Virus record (IMG/VR): IMGVR_UViG_3300021093_003305
Location: 1-39,772 of that record
DNA from: a virus
Direction: 5' to 3' (one strand)
Length of the DNA stretch: 39,772 nt
The stretch's first letter is position 1; each line of letters opens with the position of its first letter. Below the pieces are notes generated by a model. The model had not been told where the DNA came from. It did not search any database and was given only the letters and a program-made list of their open reading frames with translations. Of the stretch, positions 1 to 39,772 are shown one piece after another. The position numbers and the translations under genes were made by a program.

Positions 1-183
1 GATGGTAGTTGGGGAAAGTTTGTTTCAAATAAAATGCCATCCAATGAAGAACAAGTTATTTATGGCACTTGTGAAGAAGAAGTAGGTAATTTGGAAGAAA
101 GTATTTTAAACATTATTCAAAAACATATTCCACCACACTTTACAAAAAAAGAACTTTTAAGAAACTATAGAAACAGAATTTAA
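1..183 (+). CDS. Partial CDS, C-terminal 60 residues, unidentified
   Basis: The window opens inside a reading frame that runs from base 1 to a TAA at 181-183. The visible tail begins DGSWGKFVSNKMPSNEEQVI and ends in a basic stretch (ELLRNYRNRI). It is charged, with no recognisable motif and no membrane segment. It ends 6 nt before the terminase start, so the two are probably co-transcribed. In T4-type phages the gene before the large terminase is often the small terminase subunit, but nothing seen here proves that identity. Confidence 0.6.
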   Translation, partial: DGSWGKFVSNKMPSNEEQVIYGTCEEEVGNLEESILNIIQKHIPPHFTKKELLRNYRNRI

Positions 184-189
184 AAATGG

Positions 190-1965
190 ATGTTGTTATC
201 GAAAGAACAAATATTATTAGAGTATGCTAAGTGTGTAAATGATACTCCATACGCACTTAAAACATATTTGCAAACTTACGACAACACACAATCTAAATAC
301 GTCCCATTAGAATTATTTAACGACCAAGTTACTCTTGTAAAAGACTACGATTCTGCTGAAGAAAATATAGCACTAAAATATCGTCAGGCCGGTGTGTCAA
401 CCGTTACATCGGCTTGGGCTTCTAAAAGATTGGTTTTTGCTAAAAAATCAAAACCTGAAAAAATTCTAATTATTGCAAACAAACTTGACACCGCTGTTGA
501 AATGGCAAATAAAGTTAGAGCTTTTGTCGAACAGTGGCCTTCTTGGTTAGGAGTTGGATTTTCAGTTGAAAAAAATGCGGCAAGACATTTCAAATTAAGT
601 AATGGTTGTGAAGTAAAGGCTGTTGCAACATCAAAAGATGCTTTACGTGGATATACCCCAACAATTCTTATTTTTGATGAGGCTGCTTATATTGATGCCG
701 ACGAAGATTTTTGGTCTGCTTGTATGGCGTCTCTATCTACAGGTGGTAAAGTTATTGTAATTTCTACTCCAAACGGGTTTGACCGAATTTACTATTCAAT
801 TTATGCTCAGGCCGTAAAAGGAATGAATGACTTCAAAATCACTGAAATGTTTTGGTTTCGTGACCCAAGATATTCTAAAGATTTAAAGTTAATTAAATGT
901 GATGATATAATTCATTATATGTTAAACAGAAGTGACTATAAAGATAATGAAATTACACTAGATTACTCAAAAATAAAAGTGTCCGATAGGAATTTCGAGG
1001 AAATAAAAGAAAAATTAGAACAAGGTTATAAAGCTTATTCTTCTTGGTTCGAATCGATGTCAAAAAAATTAAAGTTCGACAAACGTAAAATATCACAAGA
1101 GTTGGAGTGTAATTTTTTAGGTTCAGGAGATAACGTAATACCTCGTGAAACAATGAAAAAAATAAAAGAAAACTTTATTAAAGAACCAGAAAACAAATTT
1201 CTGGGTGGTGCATTGTGGCAGTGGAAAGAACCGATTGCTGGCCACAAATACATAATGGGAATGGATGTTTCGAGAGGTGATAGTGAAGACTTTACAACAT
1301 TTATTATTATTGATTTTGACGAGAGAGAGCAAGTTTTAGAGTATATTGCAAAAGTTCCACCTGATATTGTTGCAGAAATAAGCTATAAATGGGCAACAAT
1401 ATATAATGCATTCATTGTTACAGACATTACAGGTGGAATGGGTGTTGCAACGTCACGAAAGTTACAAGAGTTGGGATATAAAAATTTATATATAGATGGA
1501 ATAAACCCAGCAGATAAATGGAAATGGGACCCAAAACAAAATGAAAAAATACCAGGAATTAATTTTAACTCAAAAAGGGTTCTTATTGTTCAGGCGTTTG
1601 AGGAGGCTTTGAGATTTGGGTTTGCCGTAAGGTCTCAGAGGTTATTTAATGAACTTAACACTTTTGTTTATGTTAATGGTAGACCTGACCACCAAAAAGG
1701 GCAACACGATGACTTGATTATGGCGATGGCTATGGCAATTTATGTTGGTGAGTCATCTTTTGCTCAACTCGAAAAGGCCACAGAACAGGCAAAAGCAATG
1801 ATTGACTCTTGGACGACTGATAAAAATATGTTTAGAGAGTCTTCACAAAATTTTAATCCTTCAATACCAGCACAAACTGATATGTATAATAGTAGAGCAT
1901 ATTCAGGACCAACAAAAAGTGATTACGAAAATTATTCTTGGTTGTTTGGTAACAGAAGAGTTTAA
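190..1965 (+). CDS. Terminase large subunit, T4 gp17-like
   Basis: The 591-residue product is the ATPase-nuclease motor that packages DNA through the portal into the prohead. The ATPase domain has a deviant Walker A segment KYRQAGVST (about 63-71), Walker B ILIFDEA (158-164) with the catalytic Glu at 164, and a coupling motif STPNG (192-196). The C-terminal RNase H-fold nuclease shows MDVSRGD (358-364), DITGG (412-416) and HDD (506-508), giving the expected acidic residues D359, D412 and D507/D508. Length matches T4 gp17 (about 610 residues). An ATG at 186 in another frame ends after a few codons, so the ATG at 190 is used. The leader has no Shine-Dalgarno. The portal gene follows after 33 bp. 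Confidence 0.95.
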   Translation: MLLSKEQILLEYAKCVNDTPYALKTYLQTYDNTQSKYVPLELFNDQVTLVKDYDSAEENIALKYRQAGVSTVTSAWASKRLVFAKKSKPEKILIIANKLDTAVEMANKVRAFVEQWPSWLGVGFSVEKNAARHFKLSNGCEVKAVATSKDALRGYTPTILIFDEAAYIDADEDFWSACMASLSTGGKVIVISTPNGFDRIYYSIYAQAVKGMNDFKITEMFWFRDPRYSKDLKLIKCDDIIHYMLNRSDYKDNEITLDYSKIKVSDRNFEEIKEKLEQGYKAYSSWFESMSKKLKFDKRKISQELECNFLGSGDNVIPRETMKKIKENFIKEPENKFLGGALWQWKEPIAGHKYIMGMDVSRGDSEDFTTFIIIDFDEREQVLEYIAKVPPDIVAEISYKWATIYNAFIVTDITGGMGVATSRKLQELGYKNLYIDGINPADKWKWDPKQNEKIPGINFNSKRVLIVQAFEEALRFGFAVRSQRLFNELNTFVYVNGRPDHQKGQHDDLIMAMAMAIYVGESSFAQLEKATEQAKAMIDSWTTDKNMFRESSQNFNPSIPAQTDMYNSRAYSGPTKSDYENYSWLFGNRRV

Positions 1966-1998
1966 AATATTATAAAATTAACTATTTTAAAAAATAAA

Positions 1999-4890
1999 AT
2001 GGCAGAAGAAAAATATACAGTTTGGCAAAGATTAGGTAAAGTTTTTGGTCCAAATTCAACGGTTGACCAGCAGTCACCTGTTTTTAAGTTTGATAAAAAA
2101 GAACTTTTAAAAACACCAAACAAACAAGATTACGAAAGAGAAAAATTACAAGCTCAGCAGACCATGTATATTGGTCAACAATGGCAAAAAGTTGAAAGTA
2201 ATCTATATCAACAGGCAGTATATTATGAACCAACAAGAATGGCGTCATATTATGATTACGAATCGATGGAATATTGTTTAGCCGGTGACACTAAAATTGC
2301 AACTCCAAACGGGTTTATAACAATTAAAGAGTTAGCGGAAAAAGGTAGAGATTATGAATTTATTACTTATGCTTACGATTACAATCTTAAAAAAGTGGTT
2401 CCCGCAATTGCAAGAAATGCACACTACACTAGAGATGAAATGACTTATAAGATTACTTTTGACGATGAAAGTTTTATTATTGCAACTTGGGAGCACCAAT
2501 TTATGAAAAGAGATGGTTCATTTGAAAGAGTTATGAACTTAAAACCTGGAGATTCAATGATGCCATTTTATCGTAAATCATTCTTCAATAATCAAAAATA
2601 TAATTGGGTTTATACCTGTAATTCAGATGAAGGACACAATGGATGGATTTCCGAACATAATTTAATCGCTGAATGGTTTTATGATAAAAAAATAAATAAA
2701 GACGAAGAAGTTCATCATATAGATTTTAATGGTAAAAATAACTTACCTGAAAATTTACAAGTAATGAAAGTGTCAGAACACAGAGCATATCATGCAAAAA
2801 TAAATAACGAAAAATTGTGGTCTAACCCTGATTACAGAAAAAAAATGTCAGAAGTTGCAAAAAGGAAAGGAAAATTAGTTTGGGGTGGAAGACGTAGTGG
2901 TGACAAAAATCCGACATATATAAAAATTGGTTGGGATAATATTATTGAAACGGCAAGAAAAATTAAAACTTTAAAAGGAACGTCTAAAGAATTAAATATA
3001 TCTTATCGAAAATTACAAAGAGAAATTGTATCGAATGGATATAATGATTGGAATACTTTTTTAATGGCTTATGGAATTAAAAAATCTCCATATTCAACCG
3101 CAAGAGCAAAAAATAGTGTAATTAATCTAAACCACAAAATATTATCAATTGAACCTTACGGTGTTGTTCCTGTTTATGATTTAACGGTTCCAGGATATAA
3201 AAATTTTGCAACAGATTCTATTTTTTCACATAATACGCCAGAAATTTCTGCAGCATTAGACATTTATGCTGAAGAATCAACAACTCCCGATAAAGATGGA
3301 CATATTCTTAAAATTTATTCAGAATCAAAAAGAATTAAATCGGTATTAACAGATTTATTTAACAATAAGTTGGATATTAACACCAATCTACCAATGTGGG
3401 TTAGAAATACTTGTAAGTTTGGTGATAATTTTGTTTATTTAAAATTGGACCCAGAAAGAGGTGTTGTTGGTTGTCAGCAATTACCAAACATTCAAATTGA
3501 GCGTTTAGAAAAGGGTATGAAATTTCAACCTGAAAAGTATTCAGCAGAGATTGAAAATGATGCGTTAAAATTCACATGGAAAGAAAAAAACATGGAATTT
3601 AATACATGGGAAATTGCTCATTTTAGAATTTTAGGAGATGATAGAAAACTTCCATACGGAACTTCAATGTTAGAAAAAGCTCGTCGTATTTGGAAACAAC
3701 TTTTATTATCTGAAGATGCGATGTTAATATATCGCGTTTCAAGAGCACCTGAAAGAAGGGTTTTTAAAGTATTTGTTGGTAACATGGACGATAAAGATGT
3801 TGATGGTTACGTTCAAAGGGTTGCAAACAAATTTAAAAGAGACCAAATTGTTGACCAAAAAACAGGAAATGTCGATATGAGATACAATCAAATGGCAGTA
3901 GACCAAGATTACTTTATCCCTGTAAGAGATACCACCACCACAAATCCAATAGAGACTTTACCAGGTGGTACAAACTTAGCGGAAATTGCAGATATTGAAT
4001 ATATCCAAAAGAAATTAGTTACGGCTCTTCGTATTCCTAAGGCTTATCTTGGATTTGAGGAGGCTGTAGGTGATGGTAAGAATTTGTCACTTCTTGATAT
4101 TAGATTTGCAAGAACAATTAATAGAATTCAAAAATCTATGATTGCAGAAATGAATAAAATTGCCATCATTCATTTATTTTTATTAGGGTTTGAAGATGAA
4201 TTAACAAACTTTACTATTGGCCTTACAAATCCATCAAAACAATCAGACCTTCTTGGAATTGAATTGTGGAAAGAAAAAATTACACTATTCAAAGATGCCG
4301 TTGCACCAATTCAAGATAGTGTTGCACCAGTATCAGCATCTTGGGCCAAAAAACACATTTTAGGATTTTCTGATGATGAAATTAGACTTGATTTACAACA
4401 ACAAAGAATTGAAAGGGCAGTATCAGCCGAGTTAGGTAAAACCGCTGAAGTAATCACAAAAACAGGATTGTTTGATACACTTGATTCCCTATATGGTAAA
4501 AAAGATGAAGCGGCCGCAGGAGGGGGAGCTGCTCCTGAGGGAGGAGGGGCACCTGAAGAAGAAGGAGGAGGGGCACCGCCACCACCACCTGATGCGGGAG
4601 GGGCACCGCCGCCACCACCTGATGCTGGAGGGGGAGTTACCCCTGAGGGAGGAGGGGCACCTGAAGAAGAAGGAGGAGGGGCACCGCCACCACCACCTGA
4701 TGCGGGAGGGGCACCGCCGCCACCACCTGATGCTGGAGGGGGAGTTACCCCTGAAAGTTTTAACAAAAATGATTTGAATTTAATTTTAGAAAATACACTT
4801 TTTGATAAAGATAACACATTAGACTTATCAAAAGGTAGAGTGTCTTTGAATGAAATAGATGATAAAATAAAAAACTTATTAAATAAGTAA
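1999..4890 (+). CDS. Portal protein, T4 gp20-like, interrupted by an intein
   Basis: The 963-residue precursor would yield a mature portal of about 643 residues after removal of a 320-residue intein (residues 93-412). The joined exteins read YESMEY then TPEISAALDIYAEES, the conserved T4-type portal signature. The portal body follows, with RAPERRVFKVFVGN and the segment PGGTNLAEIADIEYIQKKL typical of gp20. The portal dodecamer sits at the special vertex, nucleates prohead assembly and docks the terminase. The C-terminus carries an unusual Gly/Pro/Glu-rich tail (about 838-918) made of two identical 36-residue repeats, then a charged 44-residue end. The leader is A-rich without a Shine-Dalgarno. 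The next gene starts 23 bp downstream behind a TATTTATT box. Confidence 0.94.
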   Translation: MAEEKYTVWQRLGKVFGPNSTVDQQSPVFKFDKKELLKTPNKQDYEREKLQAQQTMYIGQQWQKVESNLYQQAVYYEPTRMASYYDYESMEYCLAGDTKIATPNGFITIKELAEKGRDYEFITYAYDYNLKKVVPAIARNAHYTRDEMTYKITFDDESFIIATWEHQFMKRDGSFERVMNLKPGDSMMPFYRKSFFNNQKYNWVYTCNSDEGHNGWISEHNLIAEWFYDKKINKDEEVHHIDFNGKNNLPENLQVMKVSEHRAYHAKINNEKLWSNPDYRKKMSEVAKRKGKLVWGGRRSGDKNPTYIKIGWDNIIETARKIKTLKGTSKELNISYRKLQREIVSNGYNDWNTFLMAYGIKKSPYSTARAKNSVINLNHKILSIEPYGVVPVYDLTVPGYKNFATDSIFSHNTPEISAALDIYAEESTTPDKDGHILKIYSESKRIKSVLTDLFNNKLDINTNLPMWVRNTCKFGDNFVYLKLDPERGVVGCQQLPNIQIERLEKGMKFQPEKYSAEIENDALKFTWKEKNMEFNTWEIAHFRILGDDRKLPYGTSMLEKARRIWKQLLLSEDAMLIYRVSRAPERRVFKVFVGNMDDKDVDGYVQRVANKFKRDQIVDQKTGNVDMRYNQMAVDQDYFIPVRDTTTTNPIETLPGGTNLAEIADIEYIQKKLVTALRIPKAYLGFEEAVGDGKNLSLLDIRFARTINRIQKSMIAEMNKIAIIHLFLLGFEDELTNFTIGLTNPSKQSDLLGIELWKEKITLFKDAVAPIQDSVAPVSASWAKKHILGFSDDEIRLDLQQQRIERAVSAELGKTAEVITKTGLFDTLDSLYGKKDEAAAGGGAAPEGGGAPEEEGGGAPPPPPDAGGAPPPPPDAGGGVTPEGGGAPEEEGGGAPPPPPDAGGAPPPPPDAGGGVTPESFNKNDLNLILENTLFDKDNTLDLSKGRVSLNEIDDKIKNLLNK
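2275..3234 (+). mobile_element. Intein with HNH homing endonuclease inside the portal gene
   Basis: This in-frame insertion of 320 codons begins with Cys (C93, CLAGDTKIATPNG) and ends FSHN (H411, N412) before Thr413. These are the hallmarks of a class 1 intein: nucleophilic Cys1, block B TWEH (T163-H166), a C-terminal block VPVYDLTVPGYKNFATD, penultimate His, terminal Asn and a hydroxyl-bearing +1 residue. An HNH nuclease sits in the middle (HHIDFNGKNNLPENL at 239-253, then EH at 260-261). It is followed by a NUMOD3-like stretch (NPDYRKKMSEVAKRKG) and a probable helix-turn-helix (about 315-360). All key splicing residues are present, so splicing activity is expected; homing activity is inferred. 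Confidence 0.93.
4534..4749 (+). repeat. Two perfect 108-bp tandem repeats, GC-rich, in portal tail
   Basis: Two copies of a 108-bp unit (4534-4641 and 4642-4749) appear identical base for base, and a third copy begins and then diverges after a few bases. Each encodes 36 residues (PEGGGAPEEEGGGA followed by two PPPPPDAGG-like segments). Each unit has an internal duplication around GGAGGGGCACCGCC. The GC content is far above the surrounding AT-rich DNA. Exact identity suggests recent duplication, or copy-number change by slippage. A repeat-collapse assembly error affecting copy number is possible. Confidence 0.93.
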
Positions 4891-4891
4891 G

Positions 4892-4899
4892 TATTTATT
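4892..4899 (+). promoter_or_regulatory. Candidate late-promoter box TATTTATT
   Basis: The box starts 22 nt before the ATG at 4914. It is one of a set of TATTTAT(A/T) boxes at similar distance from structural gene starts and resembles the T4 late -10 box TATAAATA. It would place transcription start about 10 nt before the ATG. The genome is AT-rich, so chance occurrence is possible. Confidence 0.45.
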
Positions 4900-4913
4900 A
4901 TAAAAAAATTATT

Positions 4914-5651
4914 ATGGCGGCTTTTGGTGAAATAAAAACTAAAATTGAAGAGACTTTTATCAACTTATATGGTAAAAAAGAGTTCAAATATTTTTCTAAT
5001 CAATTCAGAACTATAGTATTAGAAAATAAAGATATTGCAGAATTGTATTATATATATGACGATTTAAATAAAAATAAAGGGATGTCTGTGGATTTAGTAA
5101 ACGACTATGTAAATGAATCTATAGAATATTCACAAATTTTAATTGAAAATAATTCAAAAGTCCTAAGTAAAGTTGGTTCTTGGATTGATGCGATTGATTT
5201 ACATAATAACCCAAACAATAAATACGAAACAATTGATACGGTTATATATAACAAATCTATCAAAAATTTAGAATCTATTTTAGAATCAAAAAAACAAATT
5301 TCTAAAATCCTTACTTCGGCTAAAAAAGAAAAAATAGTTTCTAAATCAATTAATTTACCTTTAGAAACTATGATTAAAGTTGCAAATTTAAAATTGAACG
5401 ATGAAATTTCTACTTTATCTGAAAGTGAAAGAAATGAAATAACAGAAATTGTTTCTATTCCTAAAGATGAATTAGAATTAAGAATGGAAAGATTAAAAGA
5501 GTCTATAGTTGGTAGTTTGAAAATAAAATTGAATGAATCAAACGAAAAAGATTTCAAAGACACAATAGAAAAAACCGTAGATAAAATACAAAACTCACCT
5601 ATAGATTTTTATAACTATTACAAGTTGAAACAACTTCAAGAAGGATTATGA
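4914..5651 (+). CDS. Hypothetical head-module protein
   Basis: The 245-residue, lysine- and glutamate-rich product has no recognisable catalytic motif, signal peptide or membrane segment. It looks mostly helical, with charged stretches such as SESERNEITEIVSIPKDELELRM that could form coiled coil. It lies between portal and protease, where T4 has the small prohead-core genes 67 and 68, so a role as core or head-assembly factor is possible by position only. The ATG lies 22 nt after a TATTTATT box. The TGA overlaps the next gene's ATG (ATGA at 5648-5651), which implies translational coupling to the membrane protein. Confidence 0.75.
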   Translation: MAAFGEIKTKIEETFINLYGKKEFKYFSNQFRTIVLENKDIAELYYIYDDLNKNKGMSVDLVNDYVNESIEYSQILIENNSKVLSKVGSWIDAIDLHNNPNNKYETIDTVIYNKSIKNLESILESKKQISKILTSAKKEKIVSKSINLPLETMIKVANLKLNDEISTLSESERNEITEIVSIPKDELELRMERLKESIVGSLKIKLNESNEKDFKDTIEKTVDKIQNSPIDFYNYYKLKQLQEGL

Positions 5652-5899
5652 TAAAATTTTTTAAAAATATGATGGAAGGAGCTAATGGTGAAATTTCATC
5701 CAAAAGATTTATAGGTCTTTTGTGTAGTATTTCTTTGATTGTTGCTTTATTTGTATCGCTATTTAGCTGCGGAAAATATGTAGCACCTGTAATACTTATA
5801 CAAACTATTGGGTTGTTATCATTTGGAACATTAGGACTTACATCCGTTGATTTTTTTACTCACAAAAAAAAGACAGAAGAAAATCAAGACAAGAATTGA
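5648..5899 (+). CDS. Small two-helix membrane protein, holin-like candidate
   Basis: The 83-residue product has a short amphipathic N-terminus, a conserved-looking SSKRFIGLL motif (17-25) and a hydrophobic helix (about 23-42). A short turn containing SCGKYV follows, then a second hydrophobic helix (about 46-69) and a charged tail HKKKTEENQDKN. This architecture is common in small phage membrane proteins of Bacteroidota phages that are often labelled holins. No lysis gene is adjacent, so the holin label is tentative. The gene overlaps its upstream neighbour by 4 nt, and its last 16 nt overlap the 3' end of the opposite-strand bS21 gene. Confidence 0.7.
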   Translation: MIKFFKNMMEGANGEISSKRFIGLLCSISLIVALFVSLFSCGKYVAPVILIQTIGLLSFGTLGLTSVDFFTHKKKTEENQDKN

Positions 5900-6075
5900 T
5901 TTTGTTTTTTTTGAATAAAAATTGCTTTTTTTTGTTGTTTTCTATTTTTAATAGATTTTTTTTCAAACTCTTGTCTATCTCTTAAAAATTCTAATTGTTT
6001 TGTTTTATAAATTTTAAATTTATATTGTTTTAAGGCCTGTTCAATATTTCCTTTCTTCACTTCAATAATAATCAT
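5884..6075 (-). CDS. rpsU: Phage-encoded ribosomal protein bS21
   Basis: The 63-residue product matches the bS21 pattern along its whole length: start MIIIEVKKGNIEQALKQYK, then LRDRQEFEKKSIKNR, then KKAIFIQKK. The normal family length is about 60-70 residues, and the LRDRQ.F.K.S and QKA.(Y/F)IQK signatures are of Bacteroidota type. bS21 sits on the 30S platform next to the anti-Shine-Dalgarno end of 16S rRNA. The protein could therefore join host ribosomes and alter mRNA choice; that is inference. The gene is alone on the minus strand inside the plus-strand head module, preceded by a TATTTATA box at 6096-6103, and overlaps the membrane-protein gene tail-to-tail by 16 nt. Confidence 0.9.
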   Translation of the reverse strand: MIIIEVKKGNIEQALKQYKFKIYKTKQLEFLRDRQEFEKKSIKNRKQQKKAIFIQKKQNQFLS

Positions 6076-6095
6076 AAATTTTTTCCTTTTAGTTA

Positions 6096-6103
6096 TATAA
6101 ATA
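6096..6103 (-). promoter_or_regulatory. Candidate late-promoter box TATTTATA for bS21
   Basis: Read on the minus strand, TATTTATA begins 28 nt before the bS21 ATG. The same box precedes capsid and tail genes, which suggests bS21 is expressed with the late class. Confidence 0.45.
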
Positions 6104-6120
6104 TATGAATTTTTTCGAGC

Positions 6121-6152
6121 TTTGACAAATTTAATTCTAATTATTATATTTT
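6121..6152 (+). promoter_or_regulatory. Candidate Bacteroidota-type -33/-7 promoter
   Basis: TTTG at 6121-6124 is followed after 20 nt by TATATTTT at 6145-6152. This resembles the Bacteroidota primary sigma consensus (TTG, about 19 nt, TAnnTTTG). It lies 29 nt before the ATG at 6181 in the divergent gap between bS21 and the next gene. The -7 box lacks the final G, so the call is weak. Confidence 0.35.
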
Positions 6153-6180
6153 ATAAAAATAAACATCTTACATATGAAAA

Positions 6181-6630
6181 ATGAAGAAAGGAAAAACATC
6201 AAAATTAAACATTTTTGATGATGCAAAATGTCAATATGGAACAGTTGATTCTAAAAATTTAAAATCAATTTATCTAATTTTTCAAACATGGGTTAAACCA
6301 AATGAAGACTACACAAATTGGGTTTCCATCACAGGAAGCATAAAAAGACAAATTTTACACACCTTATTAGAAGTTGTTGACCACAAAATTTTCGAAAAAA
6401 AATATATTGTAGATTTGGATTTAAGAACAAGTGGACTTCAAAAAAACAAAAAAAGTTTTTTAAATTTAGAAATAACACTTTTTATTCACAACGATATTTA
6501 CGATTTTAAATCAATTATTTTAAGGTCAAAAATTAAAAATATTTTATCTTCGATCTATAAAGATGATTTAAAAAATTCAATTTATTTTACATTAAGTAAA
6601 ACAAAATTGGCAGAAACACAAGAAATATAA
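6181..6630 (+). CDS. Hypothetical protein, 149 residues
   Basis: The product is basic (K-rich) and soluble, with alternating beta-like segments (YLIFQTWVKP, FLNLEITLFIHNDIYDF) and a lysine-rich N-terminus MKKGKTSKLNIFDD. No family is recognised. The ATG at 6181 was chosen because an ATG at 6174 in another frame closes after 14 codons. The leader is A-rich. It lies between bS21 (divergent) and the prohead protease (21 bp downstream). It may be an early or middle gene inserted in the head module, since its upstream region looks like a host-type promoter rather than a late box. Confidence 0.7.
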   Translation: MKKGKTSKLNIFDDAKCQYGTVDSKNLKSIYLIFQTWVKPNEDYTNWVSITGSIKRQILHTLLEVVDHKIFEKKYIVDLDLRTSGLQKNKKSFLNLEITLFIHNDIYDFKSIILRSKIKNILSSIYKDDLKNSIYFTLSKTKLAETQEI

Positions 6631-6638
6631 TATTTATA
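6631..6638 (+). promoter_or_regulatory. Candidate late-promoter box TATTTATA
   Basis: The box starts 21 nt before the prohead protease ATG (6652), directly after the preceding gene's stop codon. It belongs to the same box set as 4892, 7676, 11121 and the minus-strand sites. Confidence 0.5.
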
Positions 6639-6651
6639 ATAAAAAAATATT

Positions 6652-7362
6652 ATGAGAATTTTAGGACCTAACGACACAGGTAAAGGAATTCTTGTTGAGT
6701 GGGATGCAGGAATCATCAATCCCAACGAGCCAAGAAACCAAAGTATTATTAGAGAATCATATGGTCAACTCGACCATTCAAAACCTTTCGTGTTTTACGC
6801 AACACTTCAAAAACACGGCGTTCCAAATAGAAATGGTAGAATTTATCCAGAAAAAATATTAAAAAGGGAGGCTGAAAAATACCAAGACGTAATCAAACGA
6901 GGAATGTCTATTTCAGAATTGAATCACCCTGAGTCATCTTTAGTTGATTTGGATAGGGTATCACATTTAATTACTGAAACTTGGTGGGAAGGAAATATTT
7001 TAATGGGTAAGATAAAATTATTAACAAGTCCAGGTTTTCACGAAAGAGGAATAGTTACATCAAAGGGTGATGTAGCTGCAAACCTCATGAGACAAGGTGT
7101 CACAATGGGCGTATCGTCTCGTGGAGTCGGGTCTTTAGTAAAAAAAGGAGACGAAAATGAAGTTCAAGAGGATTTTGAGTTAATTTGTTTTGACTTAGTT
7201 TCTTCACCATCTACACCTGGTGCATATCTTTACTTAAACAAAGAAGATAGACCAAATTACGAAGAAAAATTATCTGAATCTGAAAATATTAATTCAAATA
7301 TGGGAGGATTAGATAAATCTGTTGACTTAATGAAAAGATTATCTAATTATTTAGGTAAATAA
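6652..7362 (+). CDS. Prohead maturation protease, T4 gp21-like
   Basis: The 236-residue serine protease degrades the scaffold and trims capsid proteins during prohead maturation. The T4-type protease signature is clear: ISELNHP with the catalytic His at about 92, GVSSRGVGSL (153-162) with the nucleophilic Ser at 155/156, and an acidic position in CFDLVSSPSTPGAYL (about D181). N-terminal motifs FYATLQKHGVPNRNGRIYP (48-66) are typical of the family. T4 gp21 cleaves after (L/I)-x-E; matching sites are visible in the capsid protein and in two nearby proteins. It is placed between portal and scaffold as in T4. Length is close to T4 gp21. Confidence 0.94.
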   Translation: MRILGPNDTGKGILVEWDAGIINPNEPRNQSIIRESYGQLDHSKPFVFYATLQKHGVPNRNGRIYPEKILKREAEKYQDVIKRGMSISELNHPESSLVDLDRVSHLITETWWEGNILMGKIKLLTSPGFHERGIVTSKGDVAANLMRQGVTMGVSSRGVGSLVKKGDENEVQEDFELICFDLVSSPSTPGAYLYLNKEDRPNYEEKLSESENINSNMGGLDKSVDLMKRLSNYLGK

Positions 7363-7372
7363 TATTAATAAA

Positions 7373-7582
7373 ATGAATGAGAAGTATTTTGTAGCAAAAA
7401 TCACAACCGACATGCTTGATGACAACACAGGTAAAATTAAAAAAATGAGAGAAGAAAAACTTGTTAAAGGTTTTTCACCAACAGATGTGGAAGCTAAAGT
7501 TTCAAAAGTTTATGAGACTTATACATTGAATTGGCGAATAACTGCTATTGTTGAAAGTAAAATTGACGAAGTAATTGAGTAA
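7373..7582 (+). CDS. Small DUF4494-like protein
   Basis: The 69-residue product has the pattern KYFVAKITTD, then GKIKKMREEKLVKGFSPTDV and EAKVSKVYE. This resembles the small Bacteroidota domain DUF4494, in which a (K/T)E.YLV.A.S.TEAEA core is usual. That assignment is from memory of the pattern and is moderately sure; the function of the family is unknown. It sits 10 bp after the protease and directly before a strong terminator, so it ends the protease transcription unit. Confidence 0.6.
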   Translation: MNEKYFVAKITTDMLDDNTGKIKKMREEKLVKGFSPTDVEAKVSKVYETYTLNWRITAIVESKIDEVIE

Positions 7583-7599
7583 CTTTTATTTGATTTTAT

Positions 7600-7627
7600 A
7601 AAAGGTCCCCACAAGGGACCTTTTTTG
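7600..7627 (+). terminator. Rho-independent terminator after the protease unit
   Basis: A 10-bp stem AAAAGGTCCC / GGGACCTTTT (7600-7609 with 7615-7624) encloses a 5-nt loop and continues into a T-run. It separates the protease unit from the scaffold-capsid unit. Confidence 0.85.
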
Positions 7628-7675
7628 TTTTTACATCTTTTTTAAGATAAAATTAAATTTTTTACAAAGTCTATA

Positions 7676-7683
7676 TATTTATT
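7676..7683 (+). promoter_or_regulatory. Candidate late-promoter box TATTTATT for scaffold
   Basis: The box lies 40 nt before the scaffold ATG, downstream of the terminator, so a new transcript must begin near here. The spacing is longer than at the other boxes. An ATG at 7706 in another frame encodes only 5 residues. Confidence 0.45.
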
Positions 7684-7715
7684 AGATAAATAAACGCAAA
7701 TACAAATGCTTTTTA

Positions 7716-9128
7716 ATGAGTAATAGAAAATCAGAGTCGTTAGTAGAAGAGGCTTTTTTACAAATGAAGTCTATCGAAGATGCGATTAGTGAAAATGCAA
7801 AAGGAATACTTGCTTCTACAATGAAGGAAGAAATCGGCGAATTAGTAAGGGAATCAATTTTAGGTTCCAAAAGGTCTTTGAAAGAACAAGCACAAGGTGG
7901 TGAACAACCACAAGAACCAGAACAAGAAGGCGAAGAAGAAGTGTCTGCTGAAGAAGAAGTTGTAACACAACAACCTAAAGCAGGTGCCGATAACGGTGAA
8001 GGTGAAATGCCACCAGCAGAACAAGAATTACCACCACTTGATATGACATCAGCACCAATGCCAGAACTTATGAAAGTTTTTGCGGCAATGGGTGACGAAG
8101 ATGGATTTATTATCAAAAAAGATGGTGACTTTATTCATTTGAAAGATGGTAAAGCTAATACAGAATATCTGATTAGTATTGCGGCAGAAGAACCAACACC
8201 ACAACCAACTGAACAACCAGTTGAACAACAAACTGAACCAATGGCAGAAAATACAATATACGAATTGGTTTTTGAAGATGATTCAATGATGGGAGGTATG
8301 TCAGAACTTGACTATAACGAAGGTATGGGTCATATGGACGAAGATGTGTACGAAGGTATGGGTCATATGGACGAAGATGTGTACGAAGGTATGGGTCATA
8401 TGGACGAAGATGTGTACGAAGGTATGGGTCATATGGACGAAGATGTGTACGAAATGGATGACCAAGTTTATGAAATCGACCAAGAATCATACGAGAATGT
8501 TGTTGAGGCTTTTAAAGCAAAAGGTAAAATTGGTAAATTAAAATCTAACATTTACCCTAAAAAATTAAAATATGGAGTCACTGAAACAGGTAAGGATGAA
8601 ATCTCAGACGGTTGGATGGGTGAAGAAAAGGATGATGATGCAGAAACTGCTGAAGCCGCTAGAACTTATGGAAATGGTTCGAAAAAAGGTAGAGGGTTAA
8701 GAAAGGCGATTACTCCAAACAGAAATTTAACTTACGAGTCTTATGAATTTGAAACTCTGAAAGAAAAAAATGAAGAGTATAGAAAAGCTTTAGACTTTTT
8801 TAGAAATAAATTAAATGAAGTTGCGATTTTTAATTCAAACTTAGCATACGCCACACGTTTGTTTACCGAACACTCAACAACAAAACAAGAAAAAATCAAT
8901 ATTCTTAGAAGATTCGACAATGTAGACTCTTTGAAAGAATCAAAATCACTTTATAAATCAATCAAAGAAGAATTAGGTGACACACCAAGTTCAGTGATGA
9001 CTGAATCAATTACTAAAAAAGTTATTAAAACCCCAAGTAATGGTTCAGCGACTAATTTGATTGAATCTAAAGCTTATGAAAATCCTCAATTTATGAGAAT
9101 GAAGGATTTAATGAATAAAATAAAATAA
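7716..9128 (+). CDS. Prohead scaffold/core protein, T4 gp22-like (positional)
   Basis: The 470-residue, very acidic product lies between protease and major capsid protein, the T4 position of the gp22 scaffold. It has a helical N-terminus (about 1-60), a low-complexity Q/E/P-rich linker (about 62-115) and a short folded segment (about 120-155) containing DGFIIKKDGDFIHL. An acidic repeat block follows (EGMGHMDEDVY, four times, 202-245), then a charged helical C-terminal half with FETLKEKNEEYRKALDFFRNKL and a terminal FMRMKDLMNKIK. High charge, helices and low complexity fit a scaffold that gp21 degrades. The identity rests mainly on position. The major capsid gene starts 35 bp downstream. Confidence 0.8.
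   Translation: MSNRKSESLVEEAFLQMKSIEDAISENAKGILASTMKEEIGELVRESILGSKRSLKEQAQGGEQPQEPEQEGEEEVSAEEEVVTQQPKAGADNGEGEMPPAEQELPPLDMTSAPMPELMKVFAAMGDEDGFIIKKDGDFIHLKDGKANTEYLISIAAEEPTPQPTEQPVEQQTEPMAENTIYELVFEDDSMMGGMSELDYNEGMGHMDEDVYEGMGHMDEDVYEGMGHMDEDVYEGMGHMDEDVYEMDDQVYEIDQESYENVVEAFKAKGKIGKLKSNIYPKKLKYGVTETGKDEISDGWMGEEKDDDAETAEAARTYGNGSKKGRGLRKAITPNRNLTYESYEFETLKEKNEEYRKALDFFRNKLNEVAIFNSNLAYATRLFTEHSTTKQEKINILRRFDNVDSLKESKSLYKSIKEELGDTPSSVMTESITKKVIKTPSNGSATNLIESKAYENPQFMRMKDLMNKIK
8319..8450 (+). repeat. Four perfect 33-bp tandem repeats in the scaffold gene
   Basis: Copies at 8319-8351, 8352-8384, 8385-8417 and 8418-8450 appear identical, and each encodes EGMGHMDEDVY. Repetition preserves frame (11 codons). 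There are no spacers, so it is not a CRISPR array. Copy number may vary between related phages through slippage. Confidence 0.95.
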
Positions 9129-9163
9129 AAAAAATAAAAATAAACTCTAAAAAAAATTAAAAA

Positions 9164-10990
9164 ATGGGAGCATTATTAGAATCAGGTCTTGTTGGTAATA
9201 TTGGTCTTAAGCACCTTAAAGTTATCAAAGAAGATACAATTAACAAATGGGATAGATTAGGATTCCTAGACGGTCTTAGAGGACACGTTAAAGAGAACAT
9301 GGCACAGTTATATGAAAACCAAGCGTCTCACCTAATCAATGAAGCAGCATCAACAGATAGTTCAGGTTCTTTCGAAACTGTAGTATTTCCTATAGTAAGA
9401 AGAGTATTCTCTAAATTATTAGCTAATGACTTAGTTTCTGTACAGGCTATGAACTTACCAATTGGTAAATTGTTCTACTTTGTACCTAAAATCCAATCTT
9501 ATACAGGTAATGAGCATTACGCACCAATTGGTTCACCAAATAATACAGGTCAAAACGCAAATGCTGGTTATAATGATGGAAGTAAAAATCTTTATGATAG
9601 ATTTTATGAAGGAACTGAACCAGGATTAGACCCTGCAGGTCTTTTTGACTATTCAAAAGGTAGATATTCTGGTATAACTAAGAGCGCAACTACAGTTGCA
9701 TGGTCTAATGGTAACTTAGTACCAGCCGCTTACACCTTAACTGGTGGTACAGTTGCTGCTACGGGAGCCAATGGTGGTCCTGTTTTTAGAAAAGCCTTAA
9801 TCGTTATGTCAGGTTTTTCTTCAGCAGGCGCTGGAAAATTAATCGGTCCCGATGGACAAGAAATGGACAATGAGTCATTCCTTTCTGATTTAAGAGTAAA
9901 CGCAGTTTCTACTGGAGCATTCTCAGGTATGGGTACTGGTGATTTACTATTCAGAGTTGTTACTCAAAAATACGGTAAAGGGATTGTAGAATATGGTTCA
10001 CAACAATCAACAACGTTTTACAGTGGTACATACCCAGGAAACGGTGGCGCATACGATGATATATGCGACTCTACTGGTGATATTTACCTAGAAGTTGACC
10101 TTCAACAACCTTGTTCAATTGGAGCGGCATCACTTGACGGCTATTCAGGTTTAACATTAGGTGTTGCAGGTGATGCATCTGCTGGTACTCAGTTCACGTG
10201 TACTTTTAGAGTATACGAAGAATTGGAATTTGAAGATAAAATTGGTGAGGTTTCTTTTGATTTAGAATCAGTAACTGTTTCTGTAACTGAAAGAAAATTA
10301 AGAGCACAATGGTCACCTGAATTGGCACAAGACGTTTCAGCATTCCATAACATCGACGCTGAAGCTGAACTTACGGCTTTATTGTCTGAGCAAGTGGCGG
10401 CTGAAATTGATAGAGAAATCTTGAGAGACCTTAGAAAAGGTGCGGCTTGGAACCTAAGATGGGATTACAACGGATGGAAAAGAGGTACTTCTGCAAATCC
10501 ATTAACTCAATACACACAAAAAGATTGGAATCAGACTTTGATTACAGCAATCAACCAAATTTCAGCACAAATCCACAAGTCTACATTAAGAGGTGGAGCT
10601 AACTGGATTGTTGTTTCTTCTGAGATTTCTGCAATCTTTGATGACCTTGAGTACTTCCACGTATCAAACGCTTCTCCTGAGCAAGACCAATACAATATGG
10701 GTATTGAAAGAGTTGGTACATTAGCAGGAAGATACCAAGTGTATAGAGATCCTTACTTCCCACCAAATACAGTATTGTTGGGTCACAAAGGTTCTTCATT
10801 GTTAGACACAGGGTACGTTTACGCACCGTATGTTCCTCTACAATTGACACCTACAATGTACAACCCATTCAACTTCACACCAATCAAAGGTATTATGACC
10901 AGATATGCGAAGAAGATGGTGAACAACAGGTTCTATGGTAGAATTACTGTAGACGGGGTTAGAACATTCGATTTAAGAGAATTGAGATAA
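9164..10990 (+). CDS. Major capsid protein, T4 gp23-like
   Basis: The 608-residue product is the head shell subunit. The N-terminal region resembles T4 gp23: HLINEAAST (56-64) contains an I-N-E cleavage motif, so the protease would remove residues 1-60. VVFPIVRRVFSKLLANDLVSVQAMNLPIGKLFY follows, in conserved spacing. The C-terminal half has the gp23-type segments KLRAQWSPELAQD, DIDAEAELTALLSEQVAAEIDREIL-like sequence (HNIDAEAELTALL), ANWIVVSSEI and YAPYVPLQLTPTM. It exceeds T4 gp23 (521 residues), and the extra length lies in a Gly/Thr/Ser-rich insertion (about 130-340). It has better GC content than most of the window, consistent with high expression. A terminator follows 23 nt downstream. 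Confidence 0.96.
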   Translation: MGALLESGLVGNIGLKHLKVIKEDTINKWDRLGFLDGLRGHVKENMAQLYENQASHLINEAASTDSSGSFETVVFPIVRRVFSKLLANDLVSVQAMNLPIGKLFYFVPKIQSYTGNEHYAPIGSPNNTGQNANAGYNDGSKNLYDRFYEGTEPGLDPAGLFDYSKGRYSGITKSATTVAWSNGNLVPAAYTLTGGTVAATGANGGPVFRKALIVMSGFSSAGAGKLIGPDGQEMDNESFLSDLRVNAVSTGAFSGMGTGDLLFRVVTQKYGKGIVEYGSQQSTTFYSGTYPGNGGAYDDICDSTGDIYLEVDLQQPCSIGAASLDGYSGLTLGVAGDASAGTQFTCTFRVYEELEFEDKIGEVSFDLESVTVSVTERKLRAQWSPELAQDVSAFHNIDAEAELTALLSEQVAAEIDREILRDLRKGAAWNLRWDYNGWKRGTSANPLTQYTQKDWNQTLITAINQISAQIHKSTLRGGANWIVVSSEISAIFDDLEYFHVSNASPEQDQYNMGIERVGTLAGRYQVYRDPYFPPNTVLLGHKGSSLLDTGYVYAPYVPLQLTPTMYNPFNFTPIKGIMTRYAKKMVNNRFYGRITVDGVRTFDLRELR

Positions 10991-11012
10991 TCAAAACCTC
11001 AAAATAACCTAC

Positions 11013-11043
11013 AAAGGAGACAAGTGATTGTCTCCTTTTTTAT
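11013..11043 (+). terminator. Rho-independent terminator after the capsid gene
   Basis: A stem AAAGGAGACAA / TTGTCTCCTTT (11013-11023 with 11028-11038) closes on a GTGA tetraloop and is followed by a T-tract. It ends the scaffold-capsid transcript. Confidence 0.9.
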
Positions 11044-11120
11044 TTGATGGATTATTTTGGGCTGAGACATGTGGAATTCTAACTTTGGTTGGTTATCACA
11101 TACATTTAACAATATACAGA

Positions 11121-11128
11121 TATTTATT
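11121..11128 (+). promoter_or_regulatory. Candidate late-promoter box TATTTATT
   Basis: The box starts 20 nt before the ATG at 11141. Its position supports 11141 as the true start over the in-frame ATG at 11069, because the box would otherwise lie inside the coding sequence. Confidence 0.5.
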
Positions 11129-11140
11129 AGAAAAAAGGAG

Positions 11141-11857
11141 ATGAACATCAGTAGAATAGTCAAGGGCATAATAAATGAATTAACGTCATCAAGGTATGTT
11201 GGTTATTATAATGGCCCTTTAACTATGGGTGAAGTAGATTGGGATAATACTTCTTTGGGTCCATTTACTAAAAAAGTCTCAGATTTTTTTAATGCGGATT
11301 TAGAATACGATAGTTATGACGGAACTTTGAACTCGCATAAAAAAAATGTTAAAAAATTGGAAGCAAAATCACGTAAAATCTCAAAATATAATAAGTCACA
11401 CCACCAACCAAATGATGAGGATGGAGGAATAATAAATCAAACTTTAGGTAAAAATAAAAAAATAGTACCAATAAACGAATGGATTGAACTTGACAATATC
11501 GTTTTAAATGAAGATTTAGCCGTTTGGTTTGGGAAAAAAAAGAAACCTAAAGGCTCTTCACAACCAAAAGGCCCTTGGGTTGATATTTGTAGAAAAGTAG
11601 ATGGCAAACATCCTCCCTGTGGACGAAGTGATACTTCCAAAGGTTCTTATCCAAAATGTAGAGCGGTCGGAGTTGCGGGTAAAATGAGTACCTCTGAAAA
11701 AAGAGCGGCATGTCAACAAAAAAGAATGGCTGAAAAACAAGATACACAAACTGGTAAAGGTCAAAAACCAATAATGACTTCATACAAACCAAAAAAGAAA
11801 AGGACCCAAAATGAGTCCTTAGAAAATATTATAAATAGAATATTAAGGTCTATCTAA
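11141..11857 (+). CDS. DUF5872-like protein with capsid-targeting-like leader
   Basis: The 238-residue basic product begins MNISRIVKGIINEL. An in-frame ATG at 11069 would add 24 residues, but the late box at 11121 and the match to the leader of the neighbouring protein favour 11141. The leader ends in I-N-E at 11-13, the gp21-type cleavage rule. The middle contains a Cys/Gly motif WVDICRKVDGKHPPCGRSD (from about 165), then YPKCRAVG and a CQQKRMAEKQ segment, resembling the DUF5872 domain of unknown function. The C-terminus is Lys/Arg-rich and ends in a helix NIINRILRSI. Likely role (inference): DNA-binding internal head protein or other encapsidated protein. It converges with the next gene, overlapping by 4 bp. 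Confidence 0.75.
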   Translation: MNISRIVKGIINELTSSRYVGYYNGPLTMGEVDWDNTSLGPFTKKVSDFFNADLEYDSYDGTLNSHKKNVKKLEAKSRKISKYNKSHHQPNDEDGGIINQTLGKNKKIVPINEWIELDNIVLNEDLAVWFGKKKKPKGSSQPKGPWVDICRKVDGKHPPCGRSDTSKGSYPKCRAVGVAGKMSTSEKRAACQQKRMAEKQDTQTGKGQKPIMTSYKPKKKRTQNESLENIINRILRSI

Positions 11858-12306
11858 CAATACGCACCTGAACACCTTTTTTTACCATCTAAACCTGGCA
11901 TTCTTCCTTTACACACTTGAACTGCATATCCGTTTGCATATGCGCTTGGGTACACGTCAAATTTAGATTTGGCGGCAGCTTTACCTCTAGCACATAACTT
12001 AGTTCCCGTTTTTTTCCTACCTTCTTCTAACGTATCGTCTTCTTCTTCATAGTCGTTATCATCAGCATCTGTTTCATTCATAATAAAATCGAATACTTGG
12101 TCCATATTATTTTTTGCTTCTGCAATATGGTCCTGAGCCCAATCATGTCCATGTTCTAAGATATTTTCAATTTTTTCTTTATCCATATCTAATAACATCT
12201 CACATTGACGTTTCATTTGTTCTAAGTTTGAAAAAAACATATAACGAGAAGAATGATTATCACTTTCTTCCATCAAAACTTTTTTAATAATTCTATTTAA
12301 ATTCAT
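11854..12306 (-). CDS. Small acidic/Cys-motif protein with capsid-targeting-like leader
   Basis: The 150-residue product begins MNLNRIIKKVLMEES, closely like the leader of the convergent gene, with L-M-E at 11-13. The middle is helical and acidic (VFDFIMNETDADDNDYEEEDD). The C-terminus has the segment KLCARGKAAAKSKFDVYPSA, then YANGYAVQVCKG and CSGAYC, a pattern that recurs in marine phage proteins of unknown function. It ends with TAG, which shows that TAG acts as stop in this genome. It lies 5 nt downstream of the 63-residue gene and probably shares its transcript. It could be an encapsidated protein matured by the prohead protease (inference). Confidence 0.75.
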   Translation of the reverse strand: MNLNRIIKKVLMEESDNHSSRYMFFSNLEQMKRQCEMLLDMDKEKIENILEHGHDWAQDHIAEAKNNMDQVFDFIMNETDADDNDYEEEDDTLEEGRKKTGTKLCARGKAAAKSKFDVYPSAYANGYAVQVCKGRMPGLDGKKRCSGAYC

Positions 12307-12311
12307 ATTAA

Positions 12312-12503
12312 TTAAGAATTAAGTCCATTAAACCCACCAACAGAAACCGCATTACACTGTATTGTTCTTTGTGAATCACCATCTGTCCATTCAGGTTTAG
12401 GAGTATTAAAAGTAACAATACTTCCCACGGTGCTCCCTGTGCCGGGAAGATAACCGGTAACTACCGTGTTATAATAATTATTGGTACAGGCTGTTGTCGG
12501 CAT
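12312..12503 (-). CDS. Hypothetical small protein, 63 residues
   Basis: The product is rich in Thr, Ser, Gly and Asn (VVTGYLPGTGSTVGSIVTF), with two Cys and no membrane segment. It resembles pieces of tail-fibre or decoration proteins in composition only; no family is recognised. Two TATTTATA boxes lie upstream on the minus strand, the nearer starting 19 nt before the ATG, which supports it being a real late gene. Confidence 0.6.
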   Translation of the reverse strand: MPTTACTNNYYNTVVTGYLPGTGSTVGSIVTFNTPKPEWTDGDSQRTIQCNAVSVGGFNGLNS

Positions 12504-12514
12504 AATTTTTTATT

Positions 12515-12522
12515 TATAAATA
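12515..12522 (-). promoter_or_regulatory. Candidate late-promoter box TATTTATA (minus)
   Basis: On the minus strand the box begins 19 nt before the ATG at 12503. The flanking sequence is nearly palindromic (TATTTATAAATA). Confidence 0.5.
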
Positions 12523-12542
12523 TCTCGATTTATTTTTTTATA

Positions 12543-12550
12543 TATAAATA
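12543..12550 (-). promoter_or_regulatory. Second candidate late box TATTTATA (minus)
   Basis: The box lies 28 nt upstream of the nearer box and 47 nt before the ATG at 12503, between the two genes. It may be an additional start or a chance AT-rich match. Confidence 0.3.
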
Positions 12551-12557
12551 TATTGAT

Positions 12558-14039
12558 TTATTTTTTATTTACTATTTGAAATTGTAATTCTCTTTTATAT
12601 GTATCAACATTTCTATCACTAACAACTTTAATATCAACAAAATACTCATTTGGTATTTTATCTGTGGTATCAAAAATGAAATAAAATCCATCAGGAACCT
12701 CATTGACTCTTGTCCAATCTTGTACTTGTACTTCGGTACTTGTACCTTCCCTAACATAAATTCTATAGTACGCCTCGACAGTTGTGAGTGGCGTATTAGA
12801 TGAGTATGCCTGTTTTATTATTACGTTAACTTTTCTTATATCAGTATTAATTACTTTTTCGTTCTGTCTAATTCCGTTGAAGTCAAACCCGTATATTTTT
12901 GGTTGTTGTGTAACTGACCCTATTTGAAAATTAGCATTTTTAGGTAGTAGTGCAAATTCTAAAGTTACATCTGATATTGATGTGGTATTTGCCGTTAATC
13001 CCTTCCAAACATCATAAAATAAACAAGGAGTTGTAGATGCTGTTAAATTATTTATATCACACTTATAAACACCCTTTGTTACTTGACATGTTGATATCCC
13101 TGTAAATCCAGAGAGTGGGTTTTGGTTTAAATCTAATATGTCTACCGTTGGAAGTGCGTCTAAATTAATCGCAATTCCGTTTTCATAAACATATAAATAA
13201 AGTTCGTTATTATTTCCTGAATAAAATTTATTTCTATCATCAATAATTAAATCATTGTAATTAGTTTCCAAAAAAGGTTCGTAAAATGTTTGAGTGTGTG
13301 GAGAAAAGAATCCAACAGAATAATTTTCAGTCATACCACTTATGTTTTCAACTTCAGGGTAAAATGCTATACCCCAACCCGTGACACCTGTTAATGACCC
13401 GTTTAAAATGTTGTTTATTTCATTTGTCATGTCAAATTCAATGTCTTCATTTCCAAATTCAAAATGTTGGGTGTCAACTATTGTTAATGCTGAATAATTT
13501 AAACCACTAAAACCACCAATTTGCGAATTTGTATTATCGTAAATACCATTAAGACTCCACCCACTTATAATTGTTGCTTCGTACCAATTTGACGGTCTTT
13601 GTGAAAATGACCTATCATTAAGATTTGTTACTTGGTAATCAAAGTAATCATAACCAACACCACTATCCCAATTTTGAGGAAGTCCTGTGGTGCCTGATGT
13701 TTTAGGTATTCTAAATAATACTAAATCAAAAGAAGTGGCTCTTCTTCTACCTTGTGATGTTTTATCATTAATTAGACTTTCATCAAAGTATGATGTATTT
13801 GTCATACGAAGAGTGTGTGTGAAGTTTGTACCACAACCTGAAGTAATAATTTTATCTGAAATTCTTGATTCAAGGTTGTTCGTATTTAAATTGAAAATAA
13901 AACGACTAAATCCTATTGGTGCGCTTAAATTATCTACACGCCCGTAAAATAACTCCACAATTGGGTTTCTACCGGTATTTGTATAACTATTTTGAATTAT
14001 TGTGTTGCTTTTATCGAAATATGACCTGTAAATTGACAT
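12558..14039 (-). CDS. Virion structural protein, probable tail/fibre component
   Basis: The 493-residue product is Asn/Thr/Ser/Gly-rich and beta-strand-like throughout, without enzyme motifs or membrane segments. The N-terminal half (SRFIFNLNTNNLESRI, ATSFDLVLFRIPKTSG) recalls beta-sandwich domains of DNRLRE type. The middle (ELYLYVYENGIAINLDALPTV) and C-terminus (YRIYVREGTSTEVQVQDWTRV, FYFIFDTTDKIPNEYFVDIKV) look like Ig-like domains. Position in the tail/baseplate operon right after the gp5-like spike supports a virion role, perhaps in a baseplate or fibre structure. A TATTTATA box begins 22 nt before its ATG. Confidence 0.7.
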   Translation of the reverse strand: MSIYRSYFDKSNTIIQNSYTNTGRNPIVELFYGRVDNLSAPIGFSRFIFNLNTNNLESRISDKIITSGCGTNFTHTLRMTNTSYFDESLINDKTSQGRRRATSFDLVLFRIPKTSGTTGLPQNWDSGVGYDYFDYQVTNLNDRSFSQRPSNWYEATIISGWSLNGIYDNTNSQIGGFSGLNYSALTIVDTQHFEFGNEDIEFDMTNEINNILNGSLTGVTGWGIAFYPEVENISGMTENYSVGFFSPHTQTFYEPFLETNYNDLIIDDRNKFYSGNNNELYLYVYENGIAINLDALPTVDILDLNQNPLSGFTGISTCQVTKGVYKCDINNLTASTTPCLFYDVWKGLTANTTSISDVTLEFALLPKNANFQIGSVTQQPKIYGFDFNGIRQNEKVINTDIRKVNVIIKQAYSSNTPLTTVEAYYRIYVREGTSTEVQVQDWTRVNEVPDGFYFIFDTTDKIPNEYFVDIKVVSDRNVDTYKRELQFQIVNKK

Positions 14040-14053
14040 TAAACTATTTTATA

Positions 14054-14061
14054 TATAAATA
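14054..14061 (-). promoter_or_regulatory. Candidate late-promoter box TATTTATA (minus)
   Basis: On the minus strand the box begins 22 nt before the ATG at 14039, in the 23-nt gap after the spike gene's stop codon. Confidence 0.45.
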
Positions 14062-14062
14062 G

Positions 14063-15655
14063 TTAGTTAATTCGAATATTGCTGTTTAAAACTTTTTGAT
14101 ATGCTTCTAACATTTTTTTTGTTAAATCGTCTATACTTGTTCCATCATATGAAACACCGGATGGTGGTAATAATGGGTAAGGGTGAACATGACTAACTAA
14201 GAACCCAACTATTGATTCTAATAATTCTAATAACTCTTCACCTCTAACAACAGATGATGTTTTTGGTTCTATTTCATCAAAAATTTGTGTTGATGTAATT
14301 CCCAAAACTGTTCCAGTCAGAGTTATCTTACCTTTTCCTGGCTTTTCTGTGTCATGTGATAATAAATAAAGTTGGGATGCCCCAATTAACCCAACGGTGT
14401 TATCAACTTGTTCTGAATTAATTGGTGTAAAAACTTCTTTTTTTGGTAAAAATGGTATTTCGGGACTTACTTTTCTATCCAAAACTAAACCATAACCTGG
14501 GGAAATATCAGTTGTTGTAATTAGTACTTTTGACATTAACTGATTCATGTTTGTAAAATCAGTTATGGTATTTTGACTTGGTAATGTTTTTATAATATTT
14601 CTAATTCTTTTTGAAGGTCTATAATAAAATGGAAACTGTAACTCATTTGATATGTCGTTATTTTGATTTACAGTGGCACTTGATGATAAAGTTGAAATAA
14701 TCAAACTTGGGTTATCTTTCAATGTTATTATTTGGTCTGATACAAATTTTGAAAAATCATCAATACCCAATGGTTGATCTATTTTAATTATTCTTACTTT
14801 AGATAATGTTACTCCTGTAATATCTGTGTCCCACTCAAATTGACTTGTTTTTGTTTCCCTCGATTCTTTATCAGGTAATTGATAAATTGTCACATCTCCT
14901 TGAAAAACTTGAGGGGCACTCTCGGGATTATATACATCATACTCAACCAAATATTTTAATTGTTTTTCTTGTCTTTCTAATCTAGTGTAAGATTCAGGTG
15001 TGCCGTATGACAATTTATTTGTTAATTTAGATAGTTGAATAAAGGCTCTATTATCATCATACTCTGGAATTTCTCCGGTTTTAAAAGGTTTGTGTTTTCC
15101 TGCTCTTAATAATAAATCATTGTTTTTTAGAACTAAATCGGCGGTCCCTCTACCATTTATTGATATATCCTCAGGTTCAGGAAAAACTCCCGCATTTTTA
15201 TTATTTGGATATTCTTTTGAATATGGGTCTTTGATATTTGGTAACTTATCTCTTGAATTAGTATGTCCTGCATCAGTATGTGTTCTCGAAGACCTGTGGT
15301 CTTCATTTTCAATCATAGTTGGTGAAGAATAAGGCCCAATTAAATAAAATCTATTTCTACCTTTTGTTAATTGATTGTTAAAATAAATTATCATTACTGC
15401 CTCACCCTTTTTTGGAACTTGGTTTACAAAATACGGTAAAAAAGGTAAAAATATAAACGGGTCTTTCTCTCCCCAAGGTCCATTTAATGTGCTTTTGCTT
15501 TTTTCATTAAACCCTTGTTTGGTTCCTTCCATGGCTTTGATATTTTCTTGGGTTGGAAAACATCTAATTCTACCAAGCATAAGTGGGTCTTGATTATCTA
15601 TACAGATACCAAAAAAAATTATTTGACTACTTTCTAAAGGAATTTGGTTTGACAT
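14063..15655 (-). CDS. Baseplate central spike/hub protein, gp5-like OB-fold
   Basis: The 530-residue product begins with a T4 gp5/VgrG-type OB-fold. Visible segments are IIFFGICIDNQDPLMLGRIR (12-31), then DPFIFLPFLPYFVNQVPKKG (about 65-84) and EAVMIIYFNNQ leading into FYLIGPYSS. The GR(I/V)R strand, the W.....P..P turn and the P.KGE.V loop are the usual marks. No lysozyme domain is evident, unlike T4 gp5. The C-terminal half has beta-rich segments and a late VSHVHPYPLLPPSG motif seen in phage spike proteins. It forms the membrane-puncturing spike of the baseplate. ATG and upstream TAA overlap by 1 nt (TAATG). Confidence 0.82.
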   Translation of the reverse strand: MSNQIPLESSQIIFFGICIDNQDPLMLGRIRCFPTQENIKAMEGTKQGFNEKSKSTLNGPWGEKDPFIFLPFLPYFVNQVPKKGEAVMIIYFNNQLTKGRNRFYLIGPYSSPTMIENEDHRSSRTHTDAGHTNSRDKLPNIKDPYSKEYPNNKNAGVFPEPEDISINGRGTADLVLKNNDLLLRAGKHKPFKTGEIPEYDDNRAFIQLSKLTNKLSYGTPESYTRLERQEKQLKYLVEYDVYNPESAPQVFQGDVTIYQLPDKESRETKTSQFEWDTDITGVTLSKVRIIKIDQPLGIDDFSKFVSDQIITLKDNPSLIISTLSSSATVNQNNDISNELQFPFYYRPSKRIRNIIKTLPSQNTITDFTNMNQLMSKVLITTTDISPGYGLVLDRKVSPEIPFLPKKEVFTPINSEQVDNTVGLIGASQLYLLSHDTEKPGKGKITLTGTVLGITSTQIFDEIEPKTSSVVRGEELLELLESIVGFLVSHVHPYPLLPPSGVSYDGTSIDDLTKKMLEAYQKVLNSNIRIN

Positions 15656-15876
15656 TATCTATTATTTGTTCTTTTGTTTATTTCCTCCAAAATTTTGTTG
15701 TAACTAGTTTCCGTTGTGTCTAAATGATGAGTCAATTTTAAAATTAAATCTTTTGTTTTTTCAAAATCTTCATATAAAAAATCTAAAACTAATATCAAGT
15801 CTTTGTTGGGGCTATTTTTATAGTTAGACAATATTTCTAACACTTGCTCTATTGATACTTTAGTATGATTTTCCAT
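15655..15876 (-). CDS. Small coiled-coil protein, 73 residues
   Basis: The product is short, charged and helical (VLDFLYEDFEKTKDLILKL), compatible with a coiled coil. No family is recognised. It is wedged between the 660-residue structural gene (17-nt overlap at its start) and the spike gene (1-nt overlap at its stop). It is therefore probably translated together with them and may be a baseplate assembly factor (position only). Confidence 0.6.
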   Translation of the reverse strand: MENHTKVSIEQVLEILSNYKNSPNKDLILVLDFLYEDFEKTKDLILKLTHHLDTTETSYNKILEEINKRTNNR

Positions 15877-17842
15877 GACCTTTTGATGGTAAAGTTATAC
15901 CGGCTGGTGTCATTGTCAATGGTGGAATAAAAATTTCTGTTTTACCATTTGCCGCCTGTTCTTGATTCATTCCTTTTATCATCGATAGCATAGATAAATT
16001 CATAAAATTTGGACCACCGTCGGGAGCCCCTCCTGTTGGTAACCCTTTTTCTTGTAAGCCTTCCAAAACGTTAGAAAAAGCTCTCGTGTCTGATACCCCA
16101 CCCAACAAAGATGCACCTGCTAAAATAAACTGAGGTAACCCTAAATTTAATTGTGAAAGACCAAGATTCAATAATTTTAATATTTCATCGATTACACTTT
16201 TACAGTTTCTAAAATCAACAACCGCCTGACCGATAACTAAAAGTATATACACAATATTTGCATACATATTGATTTGTTTATTTTTAGCCTCTTTGATTAT
16301 TTCCAAAAGTATTGTTTCAACTAATAATTTAATTTGTTTTTTTAAAATTTTGAATAACTCCTCAACAAATATAGCTGTAATTTTTTTCATAAAGTTCAAA
16401 ATAAACTTTTTGAATGTTTTCATAAAATTAGTTAAGTCATCATATAAACTATCTAATTTAGATGATATTTCATTTTTAATCGCCTTTACCATAATTAAAA
16501 ACCCCAACATTACTTTTGGTGATAATACTGTTTTCATTACCATAAGTGGTAAACCTAAAATGATGTTACTTTGTAACAAAGATAAAATATTCAAATCCAA
16601 CCCAAGCCCTGGAATCAAGGATTTCCATTTTGGGTCATTTGCCATATCTTCCAATGATTTTTGAAATTTAGCAATTTTTTTACTAGCAACGTTTTCATTT
16701 ACAATTTCTTCTTGTGATTTTCTATCTGCAAGTACATTGATAGGTAACTTGATTCCCTCACAACCCTCATATTCAATAACACCCGCAACTGTATTATTTA
16801 TTTTCTGCTCAATAGACATCAACTCTTGATTTGTGACATCGAAAAATGAATCATCAATTTCATCAATGTCACTCAGTTTTGAAGTTCCAGCAACATCAAT
16901 TTTTTTATTTGGGTCTTCGCAAATACCCATTATTCTTTTTAAAACTTTTTCAAATTTACTTTCTTCTCTTAATTGGTCACTTGATAAACCAGCTGAAAAA
17001 TCAAATGAACCGCTTAATAAGTTTTTTAAATTTGTCGCCAAATTATCAAATGGCATTATGTCAATACTTGTGTAGTAATCCTGTAAAAAATCAGTAACAC
17101 TTGTTCTATTGTTAACTTGATTGTTTAAAGTAACTTTGAAAAAATCACCTGTAACCTGTAGGTTGTTTTGGCCCAAGTAATTTTGAACATATTGTATGTC
17201 AAAAATTTGTGCTGCAGACGCTCCTTTATATGTTTGACCATTACCGCCTGTGGTATCTTGCAAAAAAGATTGGGATGGGTTTTGAAGTCTTTTATATAAC
17301 TCTCTATTCATAGAATAGGGTACCGACCCATTATTTGTTGTGTTTTTTTCGTAATAAAATTTATACTCTTCTTCTGTTGGCGAATTTTTTAAAATATTAA
17401 ATAAATCAACTTGATTGACTTTTATATAAATTGGTTGATTCGGGGTATAAGATTGTTCTTCTGAACATCCTATTGTTGAAACTATTTCACTTACAAGGGC
17501 TTCTTGAATTCTAGATTTTGTGTTAATTGCGGCTTCTAAAAAAATATTAGTTAAAATTTTCAAAGAAGGCCCGCCGCCACTTGGTAGAGTCGATTTGAAT
17601 AAATCTAAAAGTTGTTCTAATTGATTTTTGATTTCATTTTTGATTTCTTTTTTTTTGTCCGCCACTCCTTTTTTTAAGTCATTAATTGTTTTTTGAACCT
17701 CGCTTTTTTTCTTATCAAGACTTGCTTTGGTCTTTTCTTTTTGTTGTTTTAGTTCGTCTATTTTACTTTGTTTAACAGTTTGATAAGCACTAATTTTACT
17801 TTTAGCGTCCGCGTATCCTTTATTGATGTCTAAATTTGCCAT
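15860..17842 (-). CDS. Large structural protein of the baseplate/tail operon, unknown family
   Basis: The 660-residue product starts with a strongly predicted coiled coil (about 25-75, repeats of Lys/Glu such as KKKSEVQKTINDLKKGVADK). A Gly-rich turn PSGGGP (about 87-92) and mixed sequence with Asn/Gln-rich loops (about 130-330) follow. The helical, hydrophobic C-terminal half contains segments such as NIILGLPLMVMKTVL and MYANIVYILLVIGQAVVDF, and a Gly-rich LPTGGAPDGGPN stretch. The final 25 residues are Pro/Gly-rich. The gene sits upstream of the spike gene in the operon. A tape-measure, hub or membrane-contacting baseplate role is possible but unproven. Confidence 0.65.
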   Translation of the reverse strand: MANLDINKGYADAKSKISAYQTVKQSKIDELKQQKEKTKASLDKKKSEVQKTINDLKKGVADKKKEIKNEIKNQLEQLLDLFKSTLPSGGGPSLKILTNIFLEAAINTKSRIQEALVSEIVSTIGCSEEQSYTPNQPIYIKVNQVDLFNILKNSPTEEEYKFYYEKNTTNNGSVPYSMNRELYKRLQNPSQSFLQDTTGGNGQTYKGASAAQIFDIQYVQNYLGQNNLQVTGDFFKVTLNNQVNNRTSVTDFLQDYYTSIDIMPFDNLATNLKNLLSGSFDFSAGLSSDQLREESKFEKVLKRIMGICEDPNKKIDVAGTSKLSDIDEIDDSFFDVTNQELMSIEQKINNTVAGVIEYEGCEGIKLPINVLADRKSQEEIVNENVASKKIAKFQKSLEDMANDPKWKSLIPGLGLDLNILSLLQSNIILGLPLMVMKTVLSPKVMLGFLIMVKAIKNEISSKLDSLYDDLTNFMKTFKKFILNFMKKITAIFVEELFKILKKQIKLLVETILLEIIKEAKNKQINMYANIVYILLVIGQAVVDFRNCKSVIDEILKLLNLGLSQLNLGLPQFILAGASLLGGVSDTRAFSNVLEGLQEKGLPTGGAPDGGPNFMNLSMLSMIKGMNQEQAANGKTEIFIPPLTMTPAGITLPSKGHGKSY

Positions 17843-17843
17843 A

Positions 17844-18212
17844 TCAAAGACTAAAATTTGTATCGTTATTTTGTTTAATATCTTTTTGTATTAAATTTTG
17901 CAAAAGACTTTCGTCCATATCGGATAAATAAAAGTTTTCTTCCTTGGAATTGTTAGATTTTTCCCATATAGTTGATTGAAGTTTAGAAAGACTAAGTTTT
18001 TTTTCTATTGTATCGTTAATAATTTTTTGTTGTTCTTTAATAACAGGACCAATAACTGTCATGTCTTCTGAGTCTTTCAATAGACCTAACATTTTATTTT
18101 GTATCCTAATTGCAGTTGCTCTCTGTTCAACAAGTTCATTATAGATTTCTTGCATCAACCCTAATACTGAGTCTTTGTTAAGGGCAATTTCTTTTTTTCT
18201 TTTTCTGTCCAT
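17844..18212 (-). CDS. Hypothetical helical protein, 122 residues
   Basis: The product is almost entirely helical and charged. It begins MDRKRKKEIALNKDSVLGLM, has coiled-coil-like heptads through VIKEQQKIINDTIEKKLSL, and ends in a polar tail. It is the first gene of the structural minus-strand block, 1 nt before the 660-residue gene. A TATTTATT box lies just upstream. A chaperone or tail-assembly role is possible, but no family is recognised. Confidence 0.6.
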   Translation of the reverse strand: MDRKRKKEIALNKDSVLGLMQEIYNELVEQRATAIRIQNKMLGLLKDSEDMTVIGPVIKEQQKIINDTIEKKLSLSKLQSTIWEKSNNSKEENFYLSDMDESLLQNLIQKDIKQNNDTNFSL

Positions 18213-18216
18213 AATA

Positions 18217-18224
18217 AATAAATA
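18217..18224 (-). promoter_or_regulatory. Candidate late-promoter box TATTTATT (minus)
   Basis: On the minus strand the box begins 12 nt before the ATG at 18212, directly behind the sigma factor gene. The short distance would imply a leaderless or nearly leaderless transcript, so the call is weaker than the others. Confidence 0.35.
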
Positions 18225-18232
18225 GATAAATC

Positions 18233-18976
18233 TTAGTTATTATTTATTCTATTAATTGTGTTTATATATAAAATTTTATATTTTTTTAAGTAAATCCTAA
18301 TTTCTTTTGTTGATAAATTTGTCATTTCTCTTAAAGATAACAAAACAATGTTTTTATTAAACTTGTTATTGTTGTTTCCAATGAAAATGTTTCCGTGGTT
18401 GTCGAATAATTCAATAAGGGCATTTCCTAACTTAAACTCTTCCTCGACCATTGTTGTATTGTTAACATGATTTTTTAAATCAACCATAAAAATGTCTATA
18501 ATTTTTTCTGCGTCAATTTTTTCAAACTCCAAATAATAAACCATGTCGGGTCTATTTTCCAAAGTCGCAGAAATATCTTGATAAGATACTTTTCTGTTCA
18601 TTTCCTTTTGGTCTTTTTGTATTTGTCCCATTAGGTAATTTTTACATATAGTTCCAAAATATGAATATGCTTTTTTGTTTTTTGCCGGTTTGAACTTATC
18701 GACTTTTGTCATTAAAAATGAATGAGTGTCGGTGTGCAAATCTGAATATTCCATATCTTTACGATATAGTTTGTAACGTCTGATAATTGAATCAATCATT
18801 TTATCTAACGGCTCTTTAAGAAATTTATTATATATTTCTTCTTTTTCTGATTTAGTTTTGGCGGTGATATAATCTTTCACCGCTTCTTCCTCTCTTACAT
18901 CAAAGTAATTTTTACCTTTTTTTTTTGTCTTTTGCTTTTCGTCTAATTCTTTGGGATTTTGGCCATCCAAAAACAT
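18233..18976 (-). CDS. Late sigma factor, T4 gp55-like
   Basis: The 247-residue product carries a sigma region 2-like segment, about residues 55-125. Its core reads DLHTDTHSFLMTKVDKFKP, then AYSYFGTICKNYLMGQIQKD, the F(D/K)P..k..AYSYF...i.N pattern shared with T4 gp55 and other compact phage sigmas. The C-terminal part (about 205-245), with LSLREMTNLSTKEIRIYLKK, could be a minimal region 4-like helix-turn-helix. It would direct host RNA polymerase to late promoters, plausibly the TATTTAT boxes in this window. The start overlaps the preceding gene's stop by 1 nt. Confidence 0.8.
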   Translation of the reverse strand: MFLDGQNPKELDEKQKTKKKGKNYFDVREEEAVKDYITAKTKSEKEEIYNKFLKEPLDKMIDSIIRRYKLYRKDMEYSDLHTDTHSFLMTKVDKFKPAKNKKAYSYFGTICKNYLMGQIQKDQKEMNRKVSYQDISATLENRPDMVYYLEFEKIDAEKIIDIFMVDLKNHVNNTTMVEEEFKLGNALIELFDNHGNIFIGNNNNKFNKNIVLLSLREMTNLSTKEIRIYLKKYKILYINTINRINNN

Positions 18977-19788
18977 TATACACTTTGTGGTTCAAATTTT
19001 ATGTTTCTGTCTGAAGTAAAAAAATGTTCTTTTTTCGCCAACTCAATCCAAAAACTAACCTCATCATCAGTAATTTTTTTATCACCATTTTTGTAATTCC
19101 AAAAAATAGAACCTGGTCTCAAATTCATATGTTTGTAACCAATCCGAGGTATTGTTATTATTTTAGTAGAGTTGTAGGTAAGTCTCAAAAGGTATTCATA
19201 AACAAAAGTTAGTTTCATACTTGATTTAAACCCACCATTATCTTCGAATGTTGATTTTTTAATTACCATACCACTCGATTGAAAATTTTGATAGTTCAAT
19301 AAAGTGTCGTTATTCAAATATCCAATTTCAGAGTTCATACTTACCGCAAAAGTTGCTTCATTTGTGAAACCAACAAAAACGCCCTTTTCATCTGTATCAA
19401 TAACAATAGGTAAAAATGCATCAACTTCAGGGTACGCTTTTTGAAAACGGCTAAAGTTTTTAAACCAAATTGTTGAGTATTCATCATCGAACTCCAAAAT
19501 TGATACCCACTTACTTTTTGCATGTTTAACTCCAATATTTACTTGTGTTGGAAAGTCAAATTCATTTTTGTTTTCCACTAACGTAACAGTCAGACCACTA
19601 AAATCAAAGTTGTCTAAAGTATTTTTTAGTAACTCTTCATCGGTATGCACAATAACCAATTCATTAATTGGTTTCATTTGAGTGTTGATTGATGTAATTG
19701 CTCTTGTAAACAATTCATCGAACATAACGTTTTTTGCTGAATCTATTGGTAAGATTACGGATACGTCTAATTTTTCTAAATTTTCCAT
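18976..19788 (-). CDS. Glycosyltransferase, GT2-like (GT-A fold)
   Basis: The 270-residue product opens with the GT-A core LDVSVILPID (7-16), followed by a helix with RAITSINTQMKPINELVIVH. The acceptable DxD equivalent is EFDDEY (99-104). Later segments (SSGMVIKKSTFEDNGGF, FVYEYLLRLTY) match the usual acceptor half of GT2 enzymes. It would move a sugar from a nucleotide donor to an unknown acceptor. It is the last gene of the glycan operon, next to the sigma gene, with 4 nt separating it from the upstream glycosyltransferase. Confidence 0.75.
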   Translation of the reverse strand: MENLEKLDVSVILPIDSAKNVMFDELFTRAITSINTQMKPINELVIVHTDEELLKNTLDNFDFSGLTVTLVENKNEFDFPTQVNIGVKHAKSKWVSILEFDDEYSTIWFKNFSRFQKAYPEVDAFLPIVIDTDEKGVFVGFTNEATFAVSMNSEIGYLNNDTLLNYQNFQSSGMVIKKSTFEDNGGFKSSMKLTFVYEYLLRLTYNSTKIITIPRIGYKHMNLRPGSIFWNYKNGDKKITDDEVSFWIELAKKEHFFTSDRNIKFEPQSV

Positions 19789-19792
19789 GTTT

Positions 19793-20857
19793 TTAATTTT
19801 CTTCAGTTATTTTTAATTTTTCCAATTGTTGACTAAACATATTTTTTCTTACTTCAAAAAATTCAGTAAAAAGAGATTCAACTTTTTGGTCAAATGATGG
19901 TTTATTTTGATACTTTTTACCTATTTCGGTCATCTTGTTATACAAGTCCTCGTTGATGTTATCTTCCAACCAATTTTGTGCAAAGTTCGCTAAAATATCG
20001 ATAATTTCATTAAATGAGTAAGTCCAAATACCATTATTTTCTTCCATCCATTCTGGTTTTAAGTTAGGAACCAAACCAATTACAGGTGTATTCGAAATCA
20101 TACTTTCGATTGGGAAAGTTCCAAATCCTGATTCTCTATCGACCCAAACTGAAACAAAAGATTCTTTCAAAAATTTAGAAAAATCAGTTAGGTTAATATT
20201 TTTCATATCACGAAAAGTAAACCATCTATACTGCGGGTATTTCATATAAAAACTTTTAATAATTTTAGCGGTTTCTCTTGGTTCTCTACAATGAATAGAA
20301 ATGATTGGTTTTGATGGTTTTTCTTTTTTTGTAAAAATTTCAGAAACAACAGGTTCAATAACATCAACATTAACACTTTTGAAAACAGAACGAATATATT
20401 CTTTTTGAAATTCAGAAGTTGTAATACATTTTAAAAATCCATAGTTTGTCCAAGAAATTCCTGGAGGTAAAGTTTCCATCATATAATCATATGCTTGGCA
20501 CAATACCAATTTACCACAAGGATAATTTTTTAATTGTTCCATTACATGACCATATAATTCAGGAATTACAACAAAATCTTCAGGCGAAATAGGTAAATTT
20601 TGTCCTTCGATTGGTAAATGTTCAATTTCCATATATTCTTTACCCAACCATTCTGACACTCCTTGGTATTCTGCAGTCTCATGAATCATTTTAACATTGA
20701 ATCCTTTATTGATTAATGACATAGCCATTTGGTAAATGTAGGCAATACCGGCCTTTGGGGTTCCTTTTGTGTCTTGCACCAAGAAATAAATTCTTGCGGT
20801 TTTGTTTTCTAATTTTTCAACCGACGCTTCAATTTTTTTAATTTTTTCTAATTCCAT
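19793..20857 (-). CDS. Glycosyltransferase, GT-B fold, GT4-like
   Basis: The 354-residue product has an N-terminal Rossmann-like half (IYFLVQDTKGTPKAGIAYIY, about 23-42) and a C-terminal donor half. A GT4-type signature GFGTFPIESMISNTPVIGLV lies at 244-263, where E251 would contact the donor sugar. The N-terminus adds a short basic coiled coil. Donor and acceptor cannot be read from the sequence. It is tightly packed with its neighbours (3-4 nt gaps). Confidence 0.75.
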   Translation of the reverse strand: MELEKIKKIEASVEKLENKTARIYFLVQDTKGTPKAGIAYIYQMAMSLINKGFNVKMIHETAEYQGVSEWLGKEYMEIEHLPIEGQNLPISPEDFVVIPELYGHVMEQLKNYPCGKLVLCQAYDYMMETLPPGISWTNYGFLKCITTSEFQKEYIRSVFKSVNVDVIEPVVSEIFTKKEKPSKPIISIHCREPRETAKIIKSFYMKYPQYRWFTFRDMKNINLTDFSKFLKESFVSVWVDRESGFGTFPIESMISNTPVIGLVPNLKPEWMEENNGIWTYSFNEIIDILANFAQNWLEDNINEDLYNKMTEIGKKYQNKPSFDQKVESLFTEFFEVRKNMFSQQLEKLKITEEN

Positions 20858-20860
20858 TTT

Positions 20861-21142
20861 TTATAATTTTTTAATTATGTTGTTTATTAATAGTGTGTTG
20901 AATGCGAATTTGAAAGGGATTGATAAATTTTTAGAGCTATGAATACCTAAATTTTCATCAAGTTCTTCTCTTTCTGAAAGAACCACATCTATTAAATTTT
21001 TATATACTTCCCATTTAGAAACACTAATTTGTGGTTCATTTTTACCATCAACCTCCATTGATTCTAAAGTAGATTGGATTGCAATTTTATTATCAATTTC
21101 TTGTATGTCAATATAATACTGTTCTCCTAAAAATTCTAACAT
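20861..21142 (-). CDS. Hypothetical protein, about 93 residues
   Basis: The product has no recognised family. The start chosen (MLEFLGEQYY) overlaps the upstream TAG in an ATGTTAG junction of 7 nt. An alternative in-frame start at 21163 adds 7 residues but overlaps by 28 nt. The protein is mixed alpha/beta and ends in a hydrophobic, basic helix FNTLLINNIIKKL. Position between a HAD-like protein and a glycosyltransferase gives no functional hint. Confidence 0.6.
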   Translation of the reverse strand: MLEFLGEQYYIDIQEIDNKIAIQSTLESMEVDGKNEPQISVSKWEVYKNLIDVVLSEREELDENLGIHSSKNLSIPFKFAFNTLLINNIIKKL

Positions 21143-21786
21143 ATTCCTAATTTTTGTAAACATTCATCTAACTTACTAAGTGAACTGATTTCGTGTTTTG
21201 ATTTATTTTTTTTATTATAATCAGTTTTGAATTTAATTATGACTTTATCTAATGGGTGTTCATCAATTAAGTTTGGATTTGAGGTTACTAAAATATCAAC
21301 CTCATCCCATATTGAATTTTTAGTTGTATCTGAATAAAATTTTACTTTTTCTAATTGGCAACCAAACTTTGATAGAAAGAAAAGGGTTGCAGGTTTTGAT
21401 TTACCTATTTCATCTGACAATATTAAAAAGTCATTGTTATTTCTATATTTGAGATATACATCATTTAATGTGTGAAAAGTATGCATTTCTGTAGATTCTG
21501 CGTGACCAAAAATTTGCATTGTAAATTCTTGATATAAAAAATTATATAGTTCGTCTTCCGATTTAAAAGCAAAATGGGACATTAAATTTAAACTATTCAC
21601 ATTTTTTAGCAACTTGTATTCAAAGGGTTCATTTTGAACAATAGATTCAGTATTTCCTGATGAATCCAACATAAATGTTTTTTCTTCAGAGTTGTTTGAA
21701 ATCATAAATTTTTCGTAAATTTGGCGTATTTTACCTAAAGTATTTCTTAAAACACCATTGACTTCAATCCCAATTTTCTTCGTCAT
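21136..21786 (-). CDS. HAD-like protein with altered catalytic motif
   Basis: The 216-residue product begins KKIGIEVNGVLRNTLGKI, the layout of HAD phosphatase motif I (normally DxDGV), but both aspartates are replaced (E8, N10). Later segments fit HAD motifs II-IV: FLILSDEIGKSKPATLFFL with Ser and Lys, then VKFYSDTTKNSIWDEVDIL near an expected acidic motif. Loss of the nucleophile suggests a non-catalytic or regulatory relative, or an altered activity. The start overlaps the PhoH gene by 23 nt and the stop is TAG. No substrate can be proposed. Confidence 0.65.
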   Translation of the reverse strand: MTKKIGIEVNGVLRNTLGKIRQIYEKFMISNNSEEKTFMLDSSGNTESIVQNEPFEYKLLKNVNSLNLMSHFAFKSEDELYNFLYQEFTMQIFGHAESTEMHTFHTLNDVYLKYRNNNDFLILSDEIGKSKPATLFFLSKFGCQLEKVKFYSDTTKNSIWDEVDILVTSNPNLIDEHPLDKVIIKFKTDYNKKNKSKHEISSLSKLDECLQKLGIC

Positions 21787-22504
21787 ACCTTTCTAATATT
21801 TTTACAATAAGTGGATTTCTTACATTTTTAGCATTTCTGAAGTCGTAAATACCAATGTCATTGACATTTTGAAACCTTTGAAGTGCGTCGTATAGCCCTG
21901 ATTGTTTTTTATCTTTATATCGGTCAGTTTGTTCTAAATCCCCCGATATAAAAAATTTACTATTATAACCAATCCTTGTCAATAGTAATTTGATTTGGTT
22001 TGGGGTAGCATTTTGGGCTTCTTCAAAAATTAAAATAGAATTGTCTATATTCATTCCTCGCATATATGCCAATGCAAATACTTCAATAATTTCAGCATCT
22101 TTTAATTTTTCACGAGCGTCTTTTCCAATTATTTTATTTAATAGATAATATGATGGAAAAATATATGGGTCTAATTTTTCTTCTAAATTACCAGGAAGAC
22201 TACCTAACTTTTCTTCTGCTTCAACAGCCGGTCTTACAATAATAATTTTTTCGTAAGTGTTAGTTGGGTCCATAAGTAAATCAACAGCCGCTTTCATTGC
22301 TATGTAACTTTTACCAACACCTGCAGGTCCTGAACAAATTGTAATTTGACTACTTACTAATATGTCGTAGTAATCTTTTTGGTTGTCGGATAAAAATTTA
22401 CTTTTTTGTTTTCTTTTGATTACCGAGTTAATAAAATCTTTTTTTGTAAAAGGTTTTGAACCTTGTTCTTCGGTTTGTGATTGGTTTGTTTTTCTTCTTG
22501 TCAT
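21764..22504 (-). CDS. phoH: PhoH-like P-loop ATPase
   Basis: The 246-residue product has a Walker A GPAGVGKS (59-66), the PhoH hallmark IIIVRPAVEAEEKLGSLPGN (87-106), Walker B ILIFEEAQN (157-165) and the sensor-like FFISGDLEQTDR (185-195). PhoH proteins are common in marine T4-like phages; the biochemical role is unclear (RNA-associated ATPase or helicase activity has been proposed). The N-terminus has a basic, Gln-rich extension. It sits inside the glycan operon, 9 nt downstream of the sugar kinase, so it is probably expressed with that set. Confidence 0.95.
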   Translation of the reverse strand: MTRRKTNQSQTEEQGSKPFTKKDFINSVIKRKQKSKFLSDNQKDYYDILVSSQITICSGPAGVGKSYIAMKAAVDLLMDPTNTYEKIIIVRPAVEAEEKLGSLPGNLEEKLDPYIFPSYYLLNKIIGKDAREKLKDAEIIEVFALAYMRGMNIDNSILIFEEAQNATPNQIKLLLTRIGYNSKFFISGDLEQTDRYKDKKQSGLYDALQRFQNVNDIGIYDFRNAKNVRNPLIVKILERYDEENWD

Positions 22505-22513
22505 ATTTTTATT

Positions 22514-23248
22514 TTATATTGTACAAACACCCCTTTTTTGTACAACTACTGTTGCACATTCATTGGCATATATTAATGATTCCTCAACGTCATTTGTTAA
22601 TAAAAATTTATCAACAAATGACGCGACAAATGTGTCGCCAGCACCTGTCTGATCTTTAACCTCAACTTTACTTACTGGATAAATTTTATTTTTATATTGA
22701 CATCCTTTAGAACCTAAAGTGATAATTAGATTTTCTTTAAAATCATTTAAATTAATATAATCTTTAGATTTAATAAATTCAGATTCATTCACTTTTATAA
22801 ATTTGGCATTTTTACAAAAATCACCCAATATTTTTTTAGTGTCTATTATTACATTTTTAAATTTAGAACATATTTCCATAATGTCGGATTCCGTCACAAA
22901 ACCTTTACAATAATCTGAAATAACAATAAAATCGTATTTTTTAAAATTAATATCACTTATATTAATCCTATCGACATTTTCTTCTCCGACATCAATCCTT
23001 ACTATCATTTGATTTGTTTTGTCGTCAACATATCTAGTTTTTGAAATTTTTTTATTATTAGTCATTAAATCACAATCAACCCCTAATGATTTTAAATTAT
23101 TAAAAACATTTATAGCCATTCCACCAACTACTGTTGAATGTTTTGGTATAAAAACAGGAACTGGAGCGTCAGGGCAAAGTCTATCACAATCACCATAAAC
23201 ATAAACGTCATCACATCCATCACCAATTACTAAAACCCTCATTACCAA
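22514..23248 (-). CDS. PfkB/HldE-type sugar kinase domain
   Basis: The 244-residue product matches the kinase domain of HldE/RfaE: RVLVIGDGCDDVYVYGDCDR (4-23), CPDAPVPVF (25-33), GGMAINVFNNLKSLGVD (42-58) and the catalytic DQTGAGDTF (199-207, D205 as base). In bacteria that enzyme phosphorylates D-glycero-manno-heptose 7-phosphate for ADP-heptose synthesis. The HldE nucleotidyltransferase half is absent, and the product is shorter than the usual 310-residue kinase. Substrate identity is inferred from motif similarity. It overlaps the next upstream gene by 7 nt, possibly starting at Met3. Confidence 0.8.
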   Translation of the reverse strand: MVMRVLVIGDGCDDVYVYGDCDRLCPDAPVPVFIPKHSTVVGGMAINVFNNLKSLGVDCDLMTNNKKISKTRYVDDKTNQMIVRIDVGEENVDRINISDINFKKYDFIVISDYCKGFVTESDIMEICSKFKNVIIDTKKILGDFCKNAKFIKVNESEFIKSKDYINLNDFKENLIITLGSKGCQYKNKIYPVSKVEVKDQTGAGDTFVASFVDKFLLTNDVEESLIYANECATVVVQKRGVCTI

Positions 23249-23643
23249 CTAATTTCCCAATCTTTAAAGTCGGCAGCTAAACAATCGATTTTATAATCTT
23301 TTCTACCATCAACAACTTCTTGAATTTTATTTTTTGAAGTATTTCTAATACCGTTTAACCCATGAGTTAATTCTAAATTATTACCGTCTTTAATACCTTT
23401 TCGATAATTAGACTCGTTATGCCATATGTGAAGATTCATTTGACTTAAAACAACAATTGCCCTTATTGTTTCGGCGTTAATTACTGTTTTATTTTCATTA
23501 ATATGTTCTTGTATATCATGTACAATATCTTTAATTTCATCTGAATACTCTTTTTTATGTTCAGATATAAAAACTTCTTTTAGTTGAGCAATACTTAATC
23601 TATCTATAAGTTCACTAAGTGTTGGTAAATATTTTCTATTCAT
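23242..23643 (-). CDS. Conserved-looking protein of unknown function in the glycan operon
   Basis: The 133-residue product is helical and polar, with strong motif-like stretches: PTLSELIDRLSIAQLKEVF, NLHIWHNESNYRKGIKDG and LELTHGLNGIRNTSKN, ending DCLAADFKDWEISW. The His/Trp/Asn-rich NLHIWHNESN and the GLNGIRN segment look like an active or binding site. I do not recognise a named family. It overlaps the sugar kinase (7 nt) and the epimerase (4 nt), so it is probably part of the same sugar pathway. Confidence 0.7.
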   Translation of the reverse strand: MNRKYLPTLSELIDRLSIAQLKEVFISEHKKEYSDEIKDIVHDIQEHINENKTVINAETIRAIVVLSQMNLHIWHNESNYRKGIKDGNNLELTHGLNGIRNTSKNKIQEVVDGRKDYKIDCLAADFKDWEISW

Positions 23644-24578
23644 AAGTTTGTAAAGTTTGAATTGTTTTTATTTATTATTAATTGGTAAGTCTCGATTAAT
23701 TGTTTAATACCGTAATCTAAATTATGTTTTGGTTTCCATCCTAAAGATTCTAATTTTTGATTAGAAACTATGTAATTACGTTTATCAAAATCTTCTTTAA
23801 AATTATCTTCTTTAATAACTAAACTAGGTATATATTCTTTTATTTTTTGGGCTAATTCCATTTTAGAAAGATTTGCACTTGAGAGTCCCACATTAAATGC
23901 TTGACCCTTACATTTTTCATAATTTTCTATTATAAAAATAAAAGTATTTGCGATATCCTGAACATGTATATAATTTCGTTTAAAACTTGATTCAAATAAA
24001 ACAAGATACCCGTCAACCAAACTTTTATATGTGAAATCGTTCACTAAAAGATCGGTTCTCATTCTTGGAGACACCCCAAAAACCGTTGCTAATCTTAACG
24101 AAACACCGTTACCATTTAATAACATTGCATCTTCCGCATCACATTTAGTTTTTGCGTATAAGGATAATGGTTTAAATGGAGATTCCTCGGTTATTATACT
24201 TTCAGATGAACCGTATTGTGAGTTTGTGTTAGGTAGTATTAACTTTTGGTTTCCGTTTAAAACTTCTAATATATTTAATATTTGTTTATAATTAACCTCA
24301 ACTGTTAATTCAGGATTTGCTTTACATGCCGGCATACCAACAATAGCGGCTAGTGGTATAATTATATCATTTTTAGATACTAAACTTTGTAGTAAATTTT
24401 TATCTCTAACGTCACCTAAAACAAATTTAAAGTTATCTTTTTTAAAAAGATGTAGTAAAGATAATTGTTTATACATTAGATTATCTAATACTGTTACTTC
24501 ATAATTTAAATTTAAAAGATATTCAGTTAAAGTTGATCCCAAATAACCTGCTCCTCCTGTTATTAACACTTTTTTCAT
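23640..24578 (-). CDS. NAD-dependent nucleotide-sugar epimerase/dehydratase
   Basis: The 312-residue extended SDR has the Rossmann fingerprint GGAGYLG (8-14), the active-site pair YAKTK (Y141, K145) and an upstream serine/asparagine-rich strand NTNSQYGSS (118-126). C-terminal substrate-binding features include RNYIHVQDIANTFIF and FNVGLSSANLSKMELA. The protein would act on a sugar nucleotide; the exact substrate cannot be told. Start overlaps the neighbouring epimerase gene (ATGA, 4 nt). Confidence 0.85.
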   Translation of the reverse strand: MKKVLITGGAGYLGSTLTEYLLNLNYEVTVLDNLMYKQLSLLHLFKKDNFKFVLGDVRDKNLLQSLVSKNDIIIPLAAIVGMPACKANPELTVEVNYKQILNILEVLNGNQKLILPNTNSQYGSSESIITEESPFKPLSLYAKTKCDAEDAMLLNGNGVSLRLATVFGVSPRMRTDLLVNDFTYKSLVDGYLVLFESSFKRNYIHVQDIANTFIFIIENYEKCKGQAFNVGLSSANLSKMELAQKIKEYIPSLVIKEDNFKEDFDKRNYIVSNQKLESLGWKPKHNLDYGIKQLIETYQLIINKNNSNFTNL

Positions 24579-25552
24579 ACTCTAAATTTTATGTCATTAT
24601 ACACTATTTGTAAACCCTCTTTAAGTGAGGTTTTTGATGTCCAACCTAAATCATGTTCAATTTTAGAAACATCACACCACTGACCCCATATAATTGTTTT
24701 TTTAGTATTATCCCATTCTATATTAATGTCTTTACCACTTATATCAATAATAGTTTTTGCTATCTCTTCAATAGTCACTTTAGACGAACTACCAACATTA
24801 TATGGTCCTACAATTTTATTTTTTTCCATGGATGACACAATTTTATTAATACATTCGATAGCGTCATCAATAAAACAATAAGATCTGGTTTCTTTACCTG
24901 TACCCCAAACATTAAATGGTAAATCGGGGTACTTTATTGCTCTGTGAGAAAAAACAGGTATAACTGAACCGGTTTCTAAATTATAATCTTGATTAGGACC
25001 ATATATCCCAATAAATCTTGCAATTCCAGCACTTAACCAAGGATTTTCAATTATTGCTGATTCTATTATTTTTTCACCAATTAATTTACCCCAACCGTAA
25101 GTTAACTCAGGATCTGAAGGGTAGGCGTCTTCTTCTTTTATTAATGGTGAGTTTATTGTATTTTGTAAATTTTTTGGGTAAACGTGTGCAGAAGATGCGT
25201 AAAAATATTTTGTTATTTTGTTTTTTAAAACGCATTTTAGAACGTTTAAATCCATTTTTATGTTTGTACTAATTACATCATATGGATTATTAATGTATGT
25301 ACCAATACCTCCGACTTTAGATGCTAAATGATAGACTACGTCTATATTTTTAAAATGATTTTTTATTTTTTTATATTTTGTTAAATCACAATTAATAAAA
25401 TTAATTTTATCTAAATAATCTTTAATAAATTTTTTTTTACCCCTTTCTAAATTATCTATAACAGTTACGTTATGTCCCTCACTAACTAATTTTTTTATTA
25501 AATGCGAACCTATAAATCCAGCCCCACCGGTAACTAACACATTTTTTATCAT
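24575..25552 (-). CDS. NAD-dependent epimerase, GDP-mannose 3,5-epimerase-like
   Basis: The 325-residue extended SDR has GGAGFIGSH (9-17), ASSAHVYP (119-126), the EDAYPSDPELTYGWGK signature (141-156, active-site Y152 and K156) and GTGKETRSYCFIDDAI. The ASSA.VYP and E.DAYP..P..(A/T)YG..K strings are typical of GDP-mannose 3,5-epimerase and close GDP-sugar relatives. The C-terminal YNVGSSSKVTIEEIAK motif is usual. It may supply a GDP-hexose for the fucose branch nearby, but the substrate is inferred. 4-nt overlaps on both sides (ATGA) show translational coupling. Confidence 0.85.
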   Translation of the reverse strand: MIKNVLVTGGAGFIGSHLIKKLVSEGHNVTVIDNLERGKKKFIKDYLDKINFINCDLTKYKKIKNHFKNIDVVYHLASKVGGIGTYINNPYDVISTNIKMDLNVLKCVLKNKITKYFYASSAHVYPKNLQNTINSPLIKEEDAYPSDPELTYGWGKLIGEKIIESAIIENPWLSAGIARFIGIYGPNQDYNLETGSVIPVFSHRAIKYPDLPFNVWGTGKETRSYCFIDDAIECINKIVSSMEKNKIVGPYNVGSSSKVTIEEIAKTIIDISGKDINIEWDNTKKTIIWGQWCDVSKIEHDLGWTSKTSLKEGLQIVYNDIKFRV

Positions 25553-26267
25553 AATACAAAATAATCTATTTTATCTTTTAAACTAATAAATTCCTTATTT
25601 AAATAAGTTTTATCAACAACCTCCCCATTAACAAAAGAATTATTTAAAACAAAATCAAACCCATTCTCAAACAAAAAATTATCATAATCATAAGGGTTTG
25701 GTGCATTTTCGTAGTGATTAAAAGTGTTAACTTCACAGTTTAAATAAACAATTTTTTTTAAATAATGACCCATACTTTTTATTATGTCTAAATCTTTCCC
25801 TTGAGTGTCTATCTTAACTAATTCTATATAATCAAATCTACCCCAATCAATTAAATCCATTATCATATGTAATGGTATTACATCAACCTCAATCATTTCC
25901 CCAAACTGATGACCTAAAAATTCTGTTGGTTTTAAAAGAGAAGACACCCCAACATCTGATGACATGTGATAAAAATTCATTTTTGATGGTGATTCTACGT
26001 TATCAATTGCTAAATTTAATAATGAAAATTATTATGAGGATATGGAAATGATAGGTTTCTTTGTCTAGCAATAAACCCATTATTTTTTATTCTTTCTACT
26101 GCATATTTATTTGCTTCTATGCCTATAACAAATGTTTCATTATCATTGTCTAACCATATTGTTGAATTTGGTGCACAATAACTTAAACCAATATCAAACC
26201 TTATTTTTTTTATATGGTTAGGTATATTTAAATTTTTTTTATTTAATATGTCCTCAATTGTTATCAT
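25549..26267 (-). pseudogene. FkbM-family methyltransferase, frameshifted
   Basis: Two reading frames together make one FkbM-type methyltransferase of about 243 residues. The N-terminal piece (26016-26267, 83 residues) starts MITIEDILNK and contains KIRFDIGLSYCAPNSTIWLD. It ends in NNFHY and a TAA at 26016-26018. The C-terminal frame (25549 up to about 26020) reads LAIDNVESPSKMNFYHM and then VKIDTQGKDLDIIKS, the family's C-terminal core. A -1 shift near 26016-26022, equivalent to one missing T, rejoins them. No canonical slippery heptamer is seen there. Its start forms ATGA with the upstream gene and its stop overlaps the next start by 4 nt. Confidence 0.8.
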
Positions 26268-27217
26268 AATCTAACGATATTTTTATTTTGTTTGTACCAC
26301 TCAATTGTTTGATATAAACCATCGTATAATGAAGTACTTGGTACGTATCCAAAAGAATTTTTAAATTTTTCCATATTATAAAATCTTTTAGGTTGCCCGT
26401 CTGGTTTTGTTGAGTCCCAAACAATATTACCATTAAAGCCAATTATGTTAGAAATCGTTTCGTTTAATTCTTTTATAGATGTTTCTTTACCTGTTCCTAA
26501 ATTAAAAGGTCCTGTTTCATTACAAGACATTGCGTCTATGATTGCTTGAACGGTGTCATCAACATAAAGAAATTCCCTTGTTACTGAACCTGTTCCCCAA
26601 ACAATAACTTCTTTTAAGTTATTTTCTTTTGCTTCTAAAAATTTTCTAATAAGTGCGGGTATAACATGTGATCTTTCTAAATTAAAATTGTCATAAGGAC
26701 CATAAAGATTAGCAGGAATTAAAACCGTGTGATTAAAATTATATTGTTCATTATATGCCCAAGAACCAATCACTAAATTTTTTTTTGCTAAAGAATATCC
26801 ATAAGAATTCATATCAGGTAAACCATTCCAAAAGTCATTTTCAGAAAAAGGCACTGGTATATTTTTAGGATAACCACAACCCGCCGCTAATGAAACTAAT
26901 TTTTCTACATTATTTATAAATGAATAATGATTTACTAAAAGACTCATCATCGCATTTTTATAAAAAAATTCAGCGGGTTTATCTTTGTTTATTGAAATTC
27001 CACCAACAAGCCCCGCAATATGTAATACAACTTCAGGTTTATTTTTTTCAAAATATTTTTTTACTGAATTTTCATTTGTTAAATCCAAATCTTTTGAACT
27101 CGGACTTAGTATATTATTAAATTTTAATTCTATTAATTTATTAATTAGGTTTTTACCAACAAACCCTGATGAACCGGTTATCAGTATTTTTTTATTTTTA
27201 AAGTTATCTATATTCAT
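26264..27217 (-). CDS. fcl: GDP-L-fucose synthase-like epimerase/reductase
   Basis: The 317-residue SDR has GSSGFVG (15-21), AGLVGGISINKDKPAEFF (68-85), AAGCGYPKNIPVPFSENDFW (111-130), the catalytic YSLAK (141-145) and IPANLYGPYDNFNLERSHVI. These match WcaG/Fcl, which converts GDP-4-keto-6-deoxymannose to GDP-L-fucose; the VGGI..N...PA.F and NLYGP.DNF strings are the best guide. An alpha-1,2-fucosyltransferase-like gene lies 2.3 kb upstream in the same operon, which supports this reading. The 4,6-dehydratase (Gmd) is not in the window and may be supplied by the host. The stop overlaps the next gene by 4 nt. Confidence 0.85.
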   Translation of the reverse strand: MNIDNFKNKKILITGSSGFVGKNLINKLIELKFNNILSPSSKDLDLTNENSVKKYFEKNKPEVVLHIAGLVGGISINKDKPAEFFYKNAMMSLLVNHYSFINNVEKLVSLAAGCGYPKNIPVPFSENDFWNGLPDMNSYGYSLAKKNLVIGSWAYNEQYNFNHTVLIPANLYGPYDNFNLERSHVIPALIRKFLEAKENNLKEVIVWGTGSVTREFLYVDDTVQAIIDAMSCNETGPFNLGTGKETSIKELNETISNIIGFNGNIVWDSTKPDGQPKRFYNMEKFKNSFGYVPSTSLYDGLYQTIEWYKQNKNIVRL

Positions 27218-27223
27218 ATTTTT

Positions 27224-27943
27224 TTATTTTACCATTATATCGCTTTTAGTTGGCATACTAAAATCAGTATAACCAAATTCTGTAAGTATCTCAACTATTT
27301 TTTCTTTTTTATAACCAAATTGTTCAGTGTTTCCGTCGAAATATTCTAAAAGAATAATAGGTTTAAATTCTCTAAGAGTTTTTTCACCTCCTTTAATAAT
27401 TTCTAATTCCGATCCCTCAGTATCAATTTTTATTGCGGATACGTAGCTTAAATTTTGATTTTTAACAAAATCATCAATCGTAATACACTCAACCTTAACT
27501 GTTTTATATTCACCATCTTTATTATCATATATAAATTTAGAAGGGGTTTCACCAAAAGTTGATAATCCACTATCTGTTAAATCCAAAGGAACTTTTAAAT
27601 CAAGAAATTTATTTTCACTCCAAACTCCTAAATTAAATGAAAACATATTTTCATTTAAATTATTGAGTTTTATATTTTTTTCTAATATTTCAAATGTTAA
27701 AGGATTGGGTTCAAAAGAATATGTTTTAATAGTTTTATCAATTAATGGTAAAAAGCAAAAAGCGCCTGTATTTGCACCAATATCTAATAAAATAGTATCT
27801 TTACTTGTTTTTTTTATTTCATTATAAAAAATATTTATTAAACTCATTTCATAAATTTGCATATCTCTAGTAGCACCCAAAACATACTTACACTCATCAG
27901 ACAGAGTTAATTCCTTTCCTAAAAAATTTACATCAAAACTCAT
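27224..27943 (-). CDS. FkbM-family methyltransferase
   Basis: The 239-residue SAM-dependent methyltransferase has motif I TILLDIGANTGAF (50-62), YSFEPNPLTFEILEKNIKL as the acidic motif, and the family C-terminal core AIKIDTEGSELEIIKG. FkbM-type enzymes O-methylate sugars or related small acceptors. One of five such genes in the operon. It is separated from its neighbours by only 6-7 nt. Confidence 0.85.
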   Translation of the reverse strand: MSFDVNFLGKELTLSDECKYVLGATRDMQIYEMSLINIFYNEIKKTSKDTILLDIGANTGAFCFLPLIDKTIKTYSFEPNPLTFEILEKNIKLNNLNENMFSFNLGVWSENKFLDLKVPLDLTDSGLSTFGETPSKFIYDNKDGEYKTVKVECITIDDFVKNQNLSYVSAIKIDTEGSELEIIKGGEKTLREFKPIILLEYFDGNTEQFGYKKEKIVEILTEFGYTDFSMPTKSDIMVK

Positions 27944-27950
27944 ATTATTT

Positions 27951-28877
27951 TTATTTTAAAATTTTATCAATAGAAAATGACTGAACTTTTTTATTTGCAT
28001 TTTCTATTATGTGCCAATAACTTTCAAAATTATTAGTAACTTCCCTTATTATATTTTCTAATTCATCAAAACTTTCCCAATATAAAAAATCAATGTTTGG
28101 TTCAAACCAATTTTCAATAACATTCCAATCATCTTTATATATTAACATTAAAGTTTTAGTAAGTGCCGCTTCAACCATTCTAGTTTTCATTTGAGGCATA
28201 ATTTTTTTTGTATATACAGATTCAATATTTTTAAAATTATTTATATGTTTAAATGTTTTTAAATTTTCTATATGATAATCATTAATAAAAATTAAATTAA
28301 ACCCAACACTTATTTTACACTTACTTAATAAATCCCACTTATCCTGACTGGTTAAAGACATATTTGTTATTTTTTCGTTTAATCCATGTTTTAAATAACT
28401 AAGATTTGAGGGCGCTGATAGTCTATAATTAAATTTACATATAGAATCAATCAAATTTTTATAAATCTGATTATGTAATTGACCATAATAGATTACATCA
28501 TATATTTTGTCTTCAATGGTAATTGATTCATATTTTTCAAAATATTTTTTATTATATGGAAAACATATTGGATAGAATTTTTTTACTTCATCATTCAAAA
28601 CATTTGGAGTATATGAGCATATCGTATATACTTTATCAAAGTAGTTTTGTTTTTCTACATCATAATAACCATTTATTATTTCACAAGGTTGTGCAGTGTT
28701 TATAAAAATTTTATTTTTATAATATTTGTATTTTTCCTTTTCTTTAGAATTATTTAAGCTAGACCACCCCCAAAAAATGACAGTATCATCATCTAAATTT
28801 TTTTCAAAATCATGCAAATCAAAATATTTTACAATACAATCACTGTACTATCCTACTGTACTATATACTATTTTCAT
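27951..28877 (-). CDS. Glycosyltransferase-like gene with in-frame amber codon 10
   Basis: The frame opens at an ATG at 28875-28877 (MKIVYSTVG), meets TAG at 28848-28850, then continues as YSDCIVKYFDLHDFEK and through 27951. The ATG overlaps the upstream TGA in an ATGA junction, as elsewhere in this operon, which argues that it is the original start. Without readthrough, translation could begin at the TTG at 28815-28817, giving 288 residues. The protein looks like a GT-B/CgeB-type transferase: KIYDVIYYGQLHNQIYKNLI, KISVGFNL, and RMVEAALTKTLMLIYKDDW near the donor site. The acceptor is unknown. Whether the gene is functional is uncertain. Confidence 0.65.
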
Positions 28878-29560
28878 TTTGCAAAAAACATACCATAATT
28901 TATTCTACGTTCAGAATTAATTAGTTTTTCTAAATCTAACTCTGATTTTTTATAAAAATTTTTAGGGTATTCTAAATATGGATCACCTTTATCTGAGAAA
29001 GTTGCTTTTTCAAAAATATCCCCCTCATCAAACCAACCAATAACCCCAAAGTCTTCATACCCTAAATTTTCTAAATGATTTATTATCATAATAAGATTAT
29101 CATATTCCTCCTCGTGCCATTCAAAACAGATATGATTAACCTTTTTATTTAGTCCTTTTAATACATTATACTCATACCCCTCGACATCGATTTTAATTAA
29201 ATCAGGTACACCATAAACCTCAACCATTTTGTCTAAACTTATTGTTTTTACTTTAATTGGGTTATTCCATTTTATCGAGTTAGTTGGTAAATTTTTACTA
29301 CCTTTGGTAAATCTAGAATTTTCCATAAACTCAATAGATGCAGTTGATACTCCTGAGGCATATGGTGAAACATAAAAATCTAACTCAACGTCGTTTTGAT
29401 TTGATACTAAACAATTTAAAAGTGTTAATCTTTGGTTATCTTGTGGTGAGCACAATGATGGATTCGCCTCAACCGCAACCACTTTACAGTTTGGGTATTT
29501 TTGAAAGCACGTTTGTGTAAATTCTCCCATGTTGTACCCTATATCGAAAATTAAATTCAT
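28874..29560 (-). CDS. FkbM-family methyltransferase
   Basis: The 228-residue product starts directly with motif I: NLIFDIGYNMGEF (2-14), followed by AVEANPSLCSP and the C-terminal core DLIKIDVEGYEYNVLKG (120-136). Domain order and length are usual for the family. Likely modifies a sugar of the glycan made by this operon. Its TGA overlaps the start of the amber-interrupted gene (ATGA), and the fucosyltransferase lies 5 nt upstream. Confidence 0.85.
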   Translation of the reverse strand: MNLIFDIGYNMGEFTQTCFQKYPNCKVVAVEANPSLCSPQDNQRLTLLNCLVSNQNDVELDFYVSPYASGVSTASIEFMENSRFTKGSKNLPTNSIKWNNPIKVKTISLDKMVEVYGVPDLIKIDVEGYEYNVLKGLNKKVNHICFEWHEEEYDNLIMIINHLENLGYEDFGVIGWFDEGDIFEKATFSDKGDPYLEYPKNFYKKSELDLEKLINSERRINYGMFFAK

Positions 29561-29565
29561 ATTTT

Positions 29566-30423
29566 TTATTTTAAAATGTAATTATTTGGGTAAAATTTTT
29601 CTCTTTTTAGGTTTGGTTCATCTGGATGATACCATTCAGGTGCAACTACTATTTTATTTGGATTTTTATTGACATAAGACGCCCACCAACCAAAACTACT
29701 TGCGTGTGATAATATATTGTGATCACAACTCATAATCCTACAAAAATCATCAATTTGTTGTTGATTTTCTGAAAAAATAAATTCTTCACCTAAAAAAAAT
29801 TGTTTACACCATTCCATGTCTTCATTATTATTTTCATCCCATCTTTGTCCACCGGTGAATATTAAAAATTTTACATTTTTATTATCAAAAACTTTTTTAG
29901 CATTATTGAAATATGTTTCATATATTCCATTTTTTTTAAATGCGTTTATTAAATTAATTTGATTATTAGTCATATTATCTCCCCTCCTAACATGTACACT
30001 AACAATTTCACAATTAAATTTTTTTCTTAGTTCGTCTACATATTCGTAATTTTTTTTTAAAAACTCTTCTTTTGGAGTTAACTCTTTTTTAATTATATCA
30101 CTGAACTCTTCAAAATAAAAGGTGCTTTGAAAAAACCCATTAATATTAGTAAAATCAGGTAAATCAAAAAATTTAGTGTCAATGGTTTTCCAATTAGGTT
30201 CATTATATGAAAATTTAATATCATTTAAATTTTCAGGTGAAATATACTCAGCAGTAATCTCAAATTTATTTAACATACAATTTTGACCGTGCCAAGAAAC
30301 TGTGTTCGGGTTTGGTATTCTAATCTCATATCCATTTTTTAATGATAAACTTTTTAAAGCGGCATATTGGAATAATTGATTACCCAACCTACCATTTTGT
30401 CCTAAACTTATAGACGTTATCAT
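29566..30423 (-). CDS. Alpha-1,2-fucosyltransferase-like glycosyltransferase, GT11
   Basis: The 285-residue product shows the three GT11 signatures: GRLGNQLFQYAALKSL (11-26), the donor-binding VSVHVRRGD (141-149), and LSHASSFGWWASYVNK near the C-terminus. Length agrees with bacterial WbwK/WbiQ-type enzymes. It would transfer fucose from GDP-L-fucose to a galactose- or hexose-type acceptor. The GDP-fucose synthase-like gene lies downstream in the same operon. Regiospecificity is inferred from the family, not visible here. Confidence 0.92.
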   Translation of the reverse strand: MITSISLGQNGRLGNQLFQYAALKSLSLKNGYEIRIPNPNTVSWHGQNCMLNKFEITAEYISPENLNDIKFSYNEPNWKTIDTKFFDLPDFTNINGFFQSTFYFEEFSDIIKKELTPKEEFLKKNYEYVDELRKKFNCEIVSVHVRRGDNMTNNQINLINAFKKNGIYETYFNNAKKVFDNKNVKFLIFTGGQRWDENNNEDMEWCKQFFLGEEFIFSENQQQIDDFCRIMSCDHNILSHASSFGWWASYVNKNPNKIVVAPEWYHPDEPNLKREKFYPNNYILK

Positions 30424-30429
30424 AATTTT

Positions 30430-31068
30430 TTATTTTTTTATAATGAATACACATTCACCTACTTTAGTGTGCGTTTTTTCAATCCAAGATATTAATTCTT
30501 GTTTTTGATTATTTGAAAAGTGAAATTCCCCCACGATGTAGTTCACCTGTGTCAAATCTTTTCCCAAAAGAAATTCATACTCTGAACCCTCAACATCAAC
30601 TTTTAATAAATTTATTTTACCGTATTTTTTTATGATGTCGTCTAAAGAAATAGTTTCAACCAAATCTATTGCGTTTTCAGTCATCCATCCCTCACCTTGG
30701 TTTCCGATATATTTAACACACCCAATGTTACCAGAGTTTCCAAAATGGTTTAATTCTTCACTATTCCATGGTTTATATGCCATAACCTCAATTTTTAAAC
30801 CTGAAGAAGACCACACTGCTTTTTTATTAATTTCAATATTTAAGTTCAGATTGAATGTATTTTTTTCACATTCTTTTATGTTTTCATCAAAAACATCAAA
30901 ACATACATATTTGTCAAACCTATCTTTATGATTTATTTCGAAGTCACCAATATTACAACCAGCATCAACACATAAACCACCCCGACATTCTTCAGGTATA
31001 ACATAATTAGCTTCTTTTAAAATAAATTCTTTCCAAGAATCCTTATTTTCAATTTGTATTTTTTTCAT
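30430..31068 (-). CDS. FkbM-family methyltransferase
   Basis: The 212-residue product has motif I GGLCVDAGCNIGDFE (30-44), the acidic motif YVCFDVFDENIKECEKN (54-70) and the family core NLLKVDVEGSEYEFLLG (153-169). It overlaps the 3' end of the DegT-type gene upstream by 20 nt. It is diverged from the other FkbM genes in the operon, so they are not recent duplicates. Confidence 0.85.
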   Translation of the reverse strand: MKKIQIENKDSWKEFILKEANYVIPEECRGGLCVDAGCNIGDFEINHKDRFDKYVCFDVFDENIKECEKNTFNLNLNIEINKKAVWSSSGLKIEVMAYKPWNSEELNHFGNSGNIGCVKYIGNQGEGWMTENAIDLVETISLDDIIKKYGKINLLKVDVEGSEYEFLLGKDLTQVNYIVGEFHFSNNQKQELISWIEKTHTKVGECVFIIKK

Positions 31069-31729
31069 TATATATTTTTTTATAATTTTTAAAAACAGTA
31101 AATTCTGTTAAATCTCGATAACCATTGTTTTCTCCTAAATCGGGTACTTCTGTTGGGTAATTTTGCATTAAAGATAAACCATGAGACGCCTGTTGAGGCG
31201 TCATATACATATTCCATCCTAACATATCAATATCATCTTCGTGGTAAAGCTTTTCACCTCTACCTTCATATCTTGCTTTTTTAAACCATTCTACAGCTTT
31301 TTCATCATCGGTTAAGATCATTCCACCCTTACCAATTTTAAGATGTTTTTTTATGTGAAATGATAGACACATAAAATTACCGGGAATATACATATTGGAT
31401 GTAAATCTTTTTGCTGAGTCATAAATTGGTAGTGGATTTAATTTGTAAATACCTGACCAATTGTTTGTTTCTTCTCTTGTGTCAAAAACCGGCATCAAGT
31501 TTGCGTGAATTATTGATTGTGGTACCGATAAATAAGTTTTAGATGGTATTGTTATTTCTGTTGCGTTTGGTAAAAAGTTTTTTTGTTTTAAATACGTCAA
31601 ACATAAAAAAAGTGCGTTTGTACAATTATCCACTGAAACCGCAAAAGGAGCACCAGTATAGTCGGCAACTTCTTCCTCAAATATTTTAACAACTTTGTAT
31701 GGATTGTTTTTTGGTCTTCTATATGTCAT
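31049..31729 (-). CDS. DegT/DnrJ/EryC1-type protein, C-terminally short
   Basis: The 226-residue product resembles PLP-dependent sugar aminotransferases. Visible are the Gly/Asn helix VSVDNCTNALFLCL (31-44), the Asp of the cofactor site (PIYDSAKRF, 101-109), and the lysine segment LSFHIKKHLKIGKGGMILTD (122-141), with K128 as the probable Schiff-base lysine. Family members have about 370 residues, so the C-terminal domain is missing or replaced by a short tail. It may be a compact variant, or a truncated protein with altered activity. ATGA coupling joins it to the acetyltransferase. Confidence 0.75.
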   Translation of the reverse strand: MTYRRPKNNPYKVVKIFEEEVADYTGAPFAVSVDNCTNALFLCLTYLKQKNFLPNATEITIPSKTYLSVPQSIIHANLMPVFDTREETNNWSGIYKLNPLPIYDSAKRFTSNMYIPGNFMCLSFHIKKHLKIGKGGMILTDDEKAVEWFKKARYEGRGEKLYHEDDIDMLGWNMYMTPQQASHGLSLMQNYPTEVPDLGENNGYRDLTEFTVFKNYKKIYNEKNTN

Positions 31730-32133
31730 AAAGTTTTATTCAAATAATATAAATTTTCATCTGAATTTACAACAACAAAATTACATTTTTTAAATAAATT
31801 TAAACTTGGGATATTATCTTTTAATATTTTTGCAGTTGCATTAGGAAATAATTTTACAATTTCATTTAACATAAACGTACCAGCACCTGTTTTTTTAAAA
31901 TTTGGGTCGGTGCAAATTCTAATATCATCATCAACAACACCCACATAACCAACAGGTATTTCATTTTGTAGACACAAATAATAACAATCATTATATTTTT
32001 GCATGTAATTATTTTGTTGTTCTTCAGTAATATTAACTTGTTCTAAAAATCCTTTTTGATTTTCAGGATGTATTCTCATTAATCTAATAAATTCGTAATA
32101 CTTTTTTTCATTTTTAACTAACTTCAATTCCAT
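31726..32133 (-). CDS. GNAT-family acetyltransferase
   Basis: The product is 135 residues using the ATG at 32133 (MELKLVKNEKKYYEFIRLMR). An earlier in-frame ATG at 32175 would overlap the upstream gene by 52 nt and is less likely. The GNAT core is visible: CYYLCLQNEIPVGYVGVVDD (beta4), then DPNFKKTGAGTFMLNEIVKL with the pyrophosphate-binding loop, and NIPSLNLFKKCNFVVV near the C-terminus. It may N-acetylate an amino sugar, fitting the DegT-type gene alongside (like PseH partners), but the substrate is inferred. Confidence 0.82.
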   Translation of the reverse strand: MELKLVKNEKKYYEFIRLMRIHPENQKGFLEQVNITEEQQNNYMQKYNDCYYLCLQNEIPVGYVGVVDDDIRICTDPNFKKTGAGTFMLNEIVKLFPNATAKILKDNIPSLNLFKKCNFVVVNSDENLYYLNKTL

Positions 32134-32912
32134 TCGCATATCATATTTAAATAATTTCTGTGTTGACCTAACCAATATTCTCTCAAGTATCCTCTACTAC
32201 CTTTCCAACCCTCCATATCCATTATTGGATTTAATGTGCTACCGATCTCAAAATATGTGTTTTTATTTGACAACATGTGTAATTCGTGTATTAACAAATT
32301 ACTTAAACTAGCAGCAGAAACTAAAAACAAATGGTTTTCTATATTGTTTTCGGAGATATAAGTTTTTATTGTTTCAATCAAACCATAGTCGTTTATAAAA
32401 CAATTTGTCCCAACTCTAAAATCTTTTTTTACTTTAAATGGTAATTTATTTAAATTTGCACTTTCATTAACAATCATTATAACTTCTTTATTATTAAACA
32501 AAGGAACAATTTCATTTAAATATTTTTCGTAGTTACCATTTATTAAAAGATTTGACCAAGTTAATGTTTCACTATCCCCACCCGCAAGATTTACCATCCA
32601 ATTAAACGTATTAATATCTACATCCGGTTTTGTGCAAATACCTCTATAAAACATAGGTAAATTACATTTTAAACAATCTTCTAATTTTTGTCTAAAAAAT
32701 TCATGTTCACCAGGTATAAATTTTTTTTGTTCTTCTTTGTTGTACCAACCACCACCTTTACTATCACCAATAATATAATGGTCTTCATTTAGTTCTAATC
32801 TTTTATTTTGTAAAACAAATAACTCACCATCTGAAAATCTTGTAAATGAAAAATTAATGTTATTTTGTAAATAACTTTTTATTTTTTCAATATCATTTAT
32901 AAACGTTTTCAT
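32124..32912 (-). CDS. Probable GT-D-type glycosyltransferase-like protein
   Basis: The 262-residue product contains FSFTRFSDGELFVLQNKRL (21-39), which resembles the R(Y/F)xDGE signature of DUF1792/GT-D fold glycosyltransferases. Further motifs are LPMFYRGICTK, KEVIMIVNESANL, and HLFLVSAASLSNLLIHEL, where the parallel beta-sheet half should be. The resemblance is limited to short motifs, so the family call is moderate. The stop codon overlaps the GNAT start region by 10 nt, and 3 nt separate it from the upstream GT2 gene. Confidence 0.6.
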   Translation of the reverse strand: MKTFINDIEKIKSYLQNNINFSFTRFSDGELFVLQNKRLELNEDHYIIGDSKGGGWYNKEEQKKFIPGEHEFFRQKLEDCLKCNLPMFYRGICTKPDVDINTFNWMVNLAGGDSETLTWSNLLINGNYEKYLNEIVPLFNNKEVIMIVNESANLNKLPFKVKKDFRVGTNCFINDYGLIETIKTYISENNIENHLFLVSAASLSNLLIHELHMLSNKNTYFEIGSTLNPIMDMEGWKGSRGYLREYWLGQHRNYLNMICEWN

Positions 32913-32915
32913 ACA

Positions 32916-33641
32916 TTATGAATTTAATATTTTAAATCCCTTTTTTATGTAATTTCTATAAGCCGGTTCCATCTGAATCCCTAAATTATAATTAGTAGAA
33001 ATAGCAACACTATCAGACCCAATTGACCATGCAGTGTCTGGTTTACTTCCCCACATTTCAATATCATTAATAGGATGTGGAGGGACGTATGTTTTTTTAT
33101 TAGTGTATTTTTGTAATGTATATGAGAAATGCATATCTTCCCCAACATATATTGAATGATCTAAATCAGGTAATTCCCTCCAAAAAGTTGCTAAATCTTC
33201 CCTTTTAAAAAACCACGAATGACCAACAATATCAACCTGTTCCGTATTTTCATTAGGTCTATCCCACCCAACTCTAACGTTATTTAAATAATTTGATTCG
33301 TCTAAAAACTTTAAACCAATAGTACCTAATAAACCATCATGTGTTTGTATTGTATTATAACAATTTTCTAACCACTTAGTACCAGGTATTGTGTCATCAT
33401 CAAATACGCAAATATATTCAGATTTACAATTAAGTGCAAACGCAAATCTTGCCCAAACACCTAAATTTTTATTACAATTTGCATGTATTGTTTGTTCTGT
33501 TAAATTGTTATCAAAACTATCTCCATAATTTTGCCACAAAAGTATTTCTTTTGGTTTTATTGTTTGATTTTGAATTGAAGTTAATTGTTTTTCAAAATGT
33601 TGGGATCTTTTATACCCGTTTAAAACTACACTAATATTCAT
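32916..33641 (-). CDS. Glycosyltransferase, GT2 family
   Basis: The 241-residue GT-A enzyme begins MNISVVLNGYKRSQHFEKQL, followed by QNQTIKPKEILLWQN and the metal-binding FDDDTIPG (80-87). The acceptor half shows LGTIGLKFLDESN and VGHSWFFKREDLATFW. The acceptor is unknown. The start forms a 4-nt overlap with the UDP-GlcNAc epimerase gene upstream. Confidence 0.85.
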   Translation of the reverse strand: MNISVVLNGYKRSQHFEKQLTSIQNQTIKPKEILLWQNYGDSFDNNLTEQTIHANCNKNLGVWARFAFALNCKSEYICVFDDDTIPGTKWLENCYNTIQTHDGLLGTIGLKFLDESNYLNNVRVGWDRPNENTEQVDIVGHSWFFKREDLATFWRELPDLDHSIYVGEDMHFSYTLQKYTNKKTYVPPHPINDIEMWGSKPDTAWSIGSDSVAISTNYNLGIQMEPAYRNYIKKGFKILNS

Positions 33642-34621
33642 AATTTTTTTATTATCTCTATTATTTTTTCAGAAGACTTTCCGTCACCGTATGGACAAGA
33701 CTCATCAACTAAATAATCATAGTAAATAGAGTCAAAAATTGAAGTTAAATCATTTGGATTTTTACATAAAAATGAGTGTACCCCAATTGATTCTACTCGT
33801 TCGGTATATTCTCTACATACAATAACTTTTTTATTCAAAAATGAACATTCTTCTTGTATTCCCCCACTATCTGAAATCACTAATTTACTTTTACGTATCA
33901 AAGATAATAGTTCCTCATGAGGAAGTGGATTAACAACATCAACATCAGTCAGTAACCCTCTATATTTTATTACGTTAGGGTTTGGGTGTATGGGTAAAAC
34001 AAATTTTACATTTTTATGTTTTTTTGCTAAATTATTTATTTCTGTAAACCACTCATACATTTTATTGTGATTTTCTCTTCTATGTAATGTAACTAAAACA
34101 AAGTCCTCATAGGTAATATTTTTTTCTTCTATTAAATCTAATATGGTGTTACCAACCACAAACATACTTCCTTCTGTATTTTCATACTCAAGATTCTTAA
34201 TATTATTTTCAGTTGGGCAGAAATGTACATCTGCCAACCTACTAATCATTTGTCTATATGTTTCTTCGGGGTATGGGTTTTCTTTATTATATGTTCTTAG
34301 ACCAGCTTCTAAATGTATGACCTTTATTTTTCTATGAAAGGCCGCAAGAGCAATAGAAAACGCCGTTGCCGTATCACCTTGGACTAATACGTATTTAACA
34401 TCTTTAAAATAGGCTTCAATATTGTCACTTAAAACTGAAGTTATAATAGAATCTAGCCTATTTTTTTTATTTTCAATTGTGATTTTATAATCATATTCAC
34501 CAATTATAAGGTCTTCATGCTGAGCAACGTATAATATTTTTTTTTCAAGGTTTTTTGAAAGTTCTATTAGTTTTTTGACTTTTAGATATTCAGGTCTTGT
34601 ACCGTAGCAATATAAAATCAT
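33638..34621 (-). CDS. wecB: UDP-N-acetylglucosamine 2-epimerase-like (WecB/GT-B fold)
   Basis: The product is 327 residues from the ATG at 34621 (MILYCYGTRPEYLKV). That ATG overlaps the upstream TGA as ATGA, which decides the start over an ATG at 34645. WecB signatures are visible: GTRPE (7-11), VLVQGDTATAFSIALAAFHR, VIHLEAGLRTYNKENPYPEE, LVTLHRRENH and ISDSGGIQEECSFLNKKVIV. The enzyme converts UDP-GlcNAc to UDP-ManNAc, a precursor for surface glycans. It is somewhat shorter than the typical 370 residues. Confidence 0.88.
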   Translation of the reverse strand: MILYCYGTRPEYLKVKKLIELSKNLEKKILYVAQHEDLIIGEYDYKITIENKKNRLDSIITSVLSDNIEAYFKDVKYVLVQGDTATAFSIALAAFHRKIKVIHLEAGLRTYNKENPYPEETYRQMISRLADVHFCPTENNIKNLEYENTEGSMFVVGNTILDLIEEKNITYEDFVLVTLHRRENHNKMYEWFTEINNLAKKHKNVKFVLPIHPNPNVIKYRGLLTDVDVVNPLPHEELLSLIRKSKLVISDSGGIQEECSFLNKKVIVCREYTERVESIGVHSFLCKNPNDLTSIFDSIYYDYLVDESCPYGDGKSSEKIIEIIKKL

Positions 34622-35439
34622 AAGCTTAAAATTTTTTCTTTCCAATATGAAAAGTTAAGTTTATCCATGTTCCACACTTTGTTTTTAATTTTGTCGTATT
34701 GAGTTTTTAAAAACTCTTCATTAATCTCTGACCAATCATTAACAAAACATATGGGTAAATCATTAAATTGTATATTATTAAAATTTCTTTTTTCTATAGG
34801 TATGGTACCTAAATAAAGACATTCCCACAATCTATGGGTGTCAATTCCAACACCTCTTGGTGATACTACAAATTTATGATTATAAATGTTATTTAAATAA
34901 TCATCAAAATTTTCACCGTTTTTTCCGTTTACTAATGTTGCAAAATACTTATCTCTCAGAACTTGGTAAGGGATAATTCTTTCAGAAGGAAAATTATTTA
35001 TATTATGGTTTACGTAAACTAAATTTATAATATTTTTTTCTTCTTTTATTTTATCAATCATTTTTTCCTTTTTTTTAATGTCAACAAACCATCTTTTATT
35101 TTCTAATCCGATCGGTATTGAAATTAAATCTTTATGTGGAAAATTTACGTTCTGCGTAAACCACTTTTTTATATTATTAGGTTTAGATAAAAAAGTGTTT
35201 TGGTCTATCGGCCAATCACTATTATGTGTTATAAGATATATTTCATTTTTTATTTGATTTTTTACAATATAGTCAAACAAAAAACTAACATGATGTGTAT
35301 GACAATACACTATAATTTTTCCTTCTTTTAAATTATCCGTTATAAACGTATTAGGAATCACGTTAAAATCATTAACCCCTTGTGGAAAAAAAGTATAGTC
35401 CGAGATTTCCCAAAATTTATCACCACTTATAAAGTCCAT
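34618..35439 (-). CDS. Exostosin-like glycosyltransferase
   Basis: The 273-residue product contains the exostosin/GT47-like motif SPRGVGIDTHRLWECLYLGT (193-212), which reads into IPI; this is the nucleotide-sugar site in bacterial relatives. The N-terminal half has NEIYLITHNSDWPIDQN and HKDLISIPIGLENKRWF, and a NLVYVNHNINNFPSER strand-turn typical of the family. Donor and acceptor are unknown. It is packed with 1 nt to the FkbM gene upstream. Confidence 0.78.
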   Translation of the reverse strand: MDFISGDKFWEISDYTFFPQGVNDFNVIPNTFITDNLKEGKIIVYCHTHHVSFLFDYIVKNQIKNEIYLITHNSDWPIDQNTFLSKPNNIKKWFTQNVNFPHKDLISIPIGLENKRWFVDIKKKEKMIDKIKEEKNIINLVYVNHNINNFPSERIIPYQVLRDKYFATLVNGKNGENFDDYLNNIYNHKFVVSPRGVGIDTHRLWECLYLGTIPIEKRNFNNIQFNDLPICFVNDWSEINEEFLKTQYDKIKNKVWNMDKLNFSYWKEKILSL

Positions 35440-35440
35440 A

Positions 35441-36046
35441 TTATATTAATTTAAATAAATAATCATTATGTGTACCATCCCAATTAGGGTACTCCTCATG
35501 ATTAAAATTAGTTAAGTTACCAATTGACTCATAATTTTTATTTTCCATAAAAGTCATTATATCTTCAAGGTCTTTTTTATAAACTTCAATAACAATCCAT
35601 TTAGGGCTACAATAGTCAAAATCCAATCCTTTAAGAACATCAAGTTCATGTCCCTCAACATCTAATGAAAAAAAATCAACGTTACTAATATTATTATCTT
35701 TTAAAACCGAGGTTAGTGTTTTAGATATTACATTATAATCCGATTTTCTTGATAGTCTTTGTCCGTCAATACTACTCATTAAATTACCGTCAAAATCCCC
35801 CATTATTATTTTACCTTCATTTTCTGGAGATGATAATACACAACTCTCAAAGATGTTACTACTACTACGGTACATTTTACAAGTACTCATCGCGTTAGGG
35901 GATGGTTCAATTAACAAACCCCTCCAATTTCTATTTCTTTCTAGAAGAATAGTATTACTTTGTGAAACCCCATTATTTGCTCCACATTCAATGTAAAACC
36001 CATCATTAAAATTTAATATTTCAAATATTTTATCAGCCAACTCCAT
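35441..36046 (-). CDS. FkbM-family methyltransferase
   Basis: The 201-residue product has motif I GFYIECGANNGVSQSNT (16-32), LLIEPSPNAMSTC (44-56) and the family core FFSLDVEGHELDVLKG (125-140). The YIE.GAN.G...SNT variant differs from the other FkbM genes here. It abuts the upstream glycosyltransferase with no gap. Confidence 0.85.
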   Translation of the reverse strand: MELADKIFEILNFNDGFYIECGANNGVSQSNTILLERNRNWRGLLIEPSPNAMSTCKMYRSSSNIFESCVLSSPENEGKIIMGDFDGNLMSSIDGQRLSRKSDYNVISKTLTSVLKDNNISNVDFFSLDVEGHELDVLKGLDFDYCSPKWIVIEVYKKDLEDIMTFMENKNYESIGNLTNFNHEEYPNWDGTHNDYLFKLI

Positions 36047-36868
36047 TTATAAAAATTTTTGTAATTTATTTATATTTTCATTTGTTTTTTCTTTTAAGAA
36101 ACTTATCATTTCTAATCCCGATAATTCATCAAACCAAGACTCTAAAGATGCTCCATAGTTTTTAGATGTGATCACATTAAGACCCAAACATTTAGCTTCC
36201 ACAACTAGTCTACAAAAAGTTTCTCTAGCTAAAGGAAAAAATACAATACCTTCGCACTTTGCTAAATTAGTTAAAAACTCGACTCTATTTCTATTTTCTT
36301 TAAGAATAAAATTTTGTAATTTATTTTCAGCACAATACTTTAAATTACCCTGCGTGTTTTTAATCCAATTATTTGTAAAATACACTGCGTATTTTGCATT
36401 TTTGTCTTTATTTTGATTATGAATATTTTCTAACATATTCAAATCTTCATCTGACCATATTGAACATTCTAAATTTACAAAATTTGCTTCAACATCATTT
36501 TTTAAATAAACGTTCATATGATCGGTTGTTTGAACAAAAACCGCCTTAGCATTTTTATATAACTGATAATTAATCCTATCTTGTTGTGGAATTATATTAT
36601 TTTCATATCTCCAAGGATGTCTCGATGGACAAATTTTATAATCGTGCTCTAATATTATATAATTTAAACTTGGTATTTGATTTATTAAATTCTGTGGTAA
36701 TAATGAAATATTAGAAAACACATAAAAGGCCGTAGGATCAAAAGAACTTATACTTCTTGTGTGAAGGAACTCCAAATTGAATTTTTTAATTATAAAATCA
36801 TCAACCCATTCTCCTCCACCGGTTGGAACGTCAATAACATTAAAATCTGCTACAAAATATTTTTTCAT
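36047..36868 (-). CDS. Glycosyltransferase, GT-B fold
   Basis: The 273-residue product has an N-terminal half with DVPTGGGEWVDDFI (13-26) and NYIILEHDYKICPSRHP (69-85). The donor half contains IVFFPLARETFCRLVVEAKC (208-227) followed by LGLNVITS. The E...R.VVEA..LG...I pattern is GT4/GT1-like, with E217 and E224 as candidate donor contacts. Function within the glycan is unknown. Confidence 0.75.
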   Translation of the reverse strand: MKKYFVADFNVIDVPTGGGEWVDDFIIKKFNLEFLHTRSISSFDPTAFYVFSNISLLPQNLINQIPSLNYIILEHDYKICPSRHPWRYENNIIPQQDRINYQLYKNAKAVFVQTTDHMNVYLKNDVEANFVNLECSIWSDEDLNMLENIHNQNKDKNAKYAVYFTNNWIKNTQGNLKYCAENKLQNFILKENRNRVEFLTNLAKCEGIVFFPLARETFCRLVVEAKCLGLNVITSKNYGASLESWFDELSGLEMISFLKEKTNENINKLQKFL

Positions 36869-36871
36869 TTT

Positions 36872-37624
36872 TTACTGATTATAAAGTTTAACGTAATTTT
36901 GAAAACTTGTTTGATTTACAAAATCATTGCACTTTCCTCCTGTTGATATGTTATTTGGTGCAAAAAAGTTGACTTCTAATAGTCTGTCTTTTTTTAATGA
37001 TTCTGCAATAGAAAAACTTAAAGATTGGTTTCCTATAAAAAACTTACAGGAGTTTATAAATGTCGCCAACTCTAAACAATCGTTAGCTACTATTCTTTGT
37101 GCGTTAGGTACCCATTTTTTAAAGTCGTTCCATTCATCGTCTAATCCACAAAAAACAATATTATTTAGAGTTCTTAAAAACGCGTAATTTATTGTTTCGT
37201 TTCTATATCTTTCAGATCTACAAACTAATATTTTATCAGATAACTCCTCAATTTTATTTTCTATCGTTATCCATGGTTTTGTCAAATCTATAAAATTATG
37301 TATAAAGTAAAAATATCTTTTAACTAAAGAACCCATTGCCGGATTAACTGGTTGTGTCCTAAACTGGTCTAAATCAACGTCTATTTTTTGTCCACTAAAA
37401 ACATCTACATTTTTTATGTATTCCTGATTAATTAAAAGTGGGTACATAAAATCAAACATTTTTTTATTTAGATACACATCACCTAATGGATTTTTAGCCC
37501 CTGGATAAAGATTTGCCTTAACATTAAGATTTAAATATAAATTAGAATCTTCGTTAAAACTTTTTATTCCTGCTAAGGAAAAAATCAAATCGCCCGATTG
37601 TCCCGAATGTTTAAAGTTTCTCAT
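36872..37624 (-). CDS. Glycosyltransferase-like, GT9/heptosyltransferase-type fold
   Basis: The 250-residue product begins with HSGQSGDLIFSLAGIKSF (6-23), the entry loop found in GT9-type heptosyltransferases and related proteins (xGxxGDxxxxLxxI). The C-terminal half has ERYRNETINYAFL and FFIGNQSLSFSIAESLKKDR, resembling the donor loop G..S...H.A of that fold, but with the usual His missing (FSIAE). A heptose donor would match the HldE-type kinase nearby; this is a suggestion only. The stop overlaps nothing, and 3 nt separate it from the next gene. Confidence 0.65.
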   Translation of the reverse strand: MRNFKHSGQSGDLIFSLAGIKSFNEDSNLYLNLNVKANLYPGAKNPLGDVYLNKKMFDFMYPLLINQEYIKNVDVFSGQKIDVDLDQFRTQPVNPAMGSLVKRYFYFIHNFIDLTKPWITIENKIEELSDKILVCRSERYRNETINYAFLRTLNNIVFCGLDDEWNDFKKWVPNAQRIVANDCLELATFINSCKFFIGNQSLSFSIAESLKKDRLLEVNFFAPNNISTGGKCNDFVNQTSFQNYVKLYNQ

Positions 37625-39078
37625 ACGTTAACTATTAAATTTTGTAATTTTTGTTCTGACATTACTTTTTGTAAAAGTTTATTTAAATCTTGATTAAATA
37701 ATTCATTATTATTAAAAGTGTTTTGAGTGGCTAATGAATTAGTGTCACAAAAACATTTTTGATTTCTTATTATACTTTTAAGTGTAAAATCATTATAACA
37801 AATATTTGTTTCATATTGTATATCAAACCAATCGTTATCTATTAAATTTTTATATGTTGTTACAAAAACATCAGAAAGATTACCCATTTTATTTTCTCTA
37901 TATCCACTCATAACATTATAAACCGAACCGTTATCTTGAATTAATAAATTAAATTGGTTTTCTTGGTTTTTTAAGATATTAAATTTAGAACTAAAAATAC
38001 TATAATCGTCATTTAATGATGATGGAAATGCACAACCAAAAGTTGGTTTTTCTTTATGGTAAATTTCACAAATAGATGAAAAGATATTATTAACTAAATT
38101 TACATTTTTGTCTATGAAAAAGATTAAATCATAACTATTATTTATAAAATTATCTTCCCATTTTAAAATAGACAAATTCTTTGCTTGTTCATTGAAAACA
38201 CCATCATAAACTTTAATGTTTTCACATTCTAAAAGTTTTACTTCTTCTGAGTTATTTTCGTTAGATATTAGATTTATATCGTAATTAGGGATATTAAATG
38301 ATTTTATTTTTTCGATAGTATCTTTTACAAAATTAATGTCGTCACCACAAGATAAAACAATTTTTAATTTATATTTTTTCATAAATTTAAAATCTTTTAC
38401 CCTATAATCTAAATTTATTTTAGATTTAATAGGTAATAAATCCTTGTAGTCCCCCTCAAAAATTTTTCTATTTTTTTCCCACGTTTCATTTGTTTGTCCA
38501 ATAGAAAGATGAGTAACCCTTACATTATAAATTACCCCTATTCTTACGTCATTTAAAAAATTATTAACAGAAAAATAAACATCATAAAAGTGAAAACCGT
38601 CTACTGTTTCATCAAAACCCTTTTTAATTTTTGTTTTATCGATTGCAATAAATAAACCATCAACAAAGCAACATTCAGAAATTTCATCTCCCCAACTTTT
38701 CGAATATTTTGATTCCCATTTTTTACCTTCGTGTTTGTGGTTAACAATACCTAACATTTTTCTTTTATCTTCCCACCATATACCAGATTTTGGTATTTCA
38801 GTGGTACCGGCAACACCTAATATCCCAAATTCATTTTTATGAAAATGTTTTATTATTTTTTTACCCCATTCTTTAGTATCAAATTCTAAATCGTCATGAC
38901 ATAAAATAATGATATCATTTTTTGATTCATTTATTATTTCATTATAAACATTAGAAAGTGATTTTTTACCATCATTAACTTTTTGAATAACCTCAACATT
39001 CTTTAACCCACATGTTTTTTTAAGATAATCAATATAACCCTGATTATCATTTCTGGTTGAAAATCCTATTGTTATCAT
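37621..39078 (-). CDS. Large glycosyltransferase, GT2-type, two-part
   Basis: The 485-residue product starts MITIGFSTRNDNQGYIDYLK and carries a GT-A core with DIIILCHDDLEFD (55-67), VAGTTEIPKSGIWWED and CCFVDGLFIAIDKTK. This is the pattern of the PF13712-type glycosyltransferase family. From about residue 235 a second segment begins (KYKLKIVLSCGDDINFV) and contains DLIFFIDKNVN and FVTTYKNLIDNDWFD. This may be a second, degenerate GT-A domain. It would be the first glycan-modifying gene after dUTPase. Confidence 0.78.
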   Translation of the reverse strand: MITIGFSTRNDNQGYIDYLKKTCGLKNVEVIQKVNDGKKSLSNVYNEIINESKNDIIILCHDDLEFDTKEWGKKIIKHFHKNEFGILGVAGTTEIPKSGIWWEDKRKMLGIVNHKHEGKKWESKYSKSWGDEISECCFVDGLFIAIDKTKIKKGFDETVDGFHFYDVYFSVNNFLNDVRIGVIYNVRVTHLSIGQTNETWEKNRKIFEGDYKDLLPIKSKINLDYRVKDFKFMKKYKLKIVLSCGDDINFVKDTIEKIKSFNIPNYDINLISNENNSEEVKLLECENIKVYDGVFNEQAKNLSILKWEDNFINNSYDLIFFIDKNVNLVNNIFSSICEIYHKEKPTFGCAFPSSLNDDYSIFSSKFNILKNQENQFNLLIQDNGSVYNVMSGYRENKMGNLSDVFVTTYKNLIDNDWFDIQYETNICYNDFTLKSIIRNQKCFCDTNSLATQNTFNNNELFNQDLNKLLQKVMSEQKLQNLIVNV

Positions 39079-39674
39079 AAACCTGTACTACCAAAACCAT
39101 TATCGTTACGGTCTTTTTGACCTAACTCTTCAATTTTAATCAAATTGACCCACTTTCCATTTACAACAGGACAAAGAACCGCTTGTGCTATTTTTTGACC
39201 TTTTTCTATTTTTATTTTTTCGGTTGTTGTATTAAAAATAATGACTTTAACTTCCCCTAAATAACCACTATCAACGGTTCCTGGTGAATTTAAAACAAAT
39301 AATCCTTGGTTTAATGCCAAACCACTTTTTGACCTAACTTGGATTTCATATCCGTCAGGAATATTGAATTTTAAACCAGTGGGTATTAACGCTCTTGAGT
39401 TTGGAAAAACCCAAACGTCTTCTGACGCTCTTAAATCAAATCCTGAATCACTTTTGTATGCGTATTCAGGATTAACATTTTCACTATCGTTAATAAATTT
39501 TAACTCAACTGAACTTGTAAATTGACTTTCAAAATGTTGATTCAAATCGTTCATGTCAACACCCATAGACTTTAACATCGCTTCAGGATTTGTCATGTCT
39601 ACATCGCCAAACTGTGTTTTAAGGTCTTTAATAGCCTTCATGCTATTTCTAATATCTTTTATTTTATCAAACAT
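39075..39674 (-). CDS. dut: dUTPase with N-terminal extension
   Basis: The 199-residue trimeric-type dUTPase hydrolyses dUTP to dUMP and pyrophosphate. All motifs are present: DSGFDLRA (76-83), RSKSGLAL (114-121), GTVDSGYLGEVKV (132-144), and the C-terminal GFGSTG (193-198). The first 55 residues are an extra charged, helical extension (MFDKIKDIRNSMKAIKDLKT) not usual in this enzyme, which normally has about 150 residues. It keeps dUTP out of phage DNA. The start overlaps the upstream stop by 1 nt (TAATG). Confidence 0.94.
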   Translation of the reverse strand: MFDKIKDIRNSMKAIKDLKTQFGDVDMTNPEAMLKSMGVDMNDLNQHFESQFTSSVELKFINDSENVNPEYAYKSDSGFDLRASEDVWVFPNSRALIPTGLKFNIPDGYEIQVRSKSGLALNQGLFVLNSPGTVDSGYLGEVKVIIFNTTTEKIKIEKGQKIAQAVLCPVVNGKWVNLIKIEELGQKDRNDNGFGSTGL

Positions 39675-39772
39675 TATTTTAATGATTTTAATTTTTTAAT
39701 TGTTGAAATTAATACATCCACATCTTTTTCACAATATTTTGCAATTTCATTTAGTTTGTTACCATTCCAATA
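39674..39772 (-). CDS. Partial CDS, probable DnaQ-like 3'-5' exonuclease C-terminus
   Basis: Only the last 32 residues are inside the window. They read WNGNKLNEIAKYCEKDVDVL and end KKLKSLK. The EIAKYCEKDVDVL stretch matches motif III of DnaQ/DEDD exonucleases (Y-C-x-x-D-V). It was probably co-transcribed with the dUTPase, as DNA-metabolism genes. The catalytic N-terminal motifs are outside the window, so activity cannot be judged. Confidence 0.55.
   Translation of the reverse strand, partial: YWNGNKLNEIAKYCEKDVDVLISTIKKLKSLK

Follow-up and report, generated by a model that had tools for sequence, protein, structure and literature searches.

A reverse-strand bS21 gene within the head module

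The window, by which we mean the whole stretch of DNA analysed, is an entire virus record of 39,772 bases with a GC content of 29.3%. Its plus strand encodes, in order, a terminase, a portal protein, two proteins of no assigned function, a 149-residue protein, a head maturation protease, two further proteins and the major head protein (MCP); between the second no-function protein and the 149-residue protein lies, on the opposite strand, a gene for ribosomal protein bS21, the last 16 bases of which overlap the end of the convergent small gene (Table 1). An earlier note on this DNA had placed bS21 on the opposite strand of a head module, and the identities of the terminase, portal, protease and MCP neighbours bear this out.

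Table 1 Features at and around the bS21 gene (window positions)
Feature	Position	Strand	Basis or remark
Terminase large subunit	190..1965	+	PHROG match
Portal protein with HNH-bearing insertion	1999..4890	+	Profile match
g4914, head-region gene, no assigned function; TATTTAT box in leader	4914..5651	+	Leader comparison
Convergent small gene, 83 aa, no assigned function	5648..5899	+	ORF; profile searches
Phage bS21 gene, 63 aa	5884..6075	−	ORF, ATG start; profile and chain matches; dN/dS
Weak SD-like AAAGGA in bS21 leader	6084..6089	−	−6.2 kcal/mol with flavobacterial 16S tail
TATTTAT late-type box of bS21	6097..6103	−	Conserved in leaders
Palindromic TTTGACAAA / TTTGTCAAA element	6121..6129	.	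Retained beside the divergent gene in bS21-less relatives
TATATTTT, candidate −7/−10 element of divergent gene	6145..6152	+	20 nt after TTG
AATAAAC	6158..6164	+	Conserved in divergent-gene leader
Divergent neighbour, 149 aa, no assigned function	6181..6630	+	Beside bS21 in nearly all close relatives
Prohead (head maturation) protease; TATTTAT box in leader	6652..7362	+	Profile match; leader comparison
g7716; TATTTAT box and AATAAAC in leader	7716..9128	+	Leader comparison
Major head protein (MCP)	9164..10990	+	Profile match

Phage bS21 genes had, as the note says, been reported before: Chen et al. 2022 (PMC9723584) describe 47 genomes, from phages with predicted Bacteroidetes hosts, in which bS21 lies on the reverse strand among the TerL, portal, protease and MCP genes, generally within five genes of them. 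The window has the same layout, with bS21 on the reverse strand and flanked by hypothetical genes, portal and TerL as the third and fourth gene on one side, and protease and MCP as the second and fifth on the other; its GC content, taken over a 39.8-kb fragment, compares with 31.0–33.7% in the eight complete bS21 genomes of that study. The gene, its place and the idea of ribosome hijacking are already in print (PMC9723584).

Identity and conservation of the phage bS21

The product matches the Pfam family Ribosomal_S21 (E 4.1e-9; 36.5 bits, the cut-off being 27) and the PHROG "ribosomal protein S21" (E 2.9e-4), and it scores 28.9 bits (E 7.6e-7) with the NCBIfam S21p model (equivalog TIGR00030), the cut-off of which, 28.95, is 0.05 higher. 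The closest solved chains are 9i5v_9 (E 2.8e-10, query residues 1–58) and 7jil_z (E 1.8e-7, query residues 1–59), both Bacteroidota-type bS21 chains of solved ribosomes, 7JIL being that of Flavobacterium johnsoniae (PMC9723584). The assignment to a Bacteroidota-type bS21 made in the note is thereby upheld, whereas its claim of a full-length match holds nearly to the end against the two chains but not for Pfam, which covers residues 4–51 of 63.

A first scan of IMG/VR confirmed 107 related stretches, the best 80 of which were kept; a search of a phage collection returned five records, all of them spanning less than 80% of the query. Across six relatives of the same length, dN of 0.05–0.17 stands against dS of 0.27–1.69, giving dN/dS of about 0.08–0.26 and indicating that the gene is under purifying selection. 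Because of these ratios and of the 107 related stretches the bS21 match is more than chance, and the ORF is, as judged from sequence, a real phage-carried copy of the bacterial ribosomal protein.

The position equivalent to F. johnsoniae Y54, which contacts the anti-Shine–Dalgarno (ASD) sequence by stacking, is aromatic in all 89 distinct full-length proteins of the phage lineage (74 Tyr, 8 Phe and 7 His) and is Phe in the window, in line with Chen et al., who find the Tyr54 position aromatic in phage bS21 and mention one Phe54 case (PMC9723584). Positions 27 and 28 are K or R and Q, respectively, in 89 of 89 phage proteins; F. johnsoniae has G and T there, and GT together with GV make up the commonest pair in the sampled bacterial bS21. 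The window protein is about equally near to other Bacteroidia and to Flavobacteriaceae, and its nearest sampled bacterial homologues include class-wide genomes without a strong Shine–Dalgarno (SD) sequence before rpsU, the gene for bS21. Chen et al. report that 51 of 61 phage bS21 are most similar to those of Flavobacteriia, and one CRISPR spacer from Flavobacterium (PMC9723584).

The divergent neighbour and relatives lacking bS21

Viral relatives came from four scans, three of which retained the best 80 of 107, 110 and 235 stretches, with contigs recurring across scans; in a separate scan, loci were taken for the best-scoring 30 of 59 matches. In 151 sequences (the window, 80 loci of the first viral scan and 70 of the second, with contigs repeating between the two), bS21 and the 149-residue neighbour occur together 144 times. 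The three sequences with bS21 alone have it within 170 bases of a contig end. Four carry the neighbour alone: L173 has only 84 nt upstream of it, and L209, L210 and L215 have room for bS21 but no such gene. These three relatives, unlike the phages of Chen et al. 2022, keep the conserved neighbouring gene without bS21, which argues that bS21 is dispensable in some relatives. Separately, the gap upstream of the 149-residue gene in L209 and L210 holds a hairpin of a C-run and a G-run followed by T's, resembling a terminator.

The neighbour of the window matched no Pfam or PHROG family; 11 of 40 relatives match the unnamed phrog_8939 (best E 5.6e-4), and no PDB sequence matched it better than E 0.27. 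Its AlphaFold model (pLDDT 89.8) found no PDB fold at E 0.001 or better, the best VIA-align Z being 7.5, and one uncharacterised viral fold at E 2.3e-12. Weak rows pointing to neck or tail-terminator proteins were not taken as evidence. The gene may correspond to bS21_CN of Chen et al.

A conserved box in the bS21 leader

Leaders were made unique before counting, leaving out those that were too short or lacked an ATG start. Among sequences having the neighbour gene, TATTTAT is present in 98 of 99 unique bS21 leaders, a degree of conservation that confirms the late-type box proposed in the earlier note. The heptamer recurs in all unique leaders from three genes of the head region (g4914, 53/53; protease, 53/53; g7716, 42/42) and in 17 of 42 portal leaders, there partly from upstream coding sequence; it is rare before MCP (5/44) and the divergent gene (2/57), and was not found in the leaders of terminase (0/35), the 5648 gene (0/30) or the 7373 gene (0/52). 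Across the window it occurs 35 times against a Markov mean of 39 and is thus not over-represented, so that any significance must come from where it stands and how well it is kept. The three bS21-less relatives retain TTTTGACAA and AATAAAC ahead of the neighbour gene but have no box, which therefore goes with bS21. By conservation, then, the box of bS21 is real. AATAAAC itself is present in every unique leader of the divergent gene (57/57), g7716 (42/42) and MCP (44/44).

Where the host −7 element, TAHHTTTG, has a nearly invariant G (Baez et al. 2019), the phage box carries A, as might be expected if a factor specified by the phage recognises it. Chen et al. report that phage bS21 is expressed late, together with the neighbouring opposite-strand gene (PMC9723584); the word promoter is absent from the main text of that paper.

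In 84 of 98 bS21 leaders a TTG precedes the box by 22–23 nt, compared with 0/53 protease, 0/42 g7716 and 7/53 g4914 leaders at the same spacing. This spacing suggested a shared −33 promoter element, with one palindrome serving both directions, a possibility that we set aside. In the three relatives lacking bS21 the element stays with the divergent gene; on the bS21 side, 5 of the 59 unique leaders in the first set have a disrupted or displaced TTG; TTGTCAA, at spacings of 15 to 31, is missing from 15 of 98 leaders of the wider set (in two of the 15, L319 and L376, it stands at a spacing shorter than scanned or than usual); and the −33 motif is hardly evident in F. johnsoniae (Baez et al. 2019). 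The palindromic TTTGACAAA / TTTGTCAAA element is accordingly assigned, as a putative promoter-region feature, to the divergent gene.

Phage bS21 leaders lack the extended Shine–Dalgarno sequence of Flavobacteriaceae rpsU

In F. johnsoniae, rpsU has an extended SD and is autoregulated via ribosomes lacking bS21, and pairing below −13 kcal/mol is described as characteristic of rpsU across Bacteroidota (McNutt et al. 2023, PMC9976891). Leaders were paired with the 16S tail AACACCUCCUUUCU, taken from three named Flavobacteriia records, and duplex energies were computed with ViennaRNA, which differs from the program of McNutt et al., their −13 kcal/mol serving here as a guide. The Flavobacteriaceae-type rpsU set consists of the best 80 among 570 confirmed stretches closest to F. 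johnsoniae bS21, and is hence biased to that family; it gave 69 unique leaders. All 80 loci lie at or below −13 kcal/mol, and every one of the 69 unique leaders reaches −17 or lower.

Of 56 unique phage bS21 leaders none is at or below −13 kcal/mol, three are at or below −10 and 11 at or below −5, with a median of −2.5 against medians of −0.5 (host) and −0.1 (phage) in mock windows; the window leader, with its weak SD-like AAAGGA, reaches −6.2 and so falls short of an extended SD. A larger phage set, of sequences carrying the neighbour gene, agrees (0/92 at or below −13, 3/92 at or below −10), as do nine unique phage leaders without that gene, none of which reaches −10. The phage gene thus resembles F. 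johnsoniae rpsU (PMC9976891) in protein family and in its aromatic ASD-contact position, but differs from it in a leader that has the TATTTAT box instead of an extended SD. The contrast depends on the host, because only 5 of 30 class-wide Bacteroidia rpsU leaders are at or below −13 kcal/mol.

One clade (L070, L073 and L074) has, unlike the rest, a strong SD (AAAAGGAGG, −12.2 kcal/mol) before the phage bS21. A tree of the neighbour gene (92 rows, 149 columns, quick method, with 29 of 79 inner branches open and one very long branch) does not show loss of the SD as an event, since the leaders that bear an SD fall within a group that mostly has none.

The note had also described the surrounding head-gene leaders as lacking SD sequences. 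This is correct in that no leader of portal, g4914, protease, g7716 or MCP has an SD at or below −7 kcal/mol, but some other neighbours score weakly, reaching that value in 3/30 leaders (the 5648 gene) and 1/57 (the 6181 gene).

A literature search covering titles, abstract openings and passages returned no paper stating the SD contrast or the footprint of the box, which we regard as additions to the published account.

Possible roles of the phage bS21

According to McNutt et al. 2023, initiation by bS21-deficient ribosomes is accelerated on rpsU mRNA and slowed on other mRNAs, being poor on those without an SD, and host mRNAs are mostly SD-less (PMC9976891). Combined with the leader comparison, this leads us to prefer, tentatively and at somewhat less than even confidence, a late supply of phage bS21 that is immune to host feedback, holds the ASD of ribosomes occluded and reduces host rpsU translation. 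Late in infection, phage bS21 would supplant or supplement the cell's own bS21 on the 30S platform in a Bacteroidota host; the timing is extrapolated from the late expression that Chen et al. report for relatives, and entry into ribosomes from the pelagiphage HTVC008M, whose bS21 enters E. coli 70S ribosomes (Mizuno et al. 2019, PMC6375957). That phage likewise encodes a bS21 but differs in phage and host group, and is likened here by description rather than by sequence. Because its mRNA lacks an extended SD, phage bS21 should escape host feedback, so that bS21-replete ribosomes would go on translating it and the feedback would not switch it off. Host rpsU mRNA, bearing an SD, should by contrast be disfavoured by an ASD-occluding bS21, and its translation would fall. 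Phage bS21 would then take over, with ribosomes staying replete, the state that initiates best on SD-less mRNA.

A fuller version of this scheme is rather doubtful. In it the phage would exploit the host ribosome feedback, making its SD-less mRNA late whatever the bS21 level, firing it from a compact divergent promoter region shared with the conserved neighbour, and silencing host rpsU by ASD occlusion, and expression would suffice to shift the pool to the phage version, neither a protease nor an exchange factor being needed; McNutt et al. speculate that such phages encode a factor helping bS21 exchange (PMC9976891).

The earlier note proposed instead that phage bS21 biases ribosomes towards late phage mRNA, and its interpretation is partly supported overall. 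The bias itself was already hypothesised in print by Chen et al. 2022 (PMC9723584), who propose that phage bS21 selects or favours phage transcripts; the reason given in the note, SD-less leaders, is weak, because host mRNAs are mostly SD-less too and the lack of an SD alone cannot mark a phage mRNA. In the form in which an altered N-terminal helix makes ribosomes favour phage over host messages, selection draws on the K/R27 and Q28 signature, present in all 89 distinct phage proteins where F. johnsoniae has G and T, and on the argument of Chen et al. from divergence in the same N-terminal region (PMC9723584). The divergent helix may, however, reflect phage ancestry only, and with phage and host leaders alike SD-less no selectable feature is known, which leaves message selection rather unlikely. 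It is because SD-less leaders are not phage-specific, and because an SD-bearing rpsU should be disfavoured by occlusion, that we favour the late, feedback-immune supply.

The phage protein could also merely keep ribosomes replete as host expression fails late in infection, with neither an effect on rpsU nor any selection of messages. A conserved bS21 with a conserved ASD contact, a box common to bS21 and head-region genes, and the poor initiation of bS21-lacking ribosomes on SD-less mRNAs (PMC9976891) all sit well with such maintenance, which nonetheless leaves the phage-specific sequence signature unexplained and which we consider improbable. Still less probable is an extra-ribosomal function, or one in the virion or in countering a host defence; Chen et al. 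mention virion packaging and escape from translational arrest (PMC9723584), and the place among head genes and the pairing with a conserved neighbour of no assigned function in 144 of 151 sequences lend it some colour, but retention of the ASD-contact residue and of the bS21 profile match points to ribosome binding.

Were the late, feedback-immune supply correct, it would explain how a phage can alter the make-up of ribosomes through expression alone, and the role of phage bS21 would be testable in F. johnsoniae with published reporters. The comparison links phage bS21 to the SD-dependent autoregulation of rpsU (PMC9976891), the phage version having no extended SD.

Other features of the window

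A tRNA scan of the whole window found no tRNA. A PF09116 search was uninformative, giving no match in any record or in any control. A long minus-strand block contains sugar genes, for an NAD-dependent epimerase and a glycosyltransferase, at 24575–25552 (−) and 37621–39078 (−). In the portal ORF, HNH endonuclease matches at residues about 114–277 precede the portal match at 412–805, an insertion that resembles an intein bearing a homing endonuclease, and Pro/Gly-rich repeats lie in frame near the C terminus. The product of g7716 carries four in-frame copies of an acidic EGMGHMDEDVY unit.
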